Of a stretch of 64,000 nt of DNA, positions 1 through 64,000 are shown in pieces. Position 1 is the first letter of the stretch. The number at the start of each line of letters is the position of its first letter. Source of the stretch: Microtetraspora sp. NBRC 13810 (GTDB lineage Bacteria > Actinomycetota > Actinomycetes > Streptosporangiales > Streptosporangiaceae); assembly GCF_030268685.1 (NCBI RefSeq), contig NZ_BSRQ01000002.1, positions 496,001 to 560,000 on the forward strand, written 5' to 3'. The notes beneath the pieces were generated by a model. The model saw nothing but the letters and a program-made list of their open reading frames with translations, had not been told where the DNA came from and ran no database searches. Both the position numbers and the translations under genes were made by a program.

Positions 1-2
1 CC

Positions 3-671
3 GGCTACGGCATGGTCGCGGTGGAGGACGACGTCGCACAGCTCACGCCGCTCGGCGTCGAAGGCGTCGTGCACCTGGTGGACGACGCGGACATCGAGGT
101 GGACGCCCGGCCGGCGATCGACGCGATGACGGCGCTCGACCTGCTCTCCTTCAGCTCCGAGCTGCCCGAGGACGAGGCCGACGCCGAGTTCGAGGCGTGG
201 ATGAAGCTGCGCGAGCCCGAGCGCGCGGCCCGCGAGCTGCTCCAGGCGGCGGCCGACGACGACGCCGACGCCCTGATCAGGGTCCAGGCGGCCAGCATGG
301 TCGGCATGCTCGGCGAGGCGGCCGTGCCCGCGTGGCTGGAGGCGCTGGAGGAGCCGTCGCTGCGTCCCTACGCGGCCACCCACCTGACCCAGCTCGACGT
401 CGACGACGCCCCCGAGCCGACCCAGGCGGACACCCACTGGCTGATCCTGGACATGTGGACCATCTCCGCCGGCCTGGGCCGCCAGGAGTTCGTCAGCAGC
501 CTGCACGACATCGGCCCCGCGCCGCTGTCCAGCCTGCTGGAGATCATCTGGAAGGTGCCGCACCCGCATCTCGAGGAGCTGCTTGAGCTCATCTCCCAGG
601 CCCACCCGGACCGCCAGGTGGGCAAGATCGCGAAGCGCGCCCTGTTCAAGGCCAGGTCCTCGGCCAACTGA
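3..671 (+). CDS. Unknown alpha-helical protein, C-terminal part (cut by window start)
   Basis: The reading frame is open to the left edge of the window, with three sense codons before the first ATG at 12, so the true start is probably outside the window and this is the C-terminal part of a longer protein. The visible 220 or so residues are acidic and rich in Ala, Leu and Glu. They have an arrangement of short helices that suggests HEAT-like repeats around residues 60-130 (RVQAASMVGMLGEAAVPAWL is repeat-like). I do not recognise a catalytic motif. It converges on the FecCD permease with a 27-base gap. Function unknown. Confidence 0.6.
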   Translation, partial: GYGMVAVEDDVAQLTPLGVEGVVHLVDDADIEVDARPAIDAMTALDLLSFSSELPEDEADAEFEAWMKLREPERAARELLQAAADDDADALIRVQAASMVGMLGEAAVPAWLEALEEPSLRPYAATHLTQLDVDDAPEPTQADTHWLILDMWTISAGLGRQEFVSSLHDIGPAPLSSLLEIIWKVPHPHLEELLELISQAHPDRQVGKIAKRALFKARSSAN

Positions 672-698
672 GCGCGCGGGCCCGTCGCCGGACGCCGT

Positions 699-1709
699 TC
701 AGGCGGTCCGGGGGCGGGTCCGGTCGGCGGCCAGCAGCCACAGCAGATAGGCCCCGCCCAGGGCCCCGGTGACCAGGCCGACCGGGATCTGGAACGGCGC
801 GAGGAGCCGCTGGGCCAGCAGGTCGGCGACGGCGAGCAGGCAGGCGCCCATGGCCATCGCGGCCACCGGGGCGATGCCGGGCGCGCGGGTGAGCCTGCGG
901 GCGAGCTGGGGGGCGGCCAGTGCCATGAAGCCGATCGGCCCGGCGACGGCGATGGCGGCCCCGGTCAGCGCGACGCCGAGCAGCAGGACGGCGAGCCGGG
1001 TGCGGGCGAGGTTCACCCCGAGCGCGGCGGCGGTGTCGTCGCCCATCTCCATCAGGCGCAGCGGCCCGGCCGTGGCCAGCGCGGGCGGCACGAGCACGAG
1101 CAGGGCGAGCGCCAGCGGGGCGACCTGCGGCCAGGAGACGGCGTTGAGGCTGCCGTACAGCCACGTCTTGGCGTTCTCCGCGGCTTCCAGGTCGGCCCTG
1201 GTGATCAGATAGTCGTTGACCGAGGCGAGCATGGCTCCCACGGCGATGCCGACCAGGATGAGCCGGTTGCCGGTGCCGCCGCCGGTGAGCGTGAACAGGT
1301 AGACCACGGCGGCGGTGGCCAGCCCGCCGAGCAGCGAGCCCGCGCCCACGCCGAGGCCGCCCACGCCGGCGAAGAGCGCGACCAGCGCGCCGGTGGCCGA
1401 TCCGGTGGTGAATCCGACGATGTCGGGGCTGCCGAGCGGGTTGCGGGACAGGCTCTGGAACATCGCCCCGGACAGCCCGAGGGCGGCGCCGACCAGCACG
1501 GCCGCGGTGACCCTGGGCAGCCGCTGGCCGAGGACGATGAACCGGCCGGTCCCCGACCCGCCCCCGGTAAGCACGCCGAGCACCTGGCCCGCGCCGATCC
1601 GGTAGGTGCCGGTGAGGACGGTGACCGCGCACAGCAGCGCGCAGGCCGCCAGCAGGACGGCCACGACGATCGCGGGCCTCCTGGAGCGGCGCCGGGCGGG
1701 CCCGGTCAC
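699..1709 (-). CDS. FecCD-family siderophore/iron ABC transporter permease
   Basis: An integral membrane permease that would move a ferric siderophore across the inner membrane in a BtuCD-type importer. The 336-residue length is normal for FecD/FepD. After a basic N-terminus there are about nine or ten hydrophobic segments. The family signatures are clear: the SLSRNPLGSPDIVGFTTGS segment near residue 80 and a GPIGFMALAAPQLAR segment near residue 250. I chose the GTG at 1709 because its first bases overlap the TGA that ends the remnant of the preceding permease (GTGA), the usual coupling of paired FecC/FecD genes. The same frame continues upstream in the DNA but without homology. Its partner permease and binding protein are broken (next two entries) and no ATPase is in view, so this gene may be an orphan. 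Confidence 0.88.
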   Translation of the reverse strand: MTGPARRRSRRPAIVVAVLLAACALLCAVTVLTGTYRIGAGQVLGVLTGGGSGTGRFIVLGQRLPRVTAAVLVGAALGLSGAMFQSLSRNPLGSPDIVGFTTGSATGALVALFAGVGGLGVGAGSLLGGLATAAVVYLFTLTGGGTGNRLILVGIAVGAMLASVNDYLITRADLEAAENAKTWLYGSLNAVSWPQVAPLALALLVLVPPALATAGPLRLMEMGDDTAAALGVNLARTRLAVLLLGVALTGAAIAVAGPIGFMALAAPQLARRLTRAPGIAPVAAMAMGACLLAVADLLAQRLLAPFQIPVGLVTGALGGAYLLWLLAADRTRPRTA

Positions 1710-1771
1710 GCGGTCCCGCCCCGGTGCCGGGTGACCAGCCAGAGGAGCACGCAGGACGCCGGGCTCGGCCG
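1706..1771 (-). pseudogene. 3' remnant of a partner FecCD permease gene
   Basis: Only the last 18 or so codons survive. They read VLLWLVTRHRGGTA then TGA, which is the typical C-terminal end of a FecC-type permease (hydrophobic LLWL followed by a basic tail). The stop overlaps the GTG start of the intact permease in the GTGA arrangement. Upstream of about position 1771 the homology stops abruptly and the opposite strand shows the 3' part of a substrate-binding protein gene. I infer that a deletion removed the rest of this gene. Short remnants are hard to assign with certainty. Confidence 0.55.
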
Positions 1772-2036
1772 ACCGGGGAGCCAGCGGTTCGACGCGACCT
1801 CGCAGGACATCAGCAACGAACAGCTCGACCTGGCCGACGCCGACTGGATCTTCTCCGGGGTCCAGGGCGGCGCCGCCGCGGCCGGGACGCTGACCGGCGC
1901 CCCGCTGTGGCCGACGCTGACCGCCGTGGCGGGCGGGACCGCGATCCCGGTGGACGACGACATGTTCTACCTCAACGCCGGGCCCACGGCGGCGCTCGGC
2001 GTCCTCAAGGTCCTCGAACAGCACCTGCGCGGCTGA
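1772..2036 (+). pseudogene. 3' remnant of a siderophore substrate-binding protein gene
   Basis: The plus strand encodes the C-terminal lobe end of a FepB/CeuE-type ferric-siderophore binding protein. It reads ISNEQLDLADADWIFSGVQGG, then PLWPTLTAVAGGTAIPVDDD, FYLNAGPTAALGVL and a terminal helix. These are the standard last 80 residues of the family (DADW, LW..L.AV..G....V, G...A..VL). The signal peptide, lipobox and the whole N-terminal lobe are missing. The ATG at 1731 lies inside the neighbouring permease remnant on the other strand and is not a genuine start. A 13-bp perfect hairpin directly after the stop is probably its original terminator. The gene cannot make a working binding protein. 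Confidence 0.75.
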
Positions 2037-2041
2037 GCGAC

Positions 2042-2074
2042 GCCGCCCCCGGTCCGCGCCTGACCGGGGGCGGC
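2042..2074 (+). terminator. Hairpin after the binding-protein remnant
   Basis: A perfect 13-bp stem (GCCGCCCCCGGTC at 2042-2054 against 2062-2074) with a 7-base loop starts 5 bases after the stop of the binding-protein remnant. It has no T-run, as is common in high-GC actinobacteria. It also faces the tRNA-Glu terminator from the other side. Confidence 0.6.
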
Positions 2075-2094
2075 GGACATTTCGGTCCAGACAA

Positions 2095-2128
2095 TAAAAA
2101 AGCCCTCCGGGATAATCTCCCAGAGGGT
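2095..2128 (-). terminator. Intrinsic terminator of tRNA-Glu
   Basis: On the minus strand, directly after the tRNA, a CCCTCTGGGA / TCCCGGAGGG stem with a short loop is followed by a run of six T. This is a textbook intrinsic terminator. Confidence 0.8.
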
Positions 2129-2138
2129 TTTCACTATG

Positions 2139-2211
2139 TAGTCCCGACCGGATTCGAACCGGCGTTACCGCCTTGAGAGGGCGGCGTCCTAGGCCACTAG
2201 ACGACGGGACC
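2139..2211 (-). tRNA. tRNA-Glu (anticodon CTC)
   Basis: The minus strand folds into a 73-nt cloverleaf. The acceptor pairs GGTCCCG with CGGGACT. The anticodon stem is CCGCC/GGCGG around the loop CTCTCAA, which gives anticodon CTC. The T arm is GCCGG-TTCGAAT-CCGGT. CCA is not encoded. It reads Glu codon GAG, the dominant Glu codon of this genome, and its charging enzyme gltX lies 6 kb away. Confidence 0.93.
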
Positions 2212-2283
2212 TTGCGCACAGCTCCGGGAGGGCGTTTCCGCTCTCCCGGTGTTTCCGGGGCTTTCCCCCCGGCGACAGGTGTA

Positions 2284-2311
2284 ACTCTACCGCACCCGCG
2301 AGGGTCCACAA
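2284..2311 (-). promoter_or_regulatory. Probable promoter of tRNA-Glu
   Basis: On the minus strand TTGTGG (2306-2311) and TAGAGT (2284-2289) are separated by 16 bases, about 70 bases before the tRNA 5' end. Both hexamers are close to the housekeeping sigma consensus. Confidence 0.55.
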
Positions 2312-2317
2312 AACGCG

Positions 2318-2962
2318 TTAACGACCATCCGCCGGACCGAGCAGACCGCGGCGGTAGCCCTCCGCCACGGCGGAGGCCCGATCCCGCACGTCGAGCTTGG
2401 CGTAGACGTGCAGCAGGTGGGTCTTGATGCTGGCCTCGCTGATGAACAGCCGGGCGGCGGCCTCCTTGTTGGTGGAGCCGCCGGCCACCAGCCGCAGCAC
2501 CTCCAGCTCGCGCGGGCTGAGCGCGCCGCGCGCCGGGCGGCGCACCTGGCCGACCAGGAGGCCGGCCACCGAGGGCGCGAGCACTGTCTCACCGCGGTGC
2601 GAGGCACGCACGGCGCGGAGCAGCTCGGCGGTGGGCGCGTCCTTGAGCAGGTAACCGGTGGCGCCCGCCTCGATGGCGGGCAGCACGTCGGCGTCGGAGT
2701 CGAAGGTGGTGAGCACGAGCACCCTGATCGCCGGGGCCGCCTCCCTGAGCAGCCTGATGGCCCGCACGCCGTCCATCCCGGGCATCCGCAGGTCCATCAG
2801 GACCACGTCCACCGCCAGCTCGGCGGCCAGCCGTACGGCCTCGGCCCCGTCCGCGGCCTCGCCGGCGACCTCGATGTCGGGGACGGGGCCGAAGGCGGCG
2901 CGCAGACCGTCGCGGACGATCGGGTGGTCGTCCACGATCAGCACTCTGACGGGCGTGCTCAC
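2318..2962 (-). CDS. NarL/LuxR-family response regulator
   Basis: DNA-binding partner of the histidine kinase encoded just upstream. The receiver domain covers residues 1-125, with the acidic pair D11-D12, phosphoacceptor D57 (in VVLMDLRMPGMDG) and the conserved Lys in GYLLKDA. A LuxR-type helix-turn-helix covers residues 148-205 (LSPRELEVLRLVAGG...NKEAAARLF...SIKTHLLHVYAKLDV). The 214-residue length is typical. The GTG start overlaps the kinase stop as GTGA, so the two are translationally coupled. It is the last gene of an ABC transporter-kinase-regulator operon and probably controls that transporter in response to envelope stress or a drug. The signal is not known. Confidence 0.92.
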   Translation of the reverse strand: MSTPVRVLIVDDHPIVRDGLRAAFGPVPDIEVAGEAADGAEAVRLAAELAVDVVLMDLRMPGMDGVRAIRLLREAAPAIRVLVLTTFDSDADVLPAIEAGATGYLLKDAPTAELLRAVRASHRGETVLAPSVAGLLVGQVRRPARGALSPRELEVLRLVAGGSTNKEAAARLFISEASIKTHLLHVYAKLDVRDRASAVAEGYRRGLLGPADGR

Positions 2963-4350
2963 GGAGCCTCCTGTACGAGGGGCGCGCCGGGATGCCCGGG
3001 GTCGGCAGGGCCGGCGGGGAGGACGGGCGCGGCCGGGTGGCCGGGGTCAGCGGAGACGGCGGGGTGGCCGGGGTCGGCGGAGACGGCGGGCCCGGCCTGA
3101 TGGCCAGGGTCGGTGGGGACGGCGGACTGGCCGGGGTCGGCGGGGTCAATGGGGTCAATGGGGTCGGTGAGGTCGGCGGGGAGGGCGGGGACGGCGGCGG
3201 CGACCGCCGTGCCCTGGCCGGGGGCGCTCTCGACGGACAGCGTGCCGCCCGCGCCGCGTACCCGCTGGCGCATGGTGCCGAGGCCGAAGCCGCCGCCCGC
3301 CGCGCCGGGGTCGAAGCCGCGGCCGTCGTCGCGCACGTCGAGCAGCACCATGTCGTCCAGGTAGGACAGGGTGAGCCCGGCCCTGGTGGCGTTCGCGTGC
3401 TTGGCTACGTTGGCCAGGGCCTCCTGGGCGACGCGGTAGAGCGTGACCTCGATGCCGGCGGCCAGGCGGCTCGGGGTGCCGGTGACCTCGAAGGTGTGCC
3501 CGATCCCCGCTGTCTCGCTCCACCGTTCGGCCAGGTGGACGAGCGCGTCGGACAGCGCCGAGCCCTCCAGCGGCTCGGGGCGCAGCGCCCGCACCGACCG
3601 CCTGGCCTCGGTGAGGGCCTGTCCGGCGAGCGCCTGCGCCTGTCCGGTGTGCCGCCGCCGGTCCGCCTCGTCCGCGGCGCCGTCGGCCGCCCGCAACTGG
3701 GTGATGAGGGCGATGAGGTCCTGGGCGATGGTGTCGTGGATCTCCCTCGCGAGGCGCTGCCGTTCGTCCAGCACGCCGGCCTCCCTGGCCTGGGCGACGA
3801 GCCGGGCGTGCAGGCCGGCGTTCTCCTCCAGCGCCGCGGCGAGCCGCTCGCCCGCCTTCCTGCGCTGCTCGCTCTCCGAGCCCAGCTGCCAGCCGGCGAT
3901 CAGCAGCGGCACCGAGATGCCGAGCAGTATGGCGAGCGCGGAGGCGTCGTCCGTCGCGGAGGTCTGCGCGAGCACCATGGTGATCGCGGTGGCGGCGACC
4001 GCGGCCATCATGACCCTGGCCCGGAAGAGCGCGAGCCCGAGCGGGTATCCCAGGGAGACGAAGGGGGCGAAGCTGTCGCTCCTGGCCAGCAGGATGCCGC
4101 CGACGGCCAGCAGCCCGGCGTAGTAGAGCGCGACCGGCGCCTGCCGCCCGCGGCGCGGGTAGACCCACAGCAGCCAGGGCAGCCAGGCGGCGGCCAGCGC
4201 GGCCAGACCGGTGGTGACCGGGTCCAGCCGGTCCAGCGCCGCCGCCCACAGCACCGAGACCGCGAGCAGCGCGTACCCGATGCCGAGGAAGATCCACCTT
4301 CCCCGGCGGCCTCCCGGGTCGGCCGCCTCGTCGGGCACCAGCCACGTCAT
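2959..4350 (-). CDS. Sensor histidine kinase (HisKA_3/DesK type) with a repetitive Pro/Asp tail
   Basis: 463-residue membrane kinase for the adjacent response regulator. About five or six hydrophobic segments occupy residues 18-155, followed by a coiled linker. The HisKA_3 dimerisation helix has the phosphoacceptor His near residue 205 in the ARE-IHDTIAQDL motif. The HATPase domain shows the N box (EALANVAKHA) and the G boxes DDGRGFDP and GFGLGTMRQR. The catalytic part ends near residue 388. The last 75 residues are a low-complexity tail with repeated DPGH units and DPIDPIDPADPG, unlike normal family members. The ATG at 4350 is 4 bases after the permease stop. The same frame runs further upstream but only antiparallel to the permease gene. 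Confidence 0.9.
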   Translation of the reverse strand: MTWLVPDEAADPGGRRGRWIFLGIGYALLAVSVLWAAALDRLDPVTTGLAALAAAWLPWLLWVYPRRGRQAPVALYYAGLLAVGGILLARSDSFAPFVSLGYPLGLALFRARVMMAAVAATAITMVLAQTSATDDASALAILLGISVPLLIAGWQLGSESEQRRKAGERLAAALEENAGLHARLVAQAREAGVLDERQRLAREIHDTIAQDLIALITQLRAADGAADEADRRRHTGQAQALAGQALTEARRSVRALRPEPLEGSALSDALVHLAERWSETAGIGHTFEVTGTPSRLAAGIEVTLYRVAQEALANVAKHANATRAGLTLSYLDDMVLLDVRDDGRGFDPGAAGGGFGLGTMRQRVRGAGGTLSVESAPGQGTAVAAAVPALPADLTDPIDPIDPADPGQSAVPTDPGHQAGPAVSADPGHPAVSADPGHPAAPVLPAGPADPGHPGAPLVQEAP

Positions 4351-4354
4351 CCGC

Positions 4355-5071
4355 TTACTCCCACCGGAACATCTTCGCCGAGAGCAGCGCGAGCGCCACG
4401 GCGGTGACCGCCATCGCGGCCAGATGCTGCGGCTGCGGCCACTCCCCCGCCCAGCTCGCCCGGGTGGCCTGCACGAAGGCGCCCACCGGCGTGTAGTCCC
4501 CGACGGTCCGCATGAAGGCGGGCATGCTCTCGGCCGGGGTGAACACCCCGCCGAAGACGATGCTGACGAAGAAGAGCACGACACCGGCCCCGCTCGCCAC
4601 CCGCCCGTTCGGCGCCACCGCCGCGATGATCAGGCCGGCCGCGAAGAGCACCAGCACCCCGAGCACGAACGTCACCGCGAACGCGGGAAGCCGCCTGGGC
4701 AGGTCGAACCCGAACCCGAGCGTCCCCACGGCGACCACCGAGACCATCGAGACCACCGCCAGCAGCGAACCGACCAGGAGCTGTGCGCCCAGCACCCGGG
4801 AGGGCGGGATCGGCGTGGTGGCCATGCGCCGCAGTATGCCCTTCTCCCGGTAGCCGACCAGCGTGGTGGGCAGCAGGTTCATGCCGAGCTGGGCCAGGCC
4901 GAGCGCGATCGCGGCGGCGGGGAAGAACGTCTCGATCGGGTCGTTCCCGTCGGCCGGGGAGATGATCGCGCCGAAGAAGACGACCATGCCGACGGGAAGC
5001 AGCACGGTGACGATGACGGCGGCCGGGTCGCGCAGGAAGAGCCGCAGCTCGTAGCGGGTGAGCCGGGTCAT
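4355..5071 (-). CDS. ABC-2 type transporter permease
   Basis: Membrane half of an ABC exporter, 238 residues with six hydrophobic segments: residues 18-38, 50-75, 100-125, 135-160, 165-185 and 215-232. It has the ABC-2 pattern with a large conserved loop (GYREKGILRRMATTPIPPSRVLGAQL) after the second segment. The start codon overlaps the stop of the ATPase gene by 4 bases. It probably exports a drug, antibiotic or lipid out of the cell. The coupling to a kinase/regulator pair suggests an inducible detoxification system such as those near LiaRS- or DesKR-like regulators. Confidence 0.9.
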   Translation of the reverse strand: MTRLTRYELRLFLRDPAAVIVTVLLPVGMVVFFGAIISPADGNDPIETFFPAAAIALGLAQLGMNLLPTTLVGYREKGILRRMATTPIPPSRVLGAQLLVGSLLAVVSMVSVVAVGTLGFGFDLPRRLPAFAVTFVLGVLVLFAAGLIIAAVAPNGRVASGAGVVLFFVSIVFGGVFTPAESMPAFMRTVGDYTPVGAFVQATRASWAGEWPQPQHLAAMAVTAVALALLSAKMFRWE

Positions 5072-5979
5072 GACACGTTCTCCCGCCCGCCGACGAGGGC
5101 GACGTAGGCGTCGTCCAGGGTGGGCTGTTCGGTGCGCAGGTCGGCGACGGTGACCTGGTTCCCGGCCAGCGCGGAGGTGACCGCGTGCAGCAGGTCGCCG
5201 CCGCCCGCCACCTCGACGTGGGAGCCCCGCACCCGCACGGCGGTGACCTCGGGCAGGTCGCGCAGCAGCCGCTCGTCGAACGGCCGGACACAGCGGAAGC
5301 GGACCCGCGGGGCGAGGGCGGCGCGGGCGATGAGCCCCTCGGGGGTGTCCACCGCCACGACCCGCCCGGCGCCGACGACCATGAGCCGGTCGCAGAGCCG
5401 TTCGGCCTCCTCCATGAAGTGGGTGACCAGGACGACCGTGACGCCGGCGTCCCTGATCCGCTCGACGAGTTCCCAGGTGTCCCGCCTGGCCTGCGGGTCG
5501 AGGCCGGTGGTCAGTTCGTCGAGCAGGACGATCTCCGGGTCGCCGATCAGGGCGAGCGCGACGAAGAGCCGCTGCTTCTGGCCGCCGGAGAGCTTGCCGA
5601 AGGGGGCGTCACGCCGGTCGGCGAGCCCCCAGTCGTCCAGCAGCGCCCGCCAGTCCACGGGGCGGGGGTAGAAGGAGCTGTAGAGGTCGAGGGCCTCCCA
5701 GACCTTCAGCCGGTCGGGGAGGCGGCTCTCCTGGAGCTGGACGCCCACCCGGGGGCGCAGCTTGGCCGCGTCCGCGCGCGGGTCGAGGCCGAGCACCCGC
5801 ACGGTGCCGCGGTCGGGGCGTCTGAGCCCTTCGACGCACTCCACCGTGGTGGTCTTGCCCGCGCCGTTGGGGCCGAGGATGCCGAAGATCTCCCCGGCGG
5901 CCACGTCGAACGACACGTCGTCGACCGCCACCCGCTCGCCGTACCTCTTGTGCAGGCCGTCTACTTCGATAACCGTCAT
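5068..5979 (-). CDS. ABC exporter ATP-binding protein
   Basis: Energises the permease encoded next to it. A single nucleotide-binding domain covers residues 3-230, with Walker A GPNGAGKT at about 36-43, signature LSGGQKQR near 138, Walker B IVLLDELT and the switch His in LVTHFMEE. A C-terminal domain of about 70 residues is the DrrA-type extension found in multidrug exporters. I chose the ATG at 5979 (MTVIEVDGLHKRYG) because homology begins exactly there. The frame upstream overlaps the tRNA-Gln terminator region. First gene of the four-gene operon ATPase-permease-kinase-regulator. Confidence 0.92.
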   Translation of the reverse strand: MTVIEVDGLHKRYGERVAVDDVSFDVAAGEIFGILGPNGAGKTTTVECVEGLRRPDRGTVRVLGLDPRADAAKLRPRVGVQLQESRLPDRLKVWEALDLYSSFYPRPVDWRALLDDWGLADRRDAPFGKLSGGQKQRLFVALALIGDPEIVLLDELTTGLDPQARRDTWELVERIRDAGVTVVLVTHFMEEAERLCDRLMVVGAGRVVAVDTPEGLIARAALAPRVRFRCVRPFDERLLRDLPEVTAVRVRGSHVEVAGGGDLLHAVTSALAGNQVTVADLRTEQPTLDDAYVALVGGRENVS

Positions 5980-6085
5980 GGTCCACAGCGTGCGCCACGG
6001 GGGCGGGCCGGCGGATCGCCTCGATGGCGGCTCGATCGGTGGATCCCGGGCATCAACCGATCGGTGGATGGGCGGGGAGAACGCG

Positions 6086-6119
6086 AAAAAGCCGGGTGCT
6101 CGTTGCGGAGCATCCGGCT
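6086..6119 (-). terminator. Intrinsic terminator of tRNA-Gln
   Basis: On the minus strand the stem GCCGGATGCTC / GAGCACCCGGC with a 6-base loop is followed by TTTTT, immediately after the tRNA 3' end. Confidence 0.8.
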
Positions 6120-6126
6120 TCACTTG

Positions 6127-6198
6127 CTGGGGTACCAGGACTCGAACCTAGACTAACTGAACCAGAATCAGTCGTGCTGCCAATTACACCATACCCCA
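6127..6198 (-). tRNA. tRNA-Gln (anticodon CTG)
   Basis: The minus strand gives a 72-nt cloverleaf. Acceptor TGGGGTA pairs with TACCCCA (the U1-A72 pair is typical of bacterial tRNA-Gln). The anticodon stem ACTGA/TCAGT encloses the loop TTCTGGT, so the anticodon is CTG. The T loop TTCGAGT is normal. CCA is not encoded. In actinobacteria this tRNA is first mischarged with Glu by GluRS and then amidated by GatCAB. Both are encoded in this window. Confidence 0.93.
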
Positions 6199-6241
6199 CC
6201 GAGCGGTCTCCCCTGGGAAGTCTCGCTTGGCGACGTCCGAA

Positions 6242-6271
6242 AGAATAGCCCAGCTTGGGCGCCAAGGCCAA
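6242..6271 (-). promoter_or_regulatory. Possible promoter of tRNA-Gln
   Basis: On the minus strand TTGGCC (6266-6271) and TATTCT (6242-6247) lie 18 bases apart, about 45 bases before the tRNA. Plausible but not strong. Confidence 0.35.
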
Positions 6272-6352
6272 AACGAATACCCACTTGGCGTCGGCGGGCG
6301 TCGCCGAGTAGGAAGGATGCCATCCGAGCCGACGCGTGAGGAGATCCACATC

Positions 6353-8344
6353 TTGCCGGAAAATCCGTTTTTCACCGCGAGCACGCTGCCCTACTCGCTG
6401 CCTCCGTTCGCGGAGATCCGCGCGGAGCACTACCTGCCGGCCTTCGAGCGCGGCATGGCCGAGCAGCTCGCCGAGGTGGCCGCGATCGCCGGCGATCCCG
6501 AGCCGCCGACCTTCGCGAACACCATCGGCGCGCTGGAGCGCTCGGGCGCGGTCCTCGGCCGGGTCTCCGCCGTCTTCTTCAACCAGGCGTCCTCCGACAG
6601 CACGCCCGAGGTGCGCGAGATCCAGAAGGAGATCACGCCCCGGCTGACCGAGCACAGCGACGCGATCCACCTCGACCGGGCGCTCTTCGAGCGGATCAAG
6701 ACGCTGCACGCGGCGAAGGACACGCTGCCGCCCGCGGAGTCCTGGCTGCTGACCCGCTACCACACCGACTTCGTGCGGGCCGGGGCCGAGCTGTCCGCTG
6801 CCGACAAGGAGCGGCTCGTCACGCTGAACGGGGAGCTGTCCGAGCTGGCGACGGCCTTCGAGCAGAACCTGCTGGCCGACACCAACGCCGCCGCGATCGT
6901 GGTCGAGGACCCGGCCGAGCTGGACGGCGTCTCCGTGGAGGCCGCCGCCGAGACGGCCAGGGCGCGCGGCCTGGACGGCAAGTACGTCATCCCGCTGGTG
7001 CTGCCGACCGGGCAGCCGCCGCTCGCCACGCTGACGAACCGGGCGCTGCGCGAGCGGGTGCACCGGGCGTCGGTGGGCCGGGGCGCCACGGTGAACGCCG
7101 AGATCGTGGTCCGGATGGCCAGACTGCGCGCCGAGCGGGCCAGGCTCCTCGGCTACGCCGACCACGCGGAGTACGTGGTGGCCGACCAGACCGCCCCCGG
7201 CACCCAGGCCGTCGCCGACATGCTCGGCAAGCTGGTGCCGCCCGCGGTCGCCAACGCGCACCGGGAGGCCGAGGACCTGCGCGCCGAGGCCGGGTTCGAC
7301 ATCGCCCCCTGGGACTGGGCGTTCTACGCGGAAAAGGTGCGCCAGGCCCGCTACGACCTGGACACCGCCACCATGCGCCCCTACTTCGAGCTGGACAGGG
7401 TGCTGCGCGACGGCGTCTTCCACGCCGCCGGCCTGCTCTACGGCCTGACCTTCACCGAGCGCCCCGACCTGCCCGGACACCACCCGGACACCCGCGTCTT
7501 CGAGGTGTTCGAGGAGGACGGCACGCCGCTCGGCCTCTTCCTCGGCGACTTCTACGCCCGCGAGTCCAAGCGGGGTGGGGCGTGGATGAACAGCCTGGTC
7601 AAGCAGTCGGACCTGCTGGGCGAGAAGCCGGTCGTGGTCAACAACCTCAACATCGTCAAGCCGCCGCCCGGCGAGCCCACGCTGATGACCTTCGACGAGG
7701 TCAACACGATGTTCCACGAGTTCGGCCACGCGCTGCACGGGCTGTTCTCCGCGGTGCCGTTCCCGCGCTTCTCCGGTACGGCGGTGCCGCGCGACTTCGT
7801 GGAGTACCCGTCCCAGGTCAACGAGATGTGGGCGGTCTGGCCGGAGGTGCTGGCCAACTACGCGCGCCACCACGAGACCGGCGAGCCGATGCCGCAGGCG
7901 ATGGTGGATCGGATGCTGGAGGCCGAGCGGTTCAACCAGGGCTACGCCACGGTGGAGTACCTCGCGGCCACGCTGCTCGACTGGGCCTGGCACACGTTCA
8001 CGGAGGATCCGGCCGACCCGGTGTCCTTCGAGCGCGGGGCGCTGGCGGACGCCGGGCTGGACCTGCCGCTGGTGCCGCCGCGCTACGGCAGCACCTATTT
8101 CGCGCACATCTGGGCCGGTGGCTACAGCGCGGGCTACTACTCCTACATCTGGAGCGAGGTGCTCGACGCCGACAGCGTGGAGTGGTTCAAGGAGAACGGC
8201 GGCCTGCTGCGGGAGAACGGCGACCACTTCCGCCGGGAGCTGCTGAGCAGGGGCGGCAGCCTGGACCCGATGACGGCGTTCCGCAACTTCCGGGGCCGCG
8301 ACCCCCGCATCGAGCCCCTGCTGGAGCGTCGCGGCCTCCTGTGA
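6353..8344 (+). CDS. M3-family zinc metallopeptidase (oligopeptidase A / peptidyl-dipeptidase type)
   Basis: Cytoplasmic zinc peptidase that degrades short peptides. The zinc site HEFGH sits near residue 455 (MFHEFGHALHG), followed by a downstream Glu ligand in the PSQVNEMW segment, and the C-terminal IWAGGYSAGYYSYIWSE block is diagnostic of the thimet oligopeptidase/Dcp family. The length of about 663 residues is normal. I favour the TTG at 6353 (LPENPFFTASTLPY), where family homology begins, with GAGGAGA 9 bases upstream. An ATG at 6317 in the same frame has an AGGA only 3 bases away. No signal peptide. It lies alone between tRNA-Gln and gltX. Confidence 0.9.
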   Translation: MPENPFFTASTLPYSLPPFAEIRAEHYLPAFERGMAEQLAEVAAIAGDPEPPTFANTIGALERSGAVLGRVSAVFFNQASSDSTPEVREIQKEITPRLTEHSDAIHLDRALFERIKTLHAAKDTLPPAESWLLTRYHTDFVRAGAELSAADKERLVTLNGELSELATAFEQNLLADTNAAAIVVEDPAELDGVSVEAAAETARARGLDGKYVIPLVLPTGQPPLATLTNRALRERVHRASVGRGATVNAEIVVRMARLRAERARLLGYADHAEYVVADQTAPGTQAVADMLGKLVPPAVANAHREAEDLRAEAGFDIAPWDWAFYAEKVRQARYDLDTATMRPYFELDRVLRDGVFHAAGLLYGLTFTERPDLPGHHPDTRVFEVFEEDGTPLGLFLGDFYARESKRGGAWMNSLVKQSDLLGEKPVVVNNLNIVKPPPGEPTLMTFDEVNTMFHEFGHALHGLFSAVPFPRFSGTAVPRDFVEYPSQVNEMWAVWPEVLANYARHHETGEPMPQAMVDRMLEAERFNQGYATVEYLAATLLDWAWHTFTEDPADPVSFERGALADAGLDLPLVPPRYGSTYFAHIWAGGYSAGYYSYIWSEVLDADSVEWFKENGGLLRENGDHFRRELLSRGGSLDPMTAFRNFRGRDPRIEPLLERRGLL

Positions 8345-8385
8345 CGCCCGGCCCTCCGCGTGGCGGCCGGCGCCGGTGACCGGCC

Positions 8386-9762
8386 TCAGCCGCGCAGCCT
8401 GCCCAGGGCCGCGCGGAGCCGGTCGGCCGCGCGCTCCCGGCCGAGCACCTCGATCGACTCGAAGAGCGGCAGGCCCACCGTCCGCCCGGTGATCGCCACC
8501 CGGACGGGGGCCTGCGCCTTGCCCAGCTTGAGGCCGTGTTCGAGGCCGACCTCCTCCAGGGCGGTCTTGAGCGACTCGGGGTCGAAGGAGACGGTCTCCA
8601 GCCGGGCGAGGTAACCGGAGAGGATCTCCTCGGCGCCCGCCTTCATCGCCTTGTCCCAGCTCTGCTGGTCGAAGACCGGCTCGGCCAGGAAGAGGAAGTC
8701 GACGTTGGCGGTGATCTCCGACAGCACCGCGACCCGCGTCTGCGCCAGCTCCGCGACCCTGCCGAACACCTCGACGTCCCAGCTCGGGTCGAGGTACGGC
8801 CGGCAGCGGGCGACGAACTCGGCGAGCGGCAGCGCCCGGATGTACTCGCCGTTGAAGGCGCGCAGCTTCTTCTCGTCGAAGAACGCCGAGGACGGGTTGA
8901 CGTCCTCCAGGCGGAACAGCGGGGCCATCTCCGACCAGGGCATGAGCTCCCGGTCGTCGCCCGGCCCCCAGCCGAGCAGCATCAGGTAGTTGACCATGGC
9001 CTCCGGGAGGTAGCCCTCGTCCCGGTAGGACTCCAGGGCGACCTTGTCCCTGCGCTTGGACAGCTTCTTGCGCTGCTCGTTGACGATGACCGGCAGGTGC
9101 GCCCAGACCGGCGGCGTGGCGCCGAGCGCGGGCCACAGGAGCTGCTGCCTGCCCGCGTTGGTCAGGTGCTCCTCGCCGCGCACGACGTGGGTGATCCGCT
9201 GCTCGATGTCGTCCACCGCGTTGGCGAGGACGTAGAGCGGGGAGCCGTCGGCGCGGGCGATGACGAAGTCCTCCATCGCGTTGTTGGGGAACTCCACCCG
9301 GCCCCTGATCACGTCGTCGACCACGGTCGCGCCCTCGTCGGGGGTGCGGAAGCGCAGCGCCCTGGCCGGGCCGGGGCGCAGCCCGCGGTCGCGGCAGAAG
9401 CCGTCGTATCCGCGCTGCTCGGAGCCGGTGCGCTCGGCGAGCTGGTCGCGGGTGCAGTCGCAGAAGTATGCCTTGCCGCCGGCGTAGAGCTTCTCGGCGG
9501 CGGCGCGGTGCTGGGTCTCGTAGCTCGACTGGAAGTAGGGGCCTTCGAAGGCCGGCTTGTCGCCGCTGATGCCGATCCAGGCCAGGGCGGAGATGATGCC
9601 CTCGGTCCATTCGGGCCGGTTGCGCGCGGCGTCGGTGTCCTCGATCCTGAGCACGAACTGGCCGCCCGACCGCTCGGCCAGCGCCCAGTTGTACAGCGCG
9701 GAACGGGCTCCGCCGACATGGAACATGCCGGTGGGCGAGGGAGCGAAACGAACCCTAATCAC
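8386..9762 (-). CDS. gltX: Glutamyl-tRNA synthetase
   Basis: Charges tRNA-Glu, and in bacteria without GlnRS also mischarges tRNA-Gln with Glu. The 458-residue class I synthetase begins with the Rossmann HIGH-like motif [21 protein letters not shown] (the HVGG form) and has the KLSKR motif (KKLSKRRDK) in the middle. The IEDTD segment follows the first motif. The C-terminal anticodon-binding domain is shorter than in E. coli, as usual in actinobacteria. The start overlaps the stop of the fumarylacetoacetate-hydrolase-like gene by 8 bases. Presence of gatCAB in the window supports a non-discriminating enzyme. Confidence 0.95.
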
Positions 9763-10531
9763 GGGAGACCACCCGGTTGGTGAGAGTGCCGATTCCTTCG
9801 ATGCCGACGCCGACCTCGTCGCCGACGCTCAGCGGGCCGACCCCGGCGGGGGTGCCGGTGAGGATCACGTCGCCGGGGATGAGCGTCATGACCGCGCTCA
9901 CGTAGGCGACCAGCGCGGGGACGTCGTGCATGAGCTGCGAGGTGCGCGCGCTCTGCCGGATCTCGCCGTTGACCGTCGTGGTGATCGCCAGGTCGCTCGG
10001 GTCGAGCTCGGTCTGGATCCACGGGCCCAGCGGGCAGAAGGTGTCGAAGCTCTTGGCCCTGGTCCACTGGCCGTCCTTGGCCTGCAGGTCGCGGGCGGTG
10101 ACGTCGTTGGCGCAGGTGTAACCGAAGATCACCTCGCTCGCCCGCTCGACCGGGACCTCCCGGCACAGCCGGCCGATGACCACGGCCAGCTCGCCTTCGA
10201 AGTCGACCCGCTCGGAGAGCTTCTCCGGGTAGGCGATGGCCTCGCGCGGCCCGATCACGGACGTGGAGGGCTTGCTGAAGATGACCGGCTCGGCCGGGGG
10301 CTCGCCGCCCATCTCACGCGCGTGCTCCGCGTAGTTCTTGCCGATCGCGACGACCTTGCTCGGCAGGATGGGCGCGACCAGCCGCACCTCGGCGAGCGGG
10401 AGCCGCTCGCCGGAGAACTGGATGGCGCCGAACGGGTGACCGGAGATCGCCTGGACGAACTCCTGTCCCGGACCGCCGTCGACCACGCCGAACGTCACGC
10501 CTTCGCCGGTGGAGAACCTCGCTATGCGCAC
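9755..10531 (-). CDS. Fumarylacetoacetate hydrolase (FAH) family protein
   Basis: 258-residue metal-dependent enzyme of the FAH superfamily, which covers hydrolases, isomerases and decarboxylases acting on acyl-pyruvate-type compounds in aromatic or amino-acid breakdown. The N-terminal 50 residues form the small cap domain. The FAH domain follows with [15 protein letters not shown] near residue 65, the metal-binding pattern ending [11 protein letters not shown] near 112, a [14 protein letters not shown] block near 137 and the C-terminal [15 protein letters not shown] block. The substrate cannot be told from sequence. Transcribed with gltX (overlap of 8 bases), an arrangement often seen in actinobacteria. 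Confidence 0.9.
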
Positions 10532-10737
10532 TGCTGACTACCCCTGAGAGTCGGATGTCGTACGGCACGAGCCTACTGAGCCCGCGAGGCGCTTGACGCC
10601 CTCGACCGTTTTGTGACGTTTCGCCCCATTCAGTGGAATATGCCTGGAAATATACCCTAAAAACCTGATCAACCCTGATTGTGCCGATGACCTGCGGTTA
10701 TGGAGGTGTATATAACTGTCCGAGGAAGGAACGCACC

Positions 10738-11223
10738 GTGCCCGACACCATGCATGAGGCCACGACAGAGGCCGGGGTGCCACGCGCCCGTACGCAGTCG
10801 CCCGTCGCATCGGGCGAGCAGTCCCTTACCACCAGCCGAGGCAGGACCACGATCAGCGACACGGTCGTGGCGAAGATAGCGGGTCTCGCCGCCCGCGACG
10901 TGTCCGGCGTACACGCGATGGGGGCCGGCACCGCACGGGCCCTCGGCGCGATGCGCGGGATCATGGTCGGCGACAAGACGTCCCCCGCTCACCAGGGCGT
11001 GTCCGTGGAGGTCGGCGAGCGGCAGGCCGCCGTCGACGTGGCTCTGGTGGTCGAATACGGCACCGCCATTCCGGACCTCGCAGCCGCCGTGCGCCGCAAC
11101 GTGATCACCGCTGTGGAGCGCATGTGCGGGCTGGAGGTCACCGAGGTGAACATCAAGATCGACGATGTGCGCTTCCCCGGTGAGGAGAGAGAGCGGGAGC
11201 CCGAGGAGCCGCGAGTCCGGTGA
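10738..11223 (+). CDS. Asp23/Gls24 family envelope stress protein (copy 1)
   Basis: 161 residues with an N-terminal Ser/Thr-rich leader of about 30 residues and an Asp23/Gls24 domain over residues 35-145 (ISDTVVAKIAGLAARDVSGVHA, then VDVALVVEYGTAIPDLAAAVRRNVITAVERMCGLEVTEVNIKIDDV). In Staphylococcus the family forms a membrane-anchored cytoplasmic network tied to cell-wall stress. The GTG at 10738 has a strong GAGGAAGGA site 7 bases upstream. First gene of a six-gene operon with two more Asp23-type genes, a DUF2273-like gene, a DUF6286-like gene and an AmaP-like gene. Confidence 0.9.
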   Translation: MPDTMHEATTEAGVPRARTQSPVASGEQSLTTSRGRTTISDTVVAKIAGLAARDVSGVHAMGAGTARALGAMRGIMVGDKTSPAHQGVSVEVGERQAAVDVALVVEYGTAIPDLAAAVRRNVITAVERMCGLEVTEVNIKIDDVRFPGEEREREPEEPRVR

Positions 11224-11783
11224 GCCGCCGCCCCCGGGGACGCGTCCCGGACGGCGTCCCGAACGACTCCACAGGACCCACCCCAGGGGCCGGGCCCTCG
11301 TCCGGGTCCGAGCAGGCGCCCGAGCACCTTTCCGAGACCGGATCCGCCGCCGGGCGGCCGGCCGCACCGCGAGCGGATCCGTCCGCGACCGCGGAACCTC
11401 AGCCGGGACCGACCCCTCGTACCGAGCCCGGCACGACCATGACCGCCACGGAGTCCGAGGACCCCGCCACCGGGACCGGCGAGACCGGCACGGTGGGCGG
11501 AGCCGGCTCCGGTGACGACCGACTCGCCCGTGAGCTGGCCGAACGCGTCCGGTCCTGCCCGGACGTGGCGGGACTCTCCACCGGCCCGTTCGGCACGGTG
11601 GCGAGCTACCTGCCCGGCCACCGGATCCACGGCGTGGCCGTGCGGGACGACGAGATAGAGATCGCCGTCGTCGCCCACTACGGCCGGCCGCTACCCGAGA
11701 TCGCCGACCAGGTGCGCGAGGCCGTGGCCCCGCTCGCCGGGGGACGGCCGATCCACGTGGCGATCGACGACCTGAACATTTGA
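11220..11783 (+). CDS. Asp23/Gls24-like protein with a long disordered N-terminus (copy 2)
   Basis: 187 residues. The first 100 are rich in Pro, Thr, Glu and Gly and look disordered. The last 85 form a shortened Asp23-like domain (LARELAERVRSCPDVAGLST ... DEIEIAVVAHYGRPLPEIADQVREAV ... IHVAIDDLNI). The GTG start overlaps the stop of copy 1 as GTGA, so translation is coupled. The Asp23 core is divergent, so it may act as a partner or regulator of the other two copies rather than a polymerising subunit. That is inference. Confidence 0.8.
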   Translation: MSRRPRGRVPDGVPNDSTGPTPGAGPSSGSEQAPEHLSETGSAAGRPAAPRADPSATAEPQPGPTPRTEPGTTMTATESEDPATGTGETGTVGGAGSGDDRLARELAERVRSCPDVAGLSTGPFGTVASYLPGHRIHGVAVRDDEIEIAVVAHYGRPLPEIADQVREAVAPLAGGRPIHVAIDDLNI

Positions 11784-11801
11784 GAGTTGGGGGGACTCAC
11801 G

Positions 11802-11990
11802 ATGAATACGTTTCCGCTGTGGCCGCTCGTCGGCCTGGCCGTAGGGATCGCGCTCGGCTTCGCCGGCGCGTTCGGTGGTTGGCCGGCGTTCGTGATCGTG
11901 CTCGTCCTGGGGGCGGCCGGCGTCCTCATCGGACGGGTGATGGAGGGTGGCACCATCGACCTTTCGCCGTTCGCCGTGAGGCGACGGTGA
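11802..11990 (+). CDS. Small DUF2273-like membrane protein
   Basis: 62 residues with two hydrophobic helices (about 7-25 and 28-46) separated by a GGWP turn, then a basic C-terminus ending RR. Small membrane proteins of this layout (DUF2273) regularly accompany Asp23/Gls24 genes and are thought to help tether them to the membrane. The ATG at 11802 has a G-rich ribosome site (GGGGGG) about 8 bases upstream. Its stop overlaps the GTG start of the third Asp23 gene. Confidence 0.75.
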   Translation: MNTFPLWPLVGLAVGIALGFAGAFGGWPAFVIVLVLGAAGVLIGRVMEGGTIDLSPFAVRRR

Positions 11991-12580
11991 TCGCCCCGGA
12001 GGCGCGCGGCGCCATCCGGATTCCGGAGAACGTGGTCTCCAAGATCGCCGAACGGGCGGCCGAGGAGGTCCCGGGGGTGGTCGAGGTCCGCCATCGCGGG
12101 ATGCCGTGGAAGCGGCGTCCCGCACGGGTGGTCGTCGACGGAAGCCTGACCACGTTGCGGCTCGACGTGTCGGTGGCCTACCCGGCGCCGATCCGCCGGG
12201 TCACCGACGAGCTCCGGCACTATGTCGCCAGCCGGGTGCACGAGCTGACCGGCCTTTCCGTCGGCCACATCGACATCGACGTCGCCGCCCTGATGCCCGT
12301 CCAGCAGCCGCCCCTCGCCTCCGAGGGCACACCGCCCGAGGACACGGCACCCGCCGCCACCGAGCCCGCCGAGCAGACCGGGACGACCAAGCAGACCGAA
12401 CCCACCAAGCCCACCGAGCACACCAAGCCCACCGAGCGGACCGAGCACACCGAGCGGAACGAGCCGGAGATCGACCGGCTGGCTCCCGACTACTCGCGGC
12501 CGGAGACGCAGGGGAGCCCGGGGACACAGGACGAACCAGGACGCGCGGAGCGTCCGCGGCGACCGGAGTGTGGATCATGA
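11987..12580 (+). CDS. Asp23/Gls24 family protein with a TKPTE-repeat tail (copy 3)
   Basis: 197 residues. The Asp23 domain covers residues 8-105 (IRIPENVVSKIAERAAEEVPGVVEV ... LRLDVSVAYPAPIRRVTDELRHYVASRVHELTGLSVGHIDIDV). It is followed by about 90 residues of hydrophilic low complexity, including a run of TEPTKPTEHTKPTERTEHTE-type repeats. The GTG at 11987 overlaps the previous stop. The charged repetitive tail could act as a flexible linker to cell-wall or membrane partners. No signal peptide, so the domain is cytoplasmic. Confidence 0.87.
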   Translation: MIAPEARGAIRIPENVVSKIAERAAEEVPGVVEVRHRGMPWKRRPARVVVDGSLTTLRLDVSVAYPAPIRRVTDELRHYVASRVHELTGLSVGHIDIDVAALMPVQQPPLASEGTPPEDTAPAATEPAEQTGTTKQTEPTKPTEHTKPTERTEHTERNEPEIDRLAPDYSRPETQGSPGTQDEPGRAERPRRPECGS

Positions 12581-13200
12581 CCGCGATCGGGGCGGACGGC
12601 CGGAACGACCTGCGACCCGCCGAGCCGCCGGCCGGTGCCCGGTACTCCCGGCGGGCCAACCGCGCCGCCGTACGCGCCTTCCGGCCGCGCCGCGCGGTGC
12701 CCGGCACCATCGCGGCGATCGTGCTGCTGCTGCTCGGCCTCGTCAGCGCGATCGAGGTGATCTCCGCACTGCTCGGCACACCGTTCCGGATCGTGCCCTA
12801 CGACCGCATCCTGAACTGGGCGTTCACCACCAGGTGGAACAACCCGGCGCTGCTGCTCGGCGCCGGCGTCGCCGCCATCCTGGGACTGTTGCTGCTGCTG
12901 ATGGCGCTGGTGCCCGGCCGGGGCCGGTACATCGCGCTGCGCACCGGCGACCCGAACCTGATCATGGGGATGCAGCGCCGCAGTTTCGCCCGCTCGCTCG
13001 CCCGCGCCGCCGAGTCCGTGGACGGCGTCACCGCCGCCCGCGGCCATGCGCGCGGCGGCTACGTGCACGTCAAGGCCACCACGCCGCTGCGGGACACCCG
13101 GACCCTGGAGGAGACGGTACGGCGGGCGATCCACGACAAGATCGATTCACTCTCTCCGGCGAGCGCCCCGCACGTCGGCGTGACGGTTCGAAGGAAGTGA
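12577..13200 (+). CDS. DUF6286-like membrane protein of the Asp23 operon
   Basis: 207 residues. A basic N-terminal 45 residues is followed by two membrane helices (about 47-67 and 90-115) and a C-terminal cytoplasmic domain of about 90 residues (GDPNLIMGMQRRSFARSLARAAESVDGVTAARGHARGGYVHVKATT), which resembles an alkaline-shock-type fold. Start and stop are coupled as ATGA with copy 3. The position between Asp23 copy 3 and the AmaP-like gene implies a membrane partner for the Asp23 proteins. The family name is from memory of its usual context. Confidence 0.7.
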   Translation: MTAIGADGRNDLRPAEPPAGARYSRRANRAAVRAFRPRRAVPGTIAAIVLLLLGLVSAIEVISALLGTPFRIVPYDRILNWAFTTRWNNPALLLGAGVAAILGLLLLLMALVPGRGRYIALRTGDPNLIMGMQRRSFARSLARAAESVDGVTAARGHARGGYVHVKATTPLRDTRTLEETVRRAIHDKIDSLSPASAPHVGVTVRRK

Positions 13201-13202
13201 CC

Positions 13203-13781
13203 ATGGAACGCACGACCGCACGCGGCAATCGCTGGGGGCTGGGCCTCTGCGGCCTGGTACTGCTCGCCCTCGGCGGGCTCACGCTCGCCCGGGGGCTCGG
13301 CCTGTTCGGCTTCGGGCAGAAATGGGGGTTCCTGGTCGGCCACGGCACGATCAGGCTCTTCGCCGACAATCCCTGGATCTGGTACGTGATCGCCGCCGTC
13401 TCGGTGATCGTCGCCCTGCTGGGCCTGCGCTGGCTGCTCGCCCAGGGACGTAAGGACACGCGCACCGGCCTGCGCCTCGAACACGGGCCGGCCGGCACGA
13501 CGGAGATCGAGTCGAGCGGCGTCACCCACGCCATCGAGGCCGACGTCGAGCATTACCCCTCCGTCCAGGCCGCCCATGCCGCCGTCACCGGCACCGGCCT
13601 GGCGCCCGGCATGCGGCTGCGCCTGGTCACCGACGAGGACACGCCGGTGATGGCGCTGCGCGACCATCTCGGCAACGAGGCGATCCCGCGGATGCGCGAC
13701 ACGCTGGAGGTGGAACGGCTGCCCACCGTCGTGCAGCTCCGGATGGAACCGCGCGGGCGGCGCGAGCGTTCCCTCCAGTGA
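13203..13781 (+). CDS. AmaP-like alkaline shock response membrane anchor
   Basis: 192 residues with two membrane helices (about 12-32 and 58-80) that flank a short external loop, then a cytoplasmic domain with the pattern GTTEIESSGVTHAIEADVEHYPSV and a terminal basic region. This matches the AmaP anchor layout (two helices and a C-terminal domain) that holds Asp23 at the membrane. ATG is 3 bases after the previous stop and preceded by GAAGGAAG. Last gene of the operon. A hairpin-rich 50-base gap separates it from the monooxygenase gene. Confidence 0.78.
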   Translation: MERTTARGNRWGLGLCGLVLLALGGLTLARGLGLFGFGQKWGFLVGHGTIRLFADNPWIWYVIAAVSVIVALLGLRWLLAQGRKDTRTGLRLEHGPAGTTEIESSGVTHAIEADVEHYPSVQAAHAAVTGTGLAPGMRLRLVTDEDTPVMALRDHLGNEAIPRMRDTLEVERLPTVVQLRMEPRGRRERSLQ

Positions 13782-13833
13782 CCGTCGCGCCGGTGGTGGG
13801 ATGCTGGGATCCCATCCTTGATAAGGAGCTCGC

Positions 13834-14229
13834 ATGCCGAGTGTCGTGAAGATCAACGTCCTGACCGTGCCCGCGGAGATGCGGGAGGAGCTGGAGCGCA
13901 GGTTCTCCGGGCGGGCCGGGATGGTGGAGGCGTCCGACGGGTTCGAGTGGTTCGAGCTGCTGCGCCCGGTCGACGGCACCGACCGCTATCTCGTCTACAC
14001 CCGCTGGCGGAGCGAGGAGGACTTCGACCGCTGGCAGAAGAGCCAGGCGTTCCAGGCCGGCCACGCCCAGGCGGCCGGCGAGCGGGAGGGCGACGCGGCG
14101 CAGGGACACGGGCACGGGCAGGCAGCCGGGCAGGGGCAGGGACACGGACACGGCCGTGGCCCTGCCGCCTCCGGTTCGGAGCTGTGGTCCTTCGAGGTGG
14201 TGCAGAACTCGGGGCCCAAGTCCTCGTGA
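13834..14229 (+). CDS. Antibiotic-biosynthesis-monooxygenase-fold protein, MhuD/IsdG-like, with Gly/His-rich insert
   Basis: 131 residues. The ABM ferredoxin-like fold reads VVKINVLTVPAEMREELERRFSGRAGMVEASDGF, then FELLRPVDGTDRYLVYTRWRSEEDF and WQKSQAF. This is close to mycobacterial heme-degrading MhuD: an Asn near residue 8, a Trp in FDRW and a His in the GHAQA segment are in the positions of its heme pocket. If active it would open heme and release iron in the cytoplasm. Between the helix and the last strand it carries about 25 residues made mostly of GHGHGQAAGQGQGHGH, which could bind metal or heme. ATG 13834 has AAGGAG 7 bases upstream. Confidence 0.82.
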   Translation: MPSVVKINVLTVPAEMREELERRFSGRAGMVEASDGFEWFELLRPVDGTDRYLVYTRWRSEEDFDRWQKSQAFQAGHAQAAGEREGDAAQGHGHGQAAGQGQGHGHGRGPAASGSELWSFEVVQNSGPKSS

Positions 14230-14342
14230 GGCCGCTGGGAGAGTGATAACGATGTGGCGGATGTGACCACAGCGACTTGACCGGTTCGATGGGATTCGGG
14301 AGCATGATCCGCTCCCGTCGTCCCACCCGGAAGGAAACTGGC

Positions 14343-16037
14343 GTGCGCCGCCGCACACGTGCCCTCTCCCTCTCCCTCCTCGTCCTGCTCGCCTTCGGCG
14401 GAGTGGTGAGCCCGGCGCAGCCCGCCGGTGCCGACGAGGTCAAGCGCACCGCCGAGTGCCAGGGCGACTGGTTGCCCGCCACCCCGACCTCGGGCGACAT
14501 CATGAGCGGCCAGTTGTCCTTCCTGGGCCTGCCCGCCGTCAAGGTCCCCAAGAACGTCAACTGGCGCTGGAGCCCGTACAAGAACCGGTCCTGGGACATG
14601 GTCTTCCACTCCCTGCGCTGGATGGGCCGCCTCGTCGCCGACTACGAGGTCAACGGCGACGCCGCCTACCTCGCCAGGGCGACCGAGATCGCCAAGGACT
14701 GGGTGCAGGACAACCCGCGCGGCGGCCGGAACACCGCCCCCGACGCGTGGGCGGAGCACCCGATCGCGCTGCGCGCGCCCGCGCTGGTGTGCCTGAGCAA
14801 GCACGTCAGCGCCGACTGGCTGACCAGGACGATGTCCGAGCACGCCCGCATGCTGTCGGACCCGAAGCTGTACGAGAAGGGTCACAACCACGGCATCGAC
14901 CAGGACATCGCGCTGCTCGGCATCGGCTGCCGGTACAACCGCGACGAGTGGTCCGACCTGGCGGTCAGGCGGCTGACCGAGACGGTCAGGCTGGACGTCG
15001 ACTCCCAGGGCGCGCTGCGCGAACAGGCCCCCCGCTACGCCCTCTACGTGCACGAACGGCTCGCGGTCGCGATCGCCAACCTGAAGTCCTGTGACCGCAA
15101 GGTGCCCGCCGAGATCTCCAGACGGTGGAAGTCGCTGGAGGGCTTCATCAGCCACTCCACCCAGCCCAACGGCCAGATGGTGCCGATCGGCGACGGCGGC
15201 GCGGACGTGAAGCCCGGCGGCCACTTCGAGCAGCCGAAGCAGACGGTCAAGGTGTTCGGCGGCGCCGGGTACGTCTACGGGCGCACGGCCTGGGACGACC
15301 CCAAGTCCGCTTACTACTCGATCAGGTTCGGCCCCGCCCTGAAGTTCCACGGCCACGAGGACCACCTCGGCGTGACGTACTACGCGCAGGGCCGCGACGT
15401 GCTGGTGGACGTGGGCTTCGACTCCTACGAGGACACCGCCTACCGGCACTGGACGATGACCCCGCAGGCGCACAACGTGCCGGTGGTGGCCGGCGCCGCC
15501 TTCCGCGGCGGGACCGTCTCCCCGCTGGTCAAGTCGACGATCGGCCGGGACGAGCAGTCCTACCGGCTCACCGACAAGGCGTACGGCGTGAGCCGCAACC
15601 GGTCGGTGCTCGTCCACCACGGCGAGGACCTGATGGCGGTGCTCGACTCGACCGTCAAGGGCTCCAAGATCTCCAACATCTGGCACTTCGCCGCCGACCT
15701 GTCCACCGTCTCCACGAAGGCCGGGCGGGTCGTCGTGCGGGACAAGAACGGCTGGAAGGCGACGCTGGTGCAGCTCAAGGTGCCCTCGTGCGCGCCGGTG
15801 AGCGGGCTCAAGGTGGTCAAGGGGGCGAAGGGGCCGTTCCAGGGCTGGGTCTCCCCCGCCTACCTGCAGAAGCGGTCCGCACCCGCGGTGCTCTCGCCCG
15901 CCTCGGCCGACCCGCTGCTCACGATCGTCGTCCCCGGGGTGGACTCGCCCAGGGTGAGCTGCTCCGGCGGCAAGGTCACCGTGGAGACCTCCGACGGCGA
16001 CGTCAGCTTCCGGGCCGGCCCGTCCGGCCTGGCCTGA
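14343..16037 (+). CDS. Secreted heparinase II/III-family polysaccharide lyase
   Basis: 564 residues, probably secreted. The basic N-terminus (VRRRTRALSLSLLVLLAF) and an AXA-like site near residue 30 form a signal peptide. Residues 45-300 form an alpha-helical barrel (DMVFHSLRWMGRLVADYEVNGDAAYL, YEKGHNHGIDQD). The C-terminal Hepar_II_III beta-sandwich starts near 330 with the conserved KFHGHEDHLGVTYYAQGRDVLVDVG block and YEDTAYRHWTMTPQAHN. The His and Tyr residues of these blocks are the usual catalytic groups. It would cleave acidic polysaccharides by elimination. The substrate is unknown. GTG 14343 follows GGAAGGAAA by 5 bases. Monocistronic. Confidence 0.85.
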   Translation: MRRRTRALSLSLLVLLAFGGVVSPAQPAGADEVKRTAECQGDWLPATPTSGDIMSGQLSFLGLPAVKVPKNVNWRWSPYKNRSWDMVFHSLRWMGRLVADYEVNGDAAYLARATEIAKDWVQDNPRGGRNTAPDAWAEHPIALRAPALVCLSKHVSADWLTRTMSEHARMLSDPKLYEKGHNHGIDQDIALLGIGCRYNRDEWSDLAVRRLTETVRLDVDSQGALREQAPRYALYVHERLAVAIANLKSCDRKVPAEISRRWKSLEGFISHSTQPNGQMVPIGDGGADVKPGGHFEQPKQTVKVFGGAGYVYGRTAWDDPKSAYYSIRFGPALKFHGHEDHLGVTYYAQGRDVLVDVGFDSYEDTAYRHWTMTPQAHNVPVVAGAAFRGGTVSPLVKSTIGRDEQSYRLTDKAYGVSRNRSVLVHHGEDLMAVLDSTVKGSKISNIWHFAADLSTVSTKAGRVVVRDKNGWKATLVQLKVPSCAPVSGLKVVKGAKGPFQGWVSPAYLQKRSAPAVLSPASADPLLTIVVPGVDSPRVSCSGGKVTVETSDGDVSFRAGPSGLA

Positions 16038-16042
16038 CCGCC

Positions 16043-16084
16043 GCGGCGTGGCACGGTGGTGCGCTGCCCACCGCGCCACGCCGC
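16043..16084. terminator. Hairpin between the lyase and cimA (convergent)
   Basis: A 10-bp stem (GCGGCGTGGC at 16043-16052 against 16075-16084), extended by an inner CGGTGG/CCACCG pair, lies between two convergent stops. It can serve both strands. There is no T-run. Confidence 0.5.
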
Positions 16085-16129
16085 CCCGGGTGACCCGGCC
16101 GCCGTGCGGCCGGGCCGGGGCCGGTCGCC

Positions 16130-17704
16130 TCAGTCCGGCTCGCGCCCGGCCCGGAGCAGGCCGTACGTGACCGCCTCCTCCAGGGCCTGCCAGGACGCCT
16201 GGATGAGGTTCTCACCGACGCCCACCGTGGCCCACTCGCCCGCGCCGTCGCTGGAGGTGATCAGCACCCGGGTGATGGCGTCGGTGCCCTGGTGGCCCTC
16301 CAGGATGCGCACCTTGAAGTCGGTGAGGGCGAGCTTGGCCAGCTCGGGATAGAGCTTCTCCAGCGCCATCCGCACCGCCCGGTCCAGCGCGTTGACCGGG
16401 CCGTTCCCCTCGCCGGTGGCGACGATGCGCTCGCCCTTGGCGTGCAGCTTGACCGTGGCCTCGCTGACCACCTCGCCGGTGGGCAGCCGCTCGACGATGG
16501 TCCGCCACGACTCGACGGTGAAGTGCCGCCTGCGCCCGCCCAGCGTGTCCTTGAGCAGCAGCTCGAAGGAGGCGTCGGCGGCCTCGAAGGTGTAGCCGCG
16601 CGACTCCAGCTCCTTGACCCGGTCCACCAGCTCACGCGACTCCACCGCGTTCAGCTCGTAGCCCAGCTCGCGGCCCTTGAGCTCGACCGAGGCGCGCCCG
16701 GCCATGTCCGAGACCAGCATCCGCATGTCGTTGCCCACCTGGGCGGGGTCGATGTGCTGGTAGAGGTTGGGGTCCACCTTGATCGCGCTGGCGTGCAGGC
16801 CGGCCTTGTGCGCGAAGGCCGACACGCCCACGTAGGGCTGGTGGGAGTTGGGGGTGACGTTGGTGACCTCGGTGATCGCGTGCGCGATGCGGGTCATGTC
16901 CGCGAGGGACTCCTGCGGCACCAGGTCGAACCCCCGCTTGAGCTGGAGGTTCGCGACCACGGTGAACAGGTTGGCGTTGCCCGACCGCTCGCCGTACCCG
17001 TTGGCGCAGCCCTGGACGTGCGTCGCGCCCGCCCGGACCGCGGCCAGCGTGTTGGCGACGGCGCAGCCGGTGTCGTCGTGGCAGTGGATGCCGACCCTGG
17101 CGCTCGTCCCGGTGGCGGCGAGCACGACCTCGGCCAGTTCGTCGGGGAGCATGCCGCCGTTCGTGTCGCACAGCGCGATCACGTCGGCCCCGGCCTCGGC
17201 CGCGGTGCGCACGACCTCCAGGGCGTACGCCGGGTTGGACTTGTATCCGTCGAAGAAGTGCTCGGCGTCGAGGAAGACCCGCTGGCCCTCCGCCCGGAGA
17301 TGGGAGACCGTGTCGCGGATCATCGCGAGGTTCTCGTCCAGCGTCGTGCGGAGGGCCAGTTCCACGTGCCGATCGTGACTCTTCGCTACAAGGGTCACGA
17401 CCGGCGCGCCGGATTCGCGCAGGGCGGCCACCAGGGGGTCGTCGGCGGCCTTCATACCGGCCCGGCGGGTCGCGCCGAACGCGGCTAGCTGCGCGTGCTT
17501 CAGATCGAGCTCGGTCCGAGCCCGCCGGAAGAATTCGGTGTCCTTCGGATTGGCTCCCGGCCAGCCTCCCTCGATGAAGCCGACGCCCAAGCCGTCCAGA
17601 TGCCGCGCGATGGACAGCTTGTCCACCACGGTGAGGTTCAGTCCTTCTTGCTGTGCTCCATCGCGCAGAGTGGTGTCGTACACGTGGAAGCGGTCGTCGG
17701 CCAT
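16130..17704 (-). CDS. cimA: Citramalate synthase / 2-isopropylmalate synthase family
   Basis: 524-residue enzyme of the LeuA/CimA type that condenses acetyl-CoA with pyruvate (citramalate, the threonine-independent route to isoleucine). The HMGL TIM barrel has the metal/catalytic DTTLRDGAQQEG at about residues 10-20, FLDAEHFFDGY near 145 and HCHDDTGCAVAN near 200. A C-terminal LeuA dimer domain lies beyond 390. The length and the GGWPGANPKD motif fit the actinobacterial CimA group rather than LeuA. I chose ATG 17704 because GGAG lies 9 bases upstream. The in-frame ATG at 17713 touches the ribosome site. Regulated by a leader peptide and attenuator directly upstream. Confidence 0.9.
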   Translation of the reverse strand: MADDRFHVYDTTLRDGAQQEGLNLTVVDKLSIARHLDGLGVGFIEGGWPGANPKDTEFFRRARTELDLKHAQLAAFGATRRAGMKAADDPLVAALRESGAPVVTLVAKSHDRHVELALRTTLDENLAMIRDTVSHLRAEGQRVFLDAEHFFDGYKSNPAYALEVVRTAAEAGADVIALCDTNGGMLPDELAEVVLAATGTSARVGIHCHDDTGCAVANTLAAVRAGATHVQGCANGYGERSGNANLFTVVANLQLKRGFDLVPQESLADMTRIAHAITEVTNVTPNSHQPYVGVSAFAHKAGLHASAIKVDPNLYQHIDPAQVGNDMRMLVSDMAGRASVELKGRELGYELNAVESRELVDRVKELESRGYTFEAADASFELLLKDTLGGRRRHFTVESWRTIVERLPTGEVVSEATVKLHAKGERIVATGEGNGPVNALDRAVRMALEKLYPELAKLALTDFKVRILEGHQGTDAITRVLITSSDGAGEWATVGVGENLIQASWQALEEAVTYGLLRAGREPD

Positions 17705-17727
17705 GATTGCCATCTCCTGGGAAACAA

Positions 17728-17758
17728 AAAGACCCCCCACGGACGTGAGAGGTCTGCG
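17728..17758 (-). terminator. Attenuator terminator upstream of cimA
   Basis: On the minus strand AGACCTCTCAC pairs with GTGGGGGGTCT over 11 positions (some G-U type pairs) around a GTCC loop and is followed by TTTTT. It lies between the leader peptide and the cimA ribosome site, so it is a conditional terminator. Confidence 0.8.
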
Positions 17759-17774
17759 CGCCGGCTGTCCTTGT

Positions 17775-17819
17775 TTATGTGCCGGCGCGCCTGCCGATAA
17801 TGAGCAGACCAGAGAACAT
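17775..17819 (-). CDS. cimA leader peptide MFSGLLIIGRRAGT
   Basis: A 14-residue ORF (ATG 17819, TAA 17775) in the 5' region of cimA. It carries the run Leu-Leu-Ile-Ile, the amino acids made by the pathway. A GC-rich segment follows and then an intrinsic terminator directly before cimA. This is the standard layout of branched-chain amino acid attenuation: stalling at LLII would block terminator formation. There is no Shine-Dalgarno sequence before the ATG, and a weak CAGACT -10 lies 10 bases upstream, so the message may start at or near the ATG. Confidence 0.75.
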   Translation of the reverse strand: MFSGLLIIGRRAGT

Positions 17820-17936
17820 GATGTTCAGCAGTCTGCCACACCGATCCGGCATCTGGCACATCGATCTCACGATCCGGGACCACGTGGCGTGACTCGCGGG
17901 GGTGTACGGCGGGCGACCGGCGGAAAGATGGCCTTC

Positions 17937-18590
17937 ATGAAGGCGACCTACATCCATGCCGCAGTCGGCCAGTACGTCCTCGCGCACACCACCCCGCCGG
18001 ACGATCTCCTGGAGGAGCTGACCAAGGAGACGCTCTCCTACACGGGCGACGACGCCGTGATGCAGATCGACCCCGCGCAGGGCCGGTTCATGACCATGAT
18101 CACCCAGTTGTCCGGCGCCGCCAACGTGGTGGAGATCGGCACCTTCACCGGCTACTCGGCGATCTGCCTGGCCCGCGGCCTCGCCCTCGGCGGGCGGCTG
18201 ACCTGCTTCGACGTCAGCCACGAGTGGACCTCGATCGCCCGCCGCTACTGGCAGCGGGCGGGCCTGGCCGACCGGATCGACCTCGTCATCGGCCCCGCCG
18301 CGGACAGCCTGGCCGCCTTCCCCGCCGACCCGCCGATCGACCTGGCCTTCATCGACGCCGACAAGCAGACCTACCCGGTCTACTACGACCTCGTCATGGA
18401 GCGCCTGGCCCCCGGCGGCCTGATCCTGGTGGACAACACCCTGCGCGACGGCCGGGTGGCCGACCCGGAGGAGCGCGGCCAGGCCGTACAGGACATGCGC
18501 GCCTTCAACGCCAAGGTCGCCGCCGACCCCCGGGTCACCACCGTCCTGCTGCCCGTCGCCGACGGCCTCACCATGATCCGGAAGTCCTGA
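17937..18590 (+). CDS. SAM-dependent O-methyltransferase (family 3, catechol/caffeoyl-CoA type)
   Basis: 217-residue class I methyltransferase. The SAM site is VVEIGTFTGYSAICLARGL near residue 60, followed by the acidic residue in LTCFDVS and the metal-binding LAFIDADKQTYPVYYDLV and LILVDNTLRDGRV blocks of the cation-dependent O-methyltransferase family. These usually methylate catechols or similar small molecules. Two ATG codons (17928 and 17937) are in frame. The second has GGAAAG 9 bases upstream and is preferred. It is divergent from cimA and stands alone. Confidence 0.88.
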   Translation: MKATYIHAAVGQYVLAHTTPPDDLLEELTKETLSYTGDDAVMQIDPAQGRFMTMITQLSGAANVVEIGTFTGYSAICLARGLALGGRLTCFDVSHEWTSIARRYWQRAGLADRIDLVIGPAADSLAAFPADPPIDLAFIDADKQTYPVYYDLVMERLAPGGLILVDNTLRDGRVADPEERGQAVQDMRAFNAKVAADPRVTTVLLPVADGLTMIRKS

Positions 18591-18701
18591 CGATTCGAAA
18601 GAACTGACGAGACATTTCCGGGACGGGCCGCCATCTTGGCCATTACTTTGTGTGCCGCGTCAAACACGTTGCGCTCGCCTAGTGGAAGGGACGATGGGAG
18701 C

Positions 18702-19385
18702 ATGGCCAAGGTTCTGGAACGACGCAAGACCGCGCACGACTCCGGACAACGACGCGAGACCGCCGAGCCCGTGGCGGTCGAGGCGGAGCCTCCCGGTGAA
18801 ACGGAGCACGCAGAACACGAGGAGCACCAGGAACACGAGGAGCACGACAGGGAGATCTACGAGCGTTACCAGGAGGAGTGCGACCGATGGCCTGACCGCA
18901 AGGTCGAGATCGTCAACGGCCGGATCGTGGTGACGGAGATGGCGACCATCAACCACGCCCGGATCATCTTCCGGCTGTTGCGGCAACTCCTGTCGGTGGC
19001 GGCCGAGCGGGACTGGGAGGTGCTCTCCGGCGTCAAGATCTTCTTCGGTGCCCAGAAGGATCGTTACGTGCCGGACCTGATCGTGCTTCCAGGAGAGCCG
19101 GAAACGTGGGATCAGGACAACGTCTACGCCGACGAGGCCCTTCTCGTCGTCGAGGTGGTCTCTCCGAGCAGTGTGCACGACGACCATGTCATCAAACCCC
19201 GCACCTGCGCCGAGGCCAATGTGCCGCTCTACATGGTGGTCGACACCTTCGAGGGCGAGGTGCGGCTGCTCAGCCGGCCCGGTGAGCAGGGGTACGGGTG
19301 CACGGTGTCGGTGGTGATCGGGGAGCCGTTGGAGCTGCCCGAGCCGTGGTCGATCACCGTGGACACCGGGCAGCTCAAACGGTGA
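18702..19385 (+). CDS. Uma2-family PD-(D/E)XK nuclease-like protein with His/Glu-rich N-terminus
   Basis: 227 residues. The Uma2 fold covers residues 60-225: ERYQEECDRWPDRKVEIVNGRIVV, then YVPDLIVLPGE and ALLVVEVVSPSSVHDDHVIKPRTCAEANVPLYMVVD. The D of PDLIV, the E of VVEVVS and the downstream K form the nuclease-like triad. Members are widespread in actinobacteria and cyanobacteria, often in many copies, with no established role. The first 60 residues are unusual: Arg/Lys rich, then a stretch dominated by His and Glu (AEHEEHQEHEEHDREIYERY). Convergent with ilvE. Confidence 0.82.
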   Translation: MAKVLERRKTAHDSGQRRETAEPVAVEAEPPGETEHAEHEEHQEHEEHDREIYERYQEECDRWPDRKVEIVNGRIVVTEMATINHARIIFRLLRQLLSVAAERDWEVLSGVKIFFGAQKDRYVPDLIVLPGEPETWDQDNVYADEALLVVEVVSPSSVHDDHVIKPRTCAEANVPLYMVVDTFEGEVRLLSRPGEQGYGCTVSVVIGEPLELPEPWSITVDTGQLKR

Positions 19386-19388
19386 GGG

Positions 19389-19420
19389 GGTCCGGCCACC
19401 GGGGTCGGGGTGGCCGGACC
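19389..19420. terminator. Bidirectional terminator between the Uma2 gene and ilvE
   Basis: A perfect 12-bp stem, GGTCCGGCCACC (19389-19400) with 19409-19420, around an 8-base loop. It fills the 43-base gap between two convergent stops. Confidence 0.7.
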
Positions 19421-19428
19421 TGTCGGGG

Positions 19429-20526
19429 TCAGCAGATCTTGTGGATCCAGTCGTGGGTGTCGGGGCGGGAGCCGTACTGGATGCCGACGAGTTCCTCGCG
19501 GACCTTGAGGGTGACCGGGCCGGGGGTGCCGTCGCCGACGGTCCAGGCGCGGTCGGCGCCCTTCACCGAGCCCACCGGGGTGATCACGGCGGCGGTGCCG
19601 CAGGCGAAGACCTCGCTCAGCTCGCCGGACTCGCAGCCGGCCTGCCACTCGTCGATGGACAGCCGGCCCTCCTCCACCTCCAGGCCGAGACCGGCGGCGA
19701 GGGTGAGGATGGAGTCACGGGTGATGCCGGGGAGCAAGGTGCCGGTGAGGGCCGGGGTGAGGAGCTTGTCGCCGAGGACGAAGAAGAGGTTCATCCCGCC
19801 CATCTCCTCCACGTAGCGGTGCTCGAAGGCGTCGAGCCAGACCACCTGGTCGCAACCCTGCGCGACGGCCTGCCGCTGGGCGACGAAGGCCGCGGCGTAG
19901 TTGCCGCCGCACTTGGCGAAGCCGGTGCCGCCCGGCGCCGCCCGGGTGTACTCGGTGGACAGCCAGACCGAGACGGGCTTGACGCCGCCCGCGAAGTACG
20001 ACGCCGCCGGAGAGGCGATCACCATGTACTTGTAGGTCTGCGACGGGTAGTTCACGCCGAGCGCCGGCTGCGTGGCGATCATGAAGGGGCGCAGGTAGAG
20101 GCTGTGCCCCTCGGTGGTGGGCACCCACTCGCGGTCGGTCTGCACGAGCAGCTCCAGCGACTCCACGAACGCGCTCTCCGGCAGCGCCGGCATCGCCATC
20201 CTGCTCGCCGAGACGTTGAACCGGGCCGCGTTCGCGTACGGCCGGAACGACACGATCGAGCCGTTGGTCTGCCGATACGCCTTGAGCCCCTCGAACAGCT
20301 CCTGGGCGTAGTGGAACACCGAGGTCGCCGGGTCCAGGCTGAGCGGCCCGTACGGCATGAGCCGGGCGTCGTGCCAGCCGCGGCCCTCGGTGTAGTCGAT
20401 GGAGATCATGTGGTCCGTGAACGTCTGCCCGAATCCGGGGCTCGCCAGTACCTGCTCGCGCTCGGCCGTCGTACGCGCGTGGTCGGAGAGCTGCACGTCA
20501 AAGCTGAGCTGTTGAGCGGTGGTCAT
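19429..20526 (-). CDS. ilvE: Branched-chain amino acid aminotransferase
   Basis: 365-residue fold-type IV PLP transaminase that interconverts Leu, Ile and Val with their 2-oxo acids, the last step of the pathway. The block [16 protein letters not shown] near residue 75, the PLP Lys in [12 protein letters not shown] near 200 and [12 protein letters not shown] near 240 are the BCAT signature. ATG 20526 has AGAAGGA 8 bases upstream. Homology starts just after it. Runs in the same direction as leuB but has its own upstream region after the leuB terminator. Confidence 0.95.
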
Positions 20527-20643
20527 GGCGAACATCCTTCTCTTGTTCTCTGGGAGACGTCCCTGAGCCCATTCTGCGACGGGATCGGTCAGGTAAGGGG
20601 AAGCTACTGCATCAACCGGACATCCGGCAGGGTGTGCGGACAC

Positions 20644-20684
20644 GAAAACGCGCATGGCACCCCTCGCGGGGCCACCATGCGCGT
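20644..20684 (-). terminator. Intrinsic terminator downstream of leuB
   Basis: On the minus strand ACGCGCATGG...CCATGCGCGT (with an inner CCCC/GGGG and a GCGA loop) is followed by TTTTCG, 20 bases after the leuB stop. It separates leuB from ilvE. Confidence 0.75.
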
Positions 20685-20703
20685 ACGTGTGGTGCGGCCC
20701 GCC

Positions 20704-21744
20704 CTAGCCGGCTACTCGGGCGGTGATGTCGTCGCCGATCTGGCGGGTGCCGCGCGTCGCCGTGCCGCGCTCGGCGAGGTCGTCGGCCACGGCCCGCTCG
20801 ACCCGGGCGGCCGTCTCGGTGTGGCCGAGGTGGTCGAGGAGCATGGCGACCGACAGGATCGTGGCGGTCGGGTCGGCCTTGCCCTGGCCGGCGACGTCCG
20901 GCGCGCTGCCGTGCACGGGCTCGAACATGCTCGGCGAGGTGCGGCCGGGGTTGATGTTGCCGCTGGCGGCGAGCCCGATGCCGCCGGCGATCGCGGCGCC
21001 GATGTCGGTGAGGATGTCGCCGAAGAGGTTGTCGGTGACGATCACGTCGAACCGCTCCGGCTGGTTGACGAAGAACATCGAGGCGGCGTCGATGTGGCAG
21101 TAGTCGGTGCTGACCTCGGGGAACTCCGCGGCGACCCGCTGCACGGTGCGCGACCAGAGGTCACCGGCGAAGGTGAGCACGTTGGTCTTGTGCACGAGGG
21201 TCAGCTTCTTCCTGCTGCGCCCGCGCGCCTTCTCGAACGCGTAACGCACCACCCGCTCGACGCCGAACGCGGTGTTGAACGACTCCTGGGTGGCGATCTC
21301 GTGCGGGGTGCCGCGGCGCATCGTGCCGCCCGCCCCGGCGTAGAGGCTCTCGGTGCCCTCGCGGACGACGACCATGTCGATGTCCTCCGGGCCGGCCCCG
21401 GCCAGCGGCGTGGCCACGCCGGGGTAGAGCCGGACCGGGCGCAGGTTCACGTAGTGGTCGAACTCGAAGCGGAGCTTGAGCAGCAGGTCACGCTCCAGCA
21501 CGCCGGGCGGCACGCTGGGGTCGCCGACCGCGCCGAGCAGGATGGCGTCATAGCCGCGCAGCTCGTCGAGCACCGCGTCGGGAAGCGTCTCACCGGTGGC
21601 GTGATAACGCCTGGCGCCCAGGTCGTAGGTGGTGGTCTCCACCTTCGGGCCGACCGTTTCCAGGACCTTGAGTCCTTCGGTCACGACCTCGGTGCCGATC
21701 CCGTCTCCGGGGATGACTGCCAGACGGATGCTGCTTGACTCCAT
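20704..21744 (-). CDS. leuB: 3-isopropylmalate dehydrogenase
   Basis: 346-residue NAD-dependent dehydrogenase that oxidises and decarboxylates 3-isopropylmalate in leucine synthesis. Motifs: [10 protein letters not shown] near residue 12, the [26 protein letters not shown] block with the Arg substrate ligands near 70-100, the catalytic Tyr/Lys (ESLYAGAGG and the VHKTNVL segment near 185) and the metal Asp residues in [17 protein letters not shown] near 240. The length is normal for the actinobacterial type. A 36-codon ORF and a candidate leader peptide lie upstream on the same strand. Confidence 0.95.
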
Positions 21745-21817
21745 GCGCGTACCCTACCGGTCCGTCTCGGGTGTCGAACACCCATCTCATTCTTCGGACA
21801 AATGATGCCGAAACAGA

Positions 21818-21928
21818 TCAGCGGGAGGGCGAGCCGCCGTTGTCGCGACGGTCCAGCGCGAACTGGACGGCCTCCTGCGCCTCGTCACGCTCTTCGTCGG
21901 CACGATTCCAGGGATACATGTCATACAT
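21818..21928 (-). CDS. 36-residue conserved-looking small protein between leuB and serA
   Basis: ATG 21928 to TGA 21818. The peptide begins MYDMYPWNRADEERDEAQEA and ends ALDRRDNGGSPSR. It is strongly charged, has one predicted amphipathic helix and no Cys, and its codons show the G/C third-position bias of neighbouring genes. The complement frame that covers it looks unlike a protein. It is read in the same direction as leuB, which starts 73 bases after its stop. A GAGA-type ribosome site is weak. I do not recognise the family, but its composition is that of a real small actinobacterial protein and not of a random frame. Confidence 0.55.
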   Translation of the reverse strand: MYDMYPWNRADEERDEAQEAVQFALDRRDNGGSPSR

Positions 21929-22082
21929 TTCGTGATCTCGCTTGTGAGAAGCGCGTACGGCTCCGCGCACGCGACGGCGAATCGGGACACGAGCCCCACG
22001 TGTGCCACCCGGATCGCGGGCTCAGACGTGGAACGGCGGCCGGCACGGGCGCACTCCGCGGCGGGTCACCGGCCTGCCCTGA

Positions 22083-22127
22083 TCAGGCCCCACCGCGGCA
22101 GGCAAGGATCACACATGCCTGGCGCAT
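22083..22127 (-). CDS. Candidate leader peptide MRQACVILACRGGA upstream of leuB
   Basis: A 14-residue ORF (ATG 22127, TGA 22083) on the leuB strand. It contains Val-Ile-Leu flanked by Cys. A TATTCT -10-like hexamer at 22136-22141 would start transcription within one or two bases of the ATG. The stop lies inside a CCTGATCAGG palindrome, part of alternative pairings with GCCTGCC...GGCAGGC. I see no T-run terminator before the 36-codon ORF, so any control would need another mechanism. It could also be a cysteine-type leader. Moderate to low confidence. Confidence 0.4.
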   Translation of the reverse strand: MRQACVILACRGGA

Positions 22128-22135
22128 TACCAGCG

Positions 22136-22198
22136 AGAATACCTCGCGACTCCCGATCCGTCTCGTTGGACGTCCTAACATCTCACATACCGAGACGG
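22136..22198 (-). promoter_or_regulatory. Promoter and nested inverted repeats upstream of the leuB unit
   Basis: An 8-base perfect inverted repeat, CCGTCTCG (22158-22165) and CGAGACGG (22191-22198), encloses a second palindrome centred on GGACGTCC (22168-22175, within TTGGACGTCCTAA) and a TCTCACATAC segment. The -10-like TATTCT (minus strand) lies at 22136-22141. The arrangement looks like a regulator-binding site just upstream of a promoter. An IclR-type NdgR/LtbR-like leucine regulator is one hypothesis. I cannot confirm the consensus. Confidence 0.45.
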
Positions 22199-22231
22199 GA
22201 ACGGCGCGGCCGTACGCCGCGCCGACGAAAC

Positions 22232-22261
22232 GGCCCGCGGGCGGAAACCCGCCCGCGAGCC
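22232..22261 (-). terminator. Terminator downstream of serA
   Basis: On the minus strand a 13-bp stem (GGCTCGCGGGCGG with CCGCCCGCGGGCC, one mismatch) around GTTT is followed by GTTTCG, 48 bases after the serA stop. Confidence 0.65.
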
Positions 22262-22308
22262 GCGTGCCCCTGCCGCCCGTGCGGTCAGTGGATCAGCCGG
22301 TCAGCCGG

Positions 22309-23898
22309 TCAGTCGGTCAGGTCGACGGTCCGGCCGCTGTCGGCGCCGATCTCCTGGACGATCTGCTCGACGACGTCGTCCGGGATGGCGGAGTCGACGG
22401 TCAGCGCGATGAGGGCGGTGCCGCCCTTCTCGTCCCTGGCCACCTGCATGGAGGCGATGTTGATGGAGTGACCGCCGAGGATCCGGCCCACGATGCCGAC
22501 GATGCCGGGGCGGTCGGAGTAGCTGAAGAAGGCGAGGTGCTCGGTCGGCTCGATCTCCATCGTGTAGCCGTTGACCTCGACGATCTTCTGGATCTGCCGG
22601 GGGCCGGACAGCGTGCCGGAGACCGAGACCGCGCGGCCGTCGGCGAGCACGCCGCGCAGGGTGACGAGGTTGCGCCAGTCGGGGCTCTCCGCGCTGGTGA
22701 CCAGCTCGACGGTGACCCCGCGGTCCTTGGCGAGCAGCGGCGCGTTGACGTAGGTGACCGCGTCCTCGACGATGTCGGTGAAGACGCCCTTGAGCGCGGC
22801 CAGCTCCAGCACCCGCACGTCCTGGGCGGCGATCTCGCCGCGCACCTCGACGTCGAGCTTGGTGGCGGTCTCGCGGGCGAGGGCGGTGAAGACCCGGCCG
22901 AGCTTCTCGGCCAGCGGCAGGCCCGGCTTGACGTCCTCGGCGACCGCGCCGCCCTCGACGTTGACCGCGTCGGGCACGAACTCGCCGGACAGCGCCAGCT
23001 TCACGCTGCGGGCCACCTGGGTGCCGGCCTTCTCCTGCGCCTCGTGCGTGGAGGCGCCGAGGTGCGGGGTGACGACCACGTTGTCCAGCTCGAACAGCGG
23101 GCTGTCGGTGCAGGGCTCCTTGGAGAACACGTCGATGCCCGCCCCGGCGACCCGGCCCTCCTTGAGCGCGGAGTAGAGCGCGCCCTCGTCCACGATGCCG
23201 CCGCGGGCGACGTTGACGATGCGCACCGACGGCTTGACGGTGTGCAGCTCCCGGTCGCCGATGAGGCCGACGGTCTCCTTGGTCTTCGGCAGGTGCACGG
23301 TGATGAAGTCGGCCTGCTCCAGCACCTCCTCCAGGGTCACCAGGCGCACGCCCATCTGGGCGGCGCGGGCCGGCTGGAGGTAGGGGTCGAAGGCGATCAG
23401 CTCGACGCCGAAGGGCTGGAGGCGCTGGGCGACCAGCTGGCCGATCCGGCCGAGCCCGAGGATGCCGACCACCTTCTCGTCCAGCTCGACGCCGGTGTAC
23501 TTGGACCGCTTCCACTCTCCGCCCTTGAGCGCGCTGTGCCCCTGGGCGACGTTGCGCGCGGAGGCCAGGATGAGGGCGACCGTGTGCTCGGCGGCGCTGG
23601 TGATGTTGGAGGTGGGCGCGTTCACGACCATGACGCCGGCCTTGGTGGCGGCCTCGACGTCCACGTTGTCCAGGCCGACCCCGGCCCTGGCCACCACGCG
23701 CAGCTTGGGCGCGTGCGCGATGGCCTCCGCGTCCACCTTGGTGGCGCTGCGCACGATCAGCGCGTCCACGCCGTCGAGGGCGGGCAGGAGCTGGGCGCGG
23801 TCGGAGCCGTCGGTGTGGCGGACTTCGAAGTCCGCACCGAGCACGGCCAGGCCGGCCTCGGAGAGCTCCTCTGCTACGAGGACAACGGGCTTGTTCAC
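22309..23898 (-). CDS. serA: D-3-phosphoglycerate dehydrogenase
   Basis: 529-residue enzyme, first step of serine synthesis, of the long (mycobacterial-type) form. The N-terminal substrate domain is interrupted by the NAD domain with GILGLGRIGQLVAQRL near residue 150. The catalytic Arg/Glu/His are in RSATKVDAEAI, NVARGGIVDEGAL and VVTPHLGASTHEAQEKAG. An allosteric substrate-binding domain follows (330-450), then a C-terminal ACT domain (455-529) that should bind serine. GTG 23898 is chosen because the protein begins VNKPVVLVAEEL as in relatives, with GAAGGA upstream. Two other start codons further up lack homology. Confidence 0.95.
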   Translation of the reverse strand: MNKPVVLVAEELSEAGLAVLGADFEVRHTDGSDRAQLLPALDGVDALIVRSATKVDAEAIAHAPKLRVVARAGVGLDNVDVEAATKAGVMVVNAPTSNITSAAEHTVALILASARNVAQGHSALKGGEWKRSKYTGVELDEKVVGILGLGRIGQLVAQRLQPFGVELIAFDPYLQPARAAQMGVRLVTLEEVLEQADFITVHLPKTKETVGLIGDRELHTVKPSVRIVNVARGGIVDEGALYSALKEGRVAGAGIDVFSKEPCTDSPLFELDNVVVTPHLGASTHEAQEKAGTQVARSVKLALSGEFVPDAVNVEGGAVAEDVKPGLPLAEKLGRVFTALARETATKLDVEVRGEIAAQDVRVLELAALKGVFTDIVEDAVTYVNAPLLAKDRGVTVELVTSAESPDWRNLVTLRGVLADGRAVSVSGTLSGPRQIQKIVEVNGYTMEIEPTEHLAFFSYSDRPGIVGIVGRILGGHSINIASMQVARDEKGGTALIALTVDSAIPDDVVEQIVQEIGADSGRTVDLTD

Positions 23899-24162
23899 GG
23901 CGGGATCCTTCGATATCGGGTGGGCACGGGCCTCACACAGTGTATCGGCGCGCTTGTGAACGATTTCACTAGTGTCCGAAATCTGGGATGGCCCCAGCTC
24001 AGCATACGCGCCGGGGTGGCCACCTGCCCTGATCACACGGCGAGGGGAGCCGGTACCCAGGTTGGCCCGATTCCATCCTTCCAGCCGCCATCTTGGTATT
24101 GATAGCAACAAATCTTCACGATTACCCTGTTAAGCCGTGGTCTACTACCTATCGTTCACCAT

Positions 24163-25044
24163 ATGAGCATCGGGAACCCCGCTCTCGGCGATGTGCTCGC
24201 GCAGCACGGCAGTCCGCACCGGCTACTGGCAGCCCTTGCTGAGGGGGGAATCCTGGTCGCCGTGCGCCCGGACCGGTCGGTCGTGCTGGGCACGACCCAG
24301 GCCGGCGATCGCGTGCTGCTCGGTTACACCGGGCCGCACACCTACGCCCGGCATCGCGGCAGCCACTCGCTGTCCGCCTGCGACGCCGACACCATTCTCG
24401 ACATCCAGCGGGTCACGGGTGTCCGGGAGATCGTCATCGACGCGGCCGGTCCCGCCGCCGCGGCCGTGCCGATCGAGGACCTCAAACGCTTCCTGCGCTC
24501 GACCCGTACCGGCCCCACCCCGGTCATGTCGGCCGCCACGCCGAACGCGTACGCCACGGGCGCGATGGCCACCGTGGACCGCCCGGCCGCCTCCCCCGCC
24601 CCGCCCCGCCCGGCCCCCGCGCGACCCGCGCCGCAACCGGCCGCGCAGGCGTTCCCGCAGTCGTGGATCCCCGCCCCCCGGCCGCACCTGTCCGGGCCGA
24701 TGCAGCAGGTCGATCCCGGGTACAAGCGGTGCACGCATCCGATCCTGCCCGGCCTGCGCAGGGCGATCTCCGGGCTGCTGACCGACTTCCCGCTGGTGCA
24801 CCACGTGTGGATCTCCGAGGCGGCCACCGCCTCCGGCGCGACCGGCATCATGCTGCACGTCAAGGTGCACATGTCCGCGGCCGAGGACGTGGTGCGCGAC
24901 CTGCACCGCGGGGTGCGCGCCCGGCTTCCGCAGCTCGCGGCGAGCGAGGCGCCCATCCTGATGGCCAGGGTCGCCGACGCGCACAGCGAGAGACGCATGG
25001 TGGAGATCGGCGCGCACGTCGTCTGCGCGGACGTCACGGACTGA
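24163..25044 (+). CDS. SseB-like protein
   Basis: 293 residues in two domains. Residues 8-110 (PHRLLAALAEGGILVAVRPDRSVVLGTTQAGDRVLLGYTGP ... IVIDAAGPAAAAVPIEDLKRFL) resemble the SseB N-terminal domain. A Pro/Ala-rich linker follows (about 135-195), then a C-terminal domain (PILPGLRRAISGLLTDFPLVHHVWISEA ... VKVHMSAAEDVVRDLHRGVRARLP) like the SseB C-terminal domain. SseB was named for serine sensitivity in E. coli when overproduced. Here it lies divergent from serA with a 264-base gap, a suggestive neighbour. No catalytic residues. Related domains occur in type VII secretion-linked proteins. Confidence 0.65.
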   Translation: MSIGNPALGDVLAQHGSPHRLLAALAEGGILVAVRPDRSVVLGTTQAGDRVLLGYTGPHTYARHRGSHSLSACDADTILDIQRVTGVREIVIDAAGPAAAAVPIEDLKRFLRSTRTGPTPVMSAATPNAYATGAMATVDRPAASPAPPRPAPARPAPQPAAQAFPQSWIPAPRPHLSGPMQQVDPGYKRCTHPILPGLRRAISGLLTDFPLVHHVWISEAATASGATGIMLHVKVHMSAAEDVVRDLHRGVRARLPQLAASEAPILMARVADAHSERRMVEIGAHVVCADVTD

Positions 25045-25206
25045 TCCGGAGGTCAACGCGCGGAAGATCTTTCCGGGCGGCGCCACCTGTCTGATCGGAT
25101 AGGTCGCCGTTCGTCCGGATGCCCGTCTGCGCGTTCTCCACCGCCCGCTGTGCCGCTCCTGCTTACGATCCCCCTGTGGGCGAGCCGACAGGGCGGATCA
25201 AGTGAC

Positions 25207-25965
25207 ATGACGCGTGCCAACCCCATCTACCAGCTTCGCTACGCGGTGCGGCATCCGGACAGGGTGGTCCCGCATCTGCGCAGGCTGACCAGGGACACGT
25301 GGTTCCGGTTGCGCACCCGCGACCACGTGAGCTACTACCGCGCGGTGATGAGGTCGGACACCGCGCGCAACCCGGAGGCGGCGGTCGGCAGCAAGTCGCA
25401 CGCCCGGTGGAACGCGCTCGGCCGGATGCAGTTCGACTACCTGGTGGGCCACGGCCTGCGCCCGGACATGCGGATGCTGGAGATCGGCTGCGGCAACCTC
25501 CGTGCGGGCCGCCTGTTCATCGACCATCTCCAGCCGTCCTGCTACTACGGGGTCGACATCTCCCCCGACATCCTCATGGCGGCTCAGGAGGTGCTGGCCG
25601 ACTACGGCCTGCGGGACAAGCTGCCGCATCTCACCCCGGTCCGGGATCTGCGCCTCGCCTTCCTGCCCGACGCGCACTTCGACGTGGTGCACGCCCACAG
25701 CGTGTTCTCACACTCGCCGCTGCACGTGATCGAGGAGTGCTTCGCGCACGTCGGCCGGGTCATGAAGCCGGACGCCTGGTTCGACTTCACCTTCGACCGC
25801 ACCGAGGGCCGCGAGCACCAGGTGCTCCGCGAGGACTTCTACTACCGCACCGAGACCCTGGTGGACCTCGCCGCCAGGCACGGCCTCACGGCGAGGTTCA
25901 TGGACGACTGGGAGCGGCTGCCGCACAAGCAGTCGAAGATCAGGATCACCCGATCCGCCGGTTGA
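25207..25965 (+). CDS. Class I SAM-dependent methyltransferase
   Basis: 252 residues. After about 80 basic residues, which may contact a partner or the membrane, the Rossmann core has motif I LEIGCGNLRAGRLFIDHL near residue 98, the acidic end of strand 2 in YYGVDISPDIL near 118, FDVVHAHSVFSHSPL near 160 and a conserved WFDFTFDRTEG near 195. The substrate is not predictable. The ATG at 25207 has GGATCAAG 6-10 bases upstream. The frame before it (from 25150) has no similarity. Stand-alone gene in the segment that splits the ilv/leu block. Confidence 0.8.
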   Translation: MTRANPIYQLRYAVRHPDRVVPHLRRLTRDTWFRLRTRDHVSYYRAVMRSDTARNPEAAVGSKSHARWNALGRMQFDYLVGHGLRPDMRMLEIGCGNLRAGRLFIDHLQPSCYYGVDISPDILMAAQEVLADYGLRDKLPHLTPVRDLRLAFLPDAHFDVVHAHSVFSHSPLHVIEECFAHVGRVMKPDAWFDFTFDRTEGREHQVLREDFYYRTETLVDLAARHGLTARFMDDWERLPHKQSKIRITRSAG

Positions 25966-26151
25966 GCACCGGCACGGAGCCCCGCGCGGCACCCCCGGCC
26001 GGGGCCCGTACGCTGGGCGGTCTCCCAGGGCAGGACGCGTGCGGCCCGACCCGTACGGACCCTGATCGCCGATATGCATACCCGGTATGGCCCAGACGAG
26101 CCGTTTAGATGATCTGGACATGCGCCCGTGCGGGGAACGATACTCAAGGAC

Positions 26152-26703
26152 ATGAGCTCGACGCCTCCCCCGTTCCGCGCGTCCGACGGGGACCGCGATC
26201 GCGCGATCAACGAGCTCCGCGACCGGGCGGTGGAGGGCCGGCTGTCTCATGACACCTTCCTCGGCCGCGTCGACCAGGCACTGCGTGCCCGCAGCCGGGG
26301 CGAGCTCGACGAGCTGATCGCCGATCTGCCGCCTCGCGGGCGCTGGCGCCGCAAGCTGACCGAGGCCGTCTCCGCGGTCTCCGACCTCAGCACCCGCGTG
26401 CAGAGCGCCTGGCGGCGGCCCCGGCTGCCCCGGCTCGCACTGCCCGGTGACGACCGCCCGCGCTATGTCGTGGGCCGCGGCTCCGCCTGTGACCTCGTCC
26501 TGGCCGACCTCACCGTCTCCCGGGTGCACGCCGAGTTACGCCGTGAGGACGACGGCGGCTGGATGCTCATCGATCTCGGCTCGCTCAACGGCACCCGGCT
26601 CAACGGCTGGCGCCTGGTCGGCCCCGCCAGGGTCAGGCCGGGTGACGAGATCTCCTTCGGCGACTGCGCGTTCCTCGTCTCCACCACTCAGCTCGCGGTC
26701 TGA
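26152..26703 (+). CDS. DUF1707 and FHA domain protein
   Basis: 183 residues. DUF1707 is at residues 8-60 (RASDGDRDRAINELRDRAVEGRLSHDTFLGRVDQALRARSRGELDELIADLP). A basic linker follows, then an FHA domain at residues 98-180 with the phosphothreonine pocket signature YVVGRGSACDLVLADLTVSRVHAEL and LIDLGSLNGTRLNG. FHA domains read Thr phosphorylation, so a Ser/Thr kinase partner is expected, none being encoded nearby. The AAGGA is only one base from this ATG. A GTG at 26128 in the same frame is an alternative start. The 3' end overlaps the convergent GPH symporter by 16 bases. Confidence 0.85.
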   Translation: MSSTPPPFRASDGDRDRAINELRDRAVEGRLSHDTFLGRVDQALRARSRGELDELIADLPPRGRWRRKLTEAVSAVSDLSTRVQSAWRRPRLPRLALPGDDRPRYVVGRGSACDLVLADLTVSRVHAELRREDDGGWMLIDLGSLNGTRLNGWRLVGPARVRPGDEISFGDCAFLVSTTQLAV

Positions 26704-28085
26704 GCGGGCGCCCCTTCCGCCGCGCGCCCGGCCTCGGCGAGGGTCTCCGCGGTCAGCGTGTACCGCAGCGTCAACGCGATGCTGATCGCCATGAACAGCG
26801 CCGGCAGCAGCGTGGTGCTCAGCAGCACCGCGTCGACCGCCCCGGCCGGCTGCGTCACCGGCGTCGACGGGTCGGACTCCACGAAGCCGACCGCGCCGAG
26901 GATCCAGCCGAGCGCCAGCGCGCCCAACCCCATGACCACGGTCTCGGACGCCGTCCACAGCCCGGTGAACACCCCGGCCCTGCGCTTCCCGGTCACCAGC
27001 GAGTCGTGCACGATCACGTCCGACAGCATCGAGAACTGCAGCAGCTGGAACCCGGCGTACCCGACGCCCACCAGCAGCACGCACCCGTACGCGTAGGCGG
27101 TGCCGAACTGCGGGGTCAGCGCCAGCCCGGCGGCGCCGGCGAGGAACAGCGCCGAGGACAGCACCATGGCCCCGCGCTTCTCCAGCCGGGTGGACAGCCG
27201 CACCCACAGCGGCATCGTGAGCAGGATCGGCCCGACCAGGAACACGAAGAGCGCGGTCGTCGTCTCCGGGTGCCCCAGCACGTAGGTCGCGAAGTACGGC
27301 GTGCCGGCCAGCATGACGCTCGCGGCGAACATCTGCGCGCAGCTCAGCACGAGCACCACCAGGAACATGCCGTTGGTGCGCGCGACGACCAGTTGCGCCC
27401 TGAGGGAGTGCTCGGTCGCCACCTTGCCGACGACCGGGGCGCGGGCCGTGCCGAAGAAGGCGCCGAGCATGGCGATCAGCAGGAGGGCGCCGATGACCAC
27501 GCCCATCAGCCGGTACCCGGCGACGGGGCCGCCGATCCCCTCCATCGACGTGATGGCGGGCGCGACGGCGCCGGAGACGAGGATCGCCAGGCCCAGGAAG
27601 ATCATCCGCCACTGGAGCAGCGACGAGCGCTCGTGGTAGTCGCCGGTCATCTCGGCCGGCATCGCCTTGTAGGGCACCTCGAAGAAGGCGTAGGCGGTCG
27701 CGGTGAGGAAGAACATCACCCCGACGTAGATCGCGGCGGGCACCCCGGTCAGCGGCGGCCCCAGGAAGGTCAGCGCGAAGGCCACCGGCAGCGTCAGCGC
27801 GCCCAGCAGCAGCCACGGCCGGCGCGGCCCGAACCTGGACACCGTGCTGTCCGAGCGCTGGCCCACGTAGGTGTTGATGAACAGGTCCCACAGCTTGGGC
27901 AGGAACACCACCAGACCGGCCAGCCAGGCGGACACCGCCAGCACGTTCGTCAGGTAGAAGAGCAGCAGGAGCCCCGGAACAGTGGAGAAGGTGCCCGTCC
28001 CGAACGCACCCACGCCATAACCGATGCGCACGGATCGTGGTACCGTGGTGACCATCGGTGTCGATGCCGGAGAGACCATTTCCAT
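26688..28085 (-). CDS. GPH-family (MFS) sugar/cation symporter
   Basis: 465-residue membrane protein with about 12 hydrophobic helices. It is of the glycoside-pentoside-hexuronide:cation symporter type: the N-terminal RIGYGVGAFGTGTFSTVPGLLLLFYLTNVLAV, an LFINTYVGQRSDSTVSRFGPRRPWLL loop and FFEVPYKAMPAEMTGDYHERSSL near residue 150 are family hallmarks. It would take up a glycoside or an organic ion with sodium or protons. Several ATG codons (28085, 28079, 28055) are possible and none has a clear ribosome site. Monocistronic and divergent from the PBP4 peptidase gene, with 190 bases between. Confidence 0.85.
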   Translation of the reverse strand: MEMVSPASTPMVTTVPRSVRIGYGVGAFGTGTFSTVPGLLLLFYLTNVLAVSAWLAGLVVFLPKLWDLFINTYVGQRSDSTVSRFGPRRPWLLLGALTLPVAFALTFLGPPLTGVPAAIYVGVMFFLTATAYAFFEVPYKAMPAEMTGDYHERSSLLQWRMIFLGLAILVSGAVAPAITSMEGIGGPVAGYRLMGVVIGALLLIAMLGAFFGTARAPVVGKVATEHSLRAQLVVARTNGMFLVVLVLSCAQMFAASVMLAGTPYFATYVLGHPETTTALFVFLVGPILLTMPLWVRLSTRLEKRGAMVLSSALFLAGAAGLALTPQFGTAYAYGCVLLVGVGYAGFQLLQFSMLSDVIVHDSLVTGKRRAGVFTGLWTASETVVMGLGALALGWILGAVGFVESDPSTPVTQPAGAVDAVLLSTTLLPALFMAISIALTLRYTLTAETLAEAGRAAEGAPAQTAS

Positions 28086-28277
28086 ATTGAACAGGAAGTC
28101 GCGATCGGCCGATAGCCCCGCCGATCAATACGGGTATGCCGCCACCAGGTGAGAGCCCGTTCACCCAGCGCAGATCACTGGAATACGGAAATTTGCGTAT
28201 TGCCCTTCGCCCTTGGGGTTCTCGATGATCCCGGCAGACGCGTTCCCGCAGCCCCTTCCTGCAACACAGGAGAGATC

Positions 28278-29825
28278 TTGCGTTCAACGACCGCTCTCGT
28301 CACGAGCGTCCTCGCGGTGAGCCTCGCGTGGGCCTCGGCCCCGACGCCCGCGACCGCCGTGGAGCCAAGCCCCGGCATAGCCGATCTCACCACCGACCTC
28401 GACCAGATTCTCAGCGACGCGCGGCTGACCGTCGGCCGCGCCGGAGTGGTGGTCAAGAGCGCCGCCACCGGCGAGGAGCTCTACACCCAGGACTCCGGCA
28501 AGATCTTCACCCCGGCCTCCAACACCAAGCTGGTGTCCTCCGCCGCCGCCGTGGAGACGCTCGGCCTCGACTACCGCTTCACCACCGAGGTGCTCAGCAC
28601 CGGCCGAACCGCCGGGTCCACCCTGTACGGCGACCTCTACCTCAAGGGCACCGGCGACCCGACCATGCTCGCCTCCGACTACGACGCGCTGGCCGCCAAG
28701 GTCGCCGCCTCGGGTGTGAAGCGGGTGCAGGGCGACCTCGTCGCCGACGACACCTGGTTCGACGACGTCCGGCTCGGCACCGACTGGGCGTGGGACGACG
28801 AGCCCTACTACTACGCGGCCCAGATCTCGGCGCTGACCGCCTCCCCGGACACCGACTACGACGCCGGTTCGGTGATCGTCTCGGTCGCGCCCGGGTCCGC
28901 GGCGGGCAAGCCGGTCAAGGTGTCCACGACCCCGGAGACCGGTTACCTGAAGATCGTGAACAGGGCGGTCACCGGTTCCTCGACCGACGTGCTCGTCACC
29001 CGGGAGCACGGCACCAACACGGTGCTCATCACCGGCACGGTCGCGGCCCCCTACAGCGAGTGGATCACCGTGTGGGATCCGACGGCCTACGCCGCCTCGC
29101 TGCTGCGCGACGGCCTGGCCAGGCACGGCGTCAAGGTGACCGGTTCGACCGGTCGCGGGGCCACCCCCGCGGGCGCGAAGGCCGTCGCCACCCGCCAGTC
29201 GATGCCGCTCAGCGAGTTGCTGGTGCCGTTCATGAAGCTCAGCAACAACATCCACGCCGAGATCCTCACCAAGGCCATCGGCCGCAAGGTCGCCGGCGAG
29301 GGCACCTGGCCCGCCGGTCTCGCCGCGATCACCGCCTTCGCCAGGGCCAACGGCGTGCCCGCGTCCCAGCTCCGTGACGGCTCCGGCCTGTCCAGGGCCG
29401 ACGGGCTCACCCCCGGCGGCCTCACCGCGCTGCTGATCGCGCTGCGCGACAAGCCGTGGTTCGCGACGTGGTACGCGGCGCTGCCCATCGCCGGTCAGCG
29501 GGACCGGATGGTCGGCGGCACTCTGCGCAGCCGTATGGCCGGCACCCCCGCCGCCGGCAACGTGCACGCCAAGACCGGCTCCCTCACCGGCGTCACGTCC
29601 CTGTCCGGCTACGTGACCAGCGCCGACGGCGAGCCCCTGGTCTTCTCTGTGATGCTCAACCAGTATCTCTCCGGGTCTCCGAAGGACATCGAGGACAAGA
29701 TCGCGATCCGGCTGGCGCAGTTCAGCCGCACGGCCGCGGCCGACACCCCCTCGGTCCAGCTCCGCCGCACCGAGGCCGGTCAGAGCGAGCTGGAGTGCTC
29801 CTGGCTCAAGCCCGTCCAGTGCTGA
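28278..29825 (+). CDS. D-Ala-D-Ala carboxypeptidase/endopeptidase, PBP4 (DacB) type
   Basis: 515-residue exported serine peptidase (S13 family) that trims peptidoglycan cross-links. The signal peptide is STTALVTSVLAVSLAWASA with cleavage after APATA-like residues near 27. Active-site motifs are SNTK near residue 81 (PASNTKLVSSAA), SNN (KLSNNIHAEIL) and KTG (HAKTGSLTG), with the large insertion between the first two that marks PBP4. A Cys near the C-terminus may pair. The TTG start at 28278 has AGGAG 7 bases upstream. The frame extends further up without homology. Confidence 0.9.
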   Translation: MRSTTALVTSVLAVSLAWASAPTPATAVEPSPGIADLTTDLDQILSDARLTVGRAGVVVKSAATGEELYTQDSGKIFTPASNTKLVSSAAAVETLGLDYRFTTEVLSTGRTAGSTLYGDLYLKGTGDPTMLASDYDALAAKVAASGVKRVQGDLVADDTWFDDVRLGTDWAWDDEPYYYAAQISALTASPDTDYDAGSVIVSVAPGSAAGKPVKVSTTPETGYLKIVNRAVTGSSTDVLVTREHGTNTVLITGTVAAPYSEWITVWDPTAYAASLLRDGLARHGVKVTGSTGRGATPAGAKAVATRQSMPLSELLVPFMKLSNNIHAEILTKAIGRKVAGEGTWPAGLAAITAFARANGVPASQLRDGSGLSRADGLTPGGLTALLIALRDKPWFATWYAALPIAGQRDRMVGGTLRSRMAGTPAAGNVHAKTGSLTGVTSLSGYVTSADGEPLVFSVMLNQYLSGSPKDIEDKIAIRLAQFSRTAAADTPSVQLRRTEAGQSELECSWLKPVQC

Positions 29826-29840
29826 TCTCGCCCTGAGGCT

Positions 29841-29876
29841 CCGGCCCTCGTCGCACCTGCCTGCGGCGAGGGCCGG
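29841..29876 (+). terminator. Hairpin after the PBP4 gene
   Basis: A 15-bp stem (CCGGCCCTCGTCGCA with 29862-29876, one G-T pair) around CCTGCC, 16 bases after the stop. There is no T-run. Confidence 0.6.
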
Positions 29877-30428
29877 TGGCGTTGCGCTCATCGGCTGGCG
29901 GTGACCAGGGCCGCACGGCCGGATCATGGGGGGAAGGGATCCGACCGTGCGACGGTCCCTCGCCTTACTCGCGGAGGGGGGCCGCGCGCGTAGAAGAAGG
30001 TATCTCAGCAGGATGAGCGCCGACTTCCGCGATTGTGCCTATTCACCGGATCCCCGCCTTGTCCGTGGGCGCGTTCGCCGTTTCGCCTTTTCTGAAGAGC
30101 GCCTGCTCGACGACCCGGCAGCGCGTTTCGTCGTCGGGGTGGCCTCGTTCGTGGACACCGGCGCGCCTTTCCCTCCGTGCCGGCGCGGCGGCTCTGACCT
30201 GCGGCGGCAGCGGCCGGGCGGCGGCGACCCGCCGGGATGGCGACCCGGGTGGCCGCGGTGACCTCGTCCGGGTCGCCCTCGCTGACCAAGCTCTCCCGTT
30301 CACACGGTGAGGTCGGGAAGAATTGCGGGCAACCTGGAGCCCCAATATTCTGCGCAATTTCCTTACATATCCGTATCCGGCGGCACACAATGCGGGTTCC
30401 ACAGGTGTTCGAGCCTCCTGGAGACCAC
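29877..30428. other. Intergenic region with no convincing gene
   Basis: About 550 bases between the PBP4 terminator and the first CAP gene. Open frames on both strands here have compositions unlike proteins (Arg/Pro/Gly runs) and no recognisable domain. The last 100 bases are relatively AT-rich (AATATTCTGCGCAATTTCC and TTACATATCCGTATCC) and probably hold the promoter of the CAP gene. Confidence 0.5.
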
Positions 30429-31346
30429 ATGCGCAGACTCACCCGGACCCTGTTGTGCCTCGGCGGTCTGACGGCGGTGGGCGCGTCCGCCGTCCCGGCG
30501 CAGGCCGCCGCGCAGAACGGGTCGCCGTGGCGGCCGGCGGACGACTGCCAGGTCGTGGCGGCGCGGCCGACGGCCACGGCCACCCTCGTGTACGCGCTGG
30601 GGTTGCGCACCGGGTGCGCGGACGACGCGACGGCGGTGCTCCAGATCCGCAGCGTCGGCGTCGCCGACCAGCTCGTCCGGCAGGGGCGCATCGTCGTGCG
30701 GAACGGCAGATTCACCCTCACCGCCCCCTGCTCCCCCACCCCCGTCACCTACTACGTCGCCGTCGCCGACAGCGCGCGGAACGTCTACCGGTCCGAACGC
30801 ATCCAGCTCAGATGCACCCCGGCCACGGCGACCCGCACCCCGCCCGCCGCGCCGGCCGCGTCCCCGAGCGGGTGGCCGCCGCCGCAGGCCGGCGGCTCCG
30901 CCCGGCCCGCCGCACCGAGCGGCGTTCCCGCGCCTGCGCCGTCCGCGCGCCGGGCGACGGGCACGGCGGCGGAGGAGGAGGTCGTCCGGCTGACGAACGA
31001 GGCACGCGCGGCGAACGGGTGCGGACCGCTGGCCCATGACCCGCAGTTACGGGCGGCGGCGCTCGGGCACTCGACGGACATGGCGGCGAACGGCTACTTC
31101 TCGCACGACTCCCGGGACGGCAGGGACCTCGGCGACCGCATCGGGGCCACCGGCTTCGCCCCGCTGCGCGCCTGGGGTGAGAACATCGCCTTCGGCCAGC
31201 CGACCCCGGCCGCCGTCGTCCGGGCCTGGCTGGACAGCCCCGGCCACCGGGCGAACATCATGAACTGCGCCTACACCCACATCGGCGTGGGCCAGGCGGG
31301 CGCCACCGGCCGCCCCTACTGGACGCAGAACTTCGCCCGCCACTGA
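30429..31346 (+). CDS. Secreted CAP/SCP-domain protein (copy 1)
   Basis: 305 residues. The signal peptide is MRRLTRTLLCLGGLTAVGASAVPAQA. Residues 35-130 form a small Cys-containing beta-rich domain. A Pro/Ala linker follows (about 135-180), then a CAP (CRISP/PR-1) domain with VVRLTNEARAANGCGPLAHDPQLRAAALGHSTDMAANGYFSHDSRDGR, the GENIAFG motif and HRANIMNCAYTHIGVG. The HxxxM.... and GENIA motifs hold the His/Glu metal tetrad of the family. Bacterial members are extracellular with poorly known roles. The ATG at 30429 is the only start that gives a clean signal peptide. A paralogue follows. Confidence 0.87.
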   Translation: MRRLTRTLLCLGGLTAVGASAVPAQAAAQNGSPWRPADDCQVVAARPTATATLVYALGLRTGCADDATAVLQIRSVGVADQLVRQGRIVVRNGRFTLTAPCSPTPVTYYVAVADSARNVYRSERIQLRCTPATATRTPPAAPAASPSGWPPPQAGGSARPAAPSGVPAPAPSARRATGTAAEEEVVRLTNEARAANGCGPLAHDPQLRAAALGHSTDMAANGYFSHDSRDGRDLGDRIGATGFAPLRAWGENIAFGQPTPAAVVRAWLDSPGHRANIMNCAYTHIGVGQAGATGRPYWTQNFARH

Positions 31347-31616
31347 CACCCGCCGCCGACCCGCCCCCGACCCGCCGCCGACCCCGCCATCGGCCCGACG
31401 CCGACCCCGCGACCCCGCCAGCGACCCCGCCGGGAGCGCCACCGGCCCCCGGCCGCTGACGGCCACCGCCGACCCTCACCGCCATTCCCGTCGCCGACCT
31501 CGGCAACGGCATAACCGGCCGGAGCGGTGACCGGAGGCCGTTCATGACCTCAGGACGGGGAAGTTGTGACAGTTGAGGTCGGTGTGGCCCGTGAGGTGAC
31601 CGGGAAGTGCACGGAA
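31347..31616. repeat. Low-complexity CCGACCC(C)GCC-rich spacer between the CAP genes
   Basis: From about 31348 to 31450 the plus strand is a degenerate repeat of CCGCCGACCC and CGACCCCGCC units. It does not code convincingly. The second half holds a promoter-like GTGACGCGTATAAG just after the window given (31634-31646). Confidence 0.5.
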
Positions 31617-32303
31617 ATGAGCGAACTGCGCGTGACGCGTATAAGAGGGATTCGGTTTACCCTGAGCCCAGATTTCTTGAAGAAACGTCCAGCATGTTCG
31701 GATCCGCGGAACCGGAAACGCGCCCTCGCCGGAACCCTGGTGTGCCTCGGCGGCCTGGCCACCCTGACCCCGCTCCTTCCGGCGCGGGCCGAGGCGTCCG
31801 CCGGCCGGTGCGGCGCCACGGCGGCCCGGCTCGCGGCCCCGGCCACCCCGTCCGCCGCGCGGCTACCGGGCAGGCGGTGCGCGAAGAAGTCACCCGGGGC
31901 GCGGCGGACCACCACGCACTCGTGGCCGGAGTACGAGGTCATCCGGCTCACCAACCTGGTCCGCAGGATATACGGCTGCGGCCCGGTCCTCCCCGAGCCG
32001 CGGCTGCACGCCGCCGCGCTGTGGCACTCCCGGGACATGGCGGCCCAGGGGTACTTCTCGCACACGTCCCGGGACGGCAGGGAGCTGACCGACCGCCTCG
32101 CCGGCGCGGGACTGCACAGCCTGCGCTCCTGGGGCGAGAACATCGCGCACGGCTACGAGACCCCGGCCGCCGCCGTACGCGGGTGGCTGACCAGTCCGGG
32201 CCACCGGGCGAACATCGTGAACTGCCGCTACACCCACATCGGGGTGGGCCTGGCCGGCAACCCCGACGATCTCTACTGGACCCAGAATTTCGCCGGCCGC
32301 TAG
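31617..32303 (+). CDS. Secreted CAP/SCP-domain protein (copy 2)
   Basis: Paralogue of the upstream CAP gene, lacking its extra N-terminal domain. Residues 90-228 form the CAP domain (VIRLTNLVRRIYGCGPVLPEPRLHAAALWHSRDMAAQGYFSHTSRDGRELTDRL, WGENIAHGYETPAAAVRGWL, HRANIVNCRYTHIGVG). A hydrophobic stretch LAGTLVCLGGLATLTPLLPARAEA serves as signal peptide. The start is uncertain: ATG 31617 gives a long basic pre-segment. TTG 31677 (LKKRPACSD) fits better with a TATAAG -10 near 31641. GTG 31566 is also in frame. Convergent with ilvC. Confidence 0.8.
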   Translation: MSELRVTRIRGIRFTLSPDFLKKRPACSDPRNRKRALAGTLVCLGGLATLTPLLPARAEASAGRCGATAARLAAPATPSAARLPGRRCAKKSPGARRTTTHSWPEYEVIRLTNLVRRIYGCGPVLPEPRLHAAALWHSRDMAAQGYFSHTSRDGRELTDRLAGAGLHSLRSWGENIAHGYETPAAAVRGWLTSPGHRANIVNCRYTHIGVGLAGNPDDLYWTQNFAGR

Positions 32304-32365
32304 GCGTACCGGCCACCTCCTACGGCGGCCGTCAGCGCGACCCGGCGCCCGGGGACCCGGCCGTG

Positions 32366-32422
32366 CGGCTCGCGCCCGGTCCCGCCCCGCCTTGCGGCGG
32401 GCGGGGTGACGGGCGCGAGCCG
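32366..32422. terminator. Large bidirectional hairpin between CAP copy 2 and ilvC
   Basis: An outer 13-bp stem CGGCTCGCGCCCG (32366-32378) with 32410-32422 and an inner CCGCCCCGCC/GGCGGGCGG stem around TTGC. It lies between convergent stops and can work in both directions. Confidence 0.65.
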
Positions 32423-32434
32423 TACCGGCAGGGG

Positions 32435-33430
<996 letters not shown>

Positions 33431-33447
33431 TTAGCTAACCTTTCGTG

Positions 33448-33972
33448 TCATGCGCTTCGGTCCAAGGCACGGAGCGAGCGGTCGGTGATGGAGCGGGCGC
33501 CGCGGCCTATGGCCACCATGCCCGACTGCACGAGTTCCTTGATGCCGAACGGCTCCAGCACCCTGATGAAGGCGGCGAGCTTCTCCGGCGTGCCGGTGAC
33601 CTCGATCGTCACGGCGTCCGAGGCCACGTCGACGCAGCGGGCGCGGAACAGCGACACCAGCTCCAGCACGTTCGAACGGGTGTCGGCATCGGCCCTGACC
33701 TTGATGAGCATGAGTTCACGCTGCACCGACTGGCCAGTGTCGAGCTCGACTATCTTGAGCACGTTGACCAGCTTGTTGAGCTGCTTGGTCACCTGCTCCA
33801 ACGGGAGTTCCTCGACGTTCACCACGATGGTCATCCGGGAGATGTCCTGGTGTTCCGTCGGCCCGACGGCCAGCGAGTCGATGTTGAATCCCCGCCGGCT
33901 GAACAACGACGCCACCCGGGCGAGCACGCCGGGCCGGTTCTCCACGAGCACCGAGAGCGTGTGCCTGCTCAT
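33448..33972 (-). CDS. ilvN: Acetolactate synthase, regulatory (small) subunit
   Basis: 174-residue regulatory subunit that raises activity of the catalytic subunit and confers valine inhibition. The N-terminal ACT domain (residues 3-78) starts HTLSVLVENRPGVLARVASLFSRRGFNIDSLAVG. The C-terminal ALS_ss domain contains VELDTGQSVQRELMLIKVRAD and IVEVTGTPEKLAAFIRVLEPFGIKELVQSG. The ATG at 33972 lies 5 bases after the ilvB stop. The open frame further upstream is antisense-like and lacks homology. Confidence 0.96.
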   Translation of the reverse strand: MSRHTLSVLVENRPGVLARVASLFSRRGFNIDSLAVGPTEHQDISRMTIVVNVEELPLEQVTKQLNKLVNVLKIVELDTGQSVQRELMLIKVRADADTRSNVLELVSLFRARCVDVASDAVTIEVTGTPEKLAAFIRVLEPFGIKELVQSGMVAIGRGARSITDRSLRALDRSA

Positions 33973-33977
33973 ATCCG

Positions 33978-35723
33978 TTACTCCTCCGCGTCCCAGACGG
34001 GCGCCATGTCCCGGGCGATCTTGATGTCGTCGTTGCTGGTTCCCGCGGCGACCATCGGCCAGACCATCGCGTCCTGGTGCACGACGAAGTCGACCACCAC
34101 CGGGACGTCGTTGATCTCCATCGCCTTCTTGATGGTGGCGTCCACGTCCTCGGGCCGCTCGCACCGCAGGCCGACGCAACCGTACGCCTCCGCCAGCTTG
34201 ACGAAGTCGGGGATGCGGCGCACCGCCTGGAGATCGGTGTTGGAGTAGCGCTTGTCGTAGAACAGCGTCTGCCACTGGCGGACCATGCCGAGGTTACCGT
34301 TGTTGATGACGGCGATCTTGATCGGCACCCCTTCCAGCGCGCAGGTGGCCAGCTCCTGGTTGGTCATCTGGAAGCAGCCGTCGCCGTCGATCGCCCACAC
34401 CGTGGACTCCGGGCTGCCCATCTTGGCGCCCATCGCGGCGGGCACCGCGAAGCCCATCGTGCCGGCGCCGCCGGAGTTGACGAAGCTGCCGGGCCGCTCG
34501 TAGCGGATGAACTGCGAGGCCCACATCTGGTGCTGGCCGACACCCGCGACGTAGATCGCCTCCGGCCCGACCAGCTCGCTCAGCCGCTCCAGGACGAACT
34601 GCGGCGCGGTCGAGTCGTCGCCGAAGTCGTCGTAGCCGAGGGCGTAGGTGTTCTTGTAGCCGTTGAGCTGGGTCCACCAGTCGGTGTAGTCGCCGGTGCG
34701 GCCCTCGGCGTGCTCGTGCTCCACGGCGCCGATCAGGTCGCCGATCACCTCGCGGCAGTCGCCGACGATGGGGACGTCGGCGTGCCGGTTCTTGGAGATC
34801 TCCGCCGGGTCGATGTCCGCGTGCACGATCTTCGCGTGCGGCGCGAAGCTGGAGAGCTGGCCGGTCACCCGGTCGTCGAAGCGGGTGCCGAGCGCGACGA
34901 TCAGGTCGCTGCGCTGGAGGGACGCGACCGCCGCCACGTTGCCGTGCATGCCCGGCATGCCGACGTGCTGCGGGTGGCTGTCGGGGAAGGTGCCGCGGGC
35001 CATCAGCGTGGTGGTCACCGGGATGCCGGTCAGCTCGGCCAGCCGGCGCAGCTCGTCCGAGGCGCGCGCCTTGTGCACGCCGCCGCCGACGTAGAGCACC
35101 GGCCGCCTGGCCTCGACGATCAGCTTGGCCGCTTCGCGGATCTGCTTGGAGTGCGGGCGGGTCACCGGCCGATAGCCGGGGAGCTGCAACGTGGGCGGCC
35201 AGGAGAACGTCATCGTCGCCTGGAGCGCGTCCTTGGCGATGTCCACCAGGACCGGGCCGGGCCGGCCGGTGAGCGCGACGTGGAACGCCTCGGCGATGGT
35301 CCGCGGGATGTCGGCCGGGTCGGTCACCAGGAAGTTGTGCTTGGTGATCGGCATCGTGATGCCGACGATGTCCGCCTCCTGGAACGCGTCGGTCCCGATC
35401 ATCGGCGACGCCACCTGGCCGGTGATCGCGACGATCGGCACCGAGTCCATGTAGGCGTCGGCGATGGCGGTCACCAGGTTGGTCGCTCCGGGCCCGCTGG
35501 TCGCCATGCACACGCCGACCTTGCCGGTCGCCTGCGCGTAGCCCTCGGCGGCGTGCCCGGCGCCCTGCTCGTGCCGTACAAGCACGTGCCGGATCTTGGC
35601 CGAGTCGTAGAGGGGATCGTAGGCGGGAAGGATCGCACCGCCCGGGATCCCGAAAACCGTGTCGACCCCGACGTGCTCCAGGGCCCTGACGAGGGCCTGC
35701 GCACCTGTCATCCGTTCGGTCAT
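33978..35723 (-). CDS. ilvB: Acetolactate synthase, catalytic (large) subunit
   Basis: 581-residue ThDP enzyme that makes 2-acetolactate or 2-aceto-2-hydroxybutyrate, the first common step. The catalytic Glu is in [16 protein letters not shown] near residue 50. The middle FAD-type domain contains [12 protein letters not shown] and [13 protein letters not shown]. The ThDP/Mg motif is [19 protein letters not shown]...[13 protein letters not shown] near 430-470. The ATG at 35723 ([11 protein letters not shown]) has AAGGA 8 bases upstream. A longer frame exists but starts within the attenuator. Controlled by the leader and terminator upstream. Confidence 0.97.
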
Positions 35724-35779
35724 CGGCTCGTTCCTTGTGTGGCTGAGCTTGCTGCTGGCATGAAAACGTGCTGCTGGCA

Positions 35780-35820
35780 TAAAAAAGGCCCCACCCGCCC
35801 TATGGGGCGGAACTGGGGCG
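35780..35820 (-). terminator. Attenuator terminator upstream of ilvB
   Basis: On the minus strand GCCCCA...TGGGGC and CGCCC...GGGCG pair around CATA, followed by TTTTTT. It lies 60 bases before the ilvB start and downstream of the leader peptide. Confidence 0.85.
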
Positions 35821-35859
35821 GCGCGCAGGTCGAAGTGCTTCGCTCAGTGGCCTGCGCGC
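35819..35859 (-). promoter_or_regulatory. Pause/antiterminator hairpin of the ilvB leader
   Basis: A perfect 10-bp inverted repeat GGCGCGCAGG...CCTGCGCGCC spans the end of the leader peptide. A ribosome stalled at the ILVVL codons would expose its first arm. It sits just before the terminator and is the expected 1:2 (pause) structure of an attenuator. Confidence 0.7.
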
Positions 35860-35894
35860 CAGCGAAGTACTACGAGAATGTCCCTGCGAAGCAT
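35844..35894 (-). CDS. ilvB leader peptide MLRRDILVVLRWRAGH
   Basis: 16 residues (ATG 35894, TGA 35844) with the run Ile-Leu-Val-Val-Leu, all three products of the pathway. Actinobacterial ilvB leaders of the same kind are known. A strong promoter lies immediately upstream: TTGACA at 35924-35929 and TAGGGT at 35902-35907 with 16 bases between, so transcription should start at or next to the ATG, giving a leaderless leader peptide. Attenuation hairpins follow. Confidence 0.85.
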   Translation of the reverse strand: MLRRDILVVLRWRAGH

Positions 35895-35901
35895 GGCACC
35901 T

Positions 35902-35929
35902 ACCCTAACCGGTGAGGTCATTGTGTCAA
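35902..35929 (-). promoter_or_regulatory. Promoter of the ilvBNC leader
   Basis: On the minus strand TTGACA and TAGGGT are 16 bases apart. The TAGGGT ends 7 bases before the leader ATG. This is the best consensus promoter I see in the window. Confidence 0.75.
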
Positions 35930-35961
35930 CTCCGTGGGACGCTTGTCTCATCATGTGAACG

Positions 35962-38679
35962 TCAGACGCTGCTCTGCAGGGACGACAGGCTCGTCCGCAT
36001 CAGCGAGTCGACGCCCCGCGCGGCCATCGGCCGGGCCACCAGGTAGCCCTGGCCGCGGGTGCAGCCCATCTCCCTGAGCAGCTCCAACTGCTCGGGCCGC
36101 TCGATGCCCTCCGCCACGACGATCAGGCCGAGGTCGTGGCCGAGCTGGACGATCGTGCGGGTCAGCAGGGTCAGCGTCTCGTCCGCGCCCAGGCCGGACA
36201 CGAACGACGGGTCGATCTTGATCATGTCGACCGGGAGCTGCCGCAGCAGGGCCAGCGAGGCGTAGCCGGTGCCGAAGTCGTCGATGGCCAGCCGTACGCC
36301 GAGGGCGCGCAGCTCGGTGAGCCGGTTGACGGTCTCCCCGGCGTCCTCGACCAGCATCTCCTCGATGACCTCCAGGGTGAGCGCGCTCGGCGGCAGCCCG
36401 CTCTCGGCCAGCGCCGCGGACACCGTCTCCACGAACCTGGGGGCGGTGATCTGCCGGGCCGACAGGTTCACCGACAGCCCGATGTCCCACGACGACGCCC
36501 GCCACGCGGCCACCTCGCGGCACGCCTCGCGCAGGATCCACTCGCTCAGCGGCACGATCAGGCCGGTGTCCTCGGCCACCCCGAGAAACTGCTCGGGCGG
36601 CACGAACGTGCTCCCCCGCCACCAGCGCACCAGCGCCTCGACCGCGGTCACCCGGGAGGTCGCGAGGTCCACCACCGGCTGGAACTCCACGGCGAACTGG
36701 TCGTCGAGCAGCGCCCGCTGCAGATCGGCGGCGAGTTCCAGGCGGCGCACCACGTCGGTGTGCATGTGCGCGGCGAACACCTCCACCCGGCGCCCGCCCA
36801 GCTCCTTGGCCCTGGCCATCGCCACGTCCGCGTTGCGGATCACGTCGGCGGAGGGCACCTCCTCCTCGGCGAAGGCCACCCCGACGCTCGCGGTCAGCGC
36901 GATGTCCCGGTCGGCGACCCGGAACGGCTCCTGCGACACCGCGTGCACCAGCCGCTCCGCCTGGTCCACCACCGCCTGCACGTCCTGGCAGGACTCCACC
37001 AGCACGGCGAACTCGTCCCCGCCCCACCGGGCAAGCGTGTCGTCGGGCCGTACGGCGGAGCGCAGCCGGCGGGCGGCCTGGCCGAGCAGGAAGTCGCCGC
37101 TGGCGTGCCCGACCGAGTCGTTCACCGCGGTGAAGCCGTCGAGATCCAGGAAGAGCACGGCCCCGCGCGCCCCCGGCCGGCCGGAGAGCACCTGCCTGGT
37201 GCGCTCCTCGAAGTAGGCGCGGTTGGGCAGCCCGGTCACGCCGTCGTGGAAGGTCAGGTGGTTGACCTGACTGAGCAGCGCCTCCTGGTCGCTGATGTCC
37301 CGGGTGGACACCAGCAGCAGGTCCTCGCCGCGGGTGTGCCGGGTCGCCACCGAGACCGTGGGCCGCCAGGTCCCGTCGGCGGCGCGGATCCGGCAGCCGA
37401 CCTTGCACGCCCCGCCGGGCTCCGCGTCGTCCTCCTCCACGCCCAACGCGGAGAGCGCGGTCATGACGTCGGGTATGTCCTCCGGGTGGATGTAGTCGAG
37501 GATCGAGCCGCCGACGAGCTCGTCCGGGCGGTAGCCGTACACCTCCACGACCTGGTCGCCGATCTCGTAAATCACGCCCGACTGGTCGCAGACCAGCACG
37601 AGGTCGCCCGAGCGCTCGGCCAGCTCCCTGATCCTGCGGTCGGTGACGACGGCCCGGCGGCGCAGCGAGGCGTTGTCCGCCAGGAGCACGAACGAGCGGA
37701 ACAGCAGCACGAGCACCACCGAGGCGATGATCGCCGACACCAGCGGCACCGGGTGCTCCGAACGGCCGCTCACCGCGCTCACCAGCACGAACACCGTGGC
37801 CACCGCGACGAGGGTGAGCGGCACGCCGGCGATCACGCCCGCGGCGACCGGCCCCGGCGGGCGGGACTCCTCAGCCATCCGGACCGCGCGGGACCTGCGC
37901 CCGCTCCACGGCGCGGCGGCGAGCAGCAGGAAGGCGACCGGCGCCAGCCAGACCCCGGTCATCGAAGGCTCCTCGCCCTGCAGCCGTGCCACCGCCGTGG
38001 CCATCTCCCCCGCCGCGATCGCGGCCAGCGCGCCCAGCCCGGCCAGCCCGACGGGCCAGGCCGAGGACCGGGTGGTCACCACCGAGGGGCCCACCGCGCA
38101 GGCGGCGAGCAGGCACAGCATGGGGATCGTGAGCGGCAGGGCGAACACCCCCGGGTCGCCGATCGCCCGGTAGATCGGGCCGAGCGCGATCACCCAGCTG
38201 ATCACGAAGAACGAGGCGGCGCATAAGTAGGCGTCGGTGACGTGCCGCAGCACGGCCCGGCCGTGCGGCGGCGGCGCGGCGGTCAGCCAGCAGCCGACCG
38301 TGATCAGCGCCATCCCGGTGAGCAGCGGCAGGTCGGCGAAGGTCATCGCGAAGGACGCGTCGTCCGCGACCGGCCGCAGGCCGATCCCGACCAGCCACGC
38401 CGCCGCGCCGGACGCCAGCCAGCGCCAGGCCAGCGCCGTACGGCGGAGCCGGGAGGCGATCCGCCGGGCCGCTGTGACCAGTGACACCACGGCGAGGAGC
38501 GCGGCCGCGACGCCCGCGGTCGCGCCGACGAGCACTGTCGGCGCGTCGGTGATCAGCCCAGCCGCCAATCCCGCCACGCCGGCCGCCGCGGCGGCGGTCA
38601 GCGGCACCCGTGGATCACGCCAACGGATCAAAGTCGTCTGCCCATCCGGTGTCTGTTCGGCACGCTGCTGATGCGTCAC
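35962..38679 (-). CDS. Membrane PAS-GGDEF-EAL cyclic di-GMP protein
   Basis: 905 residues that can both make and break cyclic di-GMP. About eight to ten membrane helices fill residues 25-335. A PAS domain (about 350-465; LVLVCDQSGVIYEIGDQVVEVYGYRPDELVG) follows, then a GGDEF domain (about 485-645) with intact GGDEF (ARWGGDEFAV) and an inhibitory RxxD site (RPDD) five residues before it, and an EAL domain (655-900) with intact EALVRW, NLSARQ, EVIEEML and DDFGTGYAS blocks. All catalytic motifs are present, so it may be bifunctional. The ATG at 38679 starts MTHQQRAEQTP. The upstream region has repeated GTGACAAC-type half sites. Confidence 0.92.
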   Translation of the reverse strand: MTHQQRAEQTPDGQTTLIRWRDPRVPLTAAAAAGVAGLAAGLITDAPTVLVGATAGVAAALLAVVSLVTAARRIASRLRRTALAWRWLASGAAAWLVGIGLRPVADDASFAMTFADLPLLTGMALITVGCWLTAAPPPHGRAVLRHVTDAYLCAASFFVISWVIALGPIYRAIGDPGVFALPLTIPMLCLLAACAVGPSVVTTRSSAWPVGLAGLGALAAIAAGEMATAVARLQGEEPSMTGVWLAPVAFLLLAAAPWSGRRSRAVRMAEESRPPGPVAAGVIAGVPLTLVAVATVFVLVSAVSGRSEHPVPLVSAIIASVVLVLLFRSFVLLADNASLRRRAVVTDRRIRELAERSGDLVLVCDQSGVIYEIGDQVVEVYGYRPDELVGGSILDYIHPEDIPDVMTALSALGVEEDDAEPGGACKVGCRIRAADGTWRPTVSVATRHTRGEDLLLVSTRDISDQEALLSQVNHLTFHDGVTGLPNRAYFEERTRQVLSGRPGARGAVLFLDLDGFTAVNDSVGHASGDFLLGQAARRLRSAVRPDDTLARWGGDEFAVLVESCQDVQAVVDQAERLVHAVSQEPFRVADRDIALTASVGVAFAEEEVPSADVIRNADVAMARAKELGGRRVEVFAAHMHTDVVRRLELAADLQRALLDDQFAVEFQPVVDLATSRVTAVEALVRWWRGSTFVPPEQFLGVAEDTGLIVPLSEWILREACREVAAWRASSWDIGLSVNLSARQITAPRFVETVSAALAESGLPPSALTLEVIEEMLVEDAGETVNRLTELRALGVRLAIDDFGTGYASLALLRQLPVDMIKIDPSFVSGLGADETLTLLTRTIVQLGHDLGLIVVAEGIERPEQLELLREMGCTRGQGYLVARPMAARGVDSLMRTSLSSLQSSV

Positions 38680-38703
38680 GGGCCCTCACCGTCGAGGTGC
38701 ACC

Positions 38704-38770
38704 GTGACAACTTTGTCGCCAGTGTGTTCGCTCGCACCGACGCACGTGGTCACAACGTCTCAGTTGTCAC
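38704..38770. promoter_or_regulatory. Inverted GTGACAAC half-sites upstream of the GGDEF-EAL gene
   Basis: GTGACAAC (38704-38711) and its exact reverse complement GTTGTCAC (38763-38770) lie 51 bases apart, with a further GTCACAAC between (38749-38756). Repeated half-sites in a GGDEF-EAL promoter suggest binding of a regulator such as BldD, which controls cyclic di-GMP genes in Streptomyces. The identity is a guess. Confidence 0.35.
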
Positions 38771-38924
38771 CGATCTGATAACCAGCCCGACCGGATCGCC
38801 GCTGAGGCGGCCCAGCCGGATGTGCGGCCGGATCGCGGCTCCACACCACGGCTTTACTCTCGGTAGAGTCCACCGTACGCACATAAGGTCACGGTGCAGC
38901 CACGGTCCGGAATCCATTGTTGGC

Positions 38925-39860
38925 TCAGTATGAACCCGTGATCACGTTATTGAGCGGTTCCCCTGCCATATAACGCAGAAGCTGTGAGCGAACGAGCTTC
39001 AGGGAGCGGCGCAGGGAGGCCGGGGTGCTGCCGGCGACGTGCGGCGTGATGAAGACGCCGGGCGCGCTCCACAGCGGGTGGCCGGGCGGCAGCGGCTCCG
39101 GGTCGACCACGTCCAGCGCGGCGCGCAGGCGGCCCGTGGTCAGCTCCGCGACCAGCGCGCCGGTGTCCACCACCGAGCCGCGTGCCGCGTTGACCAGCAG
39201 CGCGCCGTCCTTCATCCGGGCGAGGAAGGCGGCGTCCACCATGCCGGCCGTCGCGGCGGTCGCCGGCACGAGCAGCACCACCACGTCGGCCGCGGGCAGC
39301 AGCGCGGGCAGCTCGTCCTCGCCGTGCACCCGCACCGGCGTGCCCTGCGGCCCCGCCATCTCCCTGGCCGCGCGCGCCACCCGAACGACCTCCACCTCGA
39401 ACCCGTCCAGCCGCCGCTCCAGCGCCGCGCCGATCGAGCCGTAGCCGATGATCAGCACTTTTGCGTCGGCGAGCACGCCGGTGTGGTGGTAGGCCCACTT
39501 CTCGGCCCGCTGCGCCGCCGCGAACTCCGGGAACTCCCGGAGCACCGCGATCATCGCGCCGACCGCCCACTCGGCCGTCCCCGCGTCGTGCACGCCGCGC
39601 GCGTTGCACAGGATCACGCCCGAGGGCAGGTAAGGCCGGTACGGCTCGACGCCCGCCGTGACCGTCTGCAGCAGCCGCAGCTTCTTCATCCCCGCCAGCA
39701 CCCCGGGCACGTCCGGCACCGTCACCAGCGGCGGCACCCACACCTCGACCTCGTCGGCCCCGCCCGGCATCGCCCCCGTGCCGTCGTAGACCACGCACTC
39801 CACCTCCGGCAGATCCCGCAGAACCCCGGCGACATCCAGCGAAGGCACCCAGATCTTCAT
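38925..39860 (-). CDS. D-isomer-specific 2-hydroxyacid dehydrogenase
   Basis: 311 residues. The N-terminal catalytic domain is MKIWVPSLDVAGVLRDLPEVECVVYDG. The NAD domain has KVLIIGYGSIGAALERRL near residue 140. The catalytic Arg is in LVNAARGSVVDTGALVAEL near 225 and the Glu/His in VDPEPLPPGHPLWSAPGVFITPHVAG near 260-280. It reduces a 2-oxo acid or oxidises a D-2-hydroxy acid with NAD(P). The substrate is unknown; the short form suggests a glyoxylate/hydroxypyruvate or small D-hydroxyacid enzyme. The ATG at 39860 is the point where homology begins. The open frame before it lies in a tandem repeat. Confidence 0.9.
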   Translation of the reverse strand: MKIWVPSLDVAGVLRDLPEVECVVYDGTGAMPGGADEVEVWVPPLVTVPDVPGVLAGMKKLRLLQTVTAGVEPYRPYLPSGVILCNARGVHDAGTAEWAVGAMIAVLREFPEFAAAQRAEKWAYHHTGVLADAKVLIIGYGSIGAALERRLDGFEVEVVRVARAAREMAGPQGTPVRVHGEDELPALLPAADVVVLLVPATAATAGMVDAAFLARMKDGALLVNAARGSVVDTGALVAELTTGRLRAALDVVDPEPLPPGHPLWSAPGVFITPHVAGSTPASLRRSLKLVRSQLLRYMAGEPLNNVITGSY

Positions 39861-39891
39861 GCCCCAAACCCTAACCGCCCCGCCTCCCCAC

Positions 39892-40006
39892 TCTTCCCGG
39901 CCGCGTCTTCCCCGGCCGGGCGGGCGGCCAGGACTCCACGGGGGTTCCCATCTTCCCGGCCGCGTCTTCCCCGGCCGGGCGGGTGGCCAGGACTCCGCGG
40001 GGTTCC
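39892..40006 (+). repeat. Two tandem copies of a 59-base repeat
   Basis: Copy 1 (39892-39950) and copy 2 (from 39951) both begin TCTTCCCGGCCGCGTCTTCC, continue with a CCGGCCGGGCGGG core and GGCCAGGACTCC and end GGTTCCC. They differ at only three or four positions, including one deletion. The unit holds an internal CCCGGCCGGG palindrome. A further degraded piece may follow near 40080. It is noncoding and lies between two divergent genes. Confidence 0.85.
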
Positions 40007-40201
40007 CGCGCCTCGCGCGGGTGAGCGGTCCGGCCCGGTCGCTCCGTCCGCGGACGCCGGTGGCAGGGGGCGGCCCCTCGCCTCCTTCGCCGGGCGGGTG
40101 GTCGAACACGGAGCGGTACCGATCTCGCGGGGAGGGGCGTGCGCCGGGGGGAGAGAGGCAGTATGGCGGGCGAGGGTCGGTGCGGATGACGGAGGTTGGG
40201 C

Positions 40202-41362
40202 GTGGCTTCTCGTGCTGGTGTGCTTGCGGTCGTGGTGGCGACGGCGCTGGTGAGCGGGTGTTCGGCGGGGTCGCCCGAGCGGGTGGGAGCGGGGAGGACG
40301 CCGTCCGCTCCGCAGGAGAGTCCCGCGGCGCCGGTGGCCGGGGAGACGCCCGAGGCTTCCGGGTCGGGGACTCCGGGCCCGGATCGGGCGGTGCGGCCCG
40401 AGCGGGCGCGGACGCTGGTGCAGGGGCTGGCGGTGCCGTGGGCGATCGCGTTCCTGCCGGGCGGGGACGCGCTGGTGACCGAGCGGGACTCGGCGCGGCT
40501 GCTGAGGGTGACGCCGGAGGGCGAGGCCGGCACGGTCGGCACGATCGCCGGGGTCTCACCGGAGAGCGAGGGCGGTCTGCTGGGCGTCGCCGTGTCCCCC
40601 ACATACGATCAAGACAACTATATTTTCGTATATTTCACCGCAAATCAGGACAACCGAATCGTCCGGTACCGCCTCCGGAACGATCGTCTGACCGACCCCG
40701 TGCCCATTCTCACCGGCATCCCCAAGGCGGCCATCCACAACGGCGGACGCCTCGCCTTCGGACCCGACGGCCTGCTCTACGCCACCACCGGCGAGGTCGG
40801 CGACCGCCCGCTCGCCCAGGACCGCGCCTCGCTCGCCGGCAAGATCCTGCGCCTCACCGAGGACGGCGCCCCCGCCCCCGGCAACCCCACGGCCGGCTCC
40901 CCCGTCTGGAGCCACGGCCACCGCAACGTCCAGGGCCTCGCCTGGGATCCGCGGGGACGGCTGTACGCCACCGAGTTCGGCGCCAACACCTTCGACGAGA
41001 TCAACCGGATCGAGAAGGGCGCCAACTACGGCTGGCCGGAGGTCGAGGGCGTGGGCGGCGACAACCGCTTCACCGACCCCCTCGTCACCTGGTCCACCGC
41101 CGAGGCGTCCCCCTCCGGCCTGGCCTACGGGGGCGGCTCGCTGTGGGCGGGCGCGCTGCGCGGGCAGCGGCTGTGGCGGGTGCCGGTCTCGGCGGACGGC
41201 TCCCTCGGCACCCCCGTCCCGCTGTTCCAGGAGGAGTACGGCAGGCTGCGCGCGGTCGCCACCGCGCCGGACGGCTCGATCTGGATCGCCACCAGCAACA
41301 AGGACGGCCGGGGCGCCCCGGCCGCCGCCGACGACCGGATCATCGTCCTGCCCGCCGGCTGA
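40202..41362 (+). CDS. PQQ-dependent sugar dehydrogenase-like lipoprotein (GSDH family)
   Basis: 386 residues. A lipobox LVSGC at residues 16-20 follows a short hydrophobic segment, so it should be a membrane-anchored outer-surface protein. A beta-propeller of the glucose/sorbosone dehydrogenase (YliI/Asd) type follows, with FLPGGDALVTERDSARLLRVTPEGEAG, GGLLGVAVSPTYDQDNYIFVYFTA, IHNGGRLAFGPDGLLYATTGEVGD and SHGHRNVQGLAWDPRGRLYATEFG. The His and Arg in GHRNVQG are the usual cofactor/active-site residues. It oxidises aldose sugars with PQQ if that is supplied. GTG 40202 follows GGAGG by 6 bases. Confidence 0.87.
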   Translation: MASRAGVLAVVVATALVSGCSAGSPERVGAGRTPSAPQESPAAPVAGETPEASGSGTPGPDRAVRPERARTLVQGLAVPWAIAFLPGGDALVTERDSARLLRVTPEGEAGTVGTIAGVSPESEGGLLGVAVSPTYDQDNYIFVYFTANQDNRIVRYRLRNDRLTDPVPILTGIPKAAIHNGGRLAFGPDGLLYATTGEVGDRPLAQDRASLAGKILRLTEDGAPAPGNPTAGSPVWSHGHRNVQGLAWDPRGRLYATEFGANTFDEINRIEKGANYGWPEVEGVGGDNRFTDPLVTWSTAEASPSGLAYGGGSLWAGALRGQRLWRVPVSADGSLGTPVPLFQEEYGRLRAVATAPDGSIWIATSNKDGRGAPAAADDRIIVLPAG

Positions 41363-41450
41363 CCCCCGGCTCACCGCGGGCCGCGCGGGAGGAGGGCGTG
41401 CCGTGCCGTACCGAGGAGGCGGCGGACGGCGGCGCTCGGGAACTGGGACC

Positions 41451-43454
41451 TCAGCCGCCGCCCGGCTCGTCCTTCGTGCAGGTGAGGTCGGTCTCCGGGC
41501 GGTAGACCGTGCGGATCGGGCGGTCGCGCTTCACCTCGGCGCCGTCCCGGTAGTAGACCCGGGTCACCTCGATGGTGAAGCCCTGCTGGCCGGTCATCGG
41601 GATGCAGTCCGGGCCGTCGTCGGTCTCCTTGGTGAAGTTCGTGAAGCTGTGCTTCTCGGAGGCGACGGCCTCGATCCGGTCGTAGCGCTTCGTGCTCCAG
41701 AAGGCCACCGTGATCGAGGTGTCCGTGTAGGACGTCTTGACGAGCACGCCGTACTTGGAATCGTTCTGCCACTGGAAGTCCGGCTGCGGGAAGGACACCG
41801 TGGACTCGCGGCCGGGGGGATAGCGGCTGATGTAGAACTCGTGCGCCGTGTGCTTGACGTCCTTGAGACCGCCGAAGAAGACCGCGTTGTACATCGTGGT
41901 GACGAACTGCGAGATCCCGCCGCCCACGTCGTCGACCAGGCGGCCGGCCACGATCTGCGGCGCCTCGACGAAACCGCGCGCCTTGTCCCGCTGGCCGACG
42001 ACGTCGTTGAGGGAGAAGGTCTCCCCCGGCTTCACGAGGTAGCCGTCGAGGATGTCGGCGATGGTGTGGATGTTCGTCACCCGCGGCGCGCAGCAGGGGT
42101 GCTGCGTGGTGAACGTGCTGATCTGCTCCTTGATGCCCATGGCGCGCACCTCGGCGTCGCCGACCCGCGGCTTCACCGTGGTGAGGCTCACCGGGATCGT
42201 CCGGCGGCTGCCGTCCTGGATGACCTTGACCACCGCCGCCGCCAGCTTCGTCGCGTCGACGCCCTGCCCGGCGCGGCCGGGGATCAGCTTGGGCCGGCCG
42301 CCCACGATGTCGTAGGTCGGCTCGACCGGCGCGATGGCGGGGTTGACGAGGTGCTTCTCCACCTCGGCCAGCGCCATCTTGGCGTTGAACACCGGGCGCA
42401 GCCTGCCCTGCGCGTCGGGGACGAAGCGCAGGTGGGCGGCGAGGGTCTCCCTGGGGAGCTGGACCCGCTTGGCGCCGGCGGTCAGCAGGATGGGGGCGGC
42501 CACGGCCCGGCGCGCCGTGGTGGTGGCCTCCTCGAAGGCGTCCGTCGTGGCCCGCGGCTTGAGCACGGTGACCGGCAGCGCGACCGGGTCGGTCGTCGTG
42601 AAGTAGGCGTCCTGGATGGCCTTGGCCGCGGCCTCCCGCTCCAGTTCCCTGCCGTCGCGCGGGGTGACGATCTCCGGCTGGATGCCCTTGAAGCGGATCT
42701 CGCCCTCGCGGATCGGGCGGTCGATCTCCTGGGCCAGCGCGTCGACGGCCTCGGCCAGCTTGGCCGAGTTGACCTCGATCCTGGGTTCCACCGGGGTGGT
42801 GCCGGTCAGCCCCCGCCACACCTGGACCGGGCTGGGGAAGCCGCTCGGCACCTGCTCGATCGTGCCCACGACGTCGAGCTCCAGCCCGGCCTCCTCGGGC
42901 ATCACGTCCTGCCGGATGCCCATCGCCTCGACCACGATCGGCGCCTTGCTGCGCTTGTCGAGCGTCTGCCTGAGCTTGTCGGCGGCCTGGGTGACGGTGA
43001 GCCCGCCGATGTCCACGCCGGCGACGGTGGTGCCGCGCAGCATCACGCCGGACATCGTGATCGCCGGGATCGCGTAGGCGAGGGCGAGGACGAGGACCAG
43101 GATCACGACCGTGACGAGGATCCTGCGGCCACCGCGGCGGCGGGGCCGCTCGTCGTCGGCTTCGAGCCGGTCCTGCCCGGGGTCTCCGCCGTCGGGGGGG
43201 CCGGGCACGACGGGCGGGTGGCGGCGCTCGGGCCTGCCCTCCATCACCCACGGCTCCGCGGGCGGCTGCACCGGCGGCAGTGCCGACGGGCCGCGACCGC
43301 CGCGCGGGGGCGGGCTCGGCTTGCCGAAGATGTCCGGGGAGACGCCCGGAGGGAGTTTCCTTCCGCCGGGTGTGCCCGGCCCTTCGGCGGCGGCCCTGGA
43401 CGCTCCCTTGATCCCTCGGGTCTTCGGCGGCGGCGCCGTGGAGAAGGGGTCCAT
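41451..43454 (-). CDS. VanW-family membrane-anchored peptidoglycan-associated protein
   Basis: 667 residues. A Pro-rich cytoplasmic segment (residues 1-110) is followed by one membrane helix (RRILVTVVILVLVLALAYAIP, about 113-135). Extracellular repeats follow (about 145-430) that look like two PG_binding_4 type units, then a VanW domain (about 435-600) with NIHTIADILDGYLVKPGETFSLNDVVGQRDKARGF, GGGISQFVTTMYNAVFFGGL and FQWQNDSKYGVLVKTSY. VanW is found in vancomycin resistance clusters and in general envelope proteins. Its biochemical role is unknown. The ATG at 43454 has GGAG 8 bases upstream. Confidence 0.87.
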   Translation of the reverse strand: MDPFSTAPPPKTRGIKGASRAAAEGPGTPGGRKLPPGVSPDIFGKPSPPPRGGRGPSALPPVQPPAEPWVMEGRPERRHPPVVPGPPDGGDPGQDRLEADDERPRRRGGRRILVTVVILVLVLALAYAIPAITMSGVMLRGTTVAGVDIGGLTVTQAADKLRQTLDKRSKAPIVVEAMGIRQDVMPEEAGLELDVVGTIEQVPSGFPSPVQVWRGLTGTTPVEPRIEVNSAKLAEAVDALAQEIDRPIREGEIRFKGIQPEIVTPRDGRELEREAAAKAIQDAYFTTTDPVALPVTVLKPRATTDAFEEATTTARRAVAAPILLTAGAKRVQLPRETLAAHLRFVPDAQGRLRPVFNAKMALAEVEKHLVNPAIAPVEPTYDIVGGRPKLIPGRAGQGVDATKLAAAVVKVIQDGSRRTIPVSLTTVKPRVGDAEVRAMGIKEQISTFTTQHPCCAPRVTNIHTIADILDGYLVKPGETFSLNDVVGQRDKARGFVEAPQIVAGRLVDDVGGGISQFVTTMYNAVFFGGLKDVKHTAHEFYISRYPPGRESTVSFPQPDFQWQNDSKYGVLVKTSYTDTSITVAFWSTKRYDRIEAVASEKHSFTNFTKETDDGPDCIPMTGQQGFTIEVTRVYYRDGAEVKRDRPIRTVYRPETDLTCTKDEPGGG

Positions 43455-43565
43455 CGGCGGCTCTCCGGCGTTCCGCACGCCTCCGTCCTCTCGCTATGTG
43501 GGCCTGGTCTCAGAGAAAGAACCCTAAGGCACAGGTGTCCTCATATGTCGTGGAATCAAACTTCA

Positions 43566-44237
43566 CTAACCCGTCCACTTGTAACGGTGTTCGGGTCGCC
43601 CCGCCGTACCGTACCTTGGGCGCAGCTCCGCGCGTCCGGAGACGCAGAGAAACTCAAGGTACCGGCGTGCGCTGACCCTGGAGAGCCCGGTGAGCGCGGC
43701 GGTCTCGGCGGCGGAGAGGTCGGTCCCGGTCTCCCGGAGGGTGTCCGCGACGAGTGTGCAGGTCGTGGCCGACAGCCCCTTGGGCAAGGCCGGAGCGCCG
43801 GTCCTGGCGCCGCCGAACAGCCGGTCCACCTCGTCCTGCCCGGCCTCGGGGCCGATCATGGTGAGCTGCCTGCGGGTGTCCGCGTACTGCTCCAGGCGCT
43901 CGGTCAGGGCGCTCGCCGGGAACGGCTTGATCAGGTAGTTGACCGCGCCGCCGCGCATCGCCGCGCGTACCGTGGACACCTCCCGGGCGGCCGTGATGAC
44001 CAGCACGTCCACCGGATGCGCCGCCCCGCGCAGCGCTTTCAGCACCTCCAGGCCCGACATGTCGGGCAGGTAGATGTCGAGGAGCACCAGGTCGGGCCGG
44101 TGCTCGGCGACCGCGGCGATCGCCGACTGCCCGGTGTGCGCGGTGGCCGCCACCGAGAACCCGGAGATCCTGGCCACGTATCCCGCATGGATCTTGGCCA
44201 CCATGAAGTCGTCGTCCACCACGAGCACGCGGATCAT
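43566..44237 (-). CDS. CitB/DcuR-type response regulator
   Basis: 223 residues. The receiver domain is at 1-120 with Asp pair D8-D9 (VLVVDDDFM), phosphoacceptor Asp near residue 54 (DLVLLDIYLPDMSG) and Lys in NYLIKPF. A C-terminal HTH (about 160-220; LSAAETAALTGLSRVSARRYLEFL) follows, the pattern of the CitB/DcuR/DpiA group. It is coupled to the kinase (overlap ATGA). In this family it activates uptake of citrate or C4-dicarboxylates. The tricarboxylate transporter genes are just across the divergent region, so they are the probable target. Confidence 0.93.
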   Translation of the reverse strand: MIRVLVVDDDFMVAKIHAGYVARISGFSVAATAHTGQSAIAAVAEHRPDLVLLDIYLPDMSGLEVLKALRGAAHPVDVLVITAAREVSTVRAAMRGGAVNYLIKPFPASALTERLEQYADTRRQLTMIGPEAGQDEVDRLFGGARTGAPALPKGLSATTCTLVADTLRETGTDLSAAETAALTGLSRVSARRYLEFLCVSGRAELRPRYGTAGRPEHRYKWTG

Positions 44238-45898
44238 CGCACAGCCTCCATCCCGGTCCTCCTGGCGCCGTCGGCCGTGCAGGGAAGCCACGCGGTGAAC
44301 ACCGCGCCGTCCTCGTTGTGGACGCCGACCCAGCCACCGCGCCGTACGCAGGTCTGCCGGGTCAGCGCGAGGCCGAGCCCGCGCGGCCCGGCCTGGGACG
44401 CCTTGGTGGTGTAACCGTCGCGGAACACCTCCTCGGCGAGCTCGGGCGTGACGCCGGGGCCGGAGTCCCGCACCCGCACGTGCAGCCCCTCGGCGTCGGC
44501 GCGGACCGTGACCTCCACCGTGCCGCCGGTGCCCTCCAGCACGTCCAGCGCGTTGGCCACCAGGTTGCCGACGACCAGCACGGCGTCGTGCGGGTCGCCC
44601 AGCTCCCCCTCGGCCACCTCCGAGTCGGCGGAGACGACCAGCGAGGCCCCGCGCTCGGCCGCCTCCGCCGACTTGGCGAGCAGCAGCGCGGCGAGCGTCG
44701 GATCCGCCACCCGTTCCCTGATGACCGAGGCGTGCTCGGTGTACGCCTGGGTGGTCTGGGTGATGTAGCGGACGGCCGCCTCGTGCTCGCCGAGTTCCAG
44801 CAGGCCGACCACGGTGTGCATCCGGTTGGCGAACTCGTGCGCCTGGGCGCGCAGCGCGTCGGTGGTGCTGCTGGCCCGGTCCAGCTCGTGCGCCAGCCGT
44901 ACCAGCTCGGTGCGGTCGCGCAGGGTGACCACCCAGCCGCGGTGCTGGCCGCGGACCGCCACCGGCGTGCGGTTGAGCACCACGACGCGGGCGGCGTGCA
45001 GCACGATCCGGTCCTCCCCCGGGTCGTCGCCGCCGAGCACGTCGCGGACCCGGTCCGACAGCGGGATCTCCGCGAGCGAACGGCCGATCGGGTCCCCGGA
45101 CAGCCCGAGCAGGTCCCGCGCGGCGTCGTTGACCAGCGTGACCCGGCCGGCGAGGTCGAGGGCGAGCACCCCCTCCTTGACGCCGTGCAGCACGCCCTCG
45201 CGCTGCTCCAGTAAGGCCGCGATCTCCGCGGGTTCCAGCCCGAACGTCTGCCGCCGCACCCGCCGCGCGATCAGCGCCGCCGCCAGCGAGCCCGCCACCA
45301 GCACGGCGAGCACGGTCCAGAACAGCGGCGGGAGCGCGGCCCCGAGCTGGTCGGCCACGGTCTTCTCCAGCACGCCGACCGAGGTGAGGCCGATGACCTG
45401 GCCGCTCGCGTCCCGGATCGGCGCCTTGCCGCGCACCGAACGGCCGAGCGTGCCGGTCTCGATGCCGGTCCACGGCTTCCCGGTGGTGAGCACGAGGGAG
45501 CCGTCGGTGGACAGCCGCTGCCCGATCAGCGACCTGTTCGGGTGGGCGTACCTGATCTGGTCGGTGTTGGCGATGACCACGTAGTCCGCGCCGGTGGCGC
45601 GCTGCACGCCCGCCGCGATCGGCTGGAGCACCAGCTCGGGCCGGGCCGTCTCGAACGCCGCCCGCACCTCGGGCAGCCCGGCGACCGACTCGGCGATGGC
45701 CAGCGCACGCTCCTGGTACTGGTCGTCGAGCTGGACGCGGGTGTGCTGCGCCCACACCAGGGCCGTGCCCCCCACGGCGAGGAAGACGATGACCACCTGC
45801 ATCACGAACAGCTGGGTGCCCAAAGAGGCGTTGAGAAGGCGTCGCACAGCTCCTCCAAGCGAAACCACCCAGGTCAGAGCCTTGAGCCGGGATCTCAT
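44234..45898 (-). CDS. CitA/DcuS-type sensor histidine kinase
   Basis: 554 residues. A first membrane helix (about 28-50) and a second (about 188-210) enclose an extracytoplasmic PAS-like (PASp) domain (52-186) with LPEVRAAFE, YVVIANTDQIRYAHPNRSLIGQ and TGLTSVGVL, the citrate-binding type. A cytoplasmic PAS follows (215-310). The phosphoacceptor His is in ALRAQAHEFANRMHTVVGLLELG near residue 350, the typical CitA/DcuS motif H-E-F-N. The HATPase N box (VVGNLVANALDVLEG) and G boxes (DSGPGV, RGLGLAL) are intact. It senses citrate or a related acid. First gene of the kinase-regulator pair. Confidence 0.93.
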   Translation of the reverse strand: MRSRLKALTWVVSLGGAVRRLLNASLGTQLFVMQVVIVFLAVGGTALVWAQHTRVQLDDQYQERALAIAESVAGLPEVRAAFETARPELVLQPIAAGVQRATGADYVVIANTDQIRYAHPNRSLIGQRLSTDGSLVLTTGKPWTGIETGTLGRSVRGKAPIRDASGQVIGLTSVGVLEKTVADQLGAALPPLFWTVLAVLVAGSLAAALIARRVRRQTFGLEPAEIAALLEQREGVLHGVKEGVLALDLAGRVTLVNDAARDLLGLSGDPIGRSLAEIPLSDRVRDVLGGDDPGEDRIVLHAARVVVLNRTPVAVRGQHRGWVVTLRDRTELVRLAHELDRASSTTDALRAQAHEFANRMHTVVGLLELGEHEAAVRYITQTTQAYTEHASVIRERVADPTLAALLLAKSAEAAERGASLVVSADSEVAEGELGDPHDAVLVVGNLVANALDVLEGTGGTVEVTVRADAEGLHVRVRDSGPGVTPELAEEVFRDGYTTKASQAGPRGLGLALTRQTCVRRGGWVGVHNEDGAVFTAWLPCTADGARRTGMEAVR

Positions 45899-46041
45899 GA
45901 AAGCAGTGGAAGGTAACGGCGGGGTCGCGGGTGACTGTGACCAATACCACCATTACGACGGCAATCACATAAAGCGTTGCCCCTGTGACTCGCGGCGCAC
46001 AGGCTCCTCACAACGCCGAACTATCGCAGTTGGAGTGACCC
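45899..46041. promoter_or_regulatory. Divergent control region between citAB-type genes and tctCBA
   Basis: 143 bases between divergent genes. The left part is AT-rich (CCAATACCACCATTACGACG, AATCACATAAAG) compared with flanking genes and must hold promoters for both directions. No confident operator is resolved. Confidence 0.4.
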
Positions 46042-47013
46042 ATGCGCCTTCCCAGACTCGCCGCCGCCCTGGCGCTCGCGGCCGTGACCCTCACCGCCTG
46101 CGGCTCCGGCTCCGCCTCCGGAGGCGGCACGTCCGCCCTCCGCATCATGGCCCCCGCCGCGCCCGGCGGCGGCTGGGACCAGACCTCCCGTACGGCGGAG
46201 CAGGCCATCAAGCAGGCCGACCCGGCCCGGCGGGTGGAGGTGTTCAACGTTCCCGGCGCCGGCGGCACCATCGGCCTGGCCCAGCTCGCCGGTGAGAAGG
46301 GCAACGGCAACCTGCTGATGACGATGGGCCTGGTCATGGTGGGCGCCATCGAGCAGAACCGGTCGAAGGTGACGCTGGCCGACACCACGCCGATCGCCAA
46401 GCTGACCGAGGACTACGAGGTGATCGTGGTCCCCGCCGAGTCGCCGAACAAGACGATGGCCGACCTGGTGAACGCCTGGAAGGCCGACCCGGCCAAGGTC
46501 GCGATCGCCGGCGGTTCCGCGGGCGGCACCGACCACATCGTGGCCGGGCTGACCGCCAAGGCGGCCGGCATCGACCCCAAGCAGGTCAACTACATCGCCC
46601 ACTCCGGCGGCGGCGAGATGCTCAACTCGCTGCTCGGCAACAAGGTCGCGGCCGGCATCTCCGGCATCAGCGAGGTCGCCGAGCACATCACCTCCGGCAA
46701 GCTGCGCGCGCTCGCGGTGACCTCCCCCGCGCGGCTGGACGCCGTGGACGCGCCGACGCTCAAGGAGAGCGGCCTTGACGTCGAGGTGGCCAACTGGCGC
46801 GGCCTGGTCGCACCGGCCGGGGTGAGCGAGGCCGACCAGAAGGCCCTCACCGACCTGGTCACCAAGATGCACGCCTCCCAGACGTGGCAGGACGCGATCA
46901 AGAAGAACGGCTGGGTGGACTCGTTCCAGACCGGCAAGCCGTTCGCCGACTACGTGGCCGCCGAGCAGACCCGGGTCAAGGCCATCATCTCCGAAATGGG
47001 CCTCGTCTCCTGA
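46042..47013 (+). CDS. tctC: Tripartite tricarboxylate transporter substrate-binding lipoprotein
   Basis: 323 residues. The signal peptide ends in the lipobox LTACG near residue 20, so it is anchored outside the membrane. The TctC (Bug) fold is clear: [65 protein letters not shown] and [17 protein letters not shown]. It captures citrate or another carboxylate and delivers it to TctAB. The stop overlaps the tctB start by one base. The neighbouring kinase/regulator pair is expected to induce it. Confidence 0.93.
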
Positions 47014-47525
47014 TGTCCGACACCATCCCGCCGCGGGACCGGCACTGGTACCGGCGAGGCGAACTCGTCCTCGCGGGCGTCGTGCTCGCGCTGGGCGCCT
47101 TCGTGATCGCCGGCACCGCCGACGTCACCGCCGCCGCCTCGACCCTGGGACTCGGCCCCCGGTTCTTCCCCATCATCGTCGGCTCGGCCATGCTGCTCAT
47201 CGGCGTCTTCTACGCGATCGACGTCCTGCGCGGCGGCCGGGGCGACCCGGAGCAGAGCGAGGACGTGGACAGCGAGACCCCCGCCGACCTGCGCTCGGTG
47301 CTCCTGGTCAGCGTGATCTTCCTGGCGTTCGCCTTCACCCTGGACTTCCTGGGCTGGATCATCGCCGGGGCGCTGCTGTTCTTCGGCCTGTCGGTCACGC
47401 TCGGCGCCCGGCAGCCGCTGCGCGCCGGACTGATCGCCGTCGTGCTGTCCGTCGCCACCTACCTCGCCTTCGTCAAGGGTCTCGGCGTCACGCTGCCGGG
47501 CGGGCTGCTGGCCGGGGTGATCTGA
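47013..47525 (+). CDS. tctB: Tripartite tricarboxylate transporter, small membrane subunit
   Basis: 170 residues with four to five hydrophobic helices (about 18-35, 50-70, 95-115, 118-135 and 145-165) and the TctB signature LGPRFFPIIVGSAMLLIGVFYAID. It is the small permease subunit of the TTT system. The ATG overlaps the tctC stop and the stop is one base before the tctA GTG. Confidence 0.92.
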   Translation: MSDTIPPRDRHWYRRGELVLAGVVLALGAFVIAGTADVTAAASTLGLGPRFFPIIVGSAMLLIGVFYAIDVLRGGRGDPEQSEDVDSETPADLRSVLLVSVIFLAFAFTLDFLGWIIAGALLFFGLSVTLGARQPLRAGLIAVVLSVATYLAFVKGLGVTLPGGLLAGVI

Positions 47526-49028
<1,503 letters not shown>

Positions 49029-49070
49029 CGCCCGCGGCGGATCACCGACGACGCGGATCACCGACGGAGA

Positions 49071-49096
49071 GGCCAGGCCCCGCCCGGGGCCTGGCC
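49071..49096. terminator. Terminator between tctA and gatB (convergent)
   Basis: A perfect 11-bp stem GGCCAGGCCCC with 49086-49096 around GCCC. Just before it the sequence GCGGATCACCGACG occurs twice in tandem (49036 and 49053 regions). Confidence 0.7.
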
Positions 49097-49117
49097 CTCG
49101 TCCAGTCAGTCGCGGAT

Positions 49118-50623
49118 CTACTCGGTGACGCCGAGCTTCTCCAGGATGAGCTGGCGGGCCCGGCCCGCGTCGGCCTTGCCGCGGCTGGCCTTCATGACCC
49201 CGCCGACCAGGGCGCCGGCCGCGGCGACCTTGCCGCTGCGCACCTTGTCCGCCGCGTCGGCGTTGTCCAGGATGACCTGGTCGATGATCGAGGACAGCTC
49301 GCCCTCGTCGTTCACGATCTGCAGGCCCCTGGCGGACACCACGTCGTCCGGGGTGCCCTCGCCGGCCAGCACGCCTTCCAGCACCTGGCGGGCGAGCTTG
49401 TCGTTCAGCGCCCCGCCGGCCACCATGGCGGTCACCCTGGCCACCTGGTCCGGGGTGATCGGCAGGTCGGCGAGCGCCGTACCGGACTCGTTGGCCCGGC
49501 GGGCCAGCTCGCCCATCCACCACTTGCGCGCGTCCGCGGGCGGCGCGCCGGCGGCGATCGTGGCCTCCACCAGGCCGATCGCGTCGATGTTGTGCATCGC
49601 GGCCATGTCGAGGTCGGAGACGCCCCACTCGTTCTGGAGCCGCTTGCGGCGGACCGACGGCAGCTCGGGCAGCTCGGCCCTCAGCGACTCGACCCACTCT
49701 GCCGCGGGCGCGATCGGCACCAGGTCGGGCTCGGGGAAGTAGCGGTAGTCCTGCGCCTCCTCCTTCGAGCGGCCCGACGTGGTGGCGCCGGTGTCCTCGT
49801 GGAAGTGCCGGGTCTCCTGCACGATGCGGCCGCCGTCGGCCAGCACCGCGGCCTGCCGCTCGATCTCGAACCGCACCGCCCGCTCGACCGAGCGCAGCGA
49901 GTTGACGTTCTTCGTCTCGGTACGGGTGCCCCACTCCGCCGAGCCGCGCGGCATCAGCGACACGTTCACGTCGGAGCGCATGGAGCCCTCCTCCATGCGC
50001 ACGTCGGAGACGCCGAGGGCGCGGACCAGCTCGCGCAGCTCCGTCACGTAGGCCTTGGCGACCTCGGGGGCCATCCGGTCGGTGCCCTCGATCGGCTTGG
50101 TCACGATCTCCACGAGGGGGATCCCGGCCCGGTTGTAGTCGACGATCGAGTGGTCGGCGCCGTGGATGCGGCCGGTGGCGCCGCCCACGTGGGTCGACTT
50201 GCCGGTGTCCTCCTCCAGGTGCACCCGCTCGATGCCGACCCGGATGGTCCGGCCCTCCACCTCGATGTCGAGGTGGCCGTCGAAGCAGAGCGGCTCGTCG
50301 TACTGGCTGATCTGGTAGTTCTTCGGCATGTCCGGATAGAAGTAGTTCTTCCGGGCGAACCTGCACCAGGAGGCGATCGAGCAGTTCAGCGCGAGGCCGA
50401 TCTTGATCGTCGACTCGATCGCCTGCGCGTTGGCCGTCGGCAGCGAGCCGGGCAGCGCCAGGCAGACCGGGCACACCTGGGTGTTCGGCGCCGCGCCGAA
50501 CGCGGTCGGGCACCCGCAGAACATCTTCGACGCCGTGCCCAGCTCGACGTGCGTCTCCAGGCCGAGCACCGGCTCGAAGCGCTCCAGCGCCTCGTCATAG
50601 GGCATGAGCGTTTCCGTGCTCAC
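49118..50623 (-). CDS. gatB: Asp-tRNA(Asn)/Glu-tRNA(Gln) amidotransferase subunit B
   Basis: 501 residues. It binds misacylated tRNA and carries the kinase/transamidase site. The N-terminal cradle has [32 protein letters not shown] and [22 protein letters not shown] with the zinc Cys residues (CGC, CPVC). The helical and YqeY-like tail domains end [17 protein letters not shown]. The GTG at 50623 is preferred; it overlaps the stop of a 28-codon ORF as a 4-base GTGA coupling. Acts with GatA and GatC. Confidence 0.96.
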
Positions 50624-50706
50624 AGGTCACCACGTCCCTTCAAAGCATCCTGCGCCGTGCGGGCGGGAGCCGCGGCCGCGAGGTCGATCACGATCCGAGT
50701 CGTCAT
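50620..50706 (-). CDS. 28-residue ORF between gatA and gatB
   Basis: ATG 50706 to TGA 50620 encodes a 28-residue peptide starting [20 protein letters not shown] and ending KGRGDL. It has a strong GAGAGGGGG ribosome site 5-8 bases upstream and its stop overlaps the gatB GTG by 4 bases. It fills the gatA-gatB gap (14 bases after the gatA stop). Its codons follow local bias. I do not recognise the family. It may be a small accessory peptide or a coupling ORF that sets gatB translation. Confidence 0.55.
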
Positions 50707-50720
50707 GCCGTCCCCCTCTC

Positions 50721-52211
50721 CTACAGGGCCGGGGCCTTGGACAGCAGCGGGCCGCCCCAGCGGTTCTCCAGGGCCCTCTCCACGGCGGCGCCGACCCGGT
50801 AGCAGCGGTCGTCGCCGAGCACCGGGGCCATGATCTGCAGGCCGACCGGCAGCCCGTCCTCGTCGGCGAGGCCGCACGGGACCGAGATCGCGGCGTTGCC
50901 CGCCAGGTTGGCCGGGATCGTGCACAGGTCGGCGAGGTACATCGCCATCGGGTCGTCCGCGCGCTCGCCGATCGGGAACGCCGTGGTCGGCGTGGTCGGC
51001 GAGATCAGCACGTCCACCTGGTGGAAGGCGGCCTCGAAGTCGCGCGCGATGAGCGTGCGCACCTTCTGGGCCTGGCCGTAGTAGGCGTCGTAGTAGCCGC
51101 TGGACAGCGCGTAGGTGCCGAGCATGATCCGGCGCTTCACCTCGGGGCCGAAGCCGGCCGCCCGGGTCAGGGCCATGACCTCCTCGGCGCTGCGGGTGCC
51201 GTCGTCGCCGACGCGCAGGCCGTACCGCATCGCGTCGAAGCGCGCCAGGTTGGAGGAGCACTCCGACGGCGCGATCAGGTAGTAAGCCGGCAGCGCCGTG
51301 GTGAAGCTCGGGCAGGAGACCTCGACGACCTTGGCGCCGAGCGACTCCAGCAGCTCCACGGAGTCCCGGAAGCGGGCCAGCACGCCCGGCTGGTAGCCGT
51401 CGCCGGCGAACTCCTTGACCACGCCGACGCGCAGCCCCGCCACGTCGCCGTGCCTGGCCGCCTCGACGACCCCGGGCACCGGCGCGTCGATCGAGGTGGA
51501 GTCGAGCGGGTCGTGCCCGGAGAACGCCTCGTGCAGCAGCGCGGCGTCCAGCACGTTGCGCGCGAACGGCCCCGGCGTGTCCAGCGAGGACGCGAAGGCG
51601 ATCACCCCGTACCGCGAGGAACCGCCGTAGGTCGGCTTCATCCCGACGATGCCGGTCACCGCGGCGGGCTGCCGGATGGAGCCGCCGGTGTCGGTACCGG
51701 TGGACAGCGGCACCGTGTAACCGGCCACCGCCGCGCTGGAGCCGCCGGACGAACCGCCCGGGATCCTGCCGAGGTCCCACGGGTTGCGCGTCACGCCGTA
51801 CGCGGAGTTCTCGGTCGAGGAGCCCATCGCGAACTCGTCGAGGTTGGTCTTGCCGAGGATCACCAGCCCGGCCTCGCGCAGCCGGCCCGTCACCGTCGCG
51901 TCGTACGGCGGGCGCCAGCCCTCGAGAATCTTGGACCCGGCCGTGGTCGGCATGTCCACCGTGGTGAACACGTCCTTGTGCGCGATCGGGACACCCGCCA
52001 GCGGGCCCAGCTCCTCGCCCGCGGCGCGCCTGGCGTCGATCGCCCGCGCCTGCTCCAGCGCCGACTCGTCGCCGACGTGCAGGAAGGCGTGCAGCTTGCC
52101 GTCGACCTCGGCGATCCGGTCCAGATGGGCCTGGGTCACCTCGACGGCGGACACCTCACCGGCCGCCATCAGCGCGGACAGCTCGGCGGCGGTCTTGTGG
52201 ATCAGGCTCAT
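50721..52211 (-). CDS. gatA: Asp-tRNA(Asn)/Glu-tRNA(Gln) amidotransferase subunit A
   Basis: 496 residues, amidase-signature glutaminase that provides ammonia for transamidation. The Ser-cisSer-Lys triad is clear: Lys in [10 protein letters not shown] near residue 76, and the two Ser in [34 protein letters not shown] near 150-175. The ATG start overlaps the gatC stop by 4 bases. Runs gatC-gatA-small ORF-gatB as one operon. Confidence 0.97.
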
Positions 52212-52507
52212 GCTTCCTCCCCGAGGATGCGCGGGACCCGGAACCGGTCGTCCTCGACGGCGGGGGCGCCGGAGAGCGCCTGTTCCGGAGTGAGACCGGG
52301 GCGCGCCTGGTCCTGGCGGAAGACGTTGGTGAGCGGCAGCGCGTGCGACGAAGGCGGGACATCCTCAGCGGCGACCTCGGCCACCCGCGCCACGGCTCCG
52401 ATGATCACATCGAGCTGGGTGGCGTAGTGGTCGAGCTCTTCATCGGACAGCGCAAGCCTGGACAACCGGGCCAGGTGAGCGACCTCGTCGCGGGTTATGG
52501 CGGACAT
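52208..52507 (-). CDS. gatC: Asp-tRNA(Asn)/Glu-tRNA(Gln) amidotransferase subunit C
   Basis: 99 residues, the small subunit that wraps GatA and stabilises it against GatB. It begins [42 protein letters not shown], which is the family N-terminal helix, and has the C-terminal [27 protein letters not shown] 52507 is the accepted start. A further 8 codons upstream are open. The gene heads the gat operon. Confidence 0.95.
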
Positions 52508-52670
52508 GAGTCGTTGAACCCGTTTCATCAATGGCGATGGGACACTGTCATCCTAGGGCGCGCTCCCCGCCCTTTCCGAACGCATAACGGCACGCCCGGC
52601 CGCGGCGGGCATCCGCCGCCGGTTCACCGCCGTGTCCACCGCCCTGCCCGCCGTCGTGGTCACGCCGGGT

Positions 52671-54788
52671 TCACGCTGTGTCGGCCATCGCCAGGCCGTC
52701 GCTGAGGCCGCCGCCGGCGTGGCCGGTGAGGGCGACCCCGGCCGGCGCGGGCGGGGCGAGGAGGGTGCGGCGGGCGCGCAGCCACAGGGTGGCCTCGTCC
52801 ACCGGGAGGGCCTGGCTGAGCCACCAGCCCTGGCCGACGTCGCAGCCCATGGCGGCCAGCCGCCGGGCCACCTCGTCGCTCTCCACGCCCTCGGCGACCG
52901 AACGCAGGCCGAGGGAGCGCACCAGGTCGACGATGGACCGCACGATGCGGTCGGCGTCGCCGCTGTCCGGATCGGCCAGGCGTTTCACGAAGGACGAGTC
53001 GATCTTCACCTCGGACACGGCGAGCCGCTGGAGCCGTACCAGGGAGGAGTAGCCGGTGCCGAAGTCGTCGAGGGCGAGCGGCACGCCGAGCCTGGCCAGG
53101 GTGCGGACCGTGTCCGCGGTGTACGCCTGGTCGGTCATCAGGATGCGCTCGGTGACCTCGAGCTGGATGGCGGTCGGCGGCAGCGCGTAACGGGCCAGGC
53201 CGCTCTCCAGCCGCTCGGTCAGGGCGTTGTCGAGCAGGTCGCGGGCCGAGACGTTGACCGAGACCTGGGTGCGCAGGCCGGTGTGCCACCAGTGGGCCGC
53301 CTGGGAGAGGGCCTCGTCGATGACGTGCTGGGTGAGCTGGCGCATCAGGTAGGACTGCTCGGCCAGCGGGATGAACTCGCGCGGCGAGACCAGCCCGCGG
53401 ACCGGGTGCCGCCAGCGCAGCAGCGCCTCCAGGCCCACCACCCGGCCGCTGCCGAGCGCGATCTTGGGCTGGTAGTGCAGCATGAGCTCGCCGCCGGCCA
53501 GGCCGCGCCGCAGGTCGCCGAGCAGGTGCAGCCGCTCGGGGGAGTTCCGGTCCTTCTCCGCCTGGTACAGCTCGACGCCGGTGCGGCCCTCCTTGGCGAG
53601 GTACATCGCCACGTCGGCCCGTTGCAGCAGCAGCTCGAAGTCGGGGGCGTGGTCCGGGTGCAGCGCGATGCCGACCGAGGCGTCCAGGTCGAAGGTCATG
53701 CCCTCCAGGCGCACCGGCTGGGTGAGGGCCACCCTGAGCCGGGCCGCCACCTCCCTGGCGGCGGCCTGGTCCCGGATCGAAGGCAGCAGCACGGCGAACT
53801 CGTCGCCGCCCAGCCGCGCCACCACGTCCCCCGGCCGCACGCTGTGGGTCAGCCGGTGCGCCACGATCTGCAGCAGCCGGTCGCCCACCGGGTGCCCCAG
53901 GGTGTCGTTGACCTCCTTGAACCGGTCGAGGTCGAGGAGGAAGAGGCCGACCCGGTCCTCTCCGCGTGCCTCTGCAAGCGCTTCCCCGGTACGCAGCACG
54001 AGCAACTTGCGGTTCGGCAGGCCCGTGAGCCCGTCGTGCATGGCCTGGTGGTCGCGGCGCAGCGAGAGGGTGGCGGTGAAGTAGACCGCCACCAGGGGCG
54101 CGGTGAACAGCGGCACCATGCCGGGCGAGTGCGTCATCACCACGACGACGAGCGGCGCGAGGCCGAGCAGCCCGGCGTAGACCAGGGCCTGGTAGCCGAT
54201 CGACGCCCGGACCACCCGGAGCGGCGAGCGGCGCTCGTGCAGGGCGACCGCCATGCACACGAGCATCGCGCGGACCACGAAGTAGGCGGCGCCGGCCAGC
54301 GCGATCGCCGGTACGTCGCCCCCGCTGGGCTGCCACGGCCCCGCCGGGCTCGGCCACACCCCGAACAGCCCGAGCACCACGGCGGCCGCCGTGCTCGCCA
54401 GCGTGACCTGGGCGATGTTGAACATGGTCCGGTGCACCGCCTTGCGGGTCACCACGGCGTTCACCGCGATGGCGAGCGCGTGCAGCAGCACCGCCACGGA
54501 CAGGCCGAGGTGCAGCAGCAGCGCGAAGGTGAACATCACCGAGGGGTAGGTGCCGCCGACCACCATGGAGGAGGAGACGATCACCGGGCGCAGCTCACCC
54601 AGCACGACCAGGGCGGCGATCACCCAGAACACCGGCTCCGTGGCCAGCGTGGCGAACCCCGCCACGTCGAGCAGCAGCAGGGCTCCGGCCAGCACCGTGA
54701 GGCCGGTGGTGATGACGCCCGCGAGATAGGCCCACAGGGGTGAGCCGACACGAGGGCCGGTGTCGCGCGTATCGGTCGGGCCGGTCAT
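52671..54788 (-). CDS. Membrane GGDEF-EAL cyclic di-GMP protein
   Basis: 705 residues. Seven or eight membrane helices fill residues 15-245. A GGDEF domain (about 255-415) has intact GGDEF in ARLGGDEFAVLLPS and an RxxD (RPGD) I-site five residues before. An EAL domain (about 430-680) has intact YQPKIALGSGRVVGLEALLRW, VNVSARD, LEVTERIL, LDDFGTGYSSL and VAEGVE blocks. There is no PAS domain, in contrast to the larger homologue 14 kb away. The ATG at 54788 (MTGPTDTRDTG) is preferred. Runs away from ligA with a 274-base gap. Confidence 0.92.
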   Translation of the reverse strand: MTGPTDTRDTGPRVGSPLWAYLAGVITTGLTVLAGALLLLDVAGFATLATEPVFWVIAALVVLGELRPVIVSSSMVVGGTYPSVMFTFALLLHLGLSVAVLLHALAIAVNAVVTRKAVHRTMFNIAQVTLASTAAAVVLGLFGVWPSPAGPWQPSGGDVPAIALAGAAYFVVRAMLVCMAVALHERRSPLRVVRASIGYQALVYAGLLGLAPLVVVVMTHSPGMVPLFTAPLVAVYFTATLSLRRDHQAMHDGLTGLPNRKLLVLRTGEALAEARGEDRVGLFLLDLDRFKEVNDTLGHPVGDRLLQIVAHRLTHSVRPGDVVARLGGDEFAVLLPSIRDQAAAREVAARLRVALTQPVRLEGMTFDLDASVGIALHPDHAPDFELLLQRADVAMYLAKEGRTGVELYQAEKDRNSPERLHLLGDLRRGLAGGELMLHYQPKIALGSGRVVGLEALLRWRHPVRGLVSPREFIPLAEQSYLMRQLTQHVIDEALSQAAHWWHTGLRTQVSVNVSARDLLDNALTERLESGLARYALPPTAIQLEVTERILMTDQAYTADTVRTLARLGVPLALDDFGTGYSSLVRLQRLAVSEVKIDSSFVKRLADPDSGDADRIVRSIVDLVRSLGLRSVAEGVESDEVARRLAAMGCDVGQGWWLSQALPVDEATLWLRARRTLLAPPAPAGVALTGHAGGGLSDGLAMADTA

Positions 54789-55062
54789 GAGTAACAAAAC
54801 CCCCAGCAGGTCACTATGGGAGAGTACGACCTTTGGGCCACTTCGCGAAACCGGCTGGGCACGTTCTGTCACTGGCGATTTGCCACTATATGTCAGCATT
54901 AAGCGCTATTGCGCTTACTGTCGGTGTTCATTCATCGTCTCAGAGTGCGGTTACGTCACGTACGGTGAGGTAAAAATCACGAAATTTACTGACCGATTCC
55001 CCCCAAGTTCGGACCGGCCGAAGTCCCCCGGGCCGAAACGTCGCATTCCGCCCGGCAGCGGG
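54789..55062. promoter_or_regulatory. AT-rich control region upstream of the second GGDEF-EAL gene
   Basis: 274 bases between ligA (ending at 55063) and the GGDEF-EAL gene. It is markedly richer in A and T than its surroundings. It holds a perfect 7-bp inverted repeat TAAGCGC-TATT-GCGCTTA (54900-54917), which could be an operator or a hairpin, and a GGTTACGTCACGTACGGTGA segment near 54949. No coding signal. Confidence 0.45.
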
Positions 55063-57309
<2,247 letters not shown>

Positions 57310-57386
57310 CTATCGCCGGACACCGCTGCCCGCCGAGCTCCCCCGGCCCGCCACCCGGCCCGTCATGCGCCGGGTCACTCGCCGGG

Positions 57387-58394
57387 TCACTCGCCCGGGT
57401 CCTCGCGCAGCACGACGGCGGCCTCCCTGCACCGGGCCAGGGCCGCCTTCGCGTACGCCGGGGACGCCCCGGCGAGGCCGCACGCCGGGGTGAGCACGAC
57501 CTGCGAGGCCAGCGTGGCCGGGGAGAACCCGAGCCGCCGCCACAGCTCCCTGGCCGGCCTGGCGACCACGCCCACGTCCGCCAGCGGGCTCACCACGCCG
57601 GGCACCACGCCGAGGAAGAACGCGACGCCCGCCTCGACGGACTCGCCGATGGCCTCCTCGTCGCGGCGGCGCAGCAGGGAGGCGTCCACCGAGACGCCCT
57701 GCGCGCCCGCCCTGCGCAGCACCTGGAAGGGCACCTGCGGCGCGCAGCAGTGCACGACGGGGAACGCCTCCGCCGCCGCGAGCACCCTGCCCAGGCGCTC
57801 GACGGCCACCTCGGCCTCGACCGCGCGCAGCCGGCCGAACCCGGAGGCGGTGGGCACGGTCCCGGCGAGAGCCCCAGGCAGGCCGGGCTCGTCCACCTGG
57901 AGGACGATCTCCGTCACGCCGGGGACGCGCCGCCGTACCTCGGCCACGTGCTCGGCCACCCCCTCGGCCAGGGACTCCACCAGGTCGCGCACGGCGCCGG
58001 GATCGGACAGCGCCTTGTCCCCGTGGCGCAGCTCGATCGCGCCCGCGAGCGTCCACGGCCCGCACACCTGGATCTTGAACGGCCCCGCGTACCCCTGGGC
58101 GACCTCCTCCAGGCCGTCGAGGTCGCGAACCAGGTGGTCCCGGCCCCTGCGCGCGTCGCGCCCCGGCCGGTCGGCGAACCGCCAGCCGGAGGGCTGCACC
58201 TCCACCGGCATCTCCACCAGCAGCGACGCCCCGCGCCCGACCATGTCGGCGCCCACCCCCCGGCCGGGCAGCTCGGGCAGGTAGGGCAGCGCGGGAAGCT
58301 CGCCGAAGACGACCCGGATCGCCTCCAGGTGGTCCTCGCCGGGATGCGATCCGACGCCGGTCGCGGTGGCCTCGGGAAAGGGGTAGTCACTCAC
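57387..58394 (-). CDS. MetE-like (cobalamin-independent methionine synthase C-terminal) protein
   Basis: 335 residues. The TIM barrel of the MetE C-terminal/UROD superfamily reads ATATGVGSHPGED at the start, then LVEMPVEVQPSGWRF, IQVCGPWTLAGAIELRHG, VLQVDEPGLPGAL and VHCCAPQVPFQVLRRAG. The His/Cys/Glu zinc ligands of MetE are present (HCC segment near 215 and the terminal ACGLAG block). At half the length of full MetE it is a conserved actinobacterial stand-alone form. Its substrate is unproven. The GTG at 58394 is preferred. An ATG at 58415 overlaps the divergent neighbour. Confidence 0.78.
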   Translation of the reverse strand: MSDYPFPEATATGVGSHPGEDHLEAIRVVFGELPALPYLPELPGRGVGADMVGRGASLLVEMPVEVQPSGWRFADRPGRDARRGRDHLVRDLDGLEEVAQGYAGPFKIQVCGPWTLAGAIELRHGDKALSDPGAVRDLVESLAEGVAEHVAEVRRRVPGVTEIVLQVDEPGLPGALAGTVPTASGFGRLRAVEAEVAVERLGRVLAAAEAFPVVHCCAPQVPFQVLRRAGAQGVSVDASLLRRRDEEAIGESVEAGVAFFLGVVPGVVSPLADVGVVARPARELWRRLGFSPATLASQVVLTPACGLAGASPAYAKAALARCREAAVVLREDPGE

Positions 58395-58413
58395 GCCCGC
58401 TAGCGTAAGGCGC

Positions 58414-59046
58414 ATGAAGCTCACGAAGTTCGGCCACGCGTGTGTGCGGCTGGAGAAGGACGATCGCGTCCTGGTGATCGACCCCGGGATCTTCAGCGAC
58501 ACCCGGGCGCTCGACGGCGCGCACTCGGTGCTGATCACCCATGAGCACTTCGACCACATGGATCACGACGCCCTCGCCAGACTGCCCGGAGACGTGGAGA
58601 TCTGGACCTGTGAGGGGGCGGCGGCCAAGCTGGCCGGCGTGTCCGCCAAGATCCAGGTCGTCCGCGACGGCGACGCTTTCGAGACCGCGGGTTTCCGGGT
58701 GCGCACGGTCGGCGAGTGGCACGCCCCCAACCATCCGGACCAGCCGATCGTGCAGAACATCGGCTTCCTGGTGAACGACGACGTGTTCTACCCCGGGGAC
58801 GCCCTCACCCGGCCGGGCGTCGAGGTCGGCACCCTCATGGTCCCCACCGGCGCCCCGTGGCTGAAGCTCCCCGAAGTGATCGCCTACCTCCGGGACGTGC
58901 GCCCGGAGCGCGCCTTCTCCACCCACGACGCGCTCTACAGCGACGCGGGCCTCATGCTGGTCGACAGCTGGCTGCTCGCCGAGGCGGACCGGCAGAAGGC
59001 GGACATGCGCCGGCTGGCCGTCGGCGAGTCGGTCACCCTCGCCTGA
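58414..59046 (+). CDS. Metallo-beta-lactamase-fold hydrolase
   Basis: 210 residues. The dinuclear metal motif HEHFDHMDHDAL is near residue 48-58, with further His in EWHAPNHPDQ, the DVFYPGDALTRP block and FSTHDALY near the C-terminus. The family (UlaG/YcbL-type, lactonase-like) covers many hydrolases of small molecules. The substrate cannot be read. The ATG at 58414 has TAGCGT 13 bases upstream and AAGG, suggesting a very short leader. The start overlaps the promoter zone of the divergent MetE-like gene. Confidence 0.85.
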   Translation: MKLTKFGHACVRLEKDDRVLVIDPGIFSDTRALDGAHSVLITHEHFDHMDHDALARLPGDVEIWTCEGAAAKLAGVSAKIQVVRDGDAFETAGFRVRTVGEWHAPNHPDQPIVQNIGFLVNDDVFYPGDALTRPGVEVGTLMVPTGAPWLKLPEVIAYLRDVRPERAFSTHDALYSDAGLMLVDSWLLAEADRQKADMRRLAVGESVTLA

Positions 59047-59053
59047 GCGCCGG

Positions 59054-60127
59054 TCAGGACGACGTCGCGATCGTGGCCGAGCCGATGACGACGTCGCCGT
59101 CGTAGAGCACGGCGGCCTGGCCCGCCGCCACCCCGGCGGCGGGGGCGTCGAGCTGGAGGTGCAGCGCGTCGCCGGAGACCTGCGCGCGGCAGCCGTACAC
59201 CTCGCCGTGCGCGCGGAGCTGGACCGAGCAGGTCAGCGGGGCCAGCGGCGCGGGCAGCGGGCCGTTCCACACCGGGCGCTCGCAGGTGATCGAGGAGACC
59301 TCCAGCGAGGAGCGCGGGCCGACGGTCACCGTGTTGGAGACCGGCTCGATCGACAGCACGTAACGCGGCCTGCCGTCGGGCGCGGGCCGGTCGATGCGCA
59401 GCCCCTTGCGCTGGCCCACGGTGAACCCGTAGGCCCCCTGGTGGTTGCCCACGACCTCGCCGGAGAGCGCGTCGACGATCGGGCCGTCGGCGGCGCCGAG
59501 GCGGTCCGCGAGGAAGCCCCTGGTGTCGCCGTCGGCGATGAAGCAGATGTCGTGGCTGTCCGGCTTGTCGGCCACGGCGAGCCCCCGGCCGGCCGCCTCC
59601 GCCCTGACCTCGGCCTTGGTGGAGCCGCCGAGGGGGAAGATCGCGTGCGAGAGCTGCTCGCGGGTGAGCACGCCGAGCACGTAGGACTGGTCCTTGCCGG
59701 CGTCGACGCTGCGGCGCAGGACGCCGTCGTCGAGCCGGGCGTGGTGGCCGGTGGCGACGGCGTCGAAGCCCAGCGCGAGCGCTCGGTCCAGCACCGCCTC
59801 GAACTTGATCTTCTCGTTGCAGCGCAGGCACGGGTTGGGGGTGCGCCCCGCCGCGTACTCGCTCACGAAGTCCTCGACGACATCACGGTGGAACCGCTCG
59901 GCCATGTCCCAGATGTAGAACGGGATGCCGATGACGTCGGCGGCCCGCCGGGCGTCGCGGGAGTCCTCCACGGTGCAGCACCCGCGGGCGCCGGTCCGGT
60001 AGGACTGCGGGTTGGCCGACAGCGCGAGGTGCACGCCGGTGACATCGTGTCCCGCCTCGGCGATGCGCGCGGCGGCCACAGCGGAATCGACGCCGCCCGA
60101 CATGGCGGCAAGCACTCGGAGAGCCAT
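59054..60127 (-). CDS. mnmA: tRNA-specific 2-thiouridylase
   Basis: 357 residues. It makes the s2U34 modification of tRNA-Lys, -Glu and -Gln. The PP-loop [19 protein letters not shown] is at residues 8-25. The catalytic Cys pair is in [12 protein letters not shown] (about 104) and [10 protein letters not shown] (about 197). The C-terminal domain reads FTVGQRKGL and [15 protein letters not shown]. The open frame upstream of the ATG at 60127 is not homologous. It runs opposite the MBL gene with a 7-base gap. Uses sulfur from a cysteine desulfurase, encoded 1.2 kb away. Confidence 0.95.
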
Positions 60128-60218
60128 AACAGTTCGAGCGTACCCGCCGCCGCGACCATTCCCGTTCGGCGTGCCGCCTGTTGGCGTACGGGGCCGCGGG
60201 CTGGGACAATATCCGGCC

Positions 60219-61265
60219 ATGCGACAATTCGGCCGCAAGACCGAGAAGCACGACCCTGCCCGGCGGATCGCGGAGTTCTGGGCGTGGTGGAGTTCGGCCC
60301 GGCCCGAGATCGACACGCTGGTGGCCGCGGGTGACGCGGAGCGGCTGACCGAGCTGGTCGCGCCCGCGGTGGCCGCCGTCCACCCCGGCCTGGTGTGGGA
60401 GGTCGCCCCGGGGCGTACCGCCGCGCAGGCCCTCGTCGTCACCGCAGCAGGCGACCCCGCGCTGCGCTCGCTCGCGCACCGCCTGGCCGGGGCGGCGCCG
60501 GCCGCCGACGCCCAGTGGGAGTACCACCCCTCCCGGCAGGCCAACCCGCAGGCGCTCGACGTGACGCTCGACGTGGGCGGCTACGACTTCGACCTGGGGC
60601 AGCTCATGCTCGGCCTGCGGGTGCCCCGCGACCGGCCGCAGGTGGACATGGTCGTCTACCACCCGATCTACACGCTGCTCGACGAGGAGACCCGGTTGCA
60701 GGCGACCGTCCTCGCGCTGCACTGGCTGATCGGTGAGGACGACGTCGCCCGGTGGGCCGGTGAGATCACCACGTCGGCGTTCCCGCCGATCGACGCCGTG
60801 GCCGCGGTGCACCTGCCCGCCGTGGTGGCCGACCTGGCCGCCGGTTACGACCAGGAGCAGTGGGCCCTGCTGGAGGGCCGTACGGGCGACGGCGCCCGGC
60901 TGATCGCCGTCGCCCGCCATCCGCTGCGCCACGTCGACCACCCGCTGTTCGACCGGCACATCGAGATCACCCTGCCCTACGCCCACGCGGACGCGGACGG
61001 GCTGCCCGCCGAGGAGTCGGCGCGGGCGCTGCGCGAGTTCGAGGAGCGGCTCGTGGACCGTCTCACCGAGCTCAAGGACACGGCGCTGCTCGTGGCCCAC
61101 CTGAGCGCGGAGGGCCGGCGGGTGATGCACGTCTACGCCGATCCCGCGGGCGACGCGCCGGCCAGGCTTCAGGAGCTGGCGGCAGACTGGCCCGAGGGCG
61201 GCGGCGCGCAGGTCGTCGTCGCCGACGATCCGGGCTGGAGCGCGGTCGCCCCGTTCCTGAGCTAG
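60219..61265 (+). CDS. DUF695-like hypothetical protein
   Basis: 348 residues, acidic, with no signal peptide. The N-terminal part reads [46 protein letters not shown], continuing to [16 protein letters not shown] and [20 protein letters not shown] middle segment is [26 protein letters not shown]. The C-terminal 130 residues ([32 protein letters not shown] ... [11 protein letters not shown]) resemble DUF695. I do not know a biochemical function. It is divergent from mnmA with 91 bases between. The name is from the pattern and its usual neighbours. Confidence 0.6.
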
Positions 61266-61329
61266 GGGCGCCTGGGAGTTCCGTTGACGGCGGGGTCGGT
61301 TCGTGCCGTGCACGCCGCCGAGCGGGGCC

Positions 61330-62493
61330 CTAGGTGAGGCCGGCCCGCCTGGCGCGTTCCACCACGGGGCCGATCACCTCGACCAGGCGGTCGATGTCGG
61401 CCTGGGTGGAGGTGTGGCCGAGGCTGAAACGCAGCGAGCCGCGCGCGGAGGCGGCGTCGGCGCCCATGGCGAGCAGCACGTGGGACGGCTGGGCCACGCC
61501 CGCCGAGCAGGCCGAGCCGGTCGAGCACTCGATGCCCTTGGCGTCGAGCAGCATGAGGAGCGCGTCGCCCTCGCAGCCGGGGAAGGAGAAGTGGGCGATG
61601 CCGGGGAGCCGGTCGTCGGGGTCGCCGTTGAGGACGACGTCGGGCACGGCCGCCCGGACCCGGTGGATCAGGTCGTCGCGCAGCGCGCTCAGGTGCTTGG
61701 CGTGATCCTGGCGGGAGGACACGGCGACGCTCACCGCCGCGGCGAACCCGGCGATGGCGGGCGCGTCGAGCGTGCCCGAGCGCACGTCGCGCTCCTGGCC
61801 ACCGCCGTGCAGCACCGGGACGGGATCGACGCCGCGGGCGAGCAGCAGCGCCCCGACCCCGATGGGCCCGCCCACCTTGTGCCCGGTCAGGGTCAGCGCG
61901 TCCACGCCCGCGTCGGAGAAGGACACCGGGAGCTGGCCGATGGCCTGGACCGCGTCGGTGTGGAACGGGATGCCGTGGTCGTGCGCGATGGCGGCCAGCA
62001 CCTTGATCGGCTGGATCGTGCCCACCTCGTTGTTCGCCCACATGACGCTGACCAGGGCGACCGTGGCGGGATCGCGCTCGATCGCGGCGCGCAGCGTCTC
62101 GGGGCGGACCCTGCCGTGCTCGTCCACGTCGAGCAACTCGACCTGGGCGCCCTGGTGGTCGCCGAGCCAGTGGGCGGGGTCGAGGGTGGCGTGGTGCTCG
62201 ACCGCGCTGACCAGGACGCGGGTGGCGCCGGACGGGCGGCGTGACCAGTAGAGCCCCTTGACGGCGAGGTTGTTGGCCTCGGTGCCGCCGGAGGTGAACA
62301 CGACCTCGCTGGGGCGCGCGCCGAGCGCGTCGGCGACGACCTCGCGGGCCTCCTCGACCACCCGGCGGGCCCGCCGCCCGGCCGCGTGCAACGACGACGC
62401 GTTGCCCACCCGGCCGAACTGCGCGTTCATCGCCTCGATCGCCTGGGGGATCATCGGCGTGGTCGCCGCATGATCAAGATAGGCGGGCTCCAC
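61330..62493 (-). CDS. Cysteine desulfurase (class V aminotransferase, IscS/NifS type)
   Basis: 387 residues. It removes sulfur from cysteine as a persulfide for tRNA thiolation or Fe-S clusters. It begins [18 protein letters not shown]. The PLP Lys is in [18 protein letters not shown] near residue 203. The active Cys is in [10 protein letters not shown] near 325 (SACSAG loop), and the His residues for PLP stacking lie in [12 protein letters not shown] near 103. It is close to mnmA, and in actinobacteria such a desulfurase is commonly its sulfur source. ATG 62493. Confidence 0.92.
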
Positions 62494-62580
62494 GGCCGCA
62501 CTCCCCTCTCGGCTCCACGATCTATGACAGACGTTCCAAGACTATCCGGGGCCGGAACAAGGTTCGCCCCCGGTTTGCCT

Positions 62581-62604
62581 ACTGTACCGTCCGGACGGTA
62601 CAGT
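62581..62604. promoter_or_regulatory. 24-base perfect palindrome: likely operator of the TetR gene
   Basis: ACTGTACCGTCC (62581-62592) is followed directly by its exact reverse complement (62593-62604). It ends 7 bases before the TetR ATG at 62612, overlaps a TACTGT-like -10 and would block both transcription and the ribosome site. TetR repressors normally bind such palindromes next to their own genes. Confidence 0.85.
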
Positions 62605-62611
62605 GAGGCGC

Positions 62612-63115
62612 ATGAGGAGGGATGAGCTTCTTGATGCCGCCGAGTGTCTGCTGACCGAGCACGGCACGGGCGCGCTCACCCTGGCCGCCGTCGCCGAGCG
62701 CGCGGGCGTGAGCAAGGGTGGCCTCCTCTACCACTTCAACAGCAAAGAGGCCCTGGTCAGAGCGATGATCGAGCGGCTCATCGCCGACTTCGACCGGCTC
62801 GTGGCGCAGCAGGGACACGATTCCTACGGCAAGAACTACGTGGCGGCGACGTTCGCCGCCGTGTGCGGGGGCCAGCTGAGGCGATGGGCGGTGGTCACCG
62901 GCGCGGCCGGAGACCCCGCGCTGCTCGCGCCGCTGCGCGAGGCGCTGACCCGGTGGTTCCGCGAAGGGCTCGACGCGGAGGCCGACCCGATGACCGCCCA
63001 GGTGGTGCGCCTGGCCTGTGAAGGGCTCTGGGAGATCGCCACGCACGCCCCGGCGGTCTACACCCCCGAGCAGTATCGCGACCTGGAGCGACACCTGCTC
63101 TCGATGCTGGACTGA
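62612..63115 (+). CDS. TetR-family transcriptional repressor
   Basis: 167 residues. The N-terminal HTH has RRDELLDAAECLLTEHGTGALTLAAVAERAGVSKGGLLYHFNSKEALVRAMIERL, with the recognition helix in VSKGGLLYHF. The ligand domain is about 55-165. A 24-base palindrome immediately before the start should be its autoregulatory operator. It precedes an MFS transporter by 121 bases, which it may also control. In the same frame a GTG at 62603 lies inside the palindrome. The ATG at 62612 is the more usual start. Confidence 0.93.
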   Translation: MRRDELLDAAECLLTEHGTGALTLAAVAERAGVSKGGLLYHFNSKEALVRAMIERLIADFDRLVAQQGHDSYGKNYVAATFAAVCGGQLRRWAVVTGAAGDPALLAPLREALTRWFREGLDAEADPMTAQVVRLACEGLWEIATHAPAVYTPEQYRDLERHLLSMLD

Positions 63116-63236
63116 CCTCCGCCGGCGCCCCCTGGTGGTCGCCCCGACGGCCCGGGCCGTGAGGGCGACCTGATTCTGTGTGCCCTCTTCGCGGGCGCCG
63201 AAAACCCTCTGTCAACGCATTTGGAAGGGAGTGACG

Positions 63237-64000
63237 ATGACCCGCGCCCTCAGGACGGCACATATCGGCGCAATCCTCACATTCGCCCTGGCCGGCCTGC
63301 TCTGCGGCACGTTCACGATCCGTATCCCGGCCCTGTCCGACGGCCTCGGACTGTCGGAGGGCGCGATCGGTTCCGTGCTGCTCGCCTGGGGTCTGGGCGC
63401 CCTGGTGACCATGCAGTCCATGCGCCGGGTGATGACCCGCGCGGGCAGCCGCGCCGTGCTGCGGATCGGCGGCCCGCTGTGCGCCGTGGCCCTGGTGCCG
63501 CTCGCGTTCGCCCCCGGCCTGCCCTGGCTCCTCGCCTCCGCCGCGCTGTTCGGCCTCGCCTTCGGCGCCGTGGACGTCGCCATGAACGCCCAGGGCTCCT
63601 CCGTCGAACGGGCCGTCGGCCGCCCGCTGATGAACGGCATGCACGCCGGCTGGTGCGTGGGCGCCATCTCGGCGGGGCTGCTCGGCACCCTGGCGATCGC
63701 GACCGGCCTGCCGTACCCGGTGCACCTGGCGCTGACCGCGGCGCTGGTGCTGCCGCTGATGGTGGTCGTCGGGCGTACCCACCTGCCGGACGGGCCGCGC
63801 GGCGCCGGGCGCAGGGTCGCGCGGGCGGCCAGGCGGATGCCGCCGGTCGTCTACCTGCTCGGCGTGATCGCCTTCTGCGCGTTCATGATCGAGGGCACGG
63901 TCGCCGACTGGAACGGGCTGTTCCTGCGGGACGTGGTGGGCGCGTCGGCGGCGATGGCGGCGCTCGGCTATCCGACCTTCGAGGCGGGCATGCTGGCCGG
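63237..64000 (+). CDS. MFS transporter (YbjJ-like), cut by window end
   Basis: The open frame from ATG 63237 (GGAAGGGAG 7 bases upstream) runs to the end of the window, giving 254 residues and about eight hydrophobic helices with the major facilitator pattern. Helix 1 starts HIGAILTFALAGLLCGTFTIRIPALSDGLGLSEGAIG. The AWGLGALVTMQSMRRVMTRAG loop is a divergent A motif. LFGLAFGAVDVAMNAQGSSVERA and MNGMHAGWCVGAISAGLLG are typical of the YbjJ group. Likely exports a small compound. The TetR gene precedes it by 121 bases. Confidence 0.85.
   Translation, partial: MTRALRTAHIGAILTFALAGLLCGTFTIRIPALSDGLGLSEGAIGSVLLAWGLGALVTMQSMRRVMTRAGSRAVLRIGGPLCAVALVPLAFAPGLPWLLASAALFGLAFGAVDVAMNAQGSSVERAVGRPLMNGMHAGWCVGAISAGLLGTLAIATGLPYPVHLALTAALVLPLMVVVGRTHLPDGPRGAGRRVARAARRMPPVVYLLGVIAFCAFMIEGTVADWNGLFLRDVVGASAAMAALGYPTFEAGMLA

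Follow-up and report, generated by a model that had tools for sequence, protein, structure and literature searches.

A probably leaderless leader peptide and a probable ribosome-controlled attenuator upstream of ilvBNC in Microtetraspora sp. NBRC 13810

Introduction

Control of ilvB by a short upstream reading frame has been described in several actinomycetes. For the ilvBNC operon of Corynebacterium glutamicum, transcription is reported to start one nucleotide from the leader start codon; changing the leader ATG to AGG cut expression by 80%, and a leader-lacZ fusion was active (Morbach et al., via PMC11857589). A three-hairpin attenuator model with mutants is presented for the same operon; effects were moderate to weak when mutations touched nothing but the antiterminator and anti-antiterminator (PMC11857589). 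The ilvB-II motif was characterised by in-line probing and reporters (PMC10272879). In Mycobacterium tuberculosis, attenuation of ilvB1 depends on the leader codons: an LVVI-to-AAAA replacement abolishes induction (PMC13236596). According to the models published for Corynebacterium and M. tuberculosis, antiterminator and terminator are mutually exclusive.

IlvL of Streptomyces lividans and six other amino-acid leader peptides of this organism are called leaderless (PMC8079986), and a leaderless ilvB leader is reported in C. diphtheriae. ilvB leaders had been predicted in three genera (PMC1262725), and further prior work is cited (PMC5784534, PMC4046766, PMC3890552, PMC4633059). The view expressed in the initial annotation of the present locus, that leaderless control peptides are rarely considered in attenuation, is therefore not supported, with such leaders described for C. 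glutamicum (PMC11857589), S. lividans (PMC8079986) and C. diphtheriae.

Here we analyse the region preceding ilvBNC in Microtetraspora sp. NBRC 13810, in a 64,000-nucleotide stretch of genomic DNA hereafter called the window. The leaderless ilvB attenuator itself is already known from relatives, and the window probably holds a further, ordinary example.

Results

Organisation of the locus

The attenuator and ilvBNC all lie on the minus strand of the window, to which all coordinates below refer. Sequence and Pfam domains give the order promoter, leader ORF, 10-bp stem, terminator, ilvB, ilvN, ilvC. The acetolactate synthase large and small subunits are encoded by ilvB (33978..35723; TPP_enzyme N, M and C domains) and ilvN (33448..33972; ALS_ss_C, ACT), and ketol-acid reductoisomerase by ilvC (32435..33430; KARI_N, KARI_C). 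The true start of ilvB is likely ATG 35723, since many relatives align from residue 1 of this shorter form; a ribosome-binding site, AAGGAA, lies at 35731..35736. A 600-aa ORF from 35780 was considered as an alternative and is unlikely, as it begins inside the terminator tail. Within the same genome the IlvB protein has nine further, weaker matches (26-39% identity), presumably other TPP enzymes, and among these ilvB-like proteins only the window copy is nearly identical to the IlvB of relatives.

The leader ORF (35844..35894; ATG 35894-35892, stop TGA 35846-35844) has 16 codons and encodes MLRRDILVVLRWRAGH, a peptide found identical in Spongiactinospora gelatinilytica. It contains the control codons ATT CTC GTA GTA CTT (I L V V L) at 35865..35879. 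Between the leader ORF and ilvB, terminator scanning and folding locate an intrinsic terminator hairpin at 35788..35819, followed by a run of six U (35781..35786). Every element of an ilvB attenuator with an ILVVL leader, as first annotated, is thus present on this strand, and so is the T-run terminator. Directly upstream of the leader lies a co-directional gene for a PAS-GGDEF-EAL protein (35962-38679; domain calls). Its stop codon (35962) is separated from the leader ATG by 67 nt, and the promoter falls inside that gap.

Comparative sample

Upstream regions of ilvB were gathered by whole-genome searches and from a named collection (80 loci kept of at least 593 found), which makes an uneven sample, weighted to near relatives and Streptomyces. 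From 248 loci, nine were dropped as not this ilvB, leaving 239; removal of nine duplicates (same last 200 nt) and two regions that were too short left 228. Five of these had no recognised ILV-rich ORF (L088, L224, L225, L246, L247) and were set aside, leaving 223.

The promoter test described below retained 215 regions, of which 213 possess a terminator between leader ORF and ilvB, as the window does; the two without (L056, L070) were dropped. Distances between stem and terminator were measured in 211 regions, after removal of two more. For pairing analyses, three of the 213 lacked usable anchors, and the remaining 210 were reduced to 164 distinct leaders. The covariation alignment was made from 67 leaders of the near type, thinned to 43, and includes a few from other families.

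Promoter and start of the leader transcript

The window carries a -35 element TTGACA (35924..35929) and a -10 element TAGGGT (35902..35907) that ends 7 nt before the leader ATG. The intervening spacer of 16 nt is short compared with relatives: among 215 promoter calls it measures 16 nt in two and 17-19 nt in 213. TAGGGT agrees with TATAAT at three of six positions and fits the actinomycete -10 pattern TAnnnT. A scan for E. coli-type sigma-70 promoters found no site because TAGGGT fails its 4-of-6 rule; the TAnnnT pattern was used instead. The near-consensus promoter of the initial annotation (TTGACA-16-TAGGGT, 7 nt before the ATG) is therefore right in its -35 element, its TAnnnT-type -10 element and its distance to the ATG, and needs qualifying as to the match with TATAAT and the short spacer. 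Transcription in S. lividans starts on average 6.3 nt after the -10 element (PMC8079986). With the 7-nt spacing of the window, the predicted start is therefore the A of the leader ATG (35894), within a nucleotide or two.

We searched the 223 regions for a TTGAC-like -35 element (at least 4 of 5 positions), a spacer of 15-19 nt and a NANNNT ending 5-8 nt before an in-frame leader start. Such a promoter is present in 215 of these 223 actinomycete regions. Among other ATG or GTG codons in them, 25 of 2596 pass the test, a comparison in which leaders could use any in-frame start and each control was a single position. The -10-to-start gap is 6 nt in 133 regions, 7 nt in 80 and 8 nt in two, ties being assigned to 6 nt. 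When the innermost start alone is considered and the -35 element ignored, 207 of the 223 regions still have a NANNNT ending at a distance of 6 or 7 nt, and each distance of 0-5 and 8-19 nt accounts for at most eight. TTGAC itself is found 35-38 nt before the innermost start in 187 of the 223.

Shine-Dalgarno cores precede the leader start in 43 of 215 regions and ilvB in 143 of 215. The 43 leader cores fall within the promoter-to-start spacing, and would stay untranscribed from that promoter. The window itself has its -10 element within 5-8 nt of the start and no good Shine-Dalgarno site. The arrangement is more than chance, given that the spacing from promoter to start recurs in 215 of 223 relatives and in 25 of 2596 control codons. 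The comparison thus supports the claim, made at the outset, of a transcript starting at the ATG: the leader start codon is very probably placed at the 5' end of the transcript, and leaderless is the best reading of the window leader.

Alternatively, the transcript may begin further upstream, by read-through from the GGDEF-EAL gene or from another promoter, which would give the leader a 5' UTR. That gene is on the same strand and ends only 67 nt from the ATG, a terminator scan of 35400-36400 found no terminator-like site between it and the leader promoter, and an in-frame ATG at 35954 would extend the leader to a 36-aa ORF. However, such an extension is not general, as four relatives (L014, L020, L024, L042) have a single start under both rule sets, and an upstream start does not account for the promoter-to-start spacing kept in nearly all regions. 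Nor is there a good ribosome-binding site: the AGGT of the window stops just 3 nt short of the ATG, within the gap between promoter and start, and this gap differs in sequence among relatives. In addition, three other actinomycetes are reported to start at the leader codon or one nucleotide from it. We give an upstream start very little credence, and retain the leaderless reading.

Eight of the 223 regions fail the promoter test (L050, L066, L073, L089, L092, L110, L115, L244). Several of their ORFs look like chance ORFs; L050 and L244 resemble real leaders with a poor -35 element, and L092, L110 and L115, from Actinoplanes and Paractinoplanes, are without the leaderless promoter pattern. Regions with no recognised ILV leader or no such pattern possibly represent losses, different control or misses of a simple rule.

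Control codons

Four of the five control codons are rare in the neighbouring genes. In four of these genes ATT makes up 1 of 96 Ile codons, GTA 3 of 207 Val codons and CTT 3 of 197 Leu codons; CTC is common (72 of 197 Leu codons). Of 86 near-type leaders, 84 keep GTAGTACTTCG unaltered, a conservation at the codon level that could also reflect helix alpha, described below.

Both observations argue against regulation that is independent of the control codons, by a fixed terminator or a response to a protein. Such regulation is reported for ilvB of S. coelicolor, where changes of the control codons are said to be without effect (Craster 1999, cited in PMC1262725). In contrast, codon changes abolish control in C. 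glutamicum (Morbach et al., via PMC11857589) and in M. tuberculosis (PMC13236596), and we regard codon-independent control of the window operon as quite improbable.

A riboswitch or T-box, binding for instance ppGpp or tRNA, would dispense with leader translation altogether. Some bacterial ilvB genes are indeed under ppGpp riboswitches (PMC10272879). However, Rfam covariance models, including those for riboswitches, T-boxes and known leaders, gave no match up to E 1 in window positions 30000-42000, the conserved part of the region is an ORF with ILV codons, and ppGpp left the probing pattern of Corynebacterium ilvB-II RNA unchanged (PMC10272879). This possibility can be given almost no weight; control through translation of the ILV codons remains our reading.

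Two predicted helices near the end of the leader ORF

Two predicted helices connect the end of the leader ORF with the segment before the terminator. Helix alpha pairs CUUCGC (35862..35867), overlapping Leu-Arg codons, with GCGAAG (35838..35843) directly after the stop codon; with its covariation and the folding of leaders without a ribosome, the latter arm is a candidate anti-antiterminator. Helix beta pairs GGCGCGCAGG (35851..35860), within the end of the leader ORF, with CCUGCGCGCC (35820..35829), which lies flush with the terminator and is our proposed antiterminator. Found by folding and covariation, beta consists of ten perfect base pairs around a 21-nt loop, plus a U35861-G35819 wobble. 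Through this wobble pair beta and terminator share one nucleotide, G35819.

The position of beta is nearly fixed at both ends. Among the 164 distinct loci, 131 have it start 3-5 nt past the final ILV codon. In 203 of 211 regions it lies between -3 and +2 nt from the terminator arm, a placement reached by about 45% of shuffled controls; 69 of these overlap the arm by 1-3 nt, 87 are flush and 47 leave 1-2 nt between. Over the class, the part shared by beta and terminator is 0-3 nt.

The two arms of beta also match one another better than those of other loci. The mean pairing score is 25.0 with a locus's own partner and 19.4 (sd 0.32) with re-matched partners, and none of 2000 permutations reaches the former. 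Scores exceed the shuffled 95% point in 127 of 164 loci; 51 loci outscore 90% or more of swapped partners, and 110 outscore 75% or more. The underlying search, positive in 164 of 164 at a score of at least 14, is lenient, as shuffled segments reach a median of 12.5.

In the 43-sequence alignment, 87.6% of cells are paired for alpha and 92.9% for beta. Together they reach 90.9%, against 84.9% in shuffles, and contain 42 double-change cells against 18.6 (0 of 500 shuffles in both cases), figures in which the permutation and shuffle controls leave shared ancestry. The two measures rated as least misled by relatedness are weaker: 7 double-change pairs against 5.1 in shuffles (26 of 500 reach this), while further pair types number 19, with 16.2 in shuffles (15 of 500). 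In alpha, CUUCG:CGAAG changes to CUUGG:CCAAG or CCGAG, and one alpha pair fails in 20 of 43 sequences. Sliding the alignment by 1-3 columns lowers pairing to 28-45%.

On the same alignment, RNAalifold recovers only six beta pairs with a covariation term of -0.09; it misses both alpha and the terminator, the 3' arm of the latter being ragged in this alignment. An anchored pairing map has modest contrast (best map window 0.59 paired, z 3.2) because registers vary. The 175-nt leader folds only modestly better than its shuffles (z -1.24; 25 of 200 fold as well), and support is therefore comparative and does not come from folding energy.

Some lineages deviate from this layout, as noticed by eye. 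One group of near relatives (L018, L121, L123, L125, L128, L130, L135, L169, L176, L177, L206) has leaders with 25-27 residues and a shortened ILVVL run, mostly VVL. A 5' insertion in these leaders, for example CUGGGGAC, is complementary to a segment between stop codon and beta, for example GUCCCCAG, and the two may form a replacement protector pairing. In four others (L052, L057, L098, L226), leaders of 8-10 residues end directly after the control codons, and the stop codon itself begins beta; the distance from control codons to beta is kept, and that to the stop codon is not. Streptomyces-type loci such as L067, L072, L103 and L116 have a separate hairpin immediately downstream of the stop codon and within beta's loop; its sequence changes with pairing kept, and no alpha-like pairing was noticed in them.

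Ribosome position and helix beta in the fold model

A translating ribosome was represented codon by codon as a footprint that reaches 15 nt upstream and 12 nt downstream of the first base of the A-site codon. Across the five codons ending with the last ILV codon, the predicted probability (P) of beta exceeds 0.5 in 153, 154, 152, 122 and 15 of 164 leaders; in short runs the first of these five codons are not ILV codons. With the ribosome at the stop codon, only 2 of 164 leaders retain beta at this level. In the window, P is 0.91 for ATT, CTC and the first GTA, 0.63 for the second GTA, and 0.00 for CTT and for the stop codon. By this gating, the window leader should therefore sense Ile, Leu and Val, but not via the last Leu codon.

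An earlier footprint model, of 26 nt centred on the second-last control codon, gave beta with P above 0.5 in 96 of 164 stalled leaders and in 1 of 164 at the stop codon. The two models differ by one nucleotide downstream and a few upstream, and the second GTA of the window is sensitive to this choice (0.00 in the earlier model against 0.63).

When no ribosome is placed on the RNA, folding disfavours beta in the window (P 0.07) and in 34 of the 47 leaders that share its peptide type, whereas beta is favoured in all 28 distinct Streptomyces-type leaders of the fold model. The basal pairs of the terminator keep a mean P of 0.91-0.96 in every ribosome state.

Antiterminator or pause hairpin

Classical competition for the terminator arm gains no support in these leaders: equilibrium folding keeps the terminator in all ribosome states, and no complement to its arm exceeds chance. 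In 164 distinct leaders, the upstream segment best complementary to this arm had a mean score of 10.6 against 12.2 in shuffled sequences, and none of the 164 rose above the shuffled 95% point. The idea that beta extends past an internal loop and invades the terminator arm was dropped as well. Before a control with shuffled flanks, beta could be extended by at least 1 nt into the arm in 156 of 164 leaders; with it, the rates were 48% and, for shuffled flanks, 39%, a difference little beyond chance.

The perfect 10-bp stem was originally taken for a pause hairpin. It would then synchronise polymerase and ribosome, something else preventing termination. The stem does lie just downstream of the leader ORF, where a ribosome at the stop codon would be predicted to open it, no terminator loss accompanies its formation in the fold models, and for C. 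glutamicum the top of hairpin H1 is described as the cause of a pause (PMC11857589). Yet complementarity of other segments to the terminator arm does not exceed chance, the stem is set against the terminator in nearly all regions measured, and the C. glutamicum hairpin corresponding to it is assigned as antiterminator (PMC11857589). We consider a pause hairpin unlikely. The stem, perfect as annotated, is better read as an antiterminator, because beta covaries, keeps a near-fixed distance to the control codons, lies against the terminator and is predicted to be gated by the ribosome.

Discussion

We propose that transcription of ilvBNC in the window is attenuated under ribosome control, by a leaderless system of the kind usual in Actinomycetia. 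We hold this with good confidence, slightly lowered because of the footprint sensitivity and the weak effects of the C. glutamicum antiterminator mutants. RNA polymerase would start at the leader AUG or within a nucleotide or two of it, and a ribosome would load on the bare 5' end, with no Shine-Dalgarno site. When charged Ile-, Leu- and Val-tRNAs are plentiful, the ribosome would reach the stop codon and cover the 5' arm of beta; beta could then not form, and the terminator would end transcription. When they are scarce, the ribosome is expected to stall on AUU, CUC or GUA and leave beta free, clearly so for AUU, CUC and the first GUA, and depending on the exact footprint for the second GUA. 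Beta would form against the terminator base, and RNA polymerase would read on into ilvB. If no ribosome loads, alpha and other 5' pairings would hold beta off, and termination is expected.

Leaderless loading is suggested as the rule for the ilvB leader in actinomycetes, a situation that Shine-Dalgarno-based attenuation models do not fit. The comparative set also frames two questions that published models leave: how termination is stopped by an antiterminator with hardly a base in common with the terminator, and what an unloaded leaderless leader does. For the first, a helix set directly against the base of the terminator may hinder closure of the terminator in the polymerase. A bolder proposal, which we hold only tentatively and judge more likely wrong than right, is that throughout the class the antiterminator blocks the terminator from closing in the exit channel while leaving its arm untaken, and that lineages differ in their unloaded default. 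We raised our estimate of it slightly because the terminator arm is without a conventional partner. A literature query on flush or coaxial antiterminators named no such attenuator among the titles it covered, which is weak evidence of absence. Were the proposal true, the group of the window would terminate by default, by means of a protector hairpin, the antiterminator of Streptomyces would form by default, and loading of the bare AUG would itself be a regulatory input.

Compared with the trp, his and ilv attenuators of E. coli and Salmonella, the scheme has in common that a stalled ribosome chooses between antiterminator and terminator. In contrast to the leader proposed here, those of enterobacteria carry a ribosome-binding site in a 5' UTR, and their antiterminator takes up the 5' arm of the terminator.

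Among actinomycetes, C. glutamicum IlvL resembles the window leader in its ILV codons and in a start at the leader codon, which for the window is predicted. Anti-antiterminator, antiterminator and terminator follow in the same order, with the bases of the latter two adjacent, the roles in the window being proposed ones. The peptide MTIIRLVVVTARRLP of C. glutamicum differs from that of the window, and its antiterminator and terminator share GCC (PMC11857589), as against the single wobble-paired nucleotide of the window. The ilvB1 system of M. tuberculosis is like the window scheme in having a uORF with control codons, LVVI in that species, and in its choice between antiterminator and terminator, with codon-dependent induction reported in M. 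tuberculosis. The IlvL leader of S. lividans TK24, MRTRILVLGKRVG, is leaderless, as predicted for the window, and is placed before ilvBHC with a terminator. Streptomyces-type leaders in our set nevertheless differ from the window: beta is predicted in them even without a ribosome, alpha was not seen by eye, and a separate hairpin often occupies the loop of beta.
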